From positions 434,001-498,000 of the forward strand of contig BLSF01000014.1 of NCBI GenBank assembly GCA_012862575.1: a stretch of DNA of 64,000 nucleotides, written 5' to 3'. Of this stretch, positions 1 to 64,000 are shown one piece after another (within the stretch, counting starts at the first letter, position 1; the number at the start of each line of letters is the position of its first letter). The notes beneath the pieces were generated by a model, which worked only from the letters and a program-made list of their open reading frames with translations, was not told the origin of the DNA and ran no database searches. The stretch comes from Parietichytrium sp. I65-24A. Lineage: Eukaryota; Sar; Bigyra; Thraustochytrida; Thraustochytriidae. A program made the translations under genes and the position numbers.

Positions 1-3000
1 GCATGCAGGAGAGATCGCCGGAAGAAGGACGTAGGGGAGGGGAGGGCATGTCGCTACGATGTACTCTCTAGCAGCGCTCGAAAAGCAGTAGCTCCAAAAT
101 ATTAAGGCTTTCGAATACTTCTGGTATCACAGAAAAACAAGTTTCTACCTGGCAGCTAAGCCAAGGTCTCATCAGTATCAGTCAAGCAGCATGCCCTCGG
201 TCGCACACTGCTAGCAAATGAGGGGCCGAGACCTAGCAGAAGGGATAAGAGTTGTTCAATGAGGAGAAAGATTTGTAGATTGATTGATTTTGAATGATTG
301 GCAATAATGGAGTGCTCTAGTCTAGTTAGACGAGGAGGAAAGGAAGGAACTCGTGGCGTGGAAGAGAGAAATCGATCATCTTGATCAGAGTAAAACAGAA
401 CTCAGAATCAGAAGAGTGCATCTGATACACTTCGATCTTATAGATATATCTCCGAAATCCAGAGTCGCAAACTCGAAACACTCGACTTCAAATTGGTTGA
501 TATTTTCATTCCTTCAAGCTGCTAGCTTTCTCCATTCTGACAAAAAGTTTTTCATGAACACATTTCAGACGAAATGATTCAGGACGCCAGGATACTTAGT
601 TGTGCCAGGTCTCGCAGTGTCGTCTATTCGGCTTCACACCAAGAGTTCTGAATTCTGGAATCTGTATTCTGTTGTTTGGCACTCGATAAAAATCGACGAA
701 AGGTGAAATGAACACATGAATGGATAGCCCAGCTTGTGTTAATTCTAACGTACTCGGGCACGGTATCAACGATACCAGCGTCTAAGTTATCGCTCAAGAT
801 CACTACAAAGCATTCGTTTTTGCTTTTTCCACCCTGCGCTTTTCCACCCGTTCTCGATCCTCAATCCTCGATCCTCGCTCAGAAGAAAAGGCGAATTGGA
901 AGATCAAAAACACACCGAGGCTTTGCGACGAACCCGTTGAGGAGGGGGGTGTCCAACTTTCAGATCACAGTAAGGCACGTCGACAGACTCTGCACGCGGT
1001 GGCTTCAAGTTGTGCAAACTTGCTCTTTTACTTCTCTTTTCCCTTGCCGCTAGCCAAGGGCTACAAGCTGGCGTTTTGGAAATGCATTTGCACTAACTCC
1101 ATCGTTCTGGCTTACTCTAATCTAGCTAGCACACTGGAAGTACCGTACAGGCTGACTTCTATAAGCTCTAGCTTTAATAGAGGAGATGGGTAGCTCCCAC
1201 CACACGAAGTAGGAAAGTAGGAAAAGCTAGATCTCATTAGATTAAGCACTCGCTCTAATAAAGTCCCGGAATCTCGAAGTTTTGGAGAAATTTTCCTGGC
1301 GGCATTTTGTTTTCACGGTGAATTCAAATCAAACTTTCCATTTCTCTAGCTCTAGAGATTGACAGCGAATGCACAAAACCGAGCTATCAGTTTTACCATG
1401 TTCGCTGTGGAATAAGCAAAGCAAAGCGTAGAATGAAATCAACGCATTAGGACTAACCAAAATCGAAACTATAAATTACGGCAGTGTTTCAACATTCCTC
1501 GACTATAGGTTAGGAGCATTTGGGTCGGTTGGCGGTGTTTCTATCTCCAATGAGCACTAGTTCTCTTCCCTTATTTCTGCTCTTCATTGGCCGACGAAAC
1601 TAAAGATTCACCGTAGTTGGAGTAGTGGAAGTCACGCTTGCTTCCCAACTACTACGGTAATAAGTACTTCTAGTCGAGTCGGGCGAAGATTTGCGACATT
1701 GAGTCTTGACACAAATTCGCGACAACTGCTTCGGATGGAAAAGTTTCAGGACTCCGCCCCGAGAGACCTGGCCTTGAACGAGGAGGGCCAAATGCGTCGA
1801 GCTGTTCGCAGAGTGTCGGAAGTTCCCAGCCCCAAATCTTACTAGAGAAGCCCCCAAGCCCCCAGCCCATGAGAGCTTTGCACGGCTGAGCACATCTGAG
1901 CACATCGCGCGAATCAGAAATCAGTTGGAATCTGAACCCTGCAAATGCGCCGACATGCAAAACTGAGCCGGCCGACCCGTCGCACATCGCACTTTTCCCT
2001 CCAACTATCGCGGCAAAATACTCGTGGCAGGCACTTGCCGGCTCGGGAAATGGAGTGAAACACCTACTCGAAATGCCAAAGTTCTTCTCTTCGACCGTTG
2101 CTCTGGCTTTGGACTGTCTCATTGAGAACTCGTCGTGATATCGTACTGGTAATACTCTCAATACTTCCCAGCGACTGCCCAGGAAAACAAAAAAGCAAGC
2201 CACAACTGGGTGGAGCGAGTACACACTCACTTTAGCCTGCTTCAAAGCAACTCTTCTCGAATATCAAAATTCAGAATTCACAGACCAGCCAGACGACACT
2301 GAAATTCACTGTCTCCTGAGAATGAGTTTTAAAATCAGCAAGATACCGCCAACGGCGCTACATGCACGGTCAGCTGTCGTGCTTCTCTTGGCAGGCTCGA
2401 TCCATTGGGGTGGGTGAGTGAGTGGGCTTACACTCAATCGAGTTGCGAGGCCTAGCGCTCCTGTTGATGTGTGCATAGGCCCCCTGTCTGGCGACACTTT
2501 TCCCACACACCACGATGAAAACTGAACTCTCCACGATTGGGTGTAAATGTTCGACTTAGTGAGGCCTTAACAAAGAGAGTAAGTACGCGTTTGCTTCGAC
2601 ACCGTCGCTGCGATAAGCTATGATAAGCTGACACTACCCAGGATAGAAGTTCCGAATCCAGCTAATTGCCAGCTGAGTGTTGTGGATATGGTGAAAGTCC
2701 TATCTACTAGCTGGCTACTAGTGCGCCCAGTCTTGAGGGCTTTTGCTCATGTCTGCTCAAAGAATTTTCCTACAGACTAAGACTGCACAAGCTGGCGATT
2801 CTTCCAAAGCTACTGGCCAAGTATTACTCATTACCACGTCACAGAGGTTGTCAGCCGGGAGATTTGGGGAGCGCAGATTTTATGTTGCTCTTTCGTTTGC
2901 TGTTCTGTAGCGGTAAAGTCATCCATCTTATTTTTCTTTGAATTTTCTCAACAAAATCACAGTCAAAAAAGTTAAGACTAATCGGAGCGGAGTTCCGTCC

Positions 3001-6000
3001 ATAAGTTTGTATTGTGGGAAGCCTCGCAAACGTTCTCAGCTTCTTGGTGCTTGAACAAGTGGAGAACGTTGAGTGCAAGATTACATTTTTGTTCTGACAG
3101 TTAACCATACAAACACAATAACACGTCAAAGTTTTGAGCAGCTGTGTGGAGCGACGCACTCCCAAAAACGGAGCTGTGAGATGCTGTGAGGGCGTTTTCC
3201 GACGTCAGTTATCCTCAGAGCCTCACACAGTAACGAAAGCAAACAGCACTGTGCATGCCACTTGGTGCGACTCCTCGCCAGCGTATCATTCAAGAACAAG
3301 TACGAGTCTGCGATGTCTCCTGACCTATCAGTTTTCATAGTCGCTTTGTGGCTGCAAAGGGCGGAGGAAAGAGGAAGGGGGAGGACGTATGCCACACCCG
3401 AACACTACGGACAATGGAGTACGCTGGACATATAAGAGAGGCATTAGTACTCAATACCGGAGACGCATTTGCGCTTGTTGAGCAAGCATACAATGTAATA
3501 AACTCATTAATTCTCTCTCCTTCCTTCTCACACAACACCATCCCACATAATCTCTCTACTGCTAGTACACCAAGTATAATGCAAAGCACCTCCTAAGGTT
3601 AAGTGTATCACATGCCCTATGTTTTTAAGACTCTTGGATATTTTTATCCGAAACTGACGCTTGGGGGGACTGTTGTGGATGCGTCTGCTCCGAGGAACTC
3701 AGAGCGAGAGCCGAATCCTGCGCTGACTTTTGAGCGCATGCCTGTACACTAGCCGCATCCGCCCGTAGCTTGGAGGAACTTCCTCCAGACGTGTTTTGCC
3801 CTTTTGACCGAATGACATTTGACATAGGAGGCAATTTAGGACAGCTGTAGCTAAAATTGTTGGGGAGAAGGACAAAGTCTAAAGATTTTGCCAGTAGGGA
3901 GTGGTCTGGTGGCAGAAGGCATTTATTTTAATTATGATCCGATGGTGTCGTCAGTGTCGTCCTTCAGATTTAAAGTCGATGAATTCGGGTCGCTATAAAT
4001 CAAGACATAACTTATAAAAGTAATAGAAGAAAGAGTGAAGGAAGGAAGGAAGGAAGGAAGGAAGAAAGAGCGAAGGAAAAGGAATGCAGCCTCCGCGCTT
4101 GTGGAGCTGCGGTGTCTCCCAGCGCCCTTTCGAACTTTTTTGGCGTCGAGAAGATGGTCAATACACGGAGAGCGCACATGTTGCTCGACTCATTCATTGA
4201 ACAATTTAAAGTTGGAACTCGAAAAAAAAATCGCCGAGTGATGCCAATTGGAGTGGCTGTTGGATGTGCGTCACTCTCCGCCAAGAACGAAGGGCGGAAT
4301 AAGGGCGAAGAACGAGTGCCGAGTGCCGGGCCATTGTCGGACGCCGGATACCGGATACCGGGTGCTCTGAGTTCGTGGACGCGACGTTTCATTCTTCTTG
4401 TGGAGATGTTCGTCAGTGATTCTCCAAACACTCCAAACCACGCGTTCGCATTTTCCTCAAAGTCGGAAAAGTCGGGCCCTCTCTCGCTCTTGCCTGTCTA
4501 CAAGAAGTTTCCGCGGTGGCAACGCTCCCAAAGGCCCCACCGGTGGGAACGCGGGCCTAGGAGAATCGCTCCGTCCTACGAGGCGGCCGAGGACAAACGA
4601 GTATGGGAGGAGCTTGCCGCTTGCTGCTCGCTGCGTAGCGCACCACCTAGCGTGGCTGCTGCGGCCGGGCCAGTAAGAGCGTAAGAGCCTCCGAAAGTAT
4701 CCGTGCCTGGCGGGACTTCAAGTTGGGGCGGCAGCAGAGGGCAGAGGGCAGCGGCAAGTAAACGACAGTGAGTACTGAGTACCGGTGCGGGATAATGAGT
4801 CAAGATCGAAGCCACTAACTTCGTCTTCGTCAAAAGCTTTGCTGCGAAAGGACGACGAGTGCGAGCAAGCACGAAATGTTCACTCTTTGTTCACTGAACA
4901 GTGAAGCGGTTTTCTAGGCGGCGGGACACACCGGGACGAACGATTTGCGCACGGAGCGATGTGTGGGAGATAGCGCTTCCCAGGCTTCCTCCCGGCCCGG
5001 CCATTACTGACCCGGGCATAAAATTTTGCTATCCCTGCTGAGGGGAGCTGACGCGAAGAAGGCGCAGAGTAGGAGGCGGGTCTATCGCGTCGTCTATTGA
5101 TGTCTATTGTGTCTATTGCGTCGAGGCGAAGGGACCAGGTGTGGTGCTATGTGTGGTGCTGGTACTTGGTACCCTAAAGCCAAGTTCAATTACTGGAAAG
5201 AAGTTAATGTAGGTGTCCTAATTGGGAACTTGAAGTAGTAATTTAGCGAGCTTTTTGATGGTCCACTCTAGAAGTTCTGAGTTTTTATTTGCATTGACTG
5301 TGAGTGCTAACAATGCTTTTAGATGCTTTTGGTGATTGGGGCGTCGCCGGAAGAGAAAGGGGGAGGGGAGGGGAGGATTGGCAAATTTACTACTTTTTTT
5401 ATTATTTGTTTGTCTTTTTGTTTGTTGTCTGTTTGTCTGTTTCGCTGATGGGGCACAAGATGTGCGAAACTCACAACAAATTGAAAAAGAAAAGGTTCTC
5501 ACGGTGCTGGAAGAAGAAGAAGAAGAAGGAGAAGAGAATGATGGATTTATTCGCAATCAAAGAGCCGTGATCAGCGTTCCAAGCGGTATACTATTACATC
5601 CTAGCTAGCTAGTAGGTAAGGTGTAAGCAAACGAGTCGTGTTGGAGACTCACAAACACGTTTAGTGGGGGGGGGGAGCTCACAGCTTCACCATGCAATCA
5701 ACAGCCTCTTGACTCTTTCTGTTATATCTCCTTCATTGCGGCTTTCCTACTTATTTTCAGTTGTTTCCCAGTTTCCCTTCACCAAGCGAAGCGAAGCACC
5801 ACAATTTCTTTTCAATTGATGATGAATGATGAAACAACTTTGCACGGTGTCATTCAGAGGTCATAGGTTTGATGGTGGTGTGCGTCTGGTAAGGTCTCGT
5901 CTTGGTCAGATTTCTGCAAAAACGACCTCACATTTCATTCACAGTCAATAAACCCCCGATTAACAAGAGGGGCGTCGCTGCGTCGGCAAATAATTCAATT

Positions 6001-6595
6001 TATCGAAGAGGGTACCCAGTACTGACAGTGAGTGCTGTGCTGACGGTGAGCACTGTCAGCACTGTCCACGTTTGCTGATGTTTGCTGACTGTGTTGGGTG
6101 CGCGCCCGTCGTTTTCGTTTTCAGTGAACACGTTTCCTTTCCCAATTGACAATATTATTTGATTTCATTTCATTCATGAACAATTGAACAAGAACCATTA
6201 AAGTTGGAAACAAAAGTGGCCACAAAGAGGGCTCTCACAGTCAGTCAAAAAAAGGAAAAAAGAGGCCAGGCTGGCTGGGGATACTCTGGGGTTGACCGAT
6301 CAAGTTCGCCAACCAGTGTTTCCCAGAAGAAAGAGCGAAGGAGATTGAGAAACACTCCAAATCGTTAAAGAAAAGCAAGCTTTCGGTTGAGTTTGTACTC
6401 CTTTGTGGTTGTTGCTGGTGGTGGCGTTTTTTTATTTTTTTTTGGAGTGAATGAATAAATACTTCATTGAATTTTTATCTTTTTCTAATTAATTTTGTAA
6501 ACCCAGGGTTTTTTCTTTTTCTCGACAACAATTGTCGTCAACAGAATGTGGCGCCGATGGCTAATTAGCACGAGATAGTAAAGAATTCCATAGCG
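1..6595. other. Long stretch with no supported gene
   Basis: I find no ORF here with recognisable protein features on either strand. The open frames are short, many begin at non-ATG codons, and they overlap one another in several frames. The DNA holds simple repeats (a GGAA tract near 4.04 kb and a GAA-rich tract near 5.51 kb) and A/T-rich patches. No tRNA B-box or rRNA-like sequence was recognised. Unusual for a region whose right-hand neighbours are only a few hundred bases apart. It could be old mobile-element DNA, a long non-coding locus, or exons too short to recognise. Confidence 0.5.
4036..4064. repeat. (GGAA)n microsatellite
   Basis: A run of about seven GGAA units, continuing into imperfect GAA/GCGAAGGA sequence. 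Simple-sequence DNA in a gene-free region. Confidence 0.85.
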
Positions 6596-7690
6596 ATGGC
6601 TTTTTGCGTGTTCAGAGAAAAGCAGAGATATGCTGAGATTGCTGCTCAGGCATGTCTAGCATACAGTCTCCTCGCAGGAAATGACTATTGCAAACATCGT
6701 GGAATCAGTGCAGCGACGGCCTTTGATGCTGTGAAGACCATTATATTCCAGTGTTATGTCACGTTTCGCAACACAGATATGCCTTTGCCGTCTACATGTG
6801 AAGAACTACTCTCACACCGGGTACTTGCGCAACAGTGTCGCGCAATTCGGAAATCAAGATCATTTCCCAGCGAAGATACAATGGTGCGTGACATGGATTT
6901 TGCACGAGCAGCATTTTACAAAGGTATGGTGTTCTGGGCTTCGAATATCCCGGACGAGCGAGTTATCCAGCCGTTGGATGGCTCTGTGCCTTCTCCTGAC
7001 CAAGCCCACTCCATCCCCAACATGTTGGCGTTCCGTTATACGACCGTGACGCTTCGGCACTTATCGCCACTGGCCAACGTTGTCGGCGAAGCGGATGCAA
7101 ATGTCTCGAGAATGTGAAATACCGCCATAGAATTCCCCGGGATCTCAACAAGGTTCTTCGTCTTGACGTCCTGCCGAGGAGCGTGCCAACGAAGCTCGCT
7201 TACGACATGGTGCCAGGTTCTTTTCTCGCCACGGAGGAGGTTGATAAAGCGAATATGGCGACCCTCCAGACATGGCTCAAAGCCCGAAAAATTCCAATCA
7301 ATCAAGCAGGAGTGGTGGTCAGTCTTGCAGGTTTAAGGACGAGCGTCAAGACGCAGCTGGCTCTGGAGAACGAAGATGAGGACTTGGTCGAGCTATTCTC
7401 ACCGGACTCCCGCTGCCTCGTAGACCACCTTCTCTCTCAGGGGCGCATACAGTCTCCACCAATCTCACAGGACCAGCTGGAACAGCTTTCCGTCACTCAG
7501 GATACCGGATGGATCTCCAATCTGGACGAAACGATGGAAGTGTCCGAAACACCCGGATCGGGATTTCAGGAAGGCGTCGAACCCGGGCCTTATGTTTCCC
7601 AAGAGGGAAGCGAACCTACTACTGTGATGGCATCTATGGATGTTTCCACTCCGCCACCGACGCGTCCGTCCAGCCAACAAGAAGAGAACG
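6596..7690 (+). pseudogene. XPG/FEN-like nuclease plus SAP-like remnant, frameshifted
   Basis: Two consecutive open frames appear to belong to one former gene. The first (6596-7117) contains LLAGNDYCKHRGISAATAF, which resembles the GSDY...GIGxxTA active-site and helix-hairpin region of XPG/FEN-type nucleases; the Asp of GNDY would be a metal ligand. The second (from 7114, in another frame) contains ATLQTWLKARKIP, which looks like a SAP DNA-binding helix-extension-helix. A Ser/Pro/Thr-rich tail follows. The frame changes at about 7113 by a stop, so either a frameshift or an unrecognised intron separates them. The N-terminal half of the nuclease domain is missing. It lies directly upstream of, and partly overlaps, a resolvase/Fanzor element, so it may be cargo or an interrupted host gene. 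The family assignment is by motif only. Confidence 0.45.
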
Positions 7691-8182
7691 GATCATCTGC
7701 GCTCGAGTCTCGTCCAAGAAGCAGACCCCCGATCTTGACCGACAATGCGAGGACCTCTAACAAGCGTTCCCGGGATATCGACTCATCAGAGACGTCGAGA
7801 ACTTCAGACGCAAGGGGCTTTCAACCCTTTTGGACGCAGTTNACTTTCAACCCTTTTGGACATCGTTCTCAAACGACGTGTCCAAGTGGTTGCCGTCATG
7901 CAGAGAGATAGACTTGCGAGAATTGGGTTTCAACTGTTTGAACGAATCTTTGAGGAGTTCGGGACCAGGATCGTGGTTTACGAGGGGTGTCAAACTGAGC
8001 AGGGAGAGAGTCAATGCGCAAATGGCGACCAAGACCTTGCCGAAGATCTTATCGCAGTCACCACGCTCTTTGTGGCAAGTCATAATGGACGTCGAGCAGC
8101 GCAAAAAAGAAGAAGAAGAGAGGAGAGAGAAAGGAGAGCAAATGGAACGGAAGAGACGCAAAAAGTCCAACGACAAAAGTGA
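7683..8182 (+). pseudogene. tnpA: IS607-type serine resolvase (tnpA), broken
   Basis: This is the catalytic domain of an IS607-family serine recombinase. The reading starts RRERIICARVSSKKQ, with the nucleophilic Ser in ARVSS. It continues with DLDRQCEDL, then an in-frame TAA at 7758-7760, then FPGYRLI and NFRRKGL. The second half has RDRLARIGF, the arm motif of these enzymes, followed by EDLIAV and ASHNGRR, the usual C-terminal pattern. No N-terminal MerR-like HTH is recognisable upstream. The frame also breaks at the N at 7842, where a 26-bp duplication looks like an assembly artefact; removing it restores one frame. The TAA remains, so the transposase is probably dead. Its 3' end overlaps the Fanzor start by about 98 bp, as tnpA and tnpB often overlap in IS607 elements. 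Confidence 0.75.
7818..7861. other. Assembly join with 26-bp duplication around an N
   Basis: The 18-bp segment at 7818-7835 is repeated exactly at 7844-7861, with the ambiguous base at 7842 between the copies. Collapsing the repeat (26 bp) puts the upstream and downstream parts of the resolvase in one frame and gives the expected family sequence NFRRKGLSTLLDIVL. This supports a failed contig overlap rather than a biological duplication. Confidence 0.75.
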
Positions 8183-9536
8183 TGATGATGTTGTTGACGA
8201 AAAAGAAGAAGGAGAAGAAGACGACACGACGCCAGTGGACGACGACGCAATCCAGCCCCCGAAGGAATGTACAAGAAAAGTACGAGTCTTTCCGGACGAG
8301 CAGCTTCGTCGAACGATTGATTCGTGGCTTCACAATTGCCGTTTTGTTTACAGCAAATTGGTGGAAAAATACCCAGATGTCAAGCAATCCGTGACCATTT
8401 CTACATTGCGCGACTATGTTGTCAACACTCTCCGCGTCAAGTACCCTTTTATCGAAGAAGTGCCCAAAGATCTACTCGACAATACAGTTGTACGTTCTTT
8501 CGTCAAAGCGCGGAAGGCCGAGAAAGCCAAACGAAAACGCAATCAAGCCAAGCGTGCGCGTTTCAAGTTCAAAACGAGGAAAGACAAACAACAGTCGTTT
8601 TCACTTCGGTCGAGAGATTGGGTTCGAAAGAGTGGTTGTTTTGCGCCCTTTCGTCACATTGCCCCAGCCATCAACGAAGTAATTCCTCAAAACGTACAAC
8701 ATGAAGTGAAAGTAATCCGAACGCGTCTCGGCGAATACTACATGTGCTTTACGGGGACCATTGAACGCGGTGCGTGGGATCGAAAAGTGTGTGGGAAAAT
8801 GAACGCTGAGAAGGGTGAGGTTCGATTGCGCGATATTCAAGCGCCAAGAGAATCTCTCCATTTGGTTATCTCCCTTGATCCTGGTGTACGCACAATGATG
8901 ACTGGCTACTCAGTCGATGAAGGAATGTGCGTCGAGTTTGGCAAGAACGATTATTCTCGCATCTTTCGACTTTGTAAACACATGGACAAGCTCCAAAGTT
9001 CGATTCAACAGCTCAAAAACAAGAACAAGGTTGACAAAGAGGCCGGTGTCAAAATGCGCAAGAGGCGACGCATTTCACGTCGCATCAAGAGTCGAACGAC
9101 TGCTTTCTATCGCGCCATTCGTAGAATTCGCAACCTCATCGACGAGTTTCACAAGAAAGTGGCGTGCGCGTTGTGCAATACTTACAGGGTCATACTGATT
9201 CCCAATTTCCAAACGTCCCAGATGGTCGAGGATAAATTGCGACGCAAAATTGGGTCCAAAACGGCTCGCATGATGATGTGCAATTGGGCCCATTATCGTT
9301 TCCGTCAACGACTCATTTCGCGTGCAAATCTGAACGACTGGACGAATGTCATTGTTTGCGACGAGGTGTATACCTCAAAAACTTGCGGAATGTGTAGCGC
9401 CATCGACCATCATCTCGAAGGGTCTGAAACGTTCGATTGCAAAAAATGCGACAATGTCAGTGGTCGTGACGCAAACGGAGCCAGGAATATTCTTTTGAGA
9501 TATCTCACATTGACTAGAGAATTTCTCGATGTTTGA
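8085..9536 (+). CDS. Fanzor (eukaryotic TnpB-like RNA-guided nuclease)
   Basis: A 483-residue protein of the TnpB/Fanzor superfamily. Fanzors are RNA-guided DNA endonucleases carried by eukaryotic mobile elements. After a very charged Glu/Lys/Asp N-terminus come basic helices and a split RuvC domain. RuvC-I is LVISLDPGVR. The position of the usual RuvC-II Glu reads VILIPNF, with Pro in place of Glu, while a Glu occurs further on in VIVCDEVYTSKTC; this relocated Glu is a described feature of Fanzors. A zinc-binding pattern follows (CGMC...CKKC), then RuvC-III GRDANGARNI. All three acidic residues are therefore present. I chose the ATG at 8085 because the frame upstream is occupied by the resolvase and crosses the assembly join; starts between about 8022 and 8160 are also possible. 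The resolvase partner makes it a Fanzor2/IS607-like element. The ORF has no stop although its partner is decayed. Confidence 0.88.
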   Translation: MDVEQRKKEEEERREKGEQMERKRRKKSNDKSDDDVVDEKEEGEEDDTTPVDDDAIQPPKECTRKVRVFPDEQLRRTIDSWLHNCRFVYSKLVEKYPDVKQSVTISTLRDYVVNTLRVKYPFIEEVPKDLLDNTVVRSFVKARKAEKAKRKRNQAKRARFKFKTRKDKQQSFSLRSRDWVRKSGCFAPFRHIAPAINEVIPQNVQHEVKVIRTRLGEYYMCFTGTIERGAWDRKVCGKMNAEKGEVRLRDIQAPRESLHLVISLDPGVRTMMTGYSVDEGMCVEFGKNDYSRIFRLCKHMDKLQSSIQQLKNKNKVDKEAGVKMRKRRRISRRIKSRTTAFYRAIRRIRNLIDEFHKKVACALCNTYRVILIPNFQTSQMVEDKLRRKIGSKTARMMMCNWAHYRFRQRLISRANLNDWTNVIVCDEVYTSKTCGMCSAIDHHLEGSETFDCKKCDNVSGRDANGARNILLRYLTLTREFLDV

Positions 9537-9660
9537 AACAAACTAGAGCAAGTGGGTAACATCTACTGCATGTGCAGTATTTGTTGCGTATGCGCGTTGG
9601 GTCTTACACCCCTTCTTTCTTGAAAAAAAGAATGCGATCGTGAGAGTCCATTTCTGTAAA
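9537..9660 (+). other. Possible Fanzor guide-RNA/right-end region
   Basis: Immediately after the Fanzor stop lies a perfect inverted repeat at 9564-9579 (7-bp arms TACTGCA/TGCAGTA, 2-nt spacer) and a second A/T hairpin (TTCTTT...AAAGAA) near 9620-9645. In TnpB and Fanzor elements the guide-RNA scaffold typically overlaps the 3' end of the ORF and the element's right end. The assignment here rests on position and hairpins only. Confidence 0.3.
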
Positions 9661-11625
9661 GAATTGGAATGTAACGATGGCCATTGCTCCTCAAGAGATC
9701 CTATATTTTCTTACATTTCTTAGGTAGTATGGTTAATTAAGTAAGCGCACGTAGGAACGTCTATCTGCGAATATCATGCGTAACCTGCTCAAGTGAGATC
9801 CGGCGCGAGATGTCTCTCGCGGGTCGTTCCAGCGGTGCAAAATTCTGACGCCAAGTTTCGCGAGTCCATGCGAGTCCACAAGTCAATCAATGCATGTCAC
9901 AGTTCTCACATGCCAGTTCACTGCGAAACCTGTCAGGCAACTCACGCAACATTACCAGAACACAGAATTTAGAACTCAGAACTCATAGGCAAGACTGGCA
10001 AGACCGGTGGAAAGTATTCATGCACTCAGTCGTCTCGGTCCCTCGAGACGGCGTAGACGCAAATACAGTAAATACAGCGCGCCACGACATGCCGCGACGA
10101 TGGTCAACCAAGATGTACTGACACGCGCGGCGCGTCGGCAGAATAAAATACGCGCCCCTAACCAGCGCTACGCCTACGGGAGACCGCCAAGTCCTATCGT
10201 GGGTCGTAGCAGAGCGAAGGGAAATGTGGCTTGTGTACTTTCATCTTTTGCCACTGCCTTGTTTTGCACCGCGAGCACCGCTATGACAGTCGGCTTGAAA
10301 GAATTCAAAGAACACTGATTGACCTGTCAACTCGCGGGAAACAAACTACTCGTACAAGCAAAGCCACAACCCATCCACTCCTCTTGTGCAATGGCTTCTT
10401 CCGAGCGGGGCAACTTGTAGGTGGTAAAATGCGAAAGCCTTTCACGGCATTGACTGATGGAGGAAACGGAGAGTCCAACCCGGACTGAGCCTGCGAGCAA
10501 GGCGGCTTCCAAGCAGATTGGGCAAGCTCGATTGAGTAAAGCTGTGCTACAGAAGCCATTGTGCTGCAGCTCAGCTGCTCAAGAGTCTCAGTTGGATTCT
10601 AGATACCACTCTCACCAAGGGTGGAGGATGCAATATCTCCACAACCTCGCGGGCCGGCTAATCGGAGCTAGTGCCCAGCGGAAATGATGCGACGGATTGC
10701 AGTCCACGCTCGTTCTGGGATACATTCACACAACGCCTGGCTTGGAGCTGGCCCAATGAGGGATGAGGCCGGCCAGGACAAGTCACCCATTTGAGCCACA
10801 CCTATAGCCATCTGCTTGTTCACCTGCGAATGCGAATGCGTGCAACCGTTCCGGTGTCGTGCTTGTCGCTCGTGCTAGCTAGTCACAGCGCGGTGAGAGA
10901 GACCAAGGAAGAAAGGTGGCACGCTACCTGTAAATCGAGAACCTGTCGTTGCCAATTTACGCATTTATAACAGGAAAACACATCCGTCAATGGCATGAGT
11001 CCTAGCGTGTGGCTGCCTCTGCCAGCGCATCTCGTGCACTCGTATTTCATTTCTTGACCCGAACTTCACCTTGCATTCCTTCCTTCTCTCTTTCGTTTTC
11101 CTTGACTTTTCACAATTAATCGTCAACCAAGGAAAAAAGCGCCATTGTACATCCAAACACTCTCATCTTCCCGCCATCGCTTCCCGCGCTTGATTCCGAC
11201 AGTCGTAATTGTCTCTTGTCTCAATCACAACAAAACGAAACAGAGCGAAACAGAAAATTTTCCATCCCCATCCCCATCTTTCCCATCTTGTTCTTGTTCT
11301 TGTTCGCTGGCAGGGCTGGGCTTCCTTTCTCTCTCTCTTGATCGATCAATCAATCAATTAAAAATGGTGTGTACTGACGGTGAGCGTGTAGCGGGTATTA
11401 GTGCCGAGGGTACGGTGTTGGTGAGCGAAATAAGAAAGGTGGAGAATGTAAACAATTGTAAACATTGATTGCCAGTGGGCAAACCCTCTACGCATGCCGA
11501 GTTGCGATACACTACGTTCGATAGACACGACAGAAACCCGTGTTAGTGGCAAGCAATCTTGCAGAGCTGTAAACGTGCAGCATCGGTCAACAAACCCCTG
11601 ACAGAGTCATTCCCACACGCGCAAG
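9661..11625. other. Intergenic region, nothing recognised
   Basis: No convincing coding sequence. Only short overlapping open frames. There are pyrimidine-rich tracts around 11250-11340 (CCATCCC and TTCTTG repeats) just upstream of the gene at 11626, which may belong to its promoter or 5' UTR. Confidence 0.5.
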
Positions 11626-12627
11626 ATGGCAAAGCGGTCGAGGGACGAAGGCGCGGGCGCCTTTGAGCAGTCAGATCCTGGCCATATGATCGCCACATTG
11701 CTCCAGGCAGCAGCGCTCACAGGGCAAGCCACTGCAGAAAAGGATGGAGCGGACAGCGCAAACGTAGGGGATAAAGCTGCCAAGCTCACATCGCCCAAAC
11801 CCCCTTCAAGAGCATCATCATCATCTTCTTCTTCTTCTTCTAGTGCAGAGCCGACTCAGGCAGAAAACATTTCCGAGACAGACAGGGGTCTGTCAAAGCA
11901 GTTGCAGCATCGCGAAACTCTTGTGGCTACGACATCGATTGCACAGCGCGAGGCTATTTTTCGAGCAGTTCTCGAGATCAACGAGTCAGTGCTTCTCGAG
12001 ATGATCAAGCGTTCCATGCAGGAAAGTGACTTGCTTGAAGAGTCACCCGACAAAGACCTATTGGAAAGACAGCTCTCCACCATGCGCTCGATAAACTGGA
12101 TCGTTGTCTCTGAGCTTGCAAAGATGTGCGGAATTCTCAGCAACTCGGCTAACGAAGCAGCAACTCTTGTACATGTCTGCTCTGTGATTAGGGAAGAAAT
12201 CACCCGGCTTGGTTCCCCAAAGCTCGTCTTCCAGCTTTTGCAATCCATGAGCAAGGAGGTGGACGACGGAATTAAGAAAAAGCAGGTGGACGTCCTCATC
12301 GGATCGCTCTACGACTCAATGCAGACAACCTTCAGCACCGTCAAGGTTCTGTTGCTAAAGAAAAGGGACCAAGCAGAAAGTCAGCATCCTCATTCCAAAC
12401 TCCTCCGGCAGCAAAAGGACGCTGTCTCCACCAGTGTGATCCGACGCCCTGCCCAGCTTGCGGCAATTTTTGGCACTTCTTCCACGTCCGGCAAAAGGGT
12501 TTGCCGTTCCATGGGCTGTGCAGTTCCCGAGCCTGATCAAATTGTGTCTGCTTGGCAACAACCTCCGCAATCAGGCTCCATGAGCCCAAAGTCGCGCACC
12601 TGGGGAGTCGCACCATCTCTATTCTGA
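11626..12627 (+). CDS. Unknown Ser-rich protein with helical core
   Basis: I do not recognise this 333-residue protein. It starts at a clear ATG (MAKRSRDEG). The first 85 residues are low-complexity and include a run of about 13 serines at residues 64-76. The central part (about 95-255) is predicted mostly alpha-helical from its composition, with leucine-rich amphipathic stretches such as LLEMIKRSMQESDLLEE and LVFQLLQSMSKEVDDG. The C-terminal 80 residues are Ser/Pro/Gln-rich and basic. There is no signal peptide or membrane segment. A basic KRSRDE at the N-terminus could be a nuclear signal (inference). It is a single-exon gene; the next gene, on the opposite strand, ends 337 bp away (convergent). 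Confidence 0.7.
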   Translation: MAKRSRDEGAGAFEQSDPGHMIATLLQAAALTGQATAEKDGADSANVGDKAAKLTSPKPPSRASSSSSSSSSSAEPTQAENISETDRGLSKQLQHRETLVATTSIAQREAIFRAVLEINESVLLEMIKRSMQESDLLEESPDKDLLERQLSTMRSINWIVVSELAKMCGILSNSANEAATLVHVCSVIREEITRLGSPKLVFQLLQSMSKEVDDGIKKKQVDVLIGSLYDSMQTTFSTVKVLLLKKRDQAESQHPHSKLLRQQKDAVSTSVIRRPAQLAAIFGTSSTSGKRVCRSMGCAVPEPDQIVSAWQQPPQSGSMSPKSRTWGVAPSLF

Positions 12628-12964
12628 GTTTTTTTATTAATGCATTAGCCTTCTCTAGAAGTTAGTCACTCTGGCACCAAATGTGCAACGAAACGGTCTT
12701 CGTGGAGCTCTCGCCGATTGAGCATATACTCATGCCCATGTAAAAACAAACATTAGTGAATATTACCATACCTCGTCAACCTCTCCTTTTCTCGGGCGTC
12801 CCTTTCTTTTCAGGGAGGGGAAAGACAGTACCAAGTTGGTATTGCATCTCATGACATGACGAAGATTCTTTCTTTGATATTCTACTGCGCGCATAATCTA
12901 TGCTTTTTGGGTTCGGAAAAAGAACGCTAAAAAATGCTGCAAGACACCCAGGAATAGGCGCCGC
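12628..12964. other. Convergent intergenic spacer
   Basis: A 337-bp spacer between the 3' ends of two convergent genes. A/T-rich, with no recognisable gene; probably the two 3' UTRs. Confidence 0.5.
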
Positions 12965-14705
<1,741 letters not shown>

Positions 14706-15361
14706 TTAGCGTAGCTATGTATGACTCCGGACCACTAGGACTCCGGCAGTAGTATCTTTGGTTCAAGTTGGCGCGTCTTTCTTCTTCACTTGGCAGCACT
14801 TGCAGCTCTCTGATGTTAGAGTAGTCGGTATATCGGCAATAGTATTCTCCACTGGCGCCAGAAGCGCTTTTCACTGGTCTCTACTGTATCGAGTAATGGG
14901 TAATAGGACTGAGTTGACAGTCTCCACATGTCTCCGCGCTCGAGTTCAAGTCAAGCCACGAAGTGAGAGCGTAAACAAACCCTATCGGAAGGTGGGGTGA
15001 GTTCAAGTTGAGTCGACTGACTGAGGAACGAATTATTGTAAGCTCGTTTACTGTCAATTTTTAACAGTACGAAAAACAACATTCAAAAAAGAACAAGAAA
15101 ACAAGAAAGGAATGCACAATTGTATGTTCAGAATGAATGAATGAATTAACAGTAAAACAAAATAATCAAACACTCTTGGCTCAAGGACACGGTACATTAA
15201 TCAGTAAGCAGCATAGTGATAGTGCTGCGTAGTTCTCTCAGCAAGCCCGCATAGCGACGATAGAGTGTACTACTGACTGTCAGTACCAGTGCAGCCTGGC
15301 TGCAGACTGACTGACGAGACTACCAATCGAAGCCAAGAAATAAGAAACGAGCAGCCTGACT

Positions 15362-15416
15362 GAGAGACTGAGAGAGACTGAGAGAGACTGAGAGAGACTG
15401 AGAGAGACTGAGAGAC
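15362..15416. repeat. AGACTGAGAG decamer tandem repeat
   Basis: About five copies of a GAGAGACTGA-type 10-bp unit. Simple-sequence DNA. Confidence 0.85.
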
Positions 15417-15791
15417 CAAAGTGGTCAGCGATACTCAGTACACTGCTACAACACACTGTATGGTGCCGCAAGTTGATCGTTCCATCCAATGTTCGATCAT
15501 CACAGCGCTGGCCGTGCGAAATAGTTCAAGCACCGTGCAGTCTCGTGACGCCGAATCACTTCGCTCATACACGGTCCACACACAGAGAAGTATACCACTT
15601 TGTTTTAAAAGTTTTTTTTTTTTGAGATGAAGACTTTCTCGCCTTGTTCCTCATGAAGCGTTCGTGAATGGGTTGCGTGCAGTACTACGACACGACTGAA
15701 GAAAAATCGATCAAAATTCATTCCAAAAAATACAACAAACATCACCAAGAGATGTGAACCACTCTGGTCCCGTCCTGCTTGCGGCAACCCG

Positions 15792-16050
15792 GAGAACCGG
15801 AGAACCGGAAAACACCTGCGACCCGGACAGAACGGAAGAACACTGCAAGAACCGGCAAACCGGCGAAGACCGGGAGGGGCAACAGAGAACCGGAGAACCG
15901 GAAAGCATCTGGGAGCCGGACAGAACGGAAGAACACTGCAAGAACCGGCAAACCGGGGAAGACCAGGAGGGGGAACCGGCGAACCGGGGAAGACCAGGAG
16001 GGGGAACCGGCGAACTGGAGAACCGGGGAACCGGAGAACCAGAGAACCGA
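15792..16050. repeat. 93-bp tandem repeat (AACCGG-rich)
   Basis: Two 93-bp copies start at 15792 and 15885 and differ at a few positions. They are followed by two shorter copies (about 34 bp) of the unit's end. The unit is itself made of AACCGG/GAGAACCGG motifs. It ends just before the proposed start of the ZIP4-like gene. Confidence 0.8.
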
Positions 16051-16065
16051 TGCGGCGCTAAAAAG

Positions 16066-19000
16066 ATGGCGTGGGCAGAGCCGAATCGCGAGCAACGAAG
16101 GCGATTGGTAAGGAAATATGGAGCTCCGGTCACTGTGCGGCGCGGTGGACCAAGCGTGTCTGGCATACAAGAAGGTAGGTGGAGTATGATTGGCAGTGTG
16201 TTTCGAGGGAAAAGAACAAGGTGAACAAGGTGAACTGACCAGCGAGAGACATTGGCACCGCGAAAGGGAGCTTGCGGAGACGATATTGTTGGCGCGTTTG
16301 TGGAGACCATTGGGGAAAAGGAGTCCGCGTCTGGATGTCAAGATTGGGCCATTTGGAGGAGAATCGACGCGTGGGGACTTGTGGATGATGCCTCGAGGAG
16401 ACTGCTGAGGAACTGCGGAGTTCGGCTGTACAACGTGACCCGAAGCCTGGCTCCAGAGTCCAAAGAGCTCCTCGCGGTACGGTTCCTCGCGGCGCGTTGC
16501 ATGGAGTCCGGTGGAATGCAGAAACCTGCGGTGCTGTTGTCCTATGTTCGGACTGGGCTCAAAATGCATCAAAGTGGATGTATGCCAAAACAGCACGTAC
16601 TTGATTGCTTCCTGCGAGGGTTCAAGTATGCCTCACTCCAAGAGACGCTTGCGACGCTTGCTGAGAAACCGCAAAACCCGGAAGCAGACAACTATGGATC
16701 CTCTATCCTGCTTGGCGCAGTCACGTTTTCGGATCTCCAAGCCGATAATTTGCGCGAAAAATCAGACGCTGCCACGATTCCATTTATCTGCGAAATGTGG
16801 GAAAACGCACTTCAAGTATTGGTGCATCGGACTCGTGACGAGTTCTACAAGCAAGCTATTCTGGCCCTCCGAAGGCTCGCCCATGCCATGTACCAAAAGC
16901 GCACAGAGCTTGCAAGGTGTCGCCAGCTCCTTCAAGCGCTCTACAGCGTGAGCGCTCCAGCATCGCCGCAGGCCATCGACGATTTGCTCATTCTCGCAGA
17001 GCTTCAAATATCGACTGGCGATCGCGCCTTGGCCTATGCTACATTGGACCAAGCCAAAACTCTCCGTGAAAGCAGCCCTCGAGAATTTTGCAAACTGCTC
17101 ACAAAGAGCTGGGAGGATATGGTTGATTTAACGATTGGGGATCGAGAACAGCCTGAAGGGGTGGAGGGCGACGACCTTAGCAGTGGTGAAATTGACGCCA
17201 AGGCAGTTCAGACCATGCAACAGCTGAAGGAAACAGCAGTCCATCTCACACTGGCTCTCTCGGAGGTCCGTGCTCTGGACGAGTCGCGGGGCCTTGATGA
17301 AGAACACGAGAAGCAGTACGCTGATGCGGTTGTTCAGGTGTTTCGGCTGTTTGAGATAACGCTACGAGTGACAAATACGCTTGACGAAATAAGCTTCAGC
17401 TCGCCGAGTGTGGCAAAGTGGTGCGCGGACGATGCGTTCGAATGGGTCAAATTGTGTTGCTGCAACGTGTGCACCGAGTTTGGCTTTGCGGAGGAGATTG
17501 TTCGCAAGACATTTCTTCAGGCTCTAAAACAAGTGCACAATCTGGATCGTCAAGCGGCGCTCGCGCTTCGTCTCGAGTTTTTGAGACGCGTACCCCTTCT
17601 CCACCCAATGGTGACAATTTTTCTGGAGGATATCGAGTCATCTCAAGTCTGTCGAGACGCAGACGTCGCATTCTTGCAACGGTTCTTGTATGACCGTTTG
17701 AACCTCCAGCTCTCCGATGACCCCGATACGGAGGGAGCGCTCACAACGTGCGAATATCTCCTTGACTTTGCGTTCGACGATAAGCTGTTGGCTGGGTTGA
17801 CCAGTCTCTTAATGGCAGATCAGCTACTTCAGAAGGTTCATCAACATAACAGCAACTCGGCAAGGCAACACGCCTCGACTCTGGAGAAGGTCACTTCCCT
17901 TTGTGCCCATGCAGTGCATATACTTGATGATCCGGAGTTTGAAATTCAGGACAAGGCTACTTTGCGCATGAGAGCGCAACTAATTTCCTTCAGGGCGAGT
18001 GTACTCGCCGGAAAGAGACAAGAGTGGGCCGACTTGCTAACAGCGATCATCGAGAGCGCAGAAGTGACAGCACATGAGTTGGTTCTATGCGCAGAAACTT
18101 CAGTGCAGTGCGGATGCATGGCGGAGACAATATCCTTGGTTGAAGCGATGGCACAGATGAACCCTGCATGGACGCACCATCTCGTCTCTCTCCAGCTTCT
18201 CGCTAATCAGATCTCGCCCGTGGACGTGTTATGTGGATCAAAGCTATCAAACCTTCTCTCAGAGGAGGTGATCCTCAAAATTCTCGTGAGTGTCGAGAGG
18301 TTTTTGTGCAACGCCGATAAAGAACTCTCCGCCGAGCAGCTCTTGAGCGCAAGGTGGCTTCATCCATGCCTGTGGAATCTCGGTGCCCACTTGGAGCAGA
18401 GGGAACCTTGTGTGGAGTCGCGTGAATCCCCGGAACAGATTTTACAAATGGCGAGATTGTACATTTGTACATTTAAGCTCTCGAAGCTTCTCACTGAGGT
18501 GCCTTGTCGTCCGGGTCCTCTTGCGGACACGGAGGAGCTGAACGAGGTCCTGGAGCAATCGCGTCTTCGAGCCATGGCGTACGGCTGTGATGCCATATTT
18601 GCTGAGCTGGCAGAACCAGTGAACCTCATCCTACGGGAACCAGGTCTTCTTGCTGGTTTGACAAACGGCTCTCAACTGGAGACTCCAGTGCTCACACAGA
18701 GTCAACAAATCGTCGAACTCGCAACTGCTGAAATCAATGAACAACAAGACCGTGCGGCGAGCAGCTTGCAATTCCTTTCGCTCCGGCTGCTTCATGTGCT
18801 CAAAATGCGCGAACAACCGGAAGAATCAGGGCACGAGTGCGTTGACTGGAGTCCAGTTCAAGAACAGGGAACAGAGAAACTTTGCGAAATTGGAGCCATT
18901 TTTGCAGGTCTTGGTGCACGGGTCTCAGCTACCGAGCTGCTTCGAATGGCTCTGCAGAAAGAGCTTGGTCGAGCTGACCCAAGAGCACTATTAGTTGGCG

Positions 19001-19389
19001 ACGTGCTAGTTTTGCTCGTCAAGCTCTGCAAGTCACGTCAGGCTGGGGCAGAGTGGGTGTTCCAAGGCGCGCAAATTATTCGTGCACGGCGGGCCTCGAG
19101 CTCCAACACCGCAAAGCAATTCGTGTTCTCCGAGAGCGCGCGAGAGTACCTCGCCATATGGATCTGGAACTATGGCGTCATCCTTGAGAGACAAGGCGGG
19201 ACAGATCCATGCCATGGGTTTGAACAAGTGGCAAAGTGCTTGCGCACAGCCGTGGAGCTATTCTCAAGTAGTCCAGAAGCCCATGGCCACCAAGCACGCG
19301 CCAAAGAATTGCAACAGCTGTGCTCAGAGTGGATTGCTGTTGCCGACAAGACAATCACACCCACAAAGGAGAATCAGACAACCCCGTGA
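16066..19389 (+). CDS. ZIP4/SPO22 (TEX11)-like meiotic TPR protein
   Basis: A long helical, TPR-type protein of about 1,050 residues. The N-terminal part has WAIWRRIDAWG and RLLRNCGVRLYNVTRSLAP, which match the LWNLGVxLxN pattern at the start of SPO22/ZIP4 proteins. The C-terminal WIWNYGVILERQGG...AVELFSSSPE is again the family's repeated NxGVxLxxxG...A pattern. SPO22/ZIP4/TEX11 proteins act in meiotic crossover formation and synapsis. The open frame runs back to about 16225 with no ATG before 16501. A 14-codon ATG exon at 16066-16107, donor GGTAAGG, joined to an acceptor at 16243 (CCAG) keeps the frame with a 135-bp intron. I propose that start but it is unproven; an ATG at 16501 would remove conserved residues. 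It is convergent with SURF6, 209 bp away. Confidence 0.72.
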
Positions 19390-19457
19390 AAAGAAAAGCA
19401 AAAAAAAATAAAAATATAAAAAACATGATTCGCACGTTTGGAAACGGAGTCAGAGAG

Positions 19458-19459
<2 letters not shown>

Positions 19460-19510
<51 letters not shown>

Positions 19511-19511
19511 A
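19460..19511. repeat. (GAAA)n/(GA)n microsatellite
   Basis: GAAA tetranucleotides grading into GA dinucleotides, in the short spacer between the convergent ZIP4-like and SURF6 genes. Confidence 0.85.
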
Positions 19512-19598
19512 TGAATGTGTGTGAATAAGTGCATAACGAGTGACAAACTAAAAAATCTTGAGAGTACGTACGTAGGTAGTTTAATATGAACAAACGCT

Positions 19599-20861
19599 CT
19601 ACTTTCGGGTCTTCGGTTTCTTTGCAGAGCGCTTCTTGGAGTCGGACGGTTTGTCGTCGCTGTCGCCGTTAAGATAGCCATTGTGCTTTCCCTCGAAGCC
19701 CGGGCGTTTCCGCCGGCCACCGTCCTCGCCGTCAGCTTTGTCTGCTTCCTTCTCCAGGAAAATCCCCTTCCGCTTAAGCTTGCCTTCCACCTTCTTCTGC
19801 TGCGCTCCGCGAATGTTGGACTCGCGCTTGTCGAGACGTTCCTTCTTGGACTCACTTTCTGTCTGGCTCCGCGCGGCCCACTCCCTCGTGCTCTTCCGTT
19901 TCCTGCGCTCGAGTCTCTTGACCTCATTCTTAAGTTGTTTGGTGTCGAGGACCTTCTCTCCGACTGCTTTCTTCTCGAGTTTGTCCCACTCCTTCTCCTC
20001 TGCGACCTTGCGGTCCTCGATGTTGGCGCTTTGCTTGAGCTCCTGTATGAGCGCCTTGTTCTCCTCGGCGTTCTTGAGCATCTTCTTGACGCTGAGCAGG
20101 TTGCGCTTGCCCACCTTGTGCTTGCCCTCTTGGATGTTGAGAAACGGTCTGTTTTGCGCCGCCGCATCTGCCTCCGACCCCACACCGGTCATGAGCCCGT
20201 ACGAGACCTTCTCCCGCGGAGCCTTCCTGGTGCTGGAAGACAGGATGGACTGCGTGGCCGTTTCGCGCAGAATCTTCTCGTGGTCCTTGCCGGACAGCGC
20301 CGCTGCGGCCGCGTCCTCGCCCGCTTTGGCGTCCTTGAGCATGTCCTTGCGCACCTTGCGCTGCTCGCGCTTCTTCTCCCGCTTCGCCTCCGCCTCCCTG
20401 GCGCGCGCCGCTGGGCGATCTTTCTCCTCGTCCTTGCGCGACCCCTTGAGCTTGCTCAGCTTGTTCGCCAGCCTCTCGCGCAGCTCGGCGATGTCCTTGG
20501 CCGGCGCCGTCTTGGCCATCTTGGCCATCTTATTCTCCCCATTCTCCCCACTCTCGCTGCTCTCCTGCCGCGACGAGGCCTGCTGCTCGCGCTCCTGCAG
20601 GAGGTGCCGCAGGTGGTCCACCGTCGTGCGCTCGGCGTCCGCGGACGAGTCGAACTTGGCGCGCTGCCTGTCCGCGCGCGACACCCAGTCCTCGCGCCTG
20701 GCCTTCTTGCCCTTGCCACTGCCCTTGCCGCTGCCGCCGCGACGGTGCCGCCACGCGTCGTCCTGGTCGTCGTCTCCCTCCGCAGCCAGCAGAAGACGCG
20801 CAGGAACTAGGTCCAGACGACGCGCGAAGAACAAGTCGTCCTCCGCCCTGCTCGACCCCAT
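19599..20861 (-). CDS. SURF6/Rrp14-like nucleolar protein
   Basis: A 420-residue, extremely basic Lys/Arg/Glu-rich protein. SURF6 and yeast Rrp14 are nucleolar proteins needed for ribosomal subunit assembly. The family's C-terminal domain is visible: a long charged helix with DKLEKKAVGEKV and VKRLERRKRKSTREW, then IRGAQQKKVEGK, then KKRPGF-type ending (RKRPGFEGK), a hallmark of SURF6. The middle has SYGLMTG, which resembles the conserved N-terminal edge of the domain. The tail KKRSAKKPKTRK would serve as a nuclear/nucleolar signal. Single exon, starting at ATG (MGSSRAEDD). G/C-rich codon choice in the first third contrasts with the flanking low-complexity DNA. Confidence 0.82.
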   Translation of the reverse strand: MGSSRAEDDLFFARRLDLVPARLLLAAEGDDDQDDAWRHRRGGSGKGSGKGKKARREDWVSRADRQRAKFDSSADAERTTVDHLRHLLQEREQQASSRQESSESGENGENKMAKMAKTAPAKDIAELRERLANKLSKLKGSRKDEEKDRPAARAREAEAKREKKREQRKVRKDMLKDAKAGEDAAAAALSGKDHEKILRETATQSILSSSTRKAPREKVSYGLMTGVGSEADAAAQNRPFLNIQEGKHKVGKRNLLSVKKMLKNAEENKALIQELKQSANIEDRKVAEEKEWDKLEKKAVGEKVLDTKQLKNEVKRLERRKRKSTREWAARSQTESESKKERLDKRESNIRGAQQKKVEGKLKRKGIFLEKEADKADGEDGGRRKRPGFEGKHNGYLNGDSDDKPSDSKKRSAKKPKTRK

Positions 20862-21552
20862 CCTTCCTTACCTGCTCACTTGCTCACTTGCTCACTTGCT
20901 CACTCTGCTTCGCTCTTTCCTTCTTTGCTTCTTTGCGTGTGCGTATGTGTGTATGTCTATGTGTATGTTTATGTGTGTGTGTGTTTGTGTATGCGTGTGT
21001 GGGAAAGTGTGGGAAAGTGTCCGCGCAGTGGGAGGAGGAGGAAAGGGAGCTCTGTGTGTTTGAGTGTGTGAGAGAGAGATGGAGAGAGAGAGATGGAGAG
21101 AGAGGGAGAGAGGGGAGGATGGGATGTGTGGTGGTGTGGAGGGTTACCGGTGGTTGTAGCGGGGGATAAGGGAGAGGGGTAAGGGTGGTGGTAGGGGATG
21201 GGTAGGAGTGCGGAGGAGGCCAAGCAAAAGCGTTCTGCAAGAGTTGGGAGGAACGCTTTTCTTTTTGTAGTCCACTGTGATACTGGCAATACTGGCAATT
21301 ACTGGCAGATACTGGCAGCGACGAAGTATCACCAAGTGCAGCGGAAACATGCGGAAACCCGTTAAAAGTACTTGCGACTTGCGACTTGCGATGAGCACAT
21401 GGCCACTTTCCCTTGGTGTCTCCCTCCCGAAAGATGTGCACGAGTGCCATAACGACGCGTCCGATTATCCATTGGCGCTCCTTTTCTTACATGGAGGTTG
21501 TGGAAGGGTTGTGATGATGAGGCAAATCATTTCTTTTTTTAATATATAAATG
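20862..21552. other. Spacer with low-complexity DNA
   Basis: Lies upstream of SURF6 and downstream of the ABCC gene. It contains an 8-bp CTCACTTG repeat (20875-20905), a TG-rich stretch (about 20935-21005) and GAGA-rich sequence (about 21065-21115). No gene recognised. Confidence 0.6.
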
Positions 21553-24500
21553 CTAAGCTGAGTTTGCGGCCTTGACAAGCGAAGACAGCTTGCCCTTCTT
21601 GTTCGCAAGCAGAGTCGGGATCGGACCATACTCGGCCACCTGACCGTTGTCCATTACAAGAACCGAGTCGAGGTCCAAGATCGTTTCTAGACGGTGCGCA
21701 ATCACCAGAAGCGTGGCGTTCTCAAAGCACGTGCGAATACTCTCCTGAATAAGAACGTCCGTCTCGCGATCGATTGAGGCTGTGGCCTCGTCCATCATCA
21801 CGATTTTTGACCTTCGAAGGACTGCCCGCGCGATACAGACCAGTTGGCGTTGGCCAACGGATAAGTTCTCTCCGCCTTGGGAAATCTCTGAGGCAAGACC
21901 GTCAGGCAGGCCGTTCACGGTCTTGCGCAAATGCGCCTTGTCGATGGCACTCCACAGGTCTTCATCGCTGTACAAGTCGAAAGGATCGAGATTTTTACGA
22001 AGGGTGCTTGTGAAGAGCACCGGGTCTTGCGGAATGCACGTGATCACACTGCGCACGTCATGCACGTTTAGCGGGGAGATGTCTTGCCCATCAATCAAAA
22101 TTCGCCCGCTCGAGATGGGAGCCAGCCGAAAGAGCGCCACCATGAGAGTAGACTTGCCAGAGCCAGTTGTTCCCGCGATACCGACTTTGGTTCCTGGCGG
22201 AATGTCCAGCGTCACGTTTCGAATAGCGGGGTCTAGATTCTCGCGATAACGCAATGACACGTCTTCTAGGACCAAATGGCCTTTGCTTGGCCAGGCTTCC
22301 GCCTTCGGTGTTTCCTCCGGATTGTTTTCGTTCGAGATTTCGCTGTACTCGATCATGCGCTCGATAGCGTTCATCTTGCTCTCCACTTGTGTGGCCATCT
22401 GCACAGACATGTTCAAATTAACGATAATGTTGAGCGAGTAGGAGATCGCCAGCCCGGCCAACCCCGGTGATGCATCTGTGGCGACAATACAAAGTGCTGT
22501 TACAAAGACAATGAGGCCACCGAGGAACTCAAGCCGCATCGAGAGCCAGATCTGAATCGCCTGAACCGCAAAGTGGGCGCGATGATTTAGCCCGACCAGC
22601 CTTCTGGCAACCTCTAGCCACTGCGGAACCCGTCGGAATGCCTTCAGAATTGACACTCCTTGCATAGTCTCCGAAAGATGACTGTATATCGGGCTGCGCA
22701 AGATCGACTCAATGCGCTGGGTGCTCACAGAGGCGCGTCGGTAGTACTCACGGATCGCCAGATACAATAGCAAGAATGGAACCACGGCCACCATGAAGAT
22801 CGGAACCGTGTAACTGATGATGACCAGCACGCCTACGACTCGAACCAGGGTCATGAGCAGCCACTGCAGTGATTGAGGCAGCATGACATCACAGTCATTC
22901 GTGTCTTTTGACATGCGGTTCAAAACGCGGCCCATCGGAGTCTGCCAGAAGAACTCCATGGGCAGGTAGAACACGTTGTTCTGAAGCCGGTAGTAGAGAA
23001 CCCGACATGCTTCAATCGAAAACGCCGCATACGCCACCGCGCGTCCCATGAGAACGATAAAGTATCCCGCAGTAATACCAAAATAGACTCCCAAGAAAAC
23101 CTCTTTGCTAGTCTGCTCCTCCACTGGCTCGGATGACTGCTGAGAATAGAATGCCAGCCAGGAGTCGATTGCCAAAAAAATACCCTCGGCCACGAAGAAA
23201 CTTGCCAGCACCAACAACGCCAGCGTGGAAGACCCCAGTGATCCAGCGAGCCAATAAGTTTTGACGACTTTCCAGGTAATTTGACCTTCCTCTCGGGCTT
23301 CGTCTTTCACCAAAGTGCCTTTGGTCTTGCTGCTCTTCTCAACTTCTTCGTTTCCGATTGTTATCTTATTGTTGGCGGCATTCTCTGGGTCTGCCGGGTG
23401 CTCGGATTGGGAAGACGCAACGCGAGCAGCAGCGACGTCTAAATCAGCTTCAATGCCTTCCTCGTTGACACTCGCCTCGTCCTGATGCTTGTGCTCTAGG
23501 GCATGTTTCCTCTGTAGAGCCCTGATCAAACTATCCTCCCGCCCCAAGCACTCGGCAACGGTTCCTTGCTCTAAAATTTTCCCGTCCTGCAACAGAATGA
23601 TGCGATCCATATACTCCAGCAAGTGAAGCTGATTGGTCACAAAAATGCGAGTCGAATTCCGGAGAGCCGCGCCATCAAAGTTGCCAATGCACTTTGTAAA
23701 GATGTGCTTGCCTACATGTGCATCTACAGCGCTGAGTGGGTCGTCCAAGAACACAACTTCCGGCTGAGAATACACTGCCCGGGCTAGGGCAATGCGCGCC
23801 TTTTGGCCCCCTGAGAGGTTGACCCCTCTCTCGCCAATCTCGGTAAGATCCGAAGCGGGGAGCACCTTGAGGTCTTGAATGAGGGAACAAGCTTCAAGAG
23901 TGGCGTTGTACCTGTCGATGTCCATTGGTGTCTCGAAAAGGATGTTGTCCCTGACAGTTCTGTTCATGATGAAAGGCTCTTGTGTGCAGAGTGCCAACTT
24001 GCCGTTCACTACGATTTGGCCGCTCATGGGACGCATCTCACCAAGGGCAGCTGAGATCAGCGACGACTTGCCGTCGCCGATTCTTCCCACAATAGCCACA
24101 AGCTCCCCTTTACGAACCTCGAAATTCAGGTTTTTCAAGGAGAATGGTTGGATACCCATGTCCTCGGGACTCACTGCCTCTTGCTCGCCGCCGGCCTGCT
24201 GCGAAGGATTTTTGTTGAGAGCAGCGCTCTTCCTCTCCACGCCTCTGTTAAGTGTCCATGCAAAGGTGGCGTTTCGAGCAGAAACGGCAATTGGCTGCGA
24301 GTCCGATATGGCATTAGACGCATCGTCAGCCAGCGCTCCTGCCTCGCTATCCGAGAGGTGTAGCTCATGAAAGGAGCGTGCCAAGTCAACGCCTTGCACC
24401 ATGGCCTGGTCGCTGTCTTGGAGAAGCTTGCTTTCTGGTATTTGCTTGAGTGCAAAGAACTCGGCAAACCGATTTGCGCTCACGAGCGCTCGCGAAAACA

Positions 24501-25752
24501 TAGTGAAAGCAAGAGGAAAGGCAACAAAAGGCGAACGGATGATGACAAACGCAGAGACTACTGCAAATGCATCTGCCGGGGTGACGGTGTTCCCAAGTAA
24601 AATATAAGCCCCAAAGGTGATCACGGAGGCTATGTTGGGGATGGCCACCGCGAAAGGCATCATGAAGCCTCTGTAATAGTGCAGTTTTCGGATCGCCTTC
24701 ATTTCCACGGCTCTAACGCCATTCAACAGAGCTAGCAGAGGAGTCTCCCAAGCGTTCAACTTGAGGACCTTGATGCCAAGCATCATTTCATTCACCTGCT
24801 TGACGCGAACGTCGGTCTGTATCATCTTCTTTTTCTGCAGAGTGGTTTGTAGGTAGCCAAACTTGACTGTGACAGGAACAAACAACGCCATCAGCAGCAC
24901 ACCGAAAAACACGGAGGGCCCCACATACATGTAAATATAGATAATACCTGCGATTAGAACCAAAGGAGCGCAGATAAATCGATTCCACTGCATCATCAAC
25001 TCTACTGGAATCTGAGCGTCTGTACTCAGCAAGTTCACAACTTTGCCGTTTGACAGTCCCTGCTTGCCCTCCTGGTCCAGCCTGAGAACCTGCTTGAAGA
25101 CGGCCAAGCTCAGCGCGTTTTTCAGCTGCAATCCGATGGTGACTCCCATGAACCTGCTGTGCGTCTGCAGCATTGTGGACACAATTTGCGACAGGAAAAG
25201 GCCGAACGCCAGCATATAACCCCGAACAGTCTGTGCAGTCCCATCCTGGAGAGCTAGTACCAGCAAGCGAAGGATGATGGGGCCAGCAAAACGGGTTCCC
25301 TCAAATAAAACCTCGAGAATGAAGCTGAAGACGAGTTTCCAGAAGAACATGTGGTAAGCAACGCGCCACACCGCAAACCTCTTATAGCTTTCTTTCTCTT
25401 CGTCCCAATATCTCCCCAGAATTTCCAAAAACTTTTCTGCGAGCATCTCGGGGTCGTCTACGCTCCTGAGCCGCCACAAGTTGTGCGTCTCGATCTGCTT
25501 CTGCTTGTACCCGGCGTGCACCAGCGACGTGATCCACAGGAAGAAGGTGCTTGACAACCACGACAGATGCTCAATGTTCTTGCCTTCCTCGTCGCTCCCG
25601 GGTCGGGCCACATTTTCCGCCTTCTTCACCTGCATCTCCACGTCGCGCTCTTGTTCGTCCCTGTTTCGCCGGCTGCTGAGCCACCTCAGCACCGGCATAC
25701 TCTTCCCACTCTTGCGCATTTTCCCTGCGGCTCCTTCCCTCTCAGCCGCCAT
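21553..25752 (-). CDS. ABC transporter, subfamily C (MRP type)
   Basis: A full ABC exporter of about 1,399 residues in the order TMD1-NBD1-TMD2-NBD2, without the extra N-terminal TMD0. ABCC proteins export glutathione, glucuronide and other organic-anion conjugates. NBD1 has Walker A GRIGDGKSS (about residue 555), signature LSGGQKARIALARA and Walker B VVFLDDPLSAVD. It has Asp instead of the catalytic Glu, and VTNQLHLL in place of the switch His, both usual for the degenerate NBD1 of plant-type ABCC proteins. NBD2 is canonical: GTTGSGKSTL, LSVGQRQLVCIARA, MMDEATASID and IAHRLE. I take the ATG at 25752 (MAAERE); the frame stays open 42 codons further but that part has no family support and contains a second ATG at 25755-region only. 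Membrane location (plasma membrane or vacuole) is not predictable here. Confidence 0.9.
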   Translation of the reverse strand: MAAEREGAAGKMRKSGKSMPVLRWLSSRRNRDEQERDVEMQVKKAENVARPGSDEEGKNIEHLSWLSSTFFLWITSLVHAGYKQKQIETHNLWRLRSVDDPEMLAEKFLEILGRYWDEEKESYKRFAVWRVAYHMFFWKLVFSFILEVLFEGTRFAGPIILRLLVLALQDGTAQTVRGYMLAFGLFLSQIVSTMLQTHSRFMGVTIGLQLKNALSLAVFKQVLRLDQEGKQGLSNGKVVNLLSTDAQIPVELMMQWNRFICAPLVLIAGIIYIYMYVGPSVFFGVLLMALFVPVTVKFGYLQTTLQKKKMIQTDVRVKQVNEMMLGIKVLKLNAWETPLLALLNGVRAVEMKAIRKLHYYRGFMMPFAVAIPNIASVITFGAYILLGNTVTPADAFAVVSAFVIIRSPFVAFPLAFTMFSRALVSANRFAEFFALKQIPESKLLQDSDQAMVQGVDLARSFHELHLSDSEAGALADDASNAISDSQPIAVSARNATFAWTLNRGVERKSAALNKNPSQQAGGEQEAVSPEDMGIQPFSLKNLNFEVRKGELVAIVGRIGDGKSSLISAALGEMRPMSGQIVVNGKLALCTQEPFIMNRTVRDNILFETPMDIDRYNATLEACSLIQDLKVLPASDLTEIGERGVNLSGGQKARIALARAVYSQPEVVFLDDPLSAVDAHVGKHIFTKCIGNFDGAALRNSTRIFVTNQLHLLEYMDRIILLQDGKILEQGTVAECLGREDSLIRALQRKHALEHKHQDEASVNEEGIEADLDVAAARVASSQSEHPADPENAANNKITIGNEEVEKSSKTKGTLVKDEAREEGQITWKVVKTYWLAGSLGSSTLALLVLASFFVAEGIFLAIDSWLAFYSQQSSEPVEEQTSKEVFLGVYFGITAGYFIVLMGRAVAYAAFSIEACRVLYYRLQNNVFYLPMEFFWQTPMGRVLNRMSKDTNDCDVMLPQSLQWLLMTLVRVVGVLVIISYTVPIFMVAVVPFLLLYLAIREYYRRASVSTQRIESILRSPIYSHLSETMQGVSILKAFRRVPQWLEVARRLVGLNHRAHFAVQAIQIWLSMRLEFLGGLIVFVTALCIVATDASPGLAGLAISYSLNIIVNLNMSVQMATQVESKMNAIERMIEYSEISNENNPEETPKAEAWPSKGHLVLEDVSLRYRENLDPAIRNVTLDIPPGTKVGIAGTTGSGKSTLMVALFRLAPISSGRILIDGQDISPLNVHDVRSVITCIPQDPVLFTSTLRKNLDPFDLYSDEDLWSAIDKAHLRKTVNGLPDGLASEISQGGENLSVGQRQLVCIARAVLRRSKIVMMDEATASIDRETDVLIQESIRTCFENATLLVIAHRLETILDLDSVLVMDNGQVAEYGPIPTLLANKKGKLSSLVKAANSA

Positions 25753-26988
25753 TTCCCTCTCAGCCGCCCTCACGGTTCCGTTCCCCACAAGTCCCCCACA
25801 AGTTCCCCACAAGTACCTGGCAAAGGCCCACACAACGCGGCCCCTTTCTTTCAACTCCCGGTCCCTCAACTTGTGCACTTGTGGGACTTGCAGTCACTCA
25901 GTTACACGAGTCACTCAGCTCCGCTGCTCCCGTCAGTTGCGGGTCTGCGGGTCTGCGGGGTACGCGCGCGCGTGCGTGCGGGAGTTTAGTGTGTGTTTAT
26001 GGGAGCGGCGGTAGGAGTGGGAGCTGCGGTCTGCGCAGCCAACTCCCCGAGCAGCGCGGGGAAAACTCCCTGATTCCGCGCGGGAGAACCCGCCGCAGCG
26101 ACGCGGAGAACCGGGCGCGCCGTTACGGGTTCCGCGCATCGGGGCGCGCGCGTACGCCACGGATTGCGTGCTCGGCCCGCGCTTGCGCCGAGGACGGCCG
26201 CGGAACCCGGGCCGTACGGCGGGTTCTCGAGCGGAGAACCCGCGGGACACGCGCTTGGCTCGCTGGGACGATCTGGCTTAGTCACTTGGCGTAAGTGGCT
26301 CTCTAGAACTGGGTCCGAAGATTTGTCAAAGATCTGGTCTTTAGTCGGAAGTTGGGGACCTTAGCGTTTTGCATAGCATTTTCTTCTTCTTCGACTTCCG
26401 ATGTGAATACAGTGAATACTTGGAATTTGGCAAGTCCGGGGAGTGGCAGACAAAGCTCTGCGAGCACAGGAGGCGATGGCCGCGGACTGAAACAAACTGA
26501 AACCGTCCAGCTTTCCAGATCTGAAGTCTGAAGATTCGGAAGACCGATCACAGTACTTAATCAAGAGTCCTTCCCTGCCACATGGCGCACCATGTTATTA
26601 TGATCATCCAACACTGGTGCTCCAGAAGATGCTCCAAATACCTCCAAACCCAACATCATCAGTACCTGTCGCCTCCGGTGCTAAGTCTTATTGTCGCAGT
26701 CGCTCTCCGTCCGTAAATATCAACCCGTTCTCTGCGCAATTGCACAGGAATGTTGGGCCAGTCGTTGCTAAGTTGCCAATAAGTTGCCGGCCAACACCGG
26801 TACCGGTACTCGAGTACTACTCGTTCCGTAACGGTCCGGTGAGCTGACAGAGCTGACTGACTGTTCACTGTTCAGTGGTACAACTGCTGCACCGGTATGT
26901 GCTTTGCAGACACCAAACTCGAGAGCGGAAGAAAGGACAGCGGGATAGATACGAAACATTGAAGAGGAAGGGCGCGAATCAAAGAAAA
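25753..26988. other. Divergent promoter region, G/C-rich
   Basis: Between the divergent ABCC and Lys-rich genes. A strongly G/C-rich block with CG-rich inverted motifs (for example around 26080-26260, repeated GGAGAACCCGC-like words) is followed by ordinary sequence. No gene recognised. Confidence 0.5.
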
Positions 26989-28293
26989 ATGGAGACTGAG
27001 AAAAGGGAGCGGTTAGAGGCGCTGAAGGTTCCTCAAGATGTCAAGGCGCTGCTCCGCAGTTTATGGACCGGGCAGAGCGAGGAGATTGTCGGTTCCCTCC
27101 CGAGCAAAAAGCGGGCATTCGTGAGGGCGTTTGCAAGCGCGGCCAAGGTGGAGTATTCAGGCTTATATAGGACCAAGGAAGATCGAACCAAGCAGGACGA
27201 TTTCCTTGTGAAGGGCCCGTTCAATGTGGGTGACTGTAACGTCGATGCAATTGAGGCGGAAATTTCAAAGTTGCTGGAGCAGAGGCGGTCGAAAGAGAAG
27301 CAGAGGCGCGCAAAAAGAGTTGAAGCCAGCAGAGCTGCTCGCGAAAGAGACGCCCTTGAAAAGAAGGGCGTGGCGGAGGAAGCAACTGTCGGAGACAGTG
27401 TTCCACCCGAGAACAAAGTGTCTAGCGAAGAAACTTCTCAGAAGGCAAAAAAGAAGCAAAAGAAACGGCCGAAACGTGCACAGAGCGCAAACGTACAGGA
27501 GGCACCTCTTGCAGAGGCAGAAATTTCGAAGGAAAAGGGAACGGCGAATGCAGTCCCGGAAGCTTCAATGATTGACACTGGCAATGAAGCAGTGAGTACC
27601 GAAAAAACAAAGATGAGGAGGACGCGCAAAAAGAAGAACCAGTCAGTGACAGAGAAAGAGAGAGATGCCGTTTCCTCTAACAACAACATTGTCGACGGAG
27701 CTGAAACTGCCCCTGCCATAGAGTCAGTCAGTCAATCTAAAAGTAAGCAAGCGAAACAGAGGAAGCCAAAGGGCAAGAAAGCAAAGAGCGAGCAAATTAC
27801 GAGCGCTCCCCATCAAGAGGAATCGAAAGCAGTTGAGAGTGCGGAAAGCTCTGGGGCTGAAGAGAAAAAGAGGAGGTCCAAAAACCGAAGAAAAGCTCCG
27901 ATGATTAAGCCTGGCAATGAGAGCACTAAAGAAGAAAAGGCCGAGGCTCCACCTGCAGGTGTTGAGAAGGACCCAAAACGTAAAACTAAGTCAGCGAAGA
28001 AAGTGAAGAATGAGAAGGCGTCCGAGCTTGCCGATACTTCCAAAACCCCCCTCCCTACTGAGGCCCAAGCCCCACAGCCAGGTGTCTCGAGCTCGGAGAC
28101 CAAAGACTCGGACGGAGAGAAGAAGCCAAAGAGAAACTGGCGGCCGCGGAAAGGAGCCAAACGGCAAGGTACTAACAACCCTGCCAAGAAGATTGTGCTC
28201 GATGCAAAATCTTCAAGCCCCAGAAAGAATCAGGAACAGCTGGTGAAAAACATTCCTTCAACTCAGCTTCAGCCCGAAACCAAAGAGGTCTAA
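26989..28293 (+). CDS. Unknown Lys/Ala-rich charged protein
   Basis: A 434-residue protein I cannot assign. The first 90 residues look folded: LEALKVPQDVKALLRSLWTG, then KKRAFVRAFASAAKVEYSGLY and DDFLVKGPFNVGD. The remainder is Lys/Glu/Ala/Ser-rich low-complexity sequence with recurring basic clusters (KKKQKKRPKRA, RRTRKKKN, KKRRSKNRRK, RPRKGAKRQG). Those clusters suggest nuclear or nucleolar location and nucleic-acid binding (inference). The frame is open upstream to a GTG at 26875, but the first ATG is at 26989. The stop lies 84 bp before the first permuted tRNA unit. Confidence 0.7.
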   Translation: METEKRERLEALKVPQDVKALLRSLWTGQSEEIVGSLPSKKRAFVRAFASAAKVEYSGLYRTKEDRTKQDDFLVKGPFNVGDCNVDAIEAEISKLLEQRRSKEKQRRAKRVEASRAARERDALEKKGVAEEATVGDSVPPENKVSSEETSQKAKKKQKKRPKRAQSANVQEAPLAEAEISKEKGTANAVPEASMIDTGNEAVSTEKTKMRRTRKKKNQSVTEKERDAVSSNNNIVDGAETAPAIESVSQSKSKQAKQRKPKGKKAKSEQITSAPHQEESKAVESAESSGAEEKKRRSKNRRKAPMIKPGNESTKEEKAEAPPAGVEKDPKRKTKSAKKVKNEKASELADTSKTPLPTEAQAPQPGVSSSETKDSDGEKKPKRNWRPRKGAKRQGTNNPAKKIVLDAKSSSPRKNQEQLVKNIPSTQLQPETKEV

Positions 28294-28377
28294 TCGAGTA
28301 ATCGTTTAAACGTTCTCCAAACTCTACTTATTGTCTTGCCTTGAACTGTATCCCAACCAAGTGGTCTGTCCAAAGAT

Positions 28378-28459
28378 CGCGGGAGACCCGGGTTCAATTC
28401 CCGGTCGTGGAATAGCTTCTAATCCGCGATAGTATAGTGGTAAGTATCCCCGCCTGTCA
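28378..28459 (+). tRNA. Permuted tRNA-Asp(GTC), copy 1
   Basis: The 3' half of tRNA-Asp (28378-28412, from position 38 through the T arm to the acceptor end GTCGTGGA plus A) comes first. A 10-bp spacer (28413-28422) follows, then the 5' half (28423-28459), starting TCCGCGA and ending at A37 after anticodon GTC. The acceptor arms TCCGCGA/TCGTGGA and anticodon arms CCCGC/GCGGG pair. A box TAGTATAGTGG and B box GGTTCAATTCC match consensus but in reversed order. No 5' half lies upstream. Sequence outside the unit is complementary (GTCC before it, GGAC after it), as needed for a bulge-helix-bulge splice. A T7 run follows within 20 bp. Confidence 0.85.
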
Positions 28460-28757
28460 AGGACTCACTCGGTTAATCTTTTTTTCACTAGTGATTTTTG
28501 TTAGTGCTGCACTTGTCACATTGTGGATCTCGTTGCTCAAGTTGAAAAACTCTACTCATTGAATTTTTATCTACGAGCTCTGTCACAGGTGGCGCAGCCA
28601 ACATGTGAAAGACGTGCTCCAGGTCAGGTGCAGGTGCATGGTCATTCTAATTTTTTCATGAACGGAACCAGAACAGAATTTTTTTGGAATTCGAAATTAC
28701 GAAAAGCAGTATGTTTGCTGAGAGAGATTCGGAAGTAACCAACTGGTAGCACAGCTT
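28460..28757. other. Spacer between permuted tRNA copies 1 and 2
   Basis: About 298 bp with no gene recognised. If the array were read as intron-containing tRNAs this would be the intron, but it contains T-runs that would stop Pol III. Confidence 0.6.
28479..28485 (+). terminator. Pol III T-run after permuted tRNA copy 1
   Basis: Seven consecutive T residues 20 bp after the 5' half, the position and form of an RNA polymerase III terminator. Confidence 0.65.
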
Positions 28758-28839
28758 CGCGGGAGACCCGGGTTCAATTCCCGGTCGTGGAATAGTTTCT
28801 AATCCGCGATAGTATAGTGGTAAGTATCCCCGCCTGTCA
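28758..28839 (+). tRNA. Permuted tRNA-Asp(GTC), copy 2
   Basis: Same architecture as copy 1: 3' half 28758-28792, spacer 28793-28802 (one base different from copy 1), 5' half 28803-28839. Both tRNA halves are identical to the other copies. The outer flanks pair very well: upstream AACTGGTAGC with downstream GTTGCCAGTT (10 bp, two G-T wobbles). Next to it upstream ACAG can pair with CTGT of the anticodon loop (4 bp). That leaves a 3-nt bulge CA|A at the 5' splice site, close to a canonical bulge-helix-bulge; the other bulge would be 4 nt. Confidence 0.87.
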
Positions 28840-28852
28840 AGTTGCCAGTTTC

Positions 28853-28869
28853 TTTTTTCCTTTTTTTTT
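28853..28869 (+). terminator. Pol III T-run after permuted tRNA copy 2
   Basis: T6, CC, then T9 beginning 14 bp after the 5' half; a strong Pol III terminator. Confidence 0.7.
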
Positions 28870-28974
28870 GGCTTAGTCAACACTACTGCTATTCTACTCC
28901 TACTGCGGATGTAGTAAGTGGAGTAGATGAAACTTGCGTTTTGAGATGTTTTCAACACTAAATTACTAAAAGGG

Positions 28975-28982
28975 TATATAAA
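28975..28982 (+). promoter_or_regulatory. TATA-like box upstream of tRNA copy 3
   Basis: TATATAAA about 44 bp before the unit. No equally good match precedes copies 1 and 2, so its role is uncertain. Confidence 0.3.
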
Positions 28983-29025
28983 TGCTTGCTCACTCAAACT
29001 GCCAACCAAGTAGCTAGCACAGCAA

Positions 29026-29107
29026 CGCGGGAGACCCGGGTTCAATTCCCGGTCGTGGAATAGTTTCTAATCCGCGATAGTATAGTGGTAAGTATCCCCG
29101 CCTGTCA
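29026..29107 (+). tRNA. Permuted tRNA-Asp(GTC), copy 3
   Basis: 3' half 29026-29060, spacer 29061-29070, 5' half 29071-29107. The flanks differ from those of copies 1 and 2 yet pair again: upstream GCTAG with downstream CTAGC, and further out CCAA with TTGG. Upstream ACAG can again pair with anticodon-loop CTGT. No 3' half follows downstream, so this copy cannot be the start of an ordinary intron-containing gene. A T14 run begins 13 bp after the unit. Confidence 0.87.
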
Positions 29108-29119
29108 AACTAGCATTGG

Positions 29120-29133
29120 TTTTTTTTTTTTTT
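29120..29133 (+). terminator. Pol III T-run after permuted tRNA copy 3
   Basis: Fourteen consecutive T residues 13 bp after the 5' half. Confidence 0.7.
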
Positions 29134-29581
29134 CACTTTTGGGTGTGTTTTCTGTTTTCTCTCATTTTCTTTTTTCCATTCTGTTCCCGTTCAAACCTCT
29201 TCTCCAATCCAACAAAGAACACAGAGACATCCGCAACATCCGCAACATCCGCAGGCGGTTTGCAAGTCAAGTTGACAAATGAGTTTGACATTTCACATCA
29301 TTTCACCGTCAAGAAACAAGATGTTCATTGACAACCAAAGTGAGATCAGTGAGACCAAACATAGTACTGATTAACCTTTTGCTAATCGGTGTTTCATGAT
29401 GGATTTGCCTTTCCTTGACCTGAGCATCTTGTGCACAGCAAAAGACAAAAGGCATGAGGACATAATTACATAAGACAAAAGGCAAGTCAAAGCTGTGTCG
29501 GTGTACGTGTCCGTGTACGTGAACGCAGCCGCAGGACTTGGTAAGAAGAGGAGAGAGGGTCGAACCAAAAAACCAAAAGGA

Positions 29582-30271
29582 ATGGCGGCCAAGACGCTGA
29601 TCCGCGTGGAGGTGGTGTCCGACGTGGTGTGACCTTTCTGCTTCTTGGGCAAGCGTAGGCTGGAGAAGGCTGTAGCGAGCGTGCTCGAAGCGCGACCGTC
29701 GACGATGGAGCTGGAGGTCCATTGGAAGCCTTTCTTTCTGGACTCTTCGCTGCCCAAGGAAGGAGTGGACAAGACGCAGAGGTATGAGAGCAAATTTGGA
29801 AAGGAGAGGTTCCAACAGATGGTGCCAAGAATGAAGCAGACCGGGTTGAAAGAGGGCATCGAGTTTTCTTATGGAGGCAAAGTGGCGAATACAATGGACG
29901 CGCACAGAGTGCTAGATCTTGCGCTTGAGAAAGGGGGCTACCAGGCACAGAATGAAGTCGCCGAGGTCCTCTTTCACAACTATTTTGAGCAAGAGAAAAA
30001 CATTGGAGACAATGAGGTTCTTCGCATGGCGTACGGGTCTGTTTTCGGTGGCGCGGATGCTGACGCGGAGGTGATGAGTATGCTCAACTCAGAAGAGCGC
30101 ATTGAAAAGGTCAGGTCTGAGGCTTCACAGTACAGAAACAAGTTCGGAGTCGACGGCGTTCCGTTCTTCATATTCTACAAAAACGACCAACGTGTATTTT
30201 GCTTCTCTGGTGCCCAGGAGTCCAGCTATTTTGAGCGTTCCTTGCTCACTATACTGGACGAAAAGCCTTGA
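29582..30271 (+). CDS. FrnE/DsbA-family thioredoxin-fold protein with in-frame TGA (probable selenoprotein)
   Basis: A 229-codon reading from ATG at 29582 has a single in-frame TGA at 29630-29632 (codon 17). It falls in VVSDVV-[TGA]-PFCFLGKRRLE. FrnE-like members of the DsbA family have SDVVCPWCYIGKRRLE here, so TGA replaces the first Cys of the redox CxxC motif, the classic position of selenocysteine (UPFC). Beyond it the frame is intact to the normal family length. It carries EGIEFSYGGKVANTMDAHR, the helical insert, and GVDGVPFFIF with the cis-Pro loop opposite the active site. FrnE proteins are thiol oxidoreductases or disulfide isomerases; no signal peptide is visible, so it may be cytosolic. 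Sec decoding needs a SECIS element in the 3' UTR, for which only a weak candidate was found. The alternative is a nonsense mutation or sequencing error. Confidence 0.8.
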
Positions 30272-30344
30272 AGCAGGCGTTTCGAACTGAGTTGCCTTGC
30301 AAAAGTGAAGTTAAACTTGGCATTGCGATTTGGCATGAACAACT

Positions 30345-30389
30345 ATGACGGCGGGTTCCGCAGAAATTCTAATGGCGACCCAGCGTGGA
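30345..30389 (+). promoter_or_regulatory. Weak SECIS-like hairpin candidate in 3' UTR
   Basis: ATGA at 30345-30348, AAA at 30364-30366 in a potential apical loop, GGGTT/GACCC pairing between them, and GGAC closing at 30387-30390 could supply the ATGA...AA...GA signature. The lower stem is poor. Proposed only because the gene upstream needs a SECIS if its TGA is Sec. Confidence 0.2.
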
Positions 30390-31039
30390 CGCCTCAGGAA
30401 CCTTTTTGCCCGAGAAACGAGAGCCGTTCGCGCCGAACATTCTACGATGCTACTGTCGTAAGATCTCCGTCCTCTCCTTCAGGAGACCTGACGGTGGCAT
30501 GTGAGCTAGTTGGCGTGAACGGTGTTCATGATGAATCATTTGCCTTGTAAATTCTTTGCTCCAGCCGTTTTCCTACTTTGGACGGAGGCAATAAACTAAT
30601 AAAAAGCCAATTAAACCAAGTGAGCTAGCTGCAACCGACCATATCGAGTGACAGGCTGCCTTTTCGTTTTGCAAGCTTGATGTACTGGCTTGTGTCCATC
30701 CTCGTTCAAAGGATTAATTCCCTCAGCCTCCACTTCCATTCACGATCCCAATCAACTCCACTCCTTCCACTCGCGCAACTCAAACCCGCGCTTTCACATC
30801 CCCTTCCACTCTCTCCGCCATTTCTCCTTCCTCCCTTCCTCCCTTGCAACATCTAGCATTTCTCCTCCAAAGATACACCACCGCAGCATACCTCTAGGGA
30901 GCTCACTAGCACCGCCTGGCGTAAACACTAGGAGCCTGAGAACGCAGGAAACAACTGCAGCTGAAGAAAACGAAGAGCACACATAAGGGGCCTACGCGAA
31001 GAGGGCTCGGAGGTACGCGCACCCAGAGCTGCACGACGC

Positions 31040-31133
31040 TGAGGAACGAAGGAACAGAGGAACAGCGGTACGGAGGAACAGAGGAACAGAGGAACAGAGG
31101 AACAGAGGAACAGAGGAACGGAGGAACGAAGGA
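31040..31133. repeat. GGAACAGA decamer-like repeat
   Basis: About eight copies of a GGAACAGA/GGAACGGA-type unit of about 9-10 bp. Confidence 0.85.
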
Positions 31134-31408
31134 AGTTGTTCGCCTGGCGCTGCTCGTGACTGCGAGTGAGTGCTCTACTACGCACGAGCACGTCGCTGCG
31201 TTGCTGCGTTGCTGCGTTGTTGCGCCGACTCGCGCACGGTGCCTGCGTTTGTGCGTGACCGTGCTCTGGATTTGCGTGCACGAGATCCTCTGAGAGCTTG
31301 TCCGCTTTTCAACGTGTTTGCTCCTCTCGTGCGAATTTCACGGCGCAGGAGCCGAGGGGTGGGAGGGAACTTGACTGGCGGTTGGCAGTTGGCAGCTAGT
31401 GGCTGGCG

Positions 31409-31496
31409 ATTGGAAATTGAGAATTGGAAATTGGAAATTGGGAATTGGGAATTGGGAATTGAGAATTGGAAATTGGGAATTGGGAATTGGAAATTG
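31409..31496. repeat. GGAATTG/GGAAATT heptamer repeat
   Basis: About twelve copies of a 7-bp unit (GGGAATT, GGAAATT, GAGAATT variants) ending about 64 bp before the transportin ATG, so within its promoter or 5' UTR. Confidence 0.88.
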
Positions 31497-31559
31497 CGGA
31501 TCGCCGAGACCCCGCAGGGCTCGAGTAGTAGGGCGTAGAGTCGCCGCCGCGGATCGAAG

Positions 31560-34500
31560 ATGCAGCAGAGCGGGCAAGAGCAGCAGCTGCGGGCGTTGGA
31601 GTCGCAGTTCTCGGCGGCATGTGGCGTGCTCTACGATGGCGCATCGGAGAGGGACGCACGCAGGCAGGCGGACAGGTGGATCACCGAGTTCCAGAAACAG
31701 CGCGAGGCGTGGCAAGTGGCGGACAGCCTGCTCGGCAGAGGGGACACACAGTTGAACTTGGCCTTTCTGGCGGCCAAGACCTTCCACACCAAGCTTAGAT
31801 TCGACTTCAAGGAGCAGGTCAATGCGTCGGAGAGGGTAGCGCTCAGGGAGAGGCTGTTTAGCCATCTCGAGAGACAGTTCGGCGACAAGTCCAGGCGACC
31901 GGTGACCACACAGCTGTGCTTGGCATTGGCCACGCTGTTAATTCAGATGGAGGAGTGGGACCGCCCCATAGCTGACCTTGCCAATAGGCTTGGCGAGAGC
32001 GCCGAGTCTTCGCTGAGCCTCATTGAGCTGCTGCAAATCGTTCCGGAAGAGCATGCCCAGACCACATTGAATATCAGCGACAATCGGCGGGCACAGTTGA
32101 GCAGCGAAATGGACGGGTGCAGCTCGGATGTTCTTGGTTTTCTGGAGCGTTGCTCTGCCACAGCGGAGAGAGATGCATCTATACAGTTGAAAATTCTCAA
32201 CTGCTTGAGGGCTTGGGTCACCATCGTGGAAATCCCTGGCGAAAAGCTAGCGCGCAGTCCCATCCTTGGGCTGCTCTTCAATGCACTTCAGGCCCAGAAC
32301 GAATTATTTGACTCTTCAGTTCGTGTCTTGGTCTCGATTTTACACAAGTATAGATTGCACGAGGACAGTGGACATCTCGCCATCATGCAAACCGTGGTAC
32401 CGCAGGTATTTGGCATGGAGTCCATCTTTCGGCAGGCAATTCGCGAAGAAGACGACGAAGCGAGTGACGGGATAGCCAGGATCTTTGTTGGAATGGCCTC
32501 TGCATACCTGGTCATGCTCCTGGGGCCACAGGAGATGGAGCGCGAAAAGCTACTGGAGCTCGTGCTTCTTGTGAGCTCACATCCGAATTTCGAAGTAGCA
32601 CAGATTTCGTGGGACTTTTGGCAACGGCTCGTTAGCTCTTTCGACCCCAGCGAAAATAGACGGCACCGTGACAACTCCCTCCTGCAACAGAGGGGTCAGG
32701 AAATCATTCCGTTCCTCGAAAGACTAACCCGTATTCTGTTAAGGCACTTGGAAGTTCCTGAGTCACACCAAAACCGTACCATGGTCGCAACTCGCGACCT
32801 CGAGGAAGACGTTTATTACAATCGAAGGGACATCAAAGACCTCCTCCGAGACATATGTTACGTGCTGCACACGCACACAGTTCTCAATATTATCAAGGTA
32901 GACCTCGAAGTAGCTGCTGGGCCCTTTCTCGGACGCGTAGCAGCTAGCGAGCAGCATGAACATCACCACCCACAGCTCCCCAAGGTTGGCACGGTCGATG
33001 GAGAGGCTTGCTGGGAAAGAGTAGAGGCGCTCTTGTTTGCCGCAAATGCTGTCGCCACAATATGCACCTTCACCAGTTCAAGTTCCTCCGCCTGTCACGT
33101 CGCAGTGGACTACGTCATGGCGGTGATTCTCAGGCTGCCGAACGTGGCTCTGCTCCTTCGTGAGACGAGCACTTGCGTGTTTGGAGAGTATGCCAAATTC
33201 TTGCGATACAACCCGCAAAAGCTGGACCCGGTGGTGAGATACATCTTGGATAGTATCGAGCTTGCTCCGCAGCTTGGTAGGGTGGCGACGAACTCGATGC
33301 GTTCCATCGCCAAGTATTGCGGAAAAGACTTGTTGTTCGCCGGGAATCGTATCTTCGAGATCGTCCACAGCGAAAACGAAAACATCCATGCACAAGACCG
33401 TTTAGAACTCATCACAAGCCTCTCCCGGATCATCGCTGCGCAACCGCTCGAGCAAGCCACTCCAGCGGCGCAGCACGTGGCCGGACCAGCTCGCTCCGTG
33501 CTAGGGAAATTAGCCGAATCTTTGTCCAACGGTATGGAACCTGGACAAGCCCTGAATCACCTCCGTGGGGGAGAGAAGGATTTATACTTTGCAATTGAAA
33601 CCATACAACTCTTGCTCAGGCATGGGAATATTCACCTCGTCGATGATGACAGCACTAGGCCTCAAGATCGCGAGCATCCCGCACTGTCGGTCTTCTTCAA
33701 TATGTGGGACATTCTCTGTATTGTGACGCGAAGTTTCTGTGACAACATTCACATCGTCGAGAGCTTTGCTGCGCTGTACAAGGTTGCAATTCGGAATTTA
33801 GCCCCGCATTTCGATCAGTACTTGCCGAATTTTTTGACCCTAATGGTGGAGTGCTTTCAAAAGTCAAAGTCATCGCCGTTTATGTATGCTGCTGGTATTG
33901 CCATGGAGGAGTATGTAAGAAAGAGCAACTCTTATAACGCCGATTTTGCCCAAATCGTCGGCGCCTTTGCAAACCAGGTTATGGCCATTATACGAACTGA
34001 AGAAGAGTATGTCAACCATCCCGACATCGTGGAAGATTTCTTCATTACCATAGAGCGGCTCCTCAACTGGATGATCTGCGACATCGCTCCGGCCCCTTAT
34101 TTTCCGCAAGTTTTTCAGTTTGCGATCGGAGGCATTCTGCTTGAGCACGGGACCGGAAGTGCGTCTGTTCAGCTCTTTCTTGAAGTTGTCCTGCTGCTCT
34201 CCATGAAGAGTAGCAATGCCTCCGTCCAGCCGACAATTAGCGCTTTGTTTCAACAATATGGACAAGAGCTGGTCAACAAGCTCATCGCCGGAATCGCTGG
34301 TGCTTCCCCGACATCGCATGTGCAGTCGAGGCTGAATGGATCTCTTGGAGGAACTCTATTCGCTGTCGCTAGATTTTTGGAGCCAGCTGGGAGCAGTGCC
34401 TTTGCAGATGCTGTATCGAAGGCAGCCCAATCTTGTCCACATGTAAATTCTGACTTGGCGCAGTTTTTAGTTCGCGAACTCTGTGTCTCGCACTATGACT

Positions 34501-34586
34501 CCGAGCATTCCGACGACTTCTTCCAGACGCTGCATGAGTTCAGTTACCGGGCTAGACTTCGCCTCCGGAGGGCTGTTAGTAATTGA
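31560..34586 (+). CDS. Transportin-3/Mtr10-type importin-beta
   Basis: A 1,008-residue HEAT-repeat protein. Transportin-3 and yeast Mtr10 import SR-type RNA-binding proteins into the nucleus under RanGTP control. The N-terminus has the family order: short helix, [22 protein letters not shown] (equivalent to the importin-beta N-terminal repeat), [14 protein letters not shown], then [19 protein letters not shown] and LLQIVPEEH...[10 protein letters not shown]. These closely follow the pattern in TNPO3. The rest is alpha-helical repeat throughout, ending in [10 protein letters not shown]. There is a His/Glu-rich insert near residue 465. It is a single exon from an ATG (MQQSGQEQQ) right after a heptamer repeat. 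The RS-rich SAM-repeat protein in this window would be a plausible type of cargo, but that is only an inference. Confidence 0.9.
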
Positions 34587-35424
34587 TTTTCTTTCAGGCT
34601 TGTCCCTTCTTCTCTCTTCCTTCTTTATTCTTCAACAGTAAATTGACTGTGAAGACACAGAACATGCCACTCTGAGTGAGTTCTCGCATCGTGTTTCAAG
34701 GCTTCCTCCCCTCCGCCGATACTAATATAATAGTTACTTGTACAGTCGGAGAGTTTCACCATTCATCTCCCACTGGGATCACTAGAGCGCGGCTTAGTAG
34801 AATGTAACGGCCGAAAAAAATACACTTAAACCCTGCTTAAACCAGAATCATTCGTCACGAGCCAGATTCCGTCCGACATGCTACTATTTTATTTTATTTT
34901 TTATAACCCCGATTAAAACGGTAGGTAAATCGTCGTTTCTACTGCGCTCAACTGCCAGTAAACCCACTCGGCATCGATGGATCAATAACTCGAGACAACG
35001 CTTGGGGGCCCCGGCGAGTCAAGAACACTCACTCACAGATACTCACAGTCAGCGATATCCATGTGCGTGGTCCACCGCCCCAAGCTCTGCATAGACAGAT
35101 ACTAGGAGCCCAGCTGTCCAACCCATCCCCCACCAGGTAACTTGTGTAGAATGTTGAGAAGAAACGCCTAAGAGCAGCGCGCGAGACAATTCTGGAAGTG
35201 CTGCGCCTCTCAAAGTGCATTGTTCTCTCTGCAGGTGAACGAACTCGCGTTGGCGCCAGGAACAAGTGACAAAAGTGACACAAGTGACAAAAGTGACACA
35301 AGTGCGGAGGTTGTGGAGCGGTTTTGGGTTCGGATTTATTGGGGAGTTGAGGTCGTCGGCCTCGAACGTGGAACTAGGCTTGCAACTTCGGTAGTGGCGT
35401 GGGCGGGACGAAAGGCTGCACAAT
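34587..35424. other. Intergenic region with decamer repeat
   Basis: No gene recognised. A short AAGTGACACA/AAGTGACAAA repeat at about 35263-35303 lies upstream of the next gene. Confidence 0.5.
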
Positions 35425-37368
35425 ATGGCGCTGGGAAAGCGGTGGTGCGCAGGTTTGGCGCTGGCGCTCTTGCTCTTATGCTTGAAAATGACGGCCGTCC
35501 GAGCGGACGATCTGTCGTCTACAGAGACAGCCTTCGAGGCGGATGAGAGCGACCATTACGCAGATCAAGATGACGAGGAAGATGGTGATGACGAGGAGCA
35601 GCAGAAGACCAATGTGCTCGATCAAATTGAGGAAGCAATCACCTCGAAGAAGGGCTTCGTTGTAACTCCAGAGGAGGATCTCGCCAAGTGGGTAGGGACA
35701 CACTTTGCGTTCGAGTTGACAGAAATTAGCTCACCGCCAAGCGATATTGGCGAAGCTTTGAACGGGGCTTTAGAGAGCCTCGGCGTGAAGACCGTAGCAC
35801 CTGCTGTGTCGCGCAAGAATCACAAGGAAAATACATTTGCGATCGCAATCCTCGATAGAGGACATATCTCTATCATGTACGACGAGATGTTGTCCTACGC
35901 TGCTGTGGACGTGTTGACGACGAGGACAAACGAGGGTTCCTTTCTTAAGGTAGTCGCCATGCTCGCTGTTCTTTTCAACGGGAATATTGTGGAAGGCCTG
36001 CGAATCCCGCGGGGCATCCAAAGCAAAGTAACGCTGAACGAGCTTCTGCTGAGTCCTGCAGCAGTGCTGGAAGACGAAGAAAGGAAACTCTCCCAACCAA
36101 ATCCCGCTCCAATCAATCAAACTGTAGCCAGAAGATGGTCTCAAAAGCTCACCACACGAGATTTACAGCTTTTGAGTCCAGACATGGAATCGGATTACGA
36201 TGTCATCTTTTCCAGGAGGAGCAAGTACCAGCTCATCGAGTTTCTCCAGCACAAGGAGACCGGAGATATTTGCCTGTTTCTTGATCTCCTTGTTCAAATT
36301 TGCGAGAGCTTTGATGCCGCATACTCCGAGGTGTACGTCCATCTTCCTGCGGCGTTCCTTAGTACAATGAAGAAAGTTTTGATCGTTGGTGGAGGTGATG
36401 CCCTGGCGCTGCGCGAAGTTCTCGAGTACGAAAGTGTCGAGCGTGTTGTACAGCTTGAACTTGATATCATGGTGCCTCAAAAGTGTGAAGAGTACTTCAA
36501 AATCAACGCACATCTTCCTGGATCGAAAAACGCGGACCCTCGTGTGGAGTGGGTTTTTGGAGATGCTGCGCAGACACTCGAACGGCTCGTGCAAGATGGC
36601 GAGACGTTTGACGTAATTCTGATGGATATTTCCGAAACGGATCCGTCAGGGACAGTGTCTACAATCGACTTTTTCCGATCAGTGTGCAAGGTCCTCTCGA
36701 AGACTGGGATATTCATCAAGAATGACCAGAATTATCAGCGCCCAACCGCGCTTCTTTTCAATGAATTCTTGGAGGTATCATATCCGGTCCCGATGATTAT
36801 GGAACAGACATTTGTCCTCGGGAGCAATGGAACGTCTCTGATGCCCCCTCCGAGCTTTACGCTCCTCGAAGCAAACAACATAAACACAACCTTTCTTGCA
36901 CATGGCCCATCTACCGGATATCGCCAACTTCAGGGAATGGTGCGTCGCTACCAGAGCAGAAGCCCAGTTCTGGAAGAGTTTATCGAAGAGAATCTCGAGA
37001 AGACCGCAGAGTCGATCGAGCAACAGACATGGGATTGCACGCCATCATCTAAGAAAGATCCGTTTCGAATTACCGTGACAAATCGCTCGCCGACGAGCAT
37101 ATCAATATTCTGGGTGCCTGCGAGTGGACCTCAAACGCTATTGGTTGATGAAATTCTACCCGGAAAAATTGCAAACCTGGAGGTCATTCCGGACACTACA
37201 TTCACTCTTGTAGACTTTGAAAAGCCTGACATAGAGCTGGCGCGTTTTGCTGCTTGTCAGCAATTGCGCAAGCATTCACATTTGGTTTGGTTTGGTTTGC
37301 AGTACAGTTTGTTTGCTCGAGAGGAGCTGGGAGACATTGTCGACCCGCACACCTTTACCGCCGTATGA
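35425..37368 (+). CDS. Secreted SpeD-like / SpeE-like / VHL-beta fusion
   Basis: A 647-residue protein with an unusual domain order. Residues 1-26 look like a signal peptide (hydrophobic LALALLLLCL, ending VRA). An acidic segment follows. Residues about 95-185 resemble bacterial-type S-adenosylmethionine decarboxylase (SpeD): GHISIMYDEMLSYAAVDV aligns with ESHxxIHTWPExGYAAxDx. Here the Glu-Ser self-cleavage pair is Arg145-Gly146, so a pyruvoyl group cannot form. Residues about 255-455 match spermidine synthase: FDAAYSEVYVHLP, the SAM-binding VLIVGGGDALALREVL (322-325 GGGD), VVQLELD and VILMDISETDPSG. Residues about 548-600 (VTNRSPTSISIFWVP...) resemble the VHL beta domain. No ER-retention signal at the C-terminus. 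Either an extracellular or ER enzyme of aminopropyl transfer, or a repurposed non-catalytic protein. Convergent with the P5A-ATPase gene 121 bp away. Confidence 0.78.
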   Translation: MALGKRWCAGLALALLLLCLKMTAVRADDLSSTETAFEADESDHYADQDDEEDGDDEEQQKTNVLDQIEEAITSKKGFVVTPEEDLAKWVGTHFAFELTEISSPPSDIGEALNGALESLGVKTVAPAVSRKNHKENTFAIAILDRGHISIMYDEMLSYAAVDVLTTRTNEGSFLKVVAMLAVLFNGNIVEGLRIPRGIQSKVTLNELLLSPAAVLEDEERKLSQPNPAPINQTVARRWSQKLTTRDLQLLSPDMESDYDVIFSRRSKYQLIEFLQHKETGDICLFLDLLVQICESFDAAYSEVYVHLPAAFLSTMKKVLIVGGGDALALREVLEYESVERVVQLELDIMVPQKCEEYFKINAHLPGSKNADPRVEWVFGDAAQTLERLVQDGETFDVILMDISETDPSGTVSTIDFFRSVCKVLSKTGIFIKNDQNYQRPTALLFNEFLEVSYPVPMIMEQTFVLGSNGTSLMPPPSFTLLEANNINTTFLAHGPSTGYRQLQGMVRRYQSRSPVLEEFIEENLEKTAESIEQQTWDCTPSSKKDPFRITVTNRSPTSISIFWVPASGPQTLLVDEILPGKIANLEVIPDTTFTLVDFEKPDIELARFAACQQLRKHSHLVWFGLQYSLFAREELGDIVDPHTFTAV

Positions 37369-37489
37369 CAGTTTCCGATACAAGAGTCGACCTGAATCCC
37401 GCAAACGATTTTTTTTTTTTTCACACGGAATTTCTGTAAGATATATACCTTGTGGATTTAATCAGAGACTCTCCTTGGTTTTAAATCTA

Positions 37490-40400
37490 TTATTTTGCGG
37501 CGGGAGCATCCCTCAATGAAGAGCTCTCCAGAGCCGCGAGCTCCTGTTGTTCAATGTTGGACTGCCTCTTCTTGTAGATCCAGTATGCGCCAACCCAAAT
37601 AAGTGGATTTCCGCTTGCCAGAACAAGGAATCCACCCAACACCTTGCCGAGAGACATGAAGACGGGGACGAGATCAGTGATGGACGTTTTTCGCGCCTGC
37701 TCCAACATTGCCGAAAAAATTCGAGGCGCGAAGATGGCTGTGACGAGGCGGTCCCAGATAAAAGAGCCAAACAAGGTCATGAGGACGAGTCCGAGCACTT
37801 TGAATCTGAAATCATCATCGGGGAAGGGGTGCAAGTGAACTAGTTTGTTCAGCTCGGGACTCATTTCCCACGAGAAGAAGATAAGCGCAGAGATGGATAG
37901 AAAGAGAGAGAGAAAGAGCGCAGAGTTTTCCAGCATGCCAAGCATGAATGGGCGGCCCTTGTAGTTGACGAAGAGCACAGCCATGATCTGACTTGTTTCG
38001 ACCAAAAAGATCACCGTGTTCATGAGGTTCGGCATGAAAGGAGTGGACCACATCATCATCATCTCAGCAACTGCGTCCAAGCTGTCGCCCTCCTCGGCAA
38101 GCTTCTTCTCGAGTCCCCTGCTCACACGACGGTTGAAGAGGACGACCTCGCGAAGCTTGTCCTCGCCCATCGTGGTTTTTGCAAGGTCTACAGCGGTAAC
38201 CATACAGTACAAGTGGATAGCAGCTTGACCAATAATTGAAAGACAGATTGCTGGGTGAAAGAGGGAGCGGATTGGGCGCACGGGATGCATTTTCTCAATT
38301 GGCGTAGAGTAACTGAATGCCAGAGAGGCGGTCATGATGAGCCATGAAGATGCCATCATCTGACGCTCAGACGACCGCGCCCCTTCCAGCGAGAGTGCTG
38401 CGAGACAATATGCACTGATGACACTCTCGAGCATCATAATTTGCTGCTGCATAAGAGCAGAAAGGAGTGTGCATCGGCCTTGCCGAATGAGCTGCACGAC
38501 AGAGCGAACGCTAGGCATACGGGATGTGAATGGCGCCGCAACGCTTGCATCGCCTGGCCTGACCACTGGCAAGGCGTTTGGATCGTCAAGAGCCTCCATC
38601 GCTAGCTCGGTAGGATCTTTGTCGGCGGCGTTGCTTGATTTTTTGGCGGTGGAGACATTGTACTTGCGGTTCAAGATCTCTGCTTCACGCTGAAGCTCAG
38701 TGCGAAGGCGCTGAGTGACGTTCTTCACCGCGGTCACTTGCGTCCACACTCCGGTCTGCCCTTCTGCCTCAAGACGTGCAACCTCTTGAATCACCAAGTC
38801 TTTCTGTCGAGCCATGAGAGCCTTCTTTTTCTCTGCAAACTCTGCCTTTTTCTTCTTCTCGGCCACTTTTGTCCGCAGCTGCATTTCTTTCGCTGCGGAG
38901 TTTAGAGCGGCCTCTGCATCTGCGCCTTCCTCCAGCGAAGCGGTGGTCTCGTCAGTGTTGGCATTTCCGTACCCGGAAAGAAGGGCCAGTCCTACATCCG
39001 CCTGTTTAAGTGCGCCAACATCGTTGCCTCCGTCTCCGCACATGAGGACAAAGTTTTTCTGTGCCGAAGGGACAAAGCTATCGGTTTCGCCATTCTTGGA
39101 GTCTTGAAATTGCTGAATCATTCGAATGATCTTTGCTTTACCCTGTGGCGACATCCGAGCAAAAACCTGAAACTTGTCGACATGCGCCCAAAGCTTTCCT
39201 TTCGTGCTGCTCACTGCTGCGAGCAAGGCATCCTCGGTGGTGAGCAAGTCGTGCTTTTCGCAAAGTTCAGGAATCGAGTCGACATTCAATGGAATGTGAA
39301 CACAGTCCTCTTCAGGGCCAATAGCCCCGACCCATTCTACTTGTTCTTCCTCTGGCTTGCCCTTGATCGACAAAAGCAAAGGCGGGTTGGACCGTCTCGT
39401 TTCATCGCCGCAAATGTTGGTAATCTTTGCAACATGAAGTGCCGTAAGAGGGGCGTCTCCGGTGATCATTGCCACGCGATGGTCGGCTTCTCGCAAAGAT
39501 TTGATCACCATTGCGGAGTCGGCTCTTGTGCGGCACTCGAACGCGATGAATCCTGCAAACTCCAAGTCAGCCTCAGCCTCCTCTCTCGTGAGTGTGCTGA
39601 TATCCACACCTTCCTTACAAGACTTCAAACCGAGCGCGAGAACGCGCATACCCTCTTCAGCAAGAACGCGGTAGGCAGTTTTGTACCACGAAGGAATAGC
39701 GTCAGGCTTGATCAACTTTTGTAGAGCCTCCGGAGAACCTTTGACGAAGCAATACGGGGCCGATTCAAACTGCGCAGAGCCCTTCCGCTTCACGCGGCAA
39801 AGTACGCTCATTCTCTGCAGCTTGGACGAGAAGTGAAAGCGTTGCAAGATCTTGATGGACTGCACTGGGTGCTTAGCGGCTTCCGACTTGACCTTCTCCA
39901 GGGAGGTTTCCAGTTTGCGGCGCTGTTCGGTGAGGTCCTGGGAGCTCTTCTCGAGGGCTTTAACTTGGGCCTCCTTTGCTTGCTGACTCATCTCCGCAGA
40001 CTGTCGACAGCTCATGATCTGATTCTGCAGAGCGCCGAGCTTTTGATTGAGCGAAGCAATGCCAGCCAAAATTACTTGAGAGTCTCCTGGAACGGACTCC
40101 TGCGACTTGGGGTCAAAGCTCCACTGCACACCTTTCATTGCTGCGAGCTCGATTGGGTCGCCGAGCAGCTCAACTGGCTTTGGGCCTTGCTGCAGTGCGG
40201 GCTGCTGCTGAGGCCCGCCATGCTGAGGCGGTTGGACGATCTCGGGCATGGCTACGAGCGAATGGCAAGCAGCCAAAATCATGGTGGCGTTCACAGCAGC
40301 ATCTTTCACGGGCTCGAGCAGATCCTTGCCGGTCACATTCCCGTCAAGTTTCTGTTGCTTCTCTGCCTGATTGTTGACCACACCCACAGGAACGAGCTCG

Positions 40401-42436
40401 TCAGTGGTGAGGGTTCCGGTCTTGTCGAAGAGGCAGTGCGTAATTTTCCCTGCATATGGAACGCGGTAAGGCTCTGTGCAAAACACGCCATCTTTCATAA
40501 GCGTCATCAAGGCATGATTGACCGCCAGTGCCATCTGAATAGGCAGTTGGCGTGGCACCACACTGGTCAAGATGATGACGCATTTTAAGAGAAGCTCGTG
40601 AGTTGTCCTATCCCCCTTCTCCATGCCTTTCTTGAACACGTATCCGGCGCTCATAATTGCAAATACGAGGAGTACCAAAAGCGCAATTCCTGTCTCCTTG
40701 GAGTCTGAAGAGACCTGTTCCGTTGAAAACTCGATCATCTGCATGAGCTCGCCCTGTGAAGAGCCGAATCCTGTTCGAAGCACGTAGCAGAGGCACCCGC
40801 CATCTGGAGACTTGGGGAAGGAAGACTTTGTGCGAGAATTCTCCATGGCCTCCTCGGCTTCTCCTGGTGTGGCGGAGATGAGCGTAGTACCAGAAAACAT
40901 AACATGCACTCTGTCGCGGCCCTGCAGATCCAAGGCGGCGGACACATCAGCATGGCTGGTCGTCTTCAGAGCGTCCTTCATCTGAGGCACGCTTTCTCCG
41001 GTCAAGGTCGCTTCGTTCACGACTGCACTTCCAAACAAAATCAGGCAATCGCAAGGAACAGCATCCGTGCCACTCTTGCCAGATGATGATTGGTGGGAGG
41101 AAGAGCTCATCGAGATGAGATCTCCCGGCAGCAAGTCGGTGGTCTTCAGGCGGACCCACATACCGTCACGGAAAACTGGAACATCGTACGGCTTTGGTGC
41201 GAGGCCCTTAAGCGTGTTGAGCGTTCGGAATCTCTGGAAGGCAGTGAGGCCCTCCATCATCACGATGCTGAAGATGTTGAAGATTGTGTACTGCCAGTAT
41301 TCATCCATAAGCCACAAGGCCGTGGAAAAGAACTGGAACATCGCCAGAGGCGACAGCAATCCTTCCTTGATCAAGGTCGCGATGGACTTCATTTCAATTT
41401 GGAGTGAGTTGATGCCATACCGCTGCTTCTGGTACTCCACCTTGTCCCTGCTATCCAGTCCGCGGGAAGACAAGTATGCACTGAGGGGCAAATCGGTTCT
41501 CGCCACCACAGGGATAAATCCTCCATTCTGTGCAAGGGCGTCTTCGGTCAGCTTTTCGCATTTCTCACGATCGCCTTTGCCCAGCTTTTGAATGATAAGG
41601 TCTTCGTCATCGTGATCCACGCGCTCACCATTCTTCGAGATGCCGAGCAGTTTGACCTGGGACAGCTTTACATCCTTAAGAAGCTCGAACGTCTGCCTTT
41701 GAAACTCAAACGAGAACACGCCGCTCTGACTCTGCTTCACAGGCACAATCTCCGGTTTCCCGCGGTAGGCGTACGGCAACACGAACACGTACGTCCCTTG
41801 CTCCACTTTCTTCGCCGGCTCAAAGTAGCACATTGCCTTGAACCATACCAGCCAGTGGCACAACAGGTGAAACAGCGCAGTCGCGGTGACTAGGCAAAAC
41901 AGCGCCGCAGCTGCACCTGCGTCCGGCAGAAACGGCGACGGCAGCGGCCTTTCCTCCTCCTCATCCTCATCCTCATCATCATCAACGCCAGTCGTCGAAT
42001 TTGCACCACCCGCGTTTGCCTTCGCCCTCTTGACGAGCCTCTTGCTGGCCTTCTTCTCCTTCATTTCCTCGGGCGACAACAGCTCGTCGTCGGGCACCGC
42101 GATGACCTCATCTTGCGTCGCGTCCGAATCGATTATGAAGGCTCCATCATCGTCATCATCATCAACATCAACGTCATCATCCTCCCAAGTGAGCTCGGTC
42201 TCCACTTGGCCGCTCTCAAAGAGGGCTTCCTCCTGCTCCAGCTTGCGCGTCTCGATGACGTCAGCTTCCAACACGGCTCTCCTGCGAGGCTCGCCCAGCG
42301 TGCTCCACACGTACGGGAGCACTAGCGCGTATAGCAACACTGCTACCGAGAGCAAGCCCATGCGCCGCGCCGGAGCGGGCCGGAACACGCGCGCGCTCTC
42401 GATGTTGCGGCACTCCTTCGCGCACGGCACCTCCAT
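37490..42436 (-). CDS. P5A-type P-ATPase (SPF1/ATP13A1 family)
   Basis: A 1,648-residue P5A-ATPase, an ER transmembrane-helix dislocase that removes mistargeted tail-anchored and other membrane proteins. N-terminal hydrophobic segments and a long acidic stretch precede the core. Core features: FFSTALWLMDEYWQYTIFNIF (M1/M2 region), the actuator TGES (TLTGESVPQMK), phosphorylation site DKTGT (Asp671), CGDGGNDVGALKQADVGLALL (hinge motif typical of P5A) and a long coiled-coil insert between P-domain parts (KVAEKKKKAEFAEKKK). Two oddities stand out. The M4 motif usually PPELP in P5A is PRQLP (628-632), followed by IQM where family members often have an acidic residue. The protein is about 400 residues longer than ATP13A1, with Gln-rich and coiled-coil inserts in the N-domain. 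Single exon, ATG at 42436. Confidence 0.92.
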   Translation of the reverse strand: MEVPCAKECRNIESARVFRPAPARRMGLLSVAVLLYALVLPYVWSTLGEPRRRAVLEADVIETRKLEQEEALFESGQVETELTWEDDDVDVDDDDDDGAFIIDSDATQDEVIAVPDDELLSPEEMKEKKASKRLVKRAKANAGGANSTTGVDDDEDEDEEEERPLPSPFLPDAGAAAALFCLVTATALFHLLCHWLVWFKAMCYFEPAKKVEQGTYVFVLPYAYRGKPEIVPVKQSQSGVFSFEFQRQTFELLKDVKLSQVKLLGISKNGERVDHDDEDLIIQKLGKGDREKCEKLTEDALAQNGGFIPVVARTDLPLSAYLSSRGLDSRDKVEYQKQRYGINSLQIEMKSIATLIKEGLLSPLAMFQFFSTALWLMDEYWQYTIFNIFSIVMMEGLTAFQRFRTLNTLKGLAPKPYDVPVFRDGMWVRLKTTDLLPGDLISMSSSSHQSSSGKSGTDAVPCDCLILFGSAVVNEATLTGESVPQMKDALKTTSHADVSAALDLQGRDRVHVMFSGTTLISATPGEAEEAMENSRTKSSFPKSPDGGCLCYVLRTGFGSSQGELMQMIEFSTEQVSSDSKETGIALLVLLVFAIMSAGYVFKKGMEKGDRTTHELLLKCVIILTSVVPRQLPIQMALAVNHALMTLMKDGVFCTEPYRVPYAGKITHCLFDKTGTLTTDELVPVGVVNNQAEKQQKLDGNVTGKDLLEPVKDAAVNATMILAACHSLVAMPEIVQPPQHGGPQQQPALQQGPKPVELLGDPIELAAMKGVQWSFDPKSQESVPGDSQVILAGIASLNQKLGALQNQIMSCRQSAEMSQQAKEAQVKALEKSSQDLTEQRRKLETSLEKVKSEAAKHPVQSIKILQRFHFSSKLQRMSVLCRVKRKGSAQFESAPYCFVKGSPEALQKLIKPDAIPSWYKTAYRVLAEEGMRVLALGLKSCKEGVDISTLTREEAEADLEFAGFIAFECRTRADSAMVIKSLREADHRVAMITGDAPLTALHVAKITNICGDETRRSNPPLLLSIKGKPEEEQVEWVGAIGPEEDCVHIPLNVDSIPELCEKHDLLTTEDALLAAVSSTKGKLWAHVDKFQVFARMSPQGKAKIIRMIQQFQDSKNGETDSFVPSAQKNFVLMCGDGGNDVGALKQADVGLALLSGYGNANTDETTASLEEGADAEAALNSAAKEMQLRTKVAEKKKKAEFAEKKKALMARQKDLVIQEVARLEAEGQTGVWTQVTAVKNVTQRLRTELQREAEILNRKYNVSTAKKSSNAADKDPTELAMEALDDPNALPVVRPGDASVAAPFTSRMPSVRSVVQLIRQGRCTLLSALMQQQIMMLESVISAYCLAALSLEGARSSERQMMASSWLIMTASLAFSYSTPIEKMHPVRPIRSLFHPAICLSIIGQAAIHLYCMVTAVDLAKTTMGEDKLREVVLFNRRVSRGLEKKLAEEGDSLDAVAEMMMMWSTPFMPNLMNTVIFLVETSQIMAVLFVNYKGRPFMLGMLENSALFLSLFLSISALIFFSWEMSPELNKLVHLHPFPDDDFRFKVLGLVLMTLFGSFIWDRLVTAIFAPRIFSAMLEQARKTSITDLVPVFMSLGKVLGGFLVLASGNPLIWVGAYWIYKKRQSNIEQQELAALESSSLRDAPAAK

Positions 42437-43566
42437 CGTTCGCGGAACGTTTCTCCGTCGGGGACTTGTTCACGGTGCGCGAGGACCCGCAGCGGGGGCA
42501 ACAAGTGCACAGAGCAGACCTTTCCAGCTAAGAAGCGCCAAGTTGGGAGTGGGAAACTGGGAAACTGAAACTGAAACTGAAACAAGCGTTCCGCGGCGGC
42601 GCGCCCTACGTGGCGGGGACCAAAAACAAACACAAACACGCTGCGGGGACCCTGAAATTGGGTTCCGCGGACACAAAGGCTCACAGAGAGAGGACACCTC
42701 CTGCGCAGTTAGTGGAAACGTATAGGCGTTCCTACACACGCAGAGGAGCTGCAGAGTGGTACTACGCACGGTAGATGGAGGTAGAGGCGCGTAGCAGTGG
42801 AGGTGACGTCAGAGGATGTCGTCATTAGCGCGGCAGTATACGTGGGGGTCGTCATCCGCTTGCGCAAGCAAAGGGCGAATAGAGGAAATTGATTGAGGTG
42901 GAAGGTGGGAAAGTCCACGTGGTGGGATCGGGGAATAAGATTCGTTCTCTTATGTTCACTCGGGCCGAGGAACCTTTTCTATAGAAGGTTCCTTATGTTC
43001 TCTATGTCTACTCCATGTTCTCTCTCTTCAAGTTCGCACTCATTCGCTCTCTTTGCATTCTTCGCATACTTTTCTATAATTCCACGCCGATTATGGTTTG
43101 GAAGAGGAAGAAGAGGAAAATAGGAGTATTCAAAGAGGAGATAAAATCGGGAATCAAACCAGAGAATGCGTCGTGCAGTCGTTCCAGCCCGGAGCTCTGC
43201 TTCTGGTGCTCAGACTTCGGATGCTTGTATCTTGACTTGGCTGAAAAGGTTCGCCTGAACGCCATTGTCATCTACTTTTGTAATCAAGCTCTTTTCTATG
43301 TTGTCTATGTTGTAGATTTTGAGATCTCGGCCGCTGCAAGTATTTTTTTTCGGACATGGAAAAGCGGGTTCCCTGCCTTGCTTGGACCTGTCTCAGCCAA
43401 GCGCTATCACTGGTAATGCTCCCAGTTGTACCACTGCCGGATCATAGTCTGATGGTAGAATTTCAATTGTGCTCTCAGCGCTCTCTCAGTGACAAATGAT
43501 GACAAATGACAGAAAAGGTTGCGAGACTGCTTTGCAAGGCAAAACGCAGCTGGATGGACGCGGGGA
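42437..43566. other. Divergent promoter region
   Basis: Between the divergent P5A-ATPase and TTLL12 genes. Includes short GAAACT repeats (about 42556-42580). No gene recognised; an unrecognised 5' exon of TTLL12 is possible. Confidence 0.5.
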
Positions 43567-44991
43567 ATGCAGGCACTGGCGGATGCTCTGTCTGGCTTTC
43601 GGGCGCGATGCCCACAGAGCATGTGGCCCCCATCATGGGATGTGATGGATCCCATTGAAGCCAGCACCTGTGCGCTCGGCCAAGTCATGGAAGTGAAGAG
43701 TCGCCCGACGGATACACTTTCTCCCATCCTCCCCGGAGAGCAGAGTCAACGTGAGGCAATCGCAGCCCCACCCAGCGAGTGGATCGTGTACACGAAACGA
43801 AGCGACGTGAAGGTCAAGAATGATTTCTTCCAGGTTAGACAGTTGAAGAGCGTATCTCCGCAAAACACAAATATTTACTTTTATGGCAAAGAATTTCGGG
43901 ACCAAATCAAGGCATCATGCTCAGCCATGCAAAGCGGAACCTGGCTCTACCACTCCTTCGGTTCAAGCGAGGAATGGTTGACATCCAAAGACGGATTGGC
44001 TGTCCTCTTGCAGAACCTGAGTGCCAAGCCAGCGTGGTTTTTGCCCACTTTTCGCATATCTGGCGTGAATTCTGGAATGCTCCCGAATCAGCTTGACGCA
44101 TTTATCGGGTACTTTGCAACCCGTGAAAGCTGCACGAACCAGCATGGTCCATGTACGAGCCAGGCGGCGTGGATCATAAAACCGGCTGCTGGCACTAGGA
44201 GCGAAGAAATAGTACTCGCGCAATCGGCAGCGGATATCTTGGATGCATGCGCCGCTTTACAGCCAGGGTCAGTGCTGGTGGTGAGCGAGTACATCGACAA
44301 GCCTCTTTTATACAAGGGGCACAAACTGGACCTCCGTTTTCTCACAGTTGTTCGCTTCACCGGACAGACACTTCAATTTTATATGCTTGAACACTTTTTT
44401 GTGCGGACGTCTCCAAAACAATACAGCGCCTCTTCGTACGACGATCTTGGGCGACATTTGACTGTCACGCAGTATGATCCAAGCCTACGCGTGGAAGGGC
44501 ACGTGCACACAACGATCGAGGAGTTTGCCGCGGAAATGCAAAAGTCGTTTGAGCACGACATTTTTCAGGCCGCTACGGGATTGATTTCCCTTTGCCACTC
44601 TGCCATTTTAGAGATGCTCTGGCATGCGTTCGAAGGGCGAATCGACGAAGAGGGATGCCGTATGGGCATCGAGCTAAACAGAAGCAAGCTTGTCTCTGCG
44701 GTGTATGGTGTTGACGTTTTGCCGCGAGCTGACTTGCAACCACTAATCTTAGAGTGCAACTACAAGCCTGATCTCGCCCGGGTCACAGCGGAGATACCTG
44801 ATATATACGACTCTATCTTTCGGCTTGCTTGTTTGGGCGATAATGAAGCTGGCCGGTTTCTTAAGTTAGGCGAGTTCGCTGTCAGCTTGCCCGGCGAGCC
44901 GGAATGGCGTCCTTCTACTCGATTTCGATTTGTAGAGGATCCCAACAAATCGACCAAAAATGATCTCGCTGCTGACACACTTTTTGACTAA
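43567..44991 (+). CDS. Tubulin-tyrosine-ligase-like protein, TTLL12 type
   Basis: A 474-residue protein from the first ATG in frame (43567); the frame is open 16 codons further without ATG. TTL-family proteins are ATP-grasp ligases; TTLL12 is a divergent member implicated in tubulin tyrosination status and histone/tubulin modification. The N-terminal FRARCPQSMWPPSWDVMDPIE matches the segment linking the SET-like and TTL domains of TTLL12. ATP-grasp features: WIIKPAAGTRSEEI, VVSEYIDKPLLYKGHKLDLRF (the catalytic K-x-D-x-R strand) and LILECNYKPDLAR (the metal-binding E-x-N). The full SET-like N-terminal domain of animal TTLL12 is absent, so a missing upstream exon or a shortened form is possible. 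Its 3' end is only 35 bp from the convergent Arf gene. Confidence 0.85.
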   Translation: MQALADALSGFRARCPQSMWPPSWDVMDPIEASTCALGQVMEVKSRPTDTLSPILPGEQSQREAIAAPPSEWIVYTKRSDVKVKNDFFQVRQLKSVSPQNTNIYFYGKEFRDQIKASCSAMQSGTWLYHSFGSSEEWLTSKDGLAVLLQNLSAKPAWFLPTFRISGVNSGMLPNQLDAFIGYFATRESCTNQHGPCTSQAAWIIKPAAGTRSEEIVLAQSAADILDACAALQPGSVLVVSEYIDKPLLYKGHKLDLRFLTVVRFTGQTLQFYMLEHFFVRTSPKQYSASSYDDLGRHLTVTQYDPSLRVEGHVHTTIEEFAAEMQKSFEHDIFQAATGLISLCHSAILEMLWHAFEGRIDEEGCRMGIELNRSKLVSAVYGVDVLPRADLQPLILECNYKPDLARVTAEIPDIYDSIFRLACLGDNEAGRFLKLGEFAVSLPGEPEWRPSTRFRFVEDPNKSTKNDLAADTLFD

Positions 44992-45026
44992 CGAGTAGGA
45001 CCCAAAATGGTCCGCCACCTTTTTGC

Positions 45027-45761
45027 TCAGATCCTCTTCATTTGCGCATGCAGCCAGTCAAGAGCCTCAAATAATCCTTCTCCATTCAGGGCGCTACCCG
45101 CGACAAAGTGAACCTTGTGAGGAATCTTTAGCTTAGTCTGGTCCGGCAGAATGGCTGTTTCAAGATCCTCGACCGAGACCGCGTTTGGTCCATCTTGCTT
45201 GTTTGCAAATACCACAACCGGAACATCTTTGAGCTGATTGTCGACTAATAAAACACGGAGCTCGCTCCGTACAGTACTAAACCGCTCTCGATCCATGCTA
45301 TCGACAAAATAAATAACACCCTATCAAATCATGACAAAAATTGAAACGCTGTAAGATCCGGGCTGAGCGAAAACAACTAGAGGAGTGGACAAACTCCAAA
45401 CAATTCTTACCTGTGCCCCAGTAAAATGATGCCTCCAATACGGCCTCAGGAACGCTTGACCTCCGACATCCTGTGCAACGGAGGATAACCGAGACATCTC
45501 TTAGCCCTTCCAGTCTGCAACACACCACCCGCAAACAGCCTCTTCAAACCCTCAACTCACTGTCACCAGTAGCGTCAGCCCTCGGTAGGATATTTCCTCG
45601 TACGTAGCTTCCGCTGTGGGCACTGTGCCGTTCTCCACCGACCGTCCCAGCAACTGCAGCAAAGCTGTCGTTTTCCCCGAGTTATCCAGTCCAACCAAAA
45701 GAACTCTACGAAGCTTCCTCGCGCGCCACGACCGCACGCTGCGCGATATTTCGCTGCCCAT
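45027..45761 (-). CDS. Arf/Arl-family small GTPase
   Basis: Three exons: 45561-45761, 45411-45470 and 45027-45320. Two 90-bp GT-AG introns, both phase 0, give 184 residues. It begins MGSEISRS, with Gly2 available for N-myristoylation as in most Arf/Arl proteins. G boxes are G1 GLDNSGKT, switch I around NGTVPTAEATYEE, G3 DVGGQ (created by the first splice junction), G4 NKQD and G5 SALNGEG. Arf-family GTPases recruit coats and tethers to membranes. The residue before DVGGQ is Thr (VTDVGGQ) instead of the almost invariant Trp, and switch I is VPTAEAT rather than VPTxGFN. It is therefore a divergent Arl rather than a canonical Arf; I cannot name the subtype. Confidence 0.88.
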
Positions 45762-46696
45762 TCCCGTCCAAGAAAATTTCTTCCTCTGCTTCCCCAGTCC
45801 TGCACGTTTCCACCGTCCAGTTTGTTTCAAAGTCTCTCCTCAACTTGTTCAACTTGTGCGCAATACAATACAATACACTGTCAATACAATACAATTGCGG
45901 ATATTTAAATTGCTTGTAACGCCTGGAGACGGGCGTTGTCTCTACGCGTACCTAATCTGCGTATGCCACTTCCGCCGCTACACGGGCGCTTACCCGCCTC
46001 GCTAGTGTCCGGTGTGGTGCTCTACTGAGGGTAGTCAAAACAGTGGGGACTGCTATTGAATACTACCGAGGTGATACTCAATCCCGCGCCCTCGGGAGCA
46101 AGGTATGTAACCGTAAGATATAACGAAGGACCTCTAGTGACGTGAAACTGGCCGGAAAAGAGTCATTTATTGGCTGGGCAGAGTACTCAGGAGCTGCGAC
46201 GTGACGTAGAAGGCTGCTCGCCGGTCGGTGTAAGGTTTTTTGAATTATTGGGCGAGATTTTTTCCCTGACTTGATTGATTGTTGTACTACTCGTACTTGC
46301 TGATGAATGTTCAAAGAGAATGTGGAGAGCAGGAAAGTAGGAAAGTGTTGCGTTCAAGTTGTTCGCTGGGAAGGAGAACTACAGAACATGCGCGCACAGC
46401 TCAGCGAATAGAGAGTTGGCGCGAAACACGGGGGGTTACAAACTAGTGCAACGGGAGCGCTACTGCTGCTGTTTGTTGTTGTCACTGTTGTTGTTGTTGT
46501 TGTTGTTGTCGCTGCTGTTTCTCTTGCTTTTGCTGCGGGGTGGGTGAGGCAAAGTGCGAGAAGGCGAGGCGAGACCACAAGGGCGTCTGCTCCGGCTCCT
46601 GCTCCTGCGCCTGAGGCGTATTGTGGCGTGCATAGTAGGTGGAGGCGCTGGGAAGAGCAGAGTGAGAGGGGTCGGAGGAGCAAGTCTTGGTGAGAA
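45762..46696. other. Divergent intergenic region
   Basis: No gene recognised. Contains a (TTG)n/(TGC)n trinucleotide tract at about 46471-46517. Probably the shared promoter region of the Arf gene and the acidic protein. Confidence 0.5.
46471..46517. repeat. (TTG)n microsatellite
   Basis: TGC units followed by about ten TTG units with one interruption. Confidence 0.85.
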
Positions 46697-48760
46697 ATGA
46701 TGAACAGAGGCCACTTTCACATGTCCTTGCAGACAGAGAGTCAGAGGTCAGAGCTCTCTGAAACAGATGACGATAATGGCGCTGGGAAATTTACACAAGA
46801 TGACTCGCAGCTGTCGCAACTGGTTGATGATGCTCAGAAGTTTCAGTCTTGGCGGTCTGGTGATCGTGGGTCAGAGGAAATTGTGCCTTCCTCTGCTCGT
46901 GTGGAGGACTTCCACTCTCAATCCGACGAGGATGTGATCCCACCAACCTTGTGCGCTGATGCTGAGGAATCTGAAAGCGAGGAGGAGTGCACGCAAGAGT
47001 CTCGTGTGGACCACGACCGCAGTGACTCTATTCTTCGGCAGGAGTCTGTGTTGGAAACTCAAAGCTCTGGTGTTTTCTTGACAGATCAACAAGGCGAAAG
47101 TCACCAATCTTGTTCCTTAGGGCCTTCGCAATGTCAGACCGGAGAGGAAATGGGGTCCGCCGCTTTGGAAAGTGTGGAAGTGCCGCCGACAATACAGGAA
47201 CAGATCTCTCCATCCTCAGAAGACGAGGACGCAAGTGCAAGTGTGGACCGTCAAGAGGAAGCATGTAAGAAGGATGACAACGAGCCTCGAGTGTTCCGGC
47301 TAATGACCCAAGAACTCACCCTTGGTAGCGAGGAAGATGAAGAAGAAGAAGAAGAAGAAGAAGAGGAGATCCAAGCACCAGAGCCTCCCAAGAACCGGGT
47401 TTTCAAGCTAATGACACAGGAGCTCTCACTTGGAGACATTGACGATGATGAGGAGGATGAGAACTTGGACGACCACATCGTTCTCACAACCAATGACAAC
47501 TTTAATTCACAAGAAACTATCGATGAGGATATAGAACAATCCTCACAGGTGCCTAACTCGCAAGAGGCAGAGGAAACACAGCATGACATTTCGGAGACCC
47601 CAAAGAATGGCCGATTCTTCTTCAAAACACAGGAGCTCGATTTAGGTGACGAGAGTGACTCCTCAAGCGATGAGTCGGAAATCGAAAGCGACGAAGTAGC
47701 TGAGATAGCTCAGAAAAAAGGGCGGCAGTTTAAGAACGACGATATCAATGGCGAACAGTCAGCGCTTGAGCGGTCAAGCTCCAGCTCTCCTCAACTCAAG
47801 CGAGAAGAAGAGAACAAGAGCAAGGCTAAAATACCGCCAAAGTTAAAGGCCAGCTCGGTCATTGACGAATCGGACATGAGTGGGGATGATTCGGACGGTT
47901 CGTTTGATTTATTCTCGGACCTTACCCCTCCCTCGGCAGTGGCAAAGACAACGGGCGCCACTCCGCAACCAGAAGCAGAGGATAACGATGATGCCGAAAC
48001 TGTCGATGGCGAAGGCGAAGGGAGCAGCGAAGTTGACGAACAGGCAGTGCGGTCTAAGGCAGTGAAGAGCAAGGCGCGGGAAGAGAAAGCAGTCAAAAGG
48101 GCAAAGAAGAATTTCAAACCGCCGCTCTCCATCGACTTTGTGGAAGAGGAGGAGGACAGCTGGGAACAGTCGAGCGACTCAAAAGATAGCGATTTTCAAC
48201 CGACGTCCAGACCAAAGCCAAAAGAGAGTAAAGATAGAGCAGCGAAAAGGGTAGAGACCGAGAGTAGCCGCAGGTCGCGAACTCGGTCGAGTAATAGTGA
48301 GAGTAAGGCGGAGTCAAGTTGTTGGCTACACGAGCTTGATGCCAAGCAATCTCGGTCATCCATGCCAGATAATGACTCGGAGACCCCAGAATCATATACC
48401 TTTGTGCGCAGTCAAAGTGCCCCAACTGGAAAGGGAACCCCGCGACACCAGACGACGAACCAGCCTCTGCGGGACTGTAATATCACTGCGAGGGGCAGCT
48501 CCAGAAAACGAAAACGCTTCAATGAAAAGTCTGTCGTGAAACCGCTCGAGCTTGAGGAAGTGGTCTGCATCGACGAAACCAGAAAGGAAAATTTAAGACC
48601 ACTGTCCCCGAGACATGAACAGCGCTCAAAGACAAAGCGGAAAATTATACGGCAAGACACAGGAAAGAAGGACGGGGACGATGGGGTGGGGCGTTTGTGC
48701 GATTCGGGGGCTGAGCCAAGGCAAAAGTGTATAAATGACTACTTTAAAAGGCGCGGATGA
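46697..48760 (+). CDS. Acidic, Ser-rich protein with three TQEL repeats and C-terminal PIP box
   Basis: A 687-residue protein, mostly disordered and acidic, that I cannot place in a family. Its last residues are QKCINDYFKRRG, a good PCNA-interacting PIP box (Q-x-x-I-x-x-Y-F followed by basic residues). It also has three copies of a short motif: RVFRLMTQELTLG (residue 198), RVFKLMTQELSLG (234) and RFFFKTQELDLG (306), each followed by an acidic run. Many SQ/TQ sites are scattered through the first half. The second half has basic clusters (KRAKKNFKPP, RKRKRF) and a WLHELDAK segment. Together these suggest a nuclear replication or DNA-damage-response scaffold regulated by ATM/ATR-type kinases (inference). 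Single exon, ATG ATG start. Confidence 0.75.
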   Translation: MMNRGHFHMSLQTESQRSELSETDDDNGAGKFTQDDSQLSQLVDDAQKFQSWRSGDRGSEEIVPSSARVEDFHSQSDEDVIPPTLCADAEESESEEECTQESRVDHDRSDSILRQESVLETQSSGVFLTDQQGESHQSCSLGPSQCQTGEEMGSAALESVEVPPTIQEQISPSSEDEDASASVDRQEEACKKDDNEPRVFRLMTQELTLGSEEDEEEEEEEEEEIQAPEPPKNRVFKLMTQELSLGDIDDDEEDENLDDHIVLTTNDNFNSQETIDEDIEQSSQVPNSQEAEETQHDISETPKNGRFFFKTQELDLGDESDSSSDESEIESDEVAEIAQKKGRQFKNDDINGEQSALERSSSSSPQLKREEENKSKAKIPPKLKASSVIDESDMSGDDSDGSFDLFSDLTPPSAVAKTTGATPQPEAEDNDDAETVDGEGEGSSEVDEQAVRSKAVKSKAREEKAVKRAKKNFKPPLSIDFVEEEEDSWEQSSDSKDSDFQPTSRPKPKESKDRAAKRVETESSRRSRTRSSNSESKAESSCWLHELDAKQSRSSMPDNDSETPESYTFVRSQSAPTGKGTPRHQTTNQPLRDCNITARGSSRKRKRFNEKSVVKPLELEEVVCIDETRKENLRPLSPRHEQRSKTKRKIIRQDTGKKDGDDGVGRLCDSGAEPRQKCINDYFKRRG

Positions 48761-48994
48761 ACACTATGTGTAAAACGAAACGAAATGAGGAGTCTTCTTT
48801 TTTCTTTGGCGCGTAACTCACCGCCCGATTGAGCTGAAAAGAACTCCTTGAAAAGGCTCGAGCAACAAAGAGCGAGAAAAGAAAATTCAATAAGTGGTGC
48901 CTTTGCTTGTTTGAACTCAACAACATGCCTCTGTTGGCGCTAGTTTCAATCAGATAACCGAGAAATATGGAATGGAATGAAAAGATTTCTACAT

Positions 48995-49418
48995 CTAAGG
49001 ACGTGGCTGCTGGAGACCTTGCTGCATCTCCTGCTGCTCCTGCATCTGGTACTCGCTGAAGCGCTCCCCAACGCGCTTGGACATCTTGAGGAACACGCTC
49101 GAGCAGTTCTTGATGCATTTGCTCTCGTCATCCGTCAAGTTCTTGCTGCGGAAGGACGTCACGCACTCCCGGAAGCAGTGCTCGCCCAGTCTCGTGTACA
49201 TCTTCATCTGGTCGCGCATCTACAAACCGCGCACCACAAACCCAGCGCATTGTCCGTCCCGCACATCACACATTACACATGGCATTTGTCAGCTCATTCC
49301 ACCCACACTCAACCAAACAAATCTGCCCTCTCAGCAAAAGCCAACTCACCTGCATCTCTTCCAGACTCTGAATGAACTCACCGCGAAGGTGGTCCGGGAT
49401 CTTCATTGCCATGTCCAT
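48995..49418 (-). CDS. Mitochondrial import chaperone Tim9
   Basis: Two exons: 49350-49418 (23 codons, ending in a CAG|GTGAG donor) and 48995-49219 (74 codons plus stop). The 130-bp GT-AG intron is phase 0 and the protein has 97 residues. It has the twin CX3C motif of small Tim proteins: CFREC and CIKNC, separated by 16 residues. The C-terminal helix MSKRVGERFSEYQMQEQQ matches Tim9 better than Tim8/10/13. Tim9-Tim10 hexamers escort hydrophobic precursors across the intermembrane space. The gene faces the acidic PIP-box gene, 234 bp apart. Confidence 0.88.
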
Positions 49419-50078
49419 CTTGCCCGCTCCGTGCTCTTCTCCTGTACCCCGCGATTGCAACTCTCCTTTTTGCGATGTCCTGAACTCTCTCCCTCTCCTT
49501 TCCGCGCACCCTCCCTCCCCCACTGCTACGCGACGCCTACCGATCGCCCTAGCAAATATCAGCCAATTGCTGCCACTGAGACGGATGGTGATGTATGTTA
49601 GGACTGGCTAAGAGAAGGCCGTGGTTAGTCATAACGATAATATGTTGTAAGGCTGCCTTATTCATAGAGAAAAGTATTAAGTATCCCTATTGGTATAGAC
49701 ATGCGTAACTGTCGCTACTCGCACGTCTGCTTAGGGTCATTTATTCTCTTTCTATGGCTGTAACCAAGATCAGTAATGTGATTGCAGGAATCAAAGAATC
49801 ACATGAATTCACAGTCAGGCACAGGCAGGCAATGAAAAATGTGTTGATTTTCAATCTCAAATGACAGTGAAACGAATGAAGCGAGGAGCAACTTGAAGGT
49901 TGATGTTGAGCAATAGTGGTTGACAAGACTTGGGTGTATATGATGGCGTTTATAGGTTCTGTTATTGTGTACTCATTATGATGCAAAGGCTCGGAGCGCG
50001 CGAGCTCTGCGTGCAGAAGATGTTATGTTTAAATTTTGGAGTGGCCCGGCGTGGAATGTGGCCAGGCACTGCTTTAGT
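49419..50078. other. Intergenic region, nothing recognised
   Basis: A/T-rich 660-bp spacer between two minus-strand genes; no gene seen. Confidence 0.5.
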
Positions 50079-51164
50079 TTAGGCTTGGCGAAGGTCGTTG
50101 TTGCTGGTTGCCTTCTCAGAAGAGCTGTCGTCCTTCTCGAGATCCTCGGCGAGAAGCCCAGCCGCTGCCATGTCCACGGCGTGCTGTTCAGCATAGCTTG
50201 GAATATCCTTTGCGATGCAAAAGTAGGTCCACTGAATGTAAAAGAGGCCAATGATGATGCTTGCGGCCAAGAAGATGAAGCCAACGCTCTGGCGGTTGTC
50301 GAAAACTGAAGCTTCATTTCCGAGCCAAGAGTACTGCTCCCACTCTTCATCAGTGGCGTCCTCCTCGAGAAAGAGCTCTCCATAAGCCCAGACACCGTTT
50401 GCGACCACCCAGAGCAAAATGACAACGCAGTGGATTGCGTCGATGTACTGGTGCTTGTGGGTGAGAAGGAGGTACAGCAAGTCGACGTTGAGGAGGATGA
50501 CAATAGCGAAAACAATCATGTATCCCTCTGGCTGCGCCCACACCCACAAGCAATCCTTGAGAGCCCACACAAGGATGTGGAAGGTTTCATAGTCACGGAA
50601 GGTGTGAAAGTAGCTCTTGAGGCGAGGAGCAGGGCTGCTGCTCGCCTGCTTGAGCATGGATGGTGTCTCGTTAGAGCTTTTGAAGAGGTTCAATGGAAGA
50701 AGGAAGAAGTAAAGACCGAGCCATGCGGTAGCAACGATGAGCATGATCTCAGTGACCTCTACCATTTCGTCGTAGAACTCCTCGCCGAGTTCGCTTCCGT
50801 AAGCGCCACTGTTTCCAAACATGTCACCGACCATCCAGACGTAGTTTCCACCAATCCAGAGAATCACTCCAAGACCGGTCCAAACTTCGTTGTACATGCG
50901 GTAGTAGGCAGCTCCCAAAGTCATCATGGCGAGCCACAACAGAGCGAGCCCGCCAAACACAAGGCCAGGGGCGAACCAGTACAGCTGGCTCCACGACCAA
51001 TCCTTGAGAATCCAGAGGTAGATCTGCACGTACTCGATACCAGGCATGGTGAAGAAGTACTTGATAGCCATCTTGTGGTGCGGGCCCTCAGCCAGGCAAC
51101 AACCCTTTTCCGCGTGCTCGCGCTTTGGCGTTGGCATCTTTTGCACAGACATATCCGCCATCAT
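50079..51164 (-). CDS. Unknown multi-pass membrane protein with two similar halves
   Basis: A 361-residue protein with about eight hydrophobic segments; not recognised. It appears to be an internal duplication. The first half has YLWILKDWSWSQLYW and, about 45 residues on, GNYVWMVGDMFG. The second half has LVWALKDCLWVWAQ and, about 45 residues on, ANGVWAYGELFL. Both share a pattern of W-x-LKD, W-rich helix, two hydrophobic helices, then [GA]N-x-VW-x-x-G-[DE]-x-F. Each half continues into one more membrane segment (TEIMLIVATAWLGLYFFLLP; SVGFIFLAASIIIGLFYIQW). N- and C-termini are hydrophilic, with an acidic Ser-rich tail. No signal peptide. The conserved Lys-Asp and Asp/Glu inside or beside membrane segments hint at transport or sensing (inference). 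Single exon. Confidence 0.75.
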   Translation of the reverse strand: MMADMSVQKMPTPKREHAEKGCCLAEGPHHKMAIKYFFTMPGIEYVQIYLWILKDWSWSQLYWFAPGLVFGGLALLWLAMMTLGAAYYRMYNEVWTGLGVILWIGGNYVWMVGDMFGNSGAYGSELGEEFYDEMVEVTEIMLIVATAWLGLYFFLLPLNLFKSSNETPSMLKQASSSPAPRLKSYFHTFRDYETFHILVWALKDCLWVWAQPEGYMIVFAIVILLNVDLLYLLLTHKHQYIDAIHCVVILLWVVANGVWAYGELFLEEDATDEEWEQYSWLGNEASVFDNRQSVGFIFLAASIIIGLFYIQWTYFCIAKDIPSYAEQHAVDMAAAGLLAEDLEKDDSSSEKATSNNDLRQA

Positions 51165-54100
51165 GCCCTCAGTCCTTGTCCTTGCGCTCCCCGGCGTGTA
51201 CTTTGCCCTAACTTATCGCGATTCGGATTGCAACGACGACAGCGCTCTCCTCTTGTCCACCGTGAGTTCAAGGTCTGTTTGGCTTTCTGTCTTCTTTCAC
51301 ACCCATCCAAATCCGCATTTTGTGATTGGCTCTGCAAAGCTAACCTACTCACGGTCAACTCACTAAACTCACTTGCAGATCGTTACGAGTAGGAGAGATC
51401 GAAAAGAAACTTGAACCGCCTGTGAAGAGAGCAGAAAAAGAGATTAGGAGCAGCTAAACCAACGGCAGGGGAGACAGAAGAGCTTTCTTCCTCGCAGTGA
51501 GGAGGGAAGAAGGAGGGCAAGGAGTTAGATTAGCCAGGTTTGCTCACCTGCGAAAACTTTGCAGAGGCATAGGAGGCAGGATAGATCGGGATAGGTTGCC
51601 CAACTTCTTGCTCGCAACTCGACGGTTTTACAGGTTTTACTGTGAGAACGTATGCAACGAGTGCAACGAGGGCAGGCCAAACCTAACCTGTAAGTAGTGA
51701 AGAGGAGGCGGAAGTCTTGTGCAACTTGTGTAGGAGCGTTCCGTCATGTTTCGTCAAGCCTGGTCGAAGAAGGCACGCAGTCCAATGGACTGAGTGAGCC
51801 TCTGAGACGCACTCATACACCCGTACAAAGGAGTACAGTTATCTTGAGAAGCAATAAACATGAAAACAAAGGTTTTCACACGCAAAGTTAGAGTAGAAAC
51901 CAGCACAACCACAGACCAGACCAGCAAAGACAGAGCATCCAAAAACAAAAATGAAAGCTGAGCACAGCTCTCTCAGCGCTCTGTAATGGATGAGCATTGG
52001 TGAATGGATTCAATTAACTTTTCCCACTCCCGTCGCCTTCGACCTCTCCACTGTAGACTTTTCAGAATCAGAACAGCTTTTATTTATGTGGGCAGCACTG
52101 GCCTTCTCAGCTTTCAAATTCTGTAACTTTACTCACCCTCTGATCAGCAAATTACGCTTCTAGTACGCTCTGAATTCCTATTTTTCCTATTTCCTCTCTT
52201 TCCTCTCTTTCCTCTCTGCTCTTTCTCCCTGTTCGCTCACGCTTGCTCCCCAAAAGTTGTGCTCTTACAGGTAAGCGTGTGCTGCGCCTTTTTGACAGAG
52301 TGGGACACACCTTGCAAGTTGGAACTACTGGGAAGAGTCTCGAAAACAAGACCCAGACGCCAGCTTCGTTAGCACCGTCTACTGTACTCGGGTAGTCCTA
52401 CGGTGTGGTCTGGCTCGGTTTGGTCTATGCCGGTGTGGAGGTCGTCTCATTTTCGCAGCATTTGGTTCCAAGAAAAGAAAAGAAATTGTTATCGGCGCAG
52501 GCGTCGAGCAGGTTGTTCACATCAGTCAGTCGAATGCGCGAATGGGCATATGTTCTGATCCGGGCAAGAATTGCTTCTTGGAATAAGCTCAGCGTTGCAT
52601 GCCACTGCCTCCACTGCCACTCGCTCCGTCAGCTCCAGCAGCAGCAAAAACAGCCGCGTATACTCGCAGTAAGCAAGAGGCCCATAGGTTTATGAACGCA
52701 GCGAGGTCAGCGCGCCACGTGGTCTGTTCTCGGTTGTCTCGGCACGGACACAACTTGCCATACATTCAACTCGAACTTGTTCATACTTTTATTTTTATTT
52801 TTTGGGAAGCTCAATAGTTGACGTCGTGAACGTGAATGTACGGCTGGCTATTCGCGGGTGACGGGTGGTGCACGGAGCACTTTGTATCTTGCCAAGTTGG
52901 GACAAAACGACAAGTCGCTCATTTCACGCGCTGAGTACTACTGAGTGCTGAGTACCTCGGGCGGAGTGTGCGAACTTTGTGAAGGTCCAACTACAAAAAA
53001 TGTTTCAGAGGCAAAAGCGCAGACTGGCGACTGACTGCCAGTGAGAGGCTGAGCAGTCTCCACAGCGACGAAACGCACTACTGCTGGCGACGAGTGAGTG
53101 CGAGTGACCTTGGTATTTGTTTGCTTTTCTTGTTTGTTGGATGAATTTTGATTGATCAACTTGAAGATCGATGATCAAGACTGGTGGAGATTATACCTTT
53201 CCGATGCTCGGTGATGTGAGCGTGCGCGGCTTGTTGGTTGGCTTCTTTTCCCCAACGTTCATGCTACTCAGTACTCTGAACACGTGCGGCCCTTCGCATC
53301 ATGTTAGCTCACTGACAGCCGACAATCATCATCTTCGAAAACCTCAGACTTTGTTTTATTCTGGTTATATTATTTCGATGAAAGGGAGTAGTTTTGGCAA
53401 AAAGAAGAGCTGTGAAAGAGATTTGGCTCTTTTGGCTCTATGAAAGTCCAAGTGTCAGAATTTCCCACTCTTTTTGGGCCTGTCATTCCGCGTAATGTAG
53501 GACTCCACGTACGCCACTCTCCAGAAATATCATTTCTACCCGCTCATTATCCTTTTGCTTAGGAAGCCTGGGCCAGTGTGATCTCGCTGCTATGCGTAGA
53601 GCGTGGAGGTCAGTGGAGGCTCCTGCCTTCTGCCACTAGCCATCTATAGTAATTAGTTAGTGGAGTCAGTGGTCGTTAATTAGCCCTACGCCTCTTTCGC
53701 AAATCTCTTTTCTAATTATGTTGCTTGCACCAAGCGAAATCCTAATTCGATTCCTTCTCTTTTTTACTTTCAGTGCTTTCCCATGAAAAGAAATCAACTT
53801 AGCAAAAGAATAGTCAATGCGTTCGTAGTGTTTGCGGGAACGAGGGAGAAATTAAATGAACCGAAAGGCGCTTCCAAGAACGGAGTCGCACTATAGTGTA
53901 CACTGTCAGAGCACTAAGGGAGCTGGACCAAACGAGTCAGGTAGTAGCGACTAGCATGAGCGACTGTTTCACTCGCTAAGTGTAGCTACCAGGAGAGGTA
54001 AAGTGAAATTGGCTCGCGACAACGGTGTCACACAATTCAAACAATTGCACAACTTTCAAATCAAGTTACGCATTACGCATTACGCGACACGGTGTTGCTT

Positions 54101-54982
54101 GAGCTGAAAATCGAAGAGAGTCTCATATTCTAGCAATCTGTAGGTTAGCATTAGAACTTCGGGTCTCTTCTGTTCTTTTTGTTCATTTGACTTTATTGAG
54201 ATTGTTTGTCATTTGTCATTCACTTACTGGTACAGTACATGTTCTGTCCTGACTGTGAATTCTGAATTCTGAATTCTGAATTTTGTCAATTGACAATTGA
54301 CATGTGAAAAAATTTGTTCTTGAGACTGTGAGTTTGAATATAGTGTTAAAGTATAGAACTATTTTACTTTCTTCAAGAACCGGTAATTCCTGACCATCAT
54401 GAGCGCATCAGTATAACAAATGGAAACGCGAATGAGTCCTCCCCTGACAGAAAAAGGAATGGAGACAGGGCAAGTTTGAGAACGTGATGCACTAAATAAG
54501 ACCAATCGGGTCTTGAGAAGAGCGAAAGGACAAGGTGGAAGTCAGCCGCTATGGGCGCATTCGAAGGGAGTATAAAATCGCCCCGAGGGAAGCGGAGAAC
54601 CCAAGCTCATGACAGCCCGGTTGCACCGTCGTTCCGAACAAATTAGAAACTTTGCCGAGTATCAGATCAAGCGCTAATCGAATCGGAGTCACCTGTTCCA
54701 CTCGTCGTGCCTTCAAAGCTCAGAGTGACGATAATTACCGTTCTTGAGAGAGGCTTGTTTTTTGACATTGTTGAGAAGGGAGGGAAGCAGCGCGAACGGA
54801 ATGGAACCGATAGAACTTGCAAGTGCCGGGGCTTGGCTGCACGCATGTCTGGCAGGATTCCTGAGAAAAAACATCGTAGAATCGTGGAGCGCTGTTTGGA
54901 AAGGAGAGAGAGAGAGAATCTCATTTCGTAGATACACAGGAATTTGTAAGCAGCAGCAACAGCAGCTTCGCGGTCTTGCACC
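51165..54982. other. Long intergenic region, nothing recognised
   Basis: About 3.8 kb with no convincing gene on either strand. Open frames are short, overlapping and without recognisable features. It contains A/T-rich patches and short imperfect repeats such as GAATTCT units near 54258-54285. Confidence 0.5.
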
Positions 54983-56480
54983 TCACTGAGACGGGCCAGC
55001 ACGAGTACGCGACGCAATCGAATTTGCACAGAAGTTCTTGAGAGTACGCGATGCAATCGAATTTGCACAGAAGTTCATGAGAATACTCAAATTGTCGCCG
55101 TGACAAACAACCCCACCTAGCCCGTGCGATACATCTGCGAGCCATTGATAGCTGCTCGTCACGAGGACCTGCCCTTCGTTTGTGATAGAGTGCCCACGAG
55201 GATAGAACGCAAGCTTGCAGAGGTCATCTGCGTCTCCGGGAACCAAAGAATACGGTGAAGCAGCTTCGGGAAGAATGCGAAAGTTGGTCTCTTCAGAGTT
55301 CACGAACATGGCATACTCCTTGATGATTTTGAAGGGAGCTGAAAGGATTGCGTTTGTCGGTAGCGAGTGGACCCTCAGATGGTCGAACCGCCTAGTCCGG
55401 CTGGTTTCAATACCAAGCCATTCAACCATTTTGGCGTTTTGATGGCCCATCGAAGTAAAATCTCCATATGCCGACAGAATAGCAGCTCCTCCACCATTCA
55501 CGAACTCTTGAATGCATTCGATTTCGGCGTGGGATAGTGCCGGGCTCTCAATGGTGCACAAAATGAGCAAATCTGCATTCTCGAAAGCCTTTGGTGTGAA
55601 CGTGTCAACTGGTCGAAGCTTGAGATCAAAGTGACAGAGAAGGGTTGATCTCATGACGCCGAAACCGTGGCCCATGATTGATGAAAATCCGCACCGATCA
55701 TCAAGAGTTACAACAGTTAGTTTCAGCTTTTGTCGATTGGCGATGCACGCGCATCTCGAAGAGCCATCTTCAGACAACAGGTTGCCCCGGCAATTGCTAC
55801 ACTTTTGTCGTCTCATCAGAGTTACCCAGTCCGATTGCTTCTGTGGCGGTTTCGGAAAGTCAAAGCAGATTTTCCTGCTCAACCTCGCCCAGAGTTCCTC
55901 CTTCCGTCCAAGGGTCAGAAATGTTTTGCAGGTCAGCTGAGCGCTGATGAGGTCCTTCGGTCCGAGATAAGAGAGAATGTTTTCGACAGCATCATCATTG
56001 ATGCTCGTAATGTCGATGGCTCTCGGCCGCTTACGGTGCAGCTCGTCTTCAGCCTCACGTGCTGCTCGTCTCCTCGCAACGATGCTGAGCCTTCCGCAAT
56101 TGTCACGAACACAGTTTAACTCCGGTCGTTCTAAAAAGGACAAAATGTGCTCGAGCACATCTGCACCCAGACAGTTGATTCCTTCTACATCCTCACCTTG
56201 CGAGCCAATGTCGGACCCGGGCGCATGGTTGGACTCGGAATGCATGTCCGTCGCGGGTTCAAGGGCTTCGTGAGCAAGGAAGACGAGACGCGGCCCTCTG
56301 CCTTTCTGCGAGATGGTGTTGTCGACTTGTGAATTCCAGTTTTGCGAGATGAAAGTCCGGCAAGAAAAAAAATGACGAGCAAAACACAGTTTTACCTTGC
56401 TTGACCTTTGCCTCCATCCCACTAGTACGCCCGAGATTACTGCTTTGCATAGCAACCTCCGAGTGTACAGTGGTCCTCAT
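54983..56480 (-). CDS. F-box protein with glutamine-amidotransferase-like domain
   Basis: The main frame encodes an F-box (ITSINDDAVENILSYLGPKDLISAQLTCKTFLTLG), preceded by a second, weaker F-box-like stretch (CLGADVLEHILSFLERPEL). A Cys cluster follows (CSNCRG...CAC), then a domain with NADLLILCTIESPALS and IQEFVNGGGAAILSAYGDF, the pattern of ThuA/class-I amidotransferase-like folds. F-box proteins recruit substrates to SCF ubiquitin ligases. I propose two exons, 56396-56480 and 54983-56325, with a 70-bp GT-AG intron; phases agree, but the first in-frame ATG without that exon is at 56245. The last 39 codons contain a 13-residue tandem duplication (NFCANSIASRT twice) from a 39-bp repeat. Confidence 0.72.
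55003..55076. repeat. 39-bp tandem duplication at F-box gene 3' end
   Basis: Copies 55003-55037 and 55042-55076 are 35 bp long and differ at one position; period 39 bp, so the frame is kept. Confidence 0.9.
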
Positions 56481-58200
56481 GGATGATGGACTGTGCGCTC
56501 AGCTTTCTCAACTCAGTCAGAATTCAGTTGAAACGAGTGATGGTCGTTCCTCTCCTTCTTCCACTCTGCATTGCACACATCCCAACAGCAGCAGCGATTC
56601 CGTCAATCATAAGTGTTCGTTCGATTCTCGACCTAGTCGAATGCAAAACTCTTACTGCAGCGGCAATGGTGTCAGCTTTGGCTACCTAACAGACTTTTGA
56701 TTGATTTTGACTGTAAAAGAATTATGCTTTCCGAGGGGGGGTGATCCCACACGCACAACCATGCAATCAGCACATCCCAGCACATCCCAGCTCATCCCAA
56801 CAAGACCAAGACAGGAAAAGACAGGACAAGACATTTCCGTACCGGTACTGGTACTGGCATCCCAGTCCAAAACGTCGGGTGTCGCAGGAGCCCCGGACGC
56901 TTTATCGGCATTCACAGGATTCACAGTCAGAACTGTCTCTTGATTGATCGATTGACTGATTGGTCAGATTGATCTGTCAAAAGAACCAGTGCGTGCCTTT
57001 TCAAGTTGTGACATCCTTCCTTCATGTCTGTCAAGACTCCTGACTTGCTCGCTCGTCCGTCTTACTTAGGCCGAGGCAAGTCTGATAAACTACATAAACC
57101 AAGTCTTATGTATTACTAACGCAAGGGGTTAGTGCGAGCACGTGCACGTTTTCTCTCGTTCCACGCATGTTCCACACTTAGCATTATTCTACTCTCGTAT
57201 AGCGAACAGAGAGAGCTTCCCTGTTGACCCATAGCTAGTTCTAGAGACCAACTGTCCTCCCTCCTCTGCCTCCGCACACTCAATATCAGTTCCAGCGGTA
57301 GGAGAAAATAAGCGGACGGTAGCAGTGCTAATGCCTGCCATAGCGAGGTGCCACACACTCCGCACAGTAAACTGCGGGGGCATCATCTCAGCGGACTTGC
57401 CAATTCTGCGCTCCTCCGATGGGACTTTCCCATTGAGTTGCTTATTATCAGCACGCTCCCTCCCACCCTGTAAGGATCTCCAAAACTCATCCCTACCTCC
57501 GATCTACCGTAATCCATAACCCCCTGGGGAACCTAGACGCCGCAACTCACATAAACCCATCCTACCAGCCGGATAGGACCTCCTAGACTCTGGCAGGTGG
57601 GCATGGTGTAGTGCCATCTACCGTTCCGCTAGCCATGCCGAGGGACTACGTATCTCTTTATATCGAGGCGCTAAGAACGCCGACAAAAAAAGGAAAAAGC
57701 GAAAAAAGCGAGAGAAAAAGGCGCAGTAAATCGCGGAGAAAAGCGAGGGAAAAAAGGTGTCCTCGCGTACACCCCGAGGTACTCGAAAGGCGGCGAAGCA
57801 GAGCGGGCAGCGCGGAGCAGCAGCCTCGACTAGGAGACCACGAGCGCGGCGCTCCCACCGCGACGGCTAGCAACCAAGAACCCGGGCAGAACCTGCCGGT
57901 TCTCCTCTCTCTCACTCCAAACCCCAACAGCCCAACAGCCCAACAGCCCAACAACCTGGAGAGTCTGGACAGTCTGGACAGTCTGGACAGTCTGGAGACT
58001 GAGCGCGTTTGAGTGTCTGAGTGGCTGAGAGGGAAGAGTGTAATTGCCTTGGCGAGCAAAGTAGGCAGAGAAGTGTATCACGAACGAGGAGAGTGGAGAG
58101 TGGAAAGTGGAGAAAAATCAATAGTGTGAGATTGAGCGGGACAAGAAATTCTTGTCGGGGAACGGAAAGAAGGAACAGAGGGTTTGCAGAGGGCGGCAGC
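56481..58200. other. Divergent intergenic region
   Basis: No gene recognised. Contains CCCAACAG repeats (57923-57955) and AGTCTGGAC repeats (57962-57996). The Lys/Arg-rich open frame at 57635-58012 ends before the SAM-repeat gene and lacks family features. Confidence 0.5.
57962..57996. repeat. AGTCTGGAC nonamer repeat
   Basis: Four copies of a 9-bp unit in the probable promoter or 5' UTR of the SAM-repeat gene. Confidence 0.88.
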
Positions 58201-61200
58201 ATGCGCGCGGCTAGCAGGAGCTCGAGCAGAGCGCGGCGCAATGGAGTGGAAAAGTCGTCGCGAAGCCAGAGCCGCGCGAGGTCAGAGTCGAAGCACTCGA
58301 GGGACATTCAGAGAATGATCAAGGAATTGGACGTGCGCACTGGCGTGCTGGACGATGTGATGGACTCGAGGGAGTACAAGCGCGCGAAATTCAATTTCAG
58401 GAAGCGGATGGACGATCTTCTGTTTGTGTCAGAGCTGGGGTCGTCCGAGGACGAGTCGTCTGCTTCTGAAGACGGAATGGTGTTTGAGGCACCAGCGCCC
58501 GCGCCAGCTCCTGCGGTGGCGGTGGCCAAAGCGGCGCCGATTACGAGAAAGGTGGAGTGGGAGGGCATCAAAGCTGTGCTCCGAAAAAACGGGTTCAAAG
58601 CATTTGTTCCGTTGTTCGAAGCGAATAACTGCACAACGCTGGAGGACGCACAGGCTCTGAAACATGAGGATCTCAAGCAGTGGGGAATCGAGATCTTCAA
58701 GGACAGGGCAGCCATCATTCATTGTTTTCTCAATTACGTGAGCGCCAGTGATGCATCTTCCGCCCCGGAAGATGATGGACTGGCGCAGTCCGCCTCGGAC
58801 AACTCCCTGCTAGAGTCCGAGCATTCCGAGGCGGAGGCTGTCGATCTTGATCCAGGGCACAGCGCAGAGGAATACCTCTCTGACTCGTCTGCTGAAGGTC
58901 TCAACCCAGTGCAGCAAATTCTGGAGTCCATCGGTTATGGCAGGTTTTGCCCCCTCTTCGAAAATTACACCATTCATCGCGCCAAGAATCTTGATCATCA
59001 AACTCTACGAGAGAAGGGCATCGTAGTTGCTTCGCAACGAGAGAAAATTCTGGAGGCGTTCGAAGCAGCCGCACTGCGTGAAGCCAAGCGCCGAGTGCTG
59101 AAAGACCCGGTAGTTGTTGTGCGAAGCCGATCGTTAGACCGCTCAACCGCTGCTCATACACCTTCACGGAAGCAGTCCCTGGAACGAGTCATTTCTTCCC
59201 GCATAGCTCGGGGCGAGTCAGTTGCGAGATCCGTCAGGAGCGCTTCGATTCAGGCTCGAGCGAGAGGCAAATCTTTGGAGCGGGCGCGAGGTGTGTCCGT
59301 GGCTCCGATCTCGAAAGCGAGAGGAAAGTCCGTCGTAGCAGAGCGTAAGCGGGCAAGCTCCCTCACAAAGCATTCCGAGAGAAAGCGCTCGGTATCCAAG
59401 GCGCGTCACAAGAAGTTGGATCCAGACTTTGAGGCTCTTCTAAACAGCGTGGGGCTATTGCAGTACAAACAGTACTTTGTTCTTGACGGTAAGATCTCTC
59501 TGGACGATGTTAAAGACATGACCATGCCTGAGCTACAGAAAATTGGCATCACCACCTATGCCCACCGCAGGCTGCTTCTAGACCGGGTGAAGGAGTTTAC
59601 AAAGGAAGCGGCAGAGGAGAGCTCCGAGGACGAAGCTGGTGGTAAATCTGGGGCCTCTGTCAGCAGTTCTGACCTGGAAATGGAGTTGGAGTTGAGCAAA
59701 GTATTGGACGATTTGGCCATGGAAAAGTACAAGGAAAGCCTCTGCCGTGCCGGATATAGAGCGATCCGTGATTTTGAAGGTGTTACTCATCGCAACCTGA
59801 AGGACGGGGGTGTCAAGCACGTTGCTCATGCGGACATTATTATTTCCAAGATGAAGGAGCTCAACAACGAGGGTGTTTCCGCTAAAATCGCTGAGGAGCT
59901 GGAGAAGAGGCTCAAATTGGACCGGAAGAAGGGTGCTGACTCGTCGTCGTCGTCGTCGTCGTCCTCTTCGGACAGCTCCGACTCGGATTCTTCATCAGAC
60001 GACTCCTCTACGTCTGGAGATGGCACGGAAAAAGAGTCAGAGAAGAAGGAGAAGCCATCGGATGAGGAGAAGGAGATTAAGAAAGTTCTCAAGAAAAACG
60101 GGCTTGCGAATTACTGGAACGAGTTAAAAACTCAGGAGCTCATTTCGTTTGAAAAGCTGAAAAAGGTGTCACACGAGGATCTCCGCAAGGCCGGTATCCT
60201 GTTGTTTTCCAAGCGCAAGCTCATCATCGACACGTTTAAAGCCTATTCCCCAAAGAGTGTAACCGTCAAGGCTGGCAAGAGCGACTCATCTAAGAAGAAG
60301 AAGGCGTCGGAGAAGAAAGGCAAAAAGGCAAGTGAGGAAGCCTCCAAGAAGAAATCCAAGAAGAAGAAAGCCGAGGAGACCGCTGAGTCCTCGTCATCGT
60401 CGTCATCGTCGAGTTCATCAGACTCTGATACTTCGTCTTCTTCCGCTGCTTCTTCCAAGAAAAAGACTACGAAGGCCGATAGCAAAAAGGGCAAGTCAAA
60501 GAAAGAGTCATCTGATTCTTCTAGTAGCTCGTCCGACTCCTCTTCTGAGAGTGACGCGAAAAAGAAGAAGGCTGGCGAGAAGTCCAAGTCGAAGAAAAAG
60601 GACAGCAGTAGCAGTAGTAGCTCGGACAGCTCCAGTAGCAGCAGCAGCGACGGTGGCGGTGGGAATGTTGTCAAGGAGGTTCTTAAAGGCATAAAGATGG
60701 AGTCCCACTACGATTCGATGAAAAAGGCCGGGCTAGACTCTCTAAAGAAATGTCAAACGGTCAGTCATAGTCTTCTTCGCGGCGCGGGTGTCTCTTTATT
60801 TTCAGAGCGTGATAAAATTATTCAGGCTTTCAAGGACTACGACCCCAAGAAGAGTAAGAAAGGTGGCAAAGATGCGAAGGAAAAGAAAGAAAAGGGCGAA
60901 AAGAAGAAGAAGAAAGAAGAGAGCAGCAGCAGCAGCAGCAGCAGCAGCGAGAGCAGCAGCAGTGGTAAGGGCGGTGGCGAAAGTGAGGAAGATGCTTTGA
61001 AGAAGATATTCAAGGAGCTCAATCTCAGCGATAATTTAAAGGCCGCACTGAAAGCAGGATTCACCATGGAATGCGGCAAAAAAGGTTCTCATATCGAGTT
61101 GAAGAATGCGGGAATCATCATGACCCAGCGCTTCGATATTCTAAAGGCGTGTAAAGCATGGGAGCCTGGCAGCGGCGGCAAGAAGGACTCGAAGGAGAAG

Positions 61201-63400
61201 AAGAAGAAAAAGAGCGCAAGTTCCTCTTCAGAATCTTCCTCTTCCTCTTCGGACGCGAAAAGCAAGAAGAAGCGGAGCTCCAGCAAGTCGAGCAGAAAGT
61301 CTTCATCGTCGAGCAGTAGTAGCGCAAGTGGTGGAGGGAATGACGAGAAGGACATCAAGAAGGCCATGAAGGAGGCTGGTCTGGAAGATCAGGCTAAAAC
61401 GATCATCAAGACGTTCAAGACTTTGAAGAGATGCAAGGAGCTCTCACATTCGGACCTGAGAAACGCGGGGATCAGCCTTTTCTCCCAGCGCGATAAAATC
61501 ATCAATGCTTTCCGGGATTTTAAGCCCAGCAAGTCTAGTAGTAAAAAGAGCCGCAGTCGAAGCCGCAGTCGTAGTCGTAGTGCAAGCCGGAAGCGCAAAG
61601 GGTCTTCATCTTCTTCCTCGTCATCGGGAGGAGGTTCTGACGACGAGGCAGAGATCAAGAAGGTCCTCAAAGAAGCAGGTCAAGAGACGCATGCCAAAGC
61701 GATCATCAAAGGGTTTCCAACAATTGAAAAGTGCAAAGCTCTTACCCATTCGGATCTTCGCGGGGTCGGAGTTTCTCTGTTTGGCCAACGAGACAAAATC
61801 ATCACTGCGTTCAAGGAATACACCCCCAAGAAAGGGAAGCGAAAGAGTAAATCTCGGAGTCGGAGCAGAAGCAGGAGCAAGAGTAAAAGCAGGAGTAGGA
61901 GCCGAAAGGGGTCTTCATCAAGCTCTGGTAGTGGCTCAGGAAGTGACGACGAGTCCGAAATCAAAGCTGTGCTAAAAGGCGTTGAGATGGACAAGTACAC
62001 GAAAGATATTATCAAAAGGTTTCCGACAATCAAGGAGTGCCAGAGTCTCATGCACGCAGATCTCAGGNACAAGTCCAAATCCAAGTCAAAAAGCAGGAGC
62101 CGGAGTAGGAGTAGGAGCCGAAAGGGCTCTTCTTCGTCTTCAAGCTCTGGCTCTGGCAGCGACGACGAGGCGGAGATTAAGAGCGTTCTGAAAAGCGTCG
62201 TATATGAACCAGCACGCGAAGGATATTGTGAAGAAGTTTCCGACAATCAAGGAGTGCCAGAGTCTCACGCACTCAGATCTCAGGGGCTTGGGGGTGTCTC
62301 TATTTGGGCAGCGCGACAAGATCATCACTGCATTCAAGGAATACAAACCGAAGAAGAAAGGCAAGAGCAAGTCTCGAAGCAGAAGCAGGAGCAGGAGCAG
62401 GAGTCGAAGCCGTAAAGGGTCGTCCTCGTCAGGAAGTGGAAGCGATGACGAGGCCGAAATCAAAAAGGTGCTGAAGGGAGTAGATATGGAAAAGTTTGCC
62501 AGAGAAATTACGAAGAAATTTCCAACAATAGACGAGTGCAGAGGTCTCACACACAGTGACCTGCGCACCCTTGGAATCAATCTTTTTGGCCAGAGGGATA
62601 AGATCATCAATGCATTTAAAGAGTACAAGCCTAAGAAGAGCAAGTCAAAGAGCAGAAGTAGGAGTAGGAGCAGGAGTAGGAGCCGAAAGGGCTCGTCCAG
62701 CTCCTCAAGCAGCTCTTCCGGAGACGAAGAAGAAATCAGAAAAGTGCTCAAGTCAATTCGCTTGCCCGAGCATGCCAGAGCTGTGCTGAAGGCTGCGCCC
62801 ACGATCAAAGAGTGTAAAACGCTGTCTTCGGCGAATCTGCGAGAAGCCGGAGTGACGAATTACTCTGATCGCGCCAAGATTATGGATGCCTTCAAGGAAT
62901 ATAAGCCGAGAAGAAAAAGCCGCAGTCGAAGCAGAGGTTCGTCTTCGTCCATGTCCGACTCTGAGATAATTCTAGAGATTCTGGGTACTGTCCATCAAAA
63001 GCAGCTCTATAGAGCCTTGGCAAAAGCAGGATTTGATACCGTTGCTAAGTGCAAACGGCTTACGCAAGCAAATTTGAGGGAAATGGGCATTACTACGTAT
63101 CAAGATAGGGACAAAGTCTTGAGAGCGTTCAGAGACTATTCTTCGGGCGATTCTTCCGATTCATATGCTGTCTCGAAGAGCAGGTCAAACTCGAGGTCCT
63201 TTAAGCGTTTCATGGTCGGGGATTACGTGTATCATGTGGAAGCCCCTTCTAAAATCGGAGTCATCGACAGCGCTTCGCGAGGCCAATATAACGTCAAGTT
63301 TGGCAGGAAGGTATGGGGGCCGTATGATGCCTCTATGCTGAACTACTCTCCTCGTCCCCCGAAGAAGAAAGGCTGGCTGAGTCGTTTAATGTCAGTTTAA
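58201..63400 (+). CDS. Giant SAM-like-repeat protein with Ser/Lys and RS-rich linkers
   Basis: A protein of more than 1,700 residues with about 14 copies of a roughly 60-residue helical unit, for example EIKKVLKEAGQ...FPTIEKCKALTHSDLRGVGVSLFGQRDKIITAF. The pattern (short helix, central LTHSDLRxxGI, terminal QRxKII..FKxY) is that of SAM domains. Early copies (from about 58552) are divergent; copies 9-12 are nearly identical. Linkers change along the protein from acidic/Ser runs to Lys/Ser blocks and finally (SR)n RS-domains. After the last unit comes GDYVYHVEAPSKIGVIDS...YNVKFG, a small SH3/Tudor-like beta segment. I chose the first ATG (58201). Two defects: an N at 62068 deletes the end of unit 10, and an extra T at about 62198 shifts the frame. 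Both are probably assembly or base-calling errors in near-identical repeats. SAM repeats can polymerise and RS tracts go to nuclear speckles, so a nuclear scaffold is inferred. Confidence 0.8.
62060..62204. other. Assembly gap (N) and 1-bp frameshift in SAM-repeat gene
   Basis: At 62068 the unit stops after HADLR and the sequence jumps, over one N, into the RS linker, so roughly 30 residues or whole units are missing. At about 62198 removing one T (GTCGTATATG to GTCGATATG) restores the frame and gives the expected KSVDMNQHAKDIV. Confidence 0.75.
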
Positions 63401-64000
63401 GTCCAGACCTCAGAATACCACTTAATTTGTAGTCGGTTTCTCTCATGGGAACGTCTATTCCAATTTCATTGATCAAGAACCAAGTAAATATGTATTTATC
63501 GTATTTTTCTTATCTTTTCTTTCTCGAATTTAGAGACCTAACAACGAGTACAGACCTAGTGGTCATCTCTGACGTCTCTCTATCATGATACCAAAACTGA
63601 GAACCGAGTACAGAGAATTGCGAGCACCGATGAGCACCGGCAAACGAGTTTGAGAACAAAGCGTGGAACCAAAACTGAATGATTGATGCCCAACAAAGCA
63701 CGTTAAGCTGATATAGTCTTCTGGACAAATGAGACTTTTTGCTGGACACATTATGTACAAGGAACGTGGGCCCTGACTTTTGGGCACATCTTCTGACATC
63801 CTATAACGCCAACAGGAATGTAGAAATCAGAGGAAGAAAGACAGCGAAAACGAAAATTTTTGAATTAAGCAGTAGCGAATTCTAAGCGTCCGTAAATAGT
63901 AATCAGCTGAAGGAGAATTTTGTTGGGTGATTTTTTTTCATGGTTGTGGCCAGTAGGTTTGAGACAAAAATACAGCGCTTTAGGACTTCCTAGTCCGCAA
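63401..64000. other. 3' flank, nothing recognised
   Basis: A/T-rich downstream region of the SAM-repeat gene; no gene seen to the end of the window. Confidence 0.5.

Follow-up and report, generated by a model that had tools for sequence, protein, structure and literature searches.

A 64-kb window of contig C14, the whole stretch of DNA analysed here, carries three genes for tRNA-Asp(GUC) in which the 3' half of the tRNA stands before the 5' half. Together with six further units elsewhere in the genome, these are very probably working type II (37/38) circularly permuted tRNA genes, a nine-copy family beside which no other nuclear source of tRNA-Asp was found. The evidence comes from direct observation of the gene order, of co-variation between leaders and trailers, of a leader element and a T-run shared by the units and of endonuclease domains in the genome, and from searches in which no conventional copy was found. 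The gene type as such is known; what is unusual is the host, the copy number and the role as sole nuclear Asp source found.

Gene order and copy number

The three window units lie on the plus strand (28378-28459, 28758-28839 and 29026-29107, read from the sequence). Each consists of tRNA-Asp positions 38-72 (34 nt), A73, a linker of 10 nt (TAGCTTCTAA or TAGTTTCTAA) and positions 1-37 (37 nt), and the coding letters of all three are identical. When the halves are joined, a normal cloverleaf results, with the acceptor stem TCCGCGA/TCGTGGA, the anticodon stem CCCGC/GCGGG, the loop CTGTCAC and the T arm CCGGG/TTCAATT/CCCGG. The joined tRNA shows the features of an ordinary tRNA (U8, G18G19, U33, T54T55C56 and paired arms). 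Asp codons make up 328 of the 6,281 codons in six ORFs of the window.

Table 1. Parts of the three window units and distribution of all permuted tRNA-Asp units over the contigs
Feature	Position	Strand	Remarks
Unit 1 leader element CAACCAAGTGGT, presumed Pol III start-site element	28354..28365	+	12/12 to consensus
Unit 1 remaining leader; pairs with trailer and anticodon loop	28366..28377	+	constrained fold
Unit 1 tRNA-Asp 3' half (38-73)	28378..28412	+	sequence, BLAST of joined tRNA
Unit 1 linker, 10 nt, no T-run of 4 or more	28413..28422	+	
Unit 1 tRNA-Asp(GUC) 5' half (1-37)	28423..28459	+	
Unit 1 trailer, complementary to own leader; terminal T7 terminator-like run 28479-28485	28460..28485	+	-15.0 kcal/mol with own 30-nt leader
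Unit 2 leader element TAACCAACTGGT	28736..28747	+	10/12 to consensus
Unit 2 tRNA-Asp 3' half (38-73)	28758..28792	+	
Unit 2 linker, 10 nt	28793..28802	+	
Unit 2 tRNA-Asp 5' half (1-37)	28803..28839	+	
Unit 2 trailer, T6 run 28853-28858	28840..28858	+	-14.7 kcal/mol with own leader
Unit 3 leader element CAACCAAGTAGC	29003..29014	+	10/12 to consensus
Unit 3 tRNA-Asp 3' half (38-73)	29026..29060	+	
Unit 3 linker, 10 nt	29061..29070	+	
Unit 3 tRNA-Asp 5' half (1-37)	29071..29107	+	
Unit 3 trailer, T14 run 29120-29133	29108..29133	+	-9.7 kcal/mol with own leader
Three permuted units (window)	C14	+	
Five permuted units	C16:223375-224558	-	
One solitary permuted unit	C5:691266-691348		

The genome searched comprises 42,540,916 bases on 172 contigs, with N stretches. 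Using the 71-nt joined tRNA as BLAST query, we obtained at least 18 matches, nine to 5' halves and nine to 3' halves (these counts are lower bounds). Six of the 5'-half matches cover positions 1-37 at 100% and three extend to position 40 or 41 at 98%, and the nine 3'-half matches (37/38-71) are all at 100%. The halves always pair in the order 3' then 5', giving nine permuted units (9/9). Chance need not be considered, given a ninefold recurrence of exact halves 34 and 37 nt long. The nine units agree in every coding letter, while their flanks (leaders and trailers) differ. The linker measures 11 nt in eight units and 12 nt in one with A73 counted, that is, 10-11 nt without it. Position 73, the first base after TCGTGGA, is A in every unit; eukaryotic tRNA-Asp usually has G73, which is an identity element for AspRS. 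The preliminary description had reported three 3'-half-first tRNA-Asp(GTC) units with halves 10 bp apart, and these are present where it placed them, the 10 nt being counted after A73. It had also seen no 5' half before the first unit and no 3' half after the last, in agreement with our BLAST of the joined tRNA. Its triplet of one isoacceptor, with identical tRNA parts and different flanks, was confirmed but is not the whole set, six more units lying on C16 and C5.

A contiguous nuclear tRNA-Asp(GTC) was not found among the matches of the joined tRNA across the assembly, where one should have stood out with a score well beyond that of a single half. The contiguous anticodon arm CCCGCCTGTCACGCGGG had no match genome-wide at zero or one mismatch; at up to three mismatches it matched 73 places (versus 110 for a reversed control pattern), and ARAGORN found no tRNA in four of the five loci with two-mismatch places. 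A conventional tRNA-Asp was present on the mitochondrial contig C141, which carries its own. That is, the normal tRNA-Asp(GTC) whose possible presence elsewhere had been raised in the preliminary description was not found in the nuclear contigs by the joined-tRNA and anticodon-arm searches, and no nuclear tRNA-Asp source other than the permuted family came to light in this assembly. ARAGORN reported no tRNA for the window, nor for the loci of the six units outside it; on those six loci the Rfam tRNA model, run at its gathering score, was negative too. ARAGORN also misses intron-bearing tRNA genes of this genome that Rfam detects. Since ARAGORN is silent at all nine units and Rfam at the six tested, the genome would seem by such tools to have no nuclear tRNA-Asp.

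Leaders, trailers and a probable route to a mature tRNA

On the view that leader and trailer correspond to the arms of an opened intron, the two are expected to pair within each unit. Duplexes were calculated for leaders of 30 nt, and again for leaders of 24 nt, with every trailer truncated ahead of its T-run. Own leader-trailer duplexes of the nine units had a mean of -13.5 kcal/mol versus -7.7 kcal/mol for the 72 mismatched pairs, and the true assignment was the best of all 9! = 362,880 at both leader lengths. With 24-nt trailers that included the T-run, own pairs reached -16.2 versus -8.8 kcal/mol for mismatched ones, and one of 200,000 sampled permutations reached the true sum; the own trailer ranked first for six of the nine leaders, second for two and third for one. 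When each trailer was shuffled 1000 times, eight of the nine units gave values of 0.031 or below and one (L005:726) gave 0.126. This weakest unit was equalled by 12.6% of its shuffled trailers, and two others by 2.5% and 3.1%. The nine units taken together show the pairing clearly; some single units do not.

With the cloverleaf held fixed, all nine precursor folds contained 11-21 leader-trailer or leader-anticodon pairs, and the trailer starts with A directly after A37 in 9/9 units. Folds of the splice junction vary and are relaxed, a strict bulge-helix-bulge (BHB) being formed in some units and not in every one. In these models, leader-trailer pairing would close the 37/38 junction in the manner of a tRNA intron or BHB-like splice site. 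Relaxed hBH junctions at 37/38 are described for green algae and the nucleomorph in a 2014 review (PMC3978253).

Signals for transcription were looked at on both sides of the units. An element near CAACCAAGTGGT starts 22-31 nt before the 3' half; it matches at 8/12 or better in all nine units (8.7% of random window 45-mers do so) and at 9/12 or better in eight (1.2%), on a consensus picked after the sequences had been seen and against a random background that includes the window's own three units. Among 48 conventional tRNA genes (49, with one mitochondrial-like gene dropped), 21 carry the same element at 9/12 or better, 14-31 nt before the tRNA. It is enriched in the permuted units, at 8/12 or better (9/9 versus 25/48, Fisher p 0.008) and at 9/12 or better (8/9 versus 21/48, p 0.025), comparisons that are exploratory with a post hoc consensus. 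Downstream, a T-run of at least five begins 11-21 nt after the 5' half in 9/9 units (3.2% of random 26-mers have one), and none of the nine linkers has a T-run of four or more. Upstream element and downstream T-run thus point to a transcript made of leader, 3' half, linker, 5' half and trailer.

The leader motif AAGTGGT was also considered as a surrogate A box that would restore the A-before-B order. We rejected this, because conventional genes carry a similar CAACCAAGTGG upstream with their A box in place, which makes it a general tRNA leader element. A nearly palindromic CAACCAAGTGG(TT)-like element was seen upstream of the conventional tRNA genes in L011-L033 and, by eye, also in L041-L044 and L051; judged by its sequence and location, it is a possible Pol III start-site or factor-binding element. 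A profile search for TFIIIC (PF04182) gave one match at 19.6 bits against a cut-off of 22 (E 0.036), and the same search matched 8 of 14 prokaryote controls.

The likely mechanism is the known circular-RNA maturation pathway. RNA polymerase III would start at the upstream element, read through leader, 3' half, linker, 5' half and trailer, and stop at the T-run. The precursor would fold as a cloverleaf in which leader-trailer pairing extends the anticodon arm, so that the junction would resemble a 37/38 tRNA intron. The tRNA-splicing endonuclease would cut off leader and trailer, and a ligase would join position 37 to 38, giving an RNA circle. RNase P and tRNase Z would then excise the 10-11-nt linker and so reopen the circle, and CCA would be added to the opened tRNA-Asp. 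Transcription, circle, ligation and charging of the tRNA are what we infer from the genes.

Could the halves instead belong to ordinary intron-containing tRNA-Asp genes, in which splicing across an intron of about 100-325 nt would connect a 5' half with the 3' half of the following unit? The halves do alternate in the arrays, where any internal spacer might count as an intron (lengths in the window 298 and 186 nt; on C16 101, 231, 116 and 325 nt). However, the solitary unit on C5 cannot work in this way, and each array would leave an unused first 3' half and an unused last 5' half, so that introns running between units are excluded by the solitary unit and the array ends; the earlier claim that ordinary intron-containing genes cannot explain all three window units is borne out. 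In addition, trailers pair worse with the next unit's leader than with their own in 6/6 cases, once by only 0.2 kcal/mol. The mean for the next leader (-8.7 kcal/mol, six pairs) is near the mismatched mean and well short of the own-pair mean of the nine units, which argues against introns between units, and a T-run follows every 5' half. We regard this explanation as highly improbable. Separately transcribed halves joined as a split (trans-spliced) tRNA, comparable to the archaeal split tRNA-Asp, are very unlikely, given that 10-11 nt without a T-run of four or more separate the halves in 9/9 units.

There is a slim chance that the units are dead rearranged copies and that a conventional tRNA-Asp is missing from the assembly or masked in it. 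The 172 contigs with their N stretches, and an assembly-wide tRNA search that scored the best 63 of 1347 candidates, leave room for a diverged conventional gene. But the coding parts are letter-perfect in all nine units, where pseudogenes would be expected to decay, and the leader-trailer complementarity of the set, the leader element and the T-run likewise speak against this reading, as do the searches with joined tRNA and anticodon arm in finding no conventional copy. The reading of the units as permuted genes, put forward in the preliminary description, thus held up, on the strength of own-pair leader-trailer pairing, leader element, T-run and the lack of a conventional nuclear copy among the search results.

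Conventional tRNA genes, splicing machinery and host

Conventional nuclear genes were found for 17 amino acids (Asn, Ala, Glu, Gln, Thr, Arg, Gly, Val, Ile, Cys, Trp, Phe, Pro, Ser, Tyr, Lys and Met; Lys, Met and one Val anticodon were identified by reading the sequence), often clustered by single isoacceptor. Permutation is no general oddity of this genome's tRNA genes. Conventional tRNA-Lys, Met, one Val set and Tyr contain an insertion at about 37/38 that we read as an intron, and the Lys and Val insertions fold as a hairpin; the splicing machinery therefore probably handles 37/38 introns here. The intron-bearing Tyr, Lys, Met and Val genes stand in single-isoacceptor clusters (L041, L038-L040, L042 and L043), and the Lys intron sequences differ.

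Genes for tRNA-Leu, His and initiator Met were met in neither order in weak searches with plant-tRNA queries and a D-arm pattern. Seven plant tRNA queries recovered Phe and Pro only. Since genes for Lys, Tyr and Ser that turned up afterwards had escaped them, their silence on initiator Met and His is meaningless. The Leu D-arm pattern matched 31 places versus 35 in the reversed control, with nine exact matches, and the other D-arm pattern 88 versus 54; 20 stretches drawn from these two lists and the Pro and Phe matches were inspected. We also built a model (R1) from 11 conventional tRNAs of this genome, none of them Asp, cut at 37/38 and permuted in silico. R1 found all nine permuted Asp units at 43.5-49.3 bits. 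It also matched tandem conventional genes at 45.7-74.2 bits, and its 12 matches of at least 43 bits outside Asp all fell on neighbouring tandem conventional genes. R1 therefore supports the fold, not the order, and alone is no proof of permutation.

The catalytic domain of the tRNA-splicing endonuclease (PF01974) was detected at two loci. On C90, the best solved relatives are archaeal-type EndA chains, followed by Sen2 (Sen2-like), and the locus on C11 is Sen34-like. Judged from the sequence, the remainder of the domain seems to continue in the adjoining frames at both loci, past likely GT-AG introns. A profile search of the genome for RtcB (PF01139) did not find it, and we guess a Trl1-type ligase on that account.

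The origin proposed for permuted genes, by tandem duplication of an intron-bearing tRNA gene with subsequent loss of the outer halves, fits these data, because leader and trailer behave as arms of a lost intron and because tandem intron-bearing genes of single isoacceptors exist here. An Asp intermediate of this route was not found in this genome.

The host was judged from contig C141, a mitochondrial contig of 39,303 bp with 32% G+C (L007-L010). Its 21 tRNAs all lie on one strand, with tRNA-Leu represented by caa and tag only, and cob, cox1, rpl2 and tatC were recognized by eye among its ORFs. In minus-strand ORFs of at least 120 aa, TTA occurs 5 times versus 399 for TTG; four of the five TTA codons fall among the final 11 codons of their ORFs, a duplicated ORF accounting for two of these, and the fifth is internal to an ORF. 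The Schizochytrium mitogenome is reported to have TTA among its stops, to contain tatC, to encode its 21 tRNAs on a single strand and to have a G+C content of 33.9% (PMC7799850). Avoidance of TTA on C141 points to a labyrinthulomycete with a Thraustochytrium-type mitochondrial code. By these sequence traits the host is probably a labyrinthulomycete, more precisely a thraustochytrid, and a heterotroph, not an alga. An 18S rRNA 3' fragment lies at the end of C16 (L035 1-1670), behind a frame that by eye resembles a retroelement polymerase/RNase H, and may be an rDNA insertion or a misassembly. The 18S gene was read only as this 3' fragment, and the stretches analysed do not contain the LABY-A site expected in labyrinthulomycete 18S rRNA genes. 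A mitochondrial-looking tRNA-Ala(TGC) on a 220 kb contig (L019, C67:101706-101777) is perhaps a nuclear insertion of organelle DNA.

Taking genes and host together, we lean towards a joint reading in which a non-photosynthetic stramenopile makes all its cytosolic tRNA-Asp via circular RNA intermediates. The permutation would have been copied to nine genes in three places until the conventional gene was wholly replaced, tolerated through an upstream start element independent of the A-before-B box order, as an innovation outside the algae derived from an intron-bearing tRNA-Asp. If the family is indeed the sole nuclear tRNA-Asp source of a heterotrophic stramenopile, the trait can arise outside algal lineages and come to supply an essential isoacceptor entirely. 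With their natural leader and trailer variants around an invariant tRNA, the nine units would also form a data set on the junction requirements of the splicing endonuclease, and the blind spot of ARAGORN and Rfam may conceal permuted tRNA genes in other protists.

Relation to known permuted tRNA genes

According to the 2014 review, 34 permuted tRNA genes were known from six unicellular algal species (in one case the nucleomorph) and one archaeon (PMC3978253). The known hosts named in the preliminary description (Cyanidioschyzon, prasinophytes and a nucleomorph) agree with the review. Its Table 1 lists no Asp, at most two genes of one anticodon per genome, and algae, a nucleomorph and an archaeon as hosts. 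Six of the 43 tRNA genes of Cyanidioschyzon merolae are of type II; they cover five isoacceptors, none of them Asp, in at most two copies each, whereas here one isoacceptor occurs in nine copies and the host is probably not an alga. A TATA-like signal is found in C. merolae, as against the shared leader element CAACCAAGTGGT here. The prasinophytes Ostreococcus and Micromonas and the Bigelowiella nucleomorph have type II genes (all but one) with no encoded CCA and a relaxed hBH junction, as in the present family. The isoacceptors that the review gives for them are Ser, Leu, Cys, Arg, Asn and iMet, and not Asp as here. Unlike the present host, these cases are photosynthetic lineages or the relict nucleus of one (PMC3978253). 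In the green alga Auxenochlorella, a later addition, permuted tRNAs were absent from the first tRNAscan-SE set and then found as reversed halves (PMC12633428).

Among Archaea, Thermofilum pendens likewise has the 3' half before the 5' half; the review's entry for it differs from the genes described here in the junction (59/60), in an encoded CCA and in a linker of 1 or 7 bp (PMC3978253). The archaeal split tRNA-Asp shares with them the isoacceptor, the break at the canonical intron position and the adjacent halves, but its two transcripts are joined in trans (PMC3218864), whereas a single transcript is expected here. In the open-licence PMC literature we found no report of permuted tRNA genes for thraustochytrids or stramenopiles. 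The permuted tRNA-Asp pattern was absent from viral_contigs and genome_contigs, neither of which is a collection of eukaryotes.

Two other features of the window were noted on its plus strand. An ORF at 7830-9536, with an X near its translation start, contains a Cas12f1-like TNB domain (PF07282, E 1.2e-11) and has PHROG transposase matches; by its predicted protein it is a TnpB/Fanzor-like element. At 58021-63400, very long ORFs show, by eye, repeated modules of about 60 residues between SR/serine tracts.
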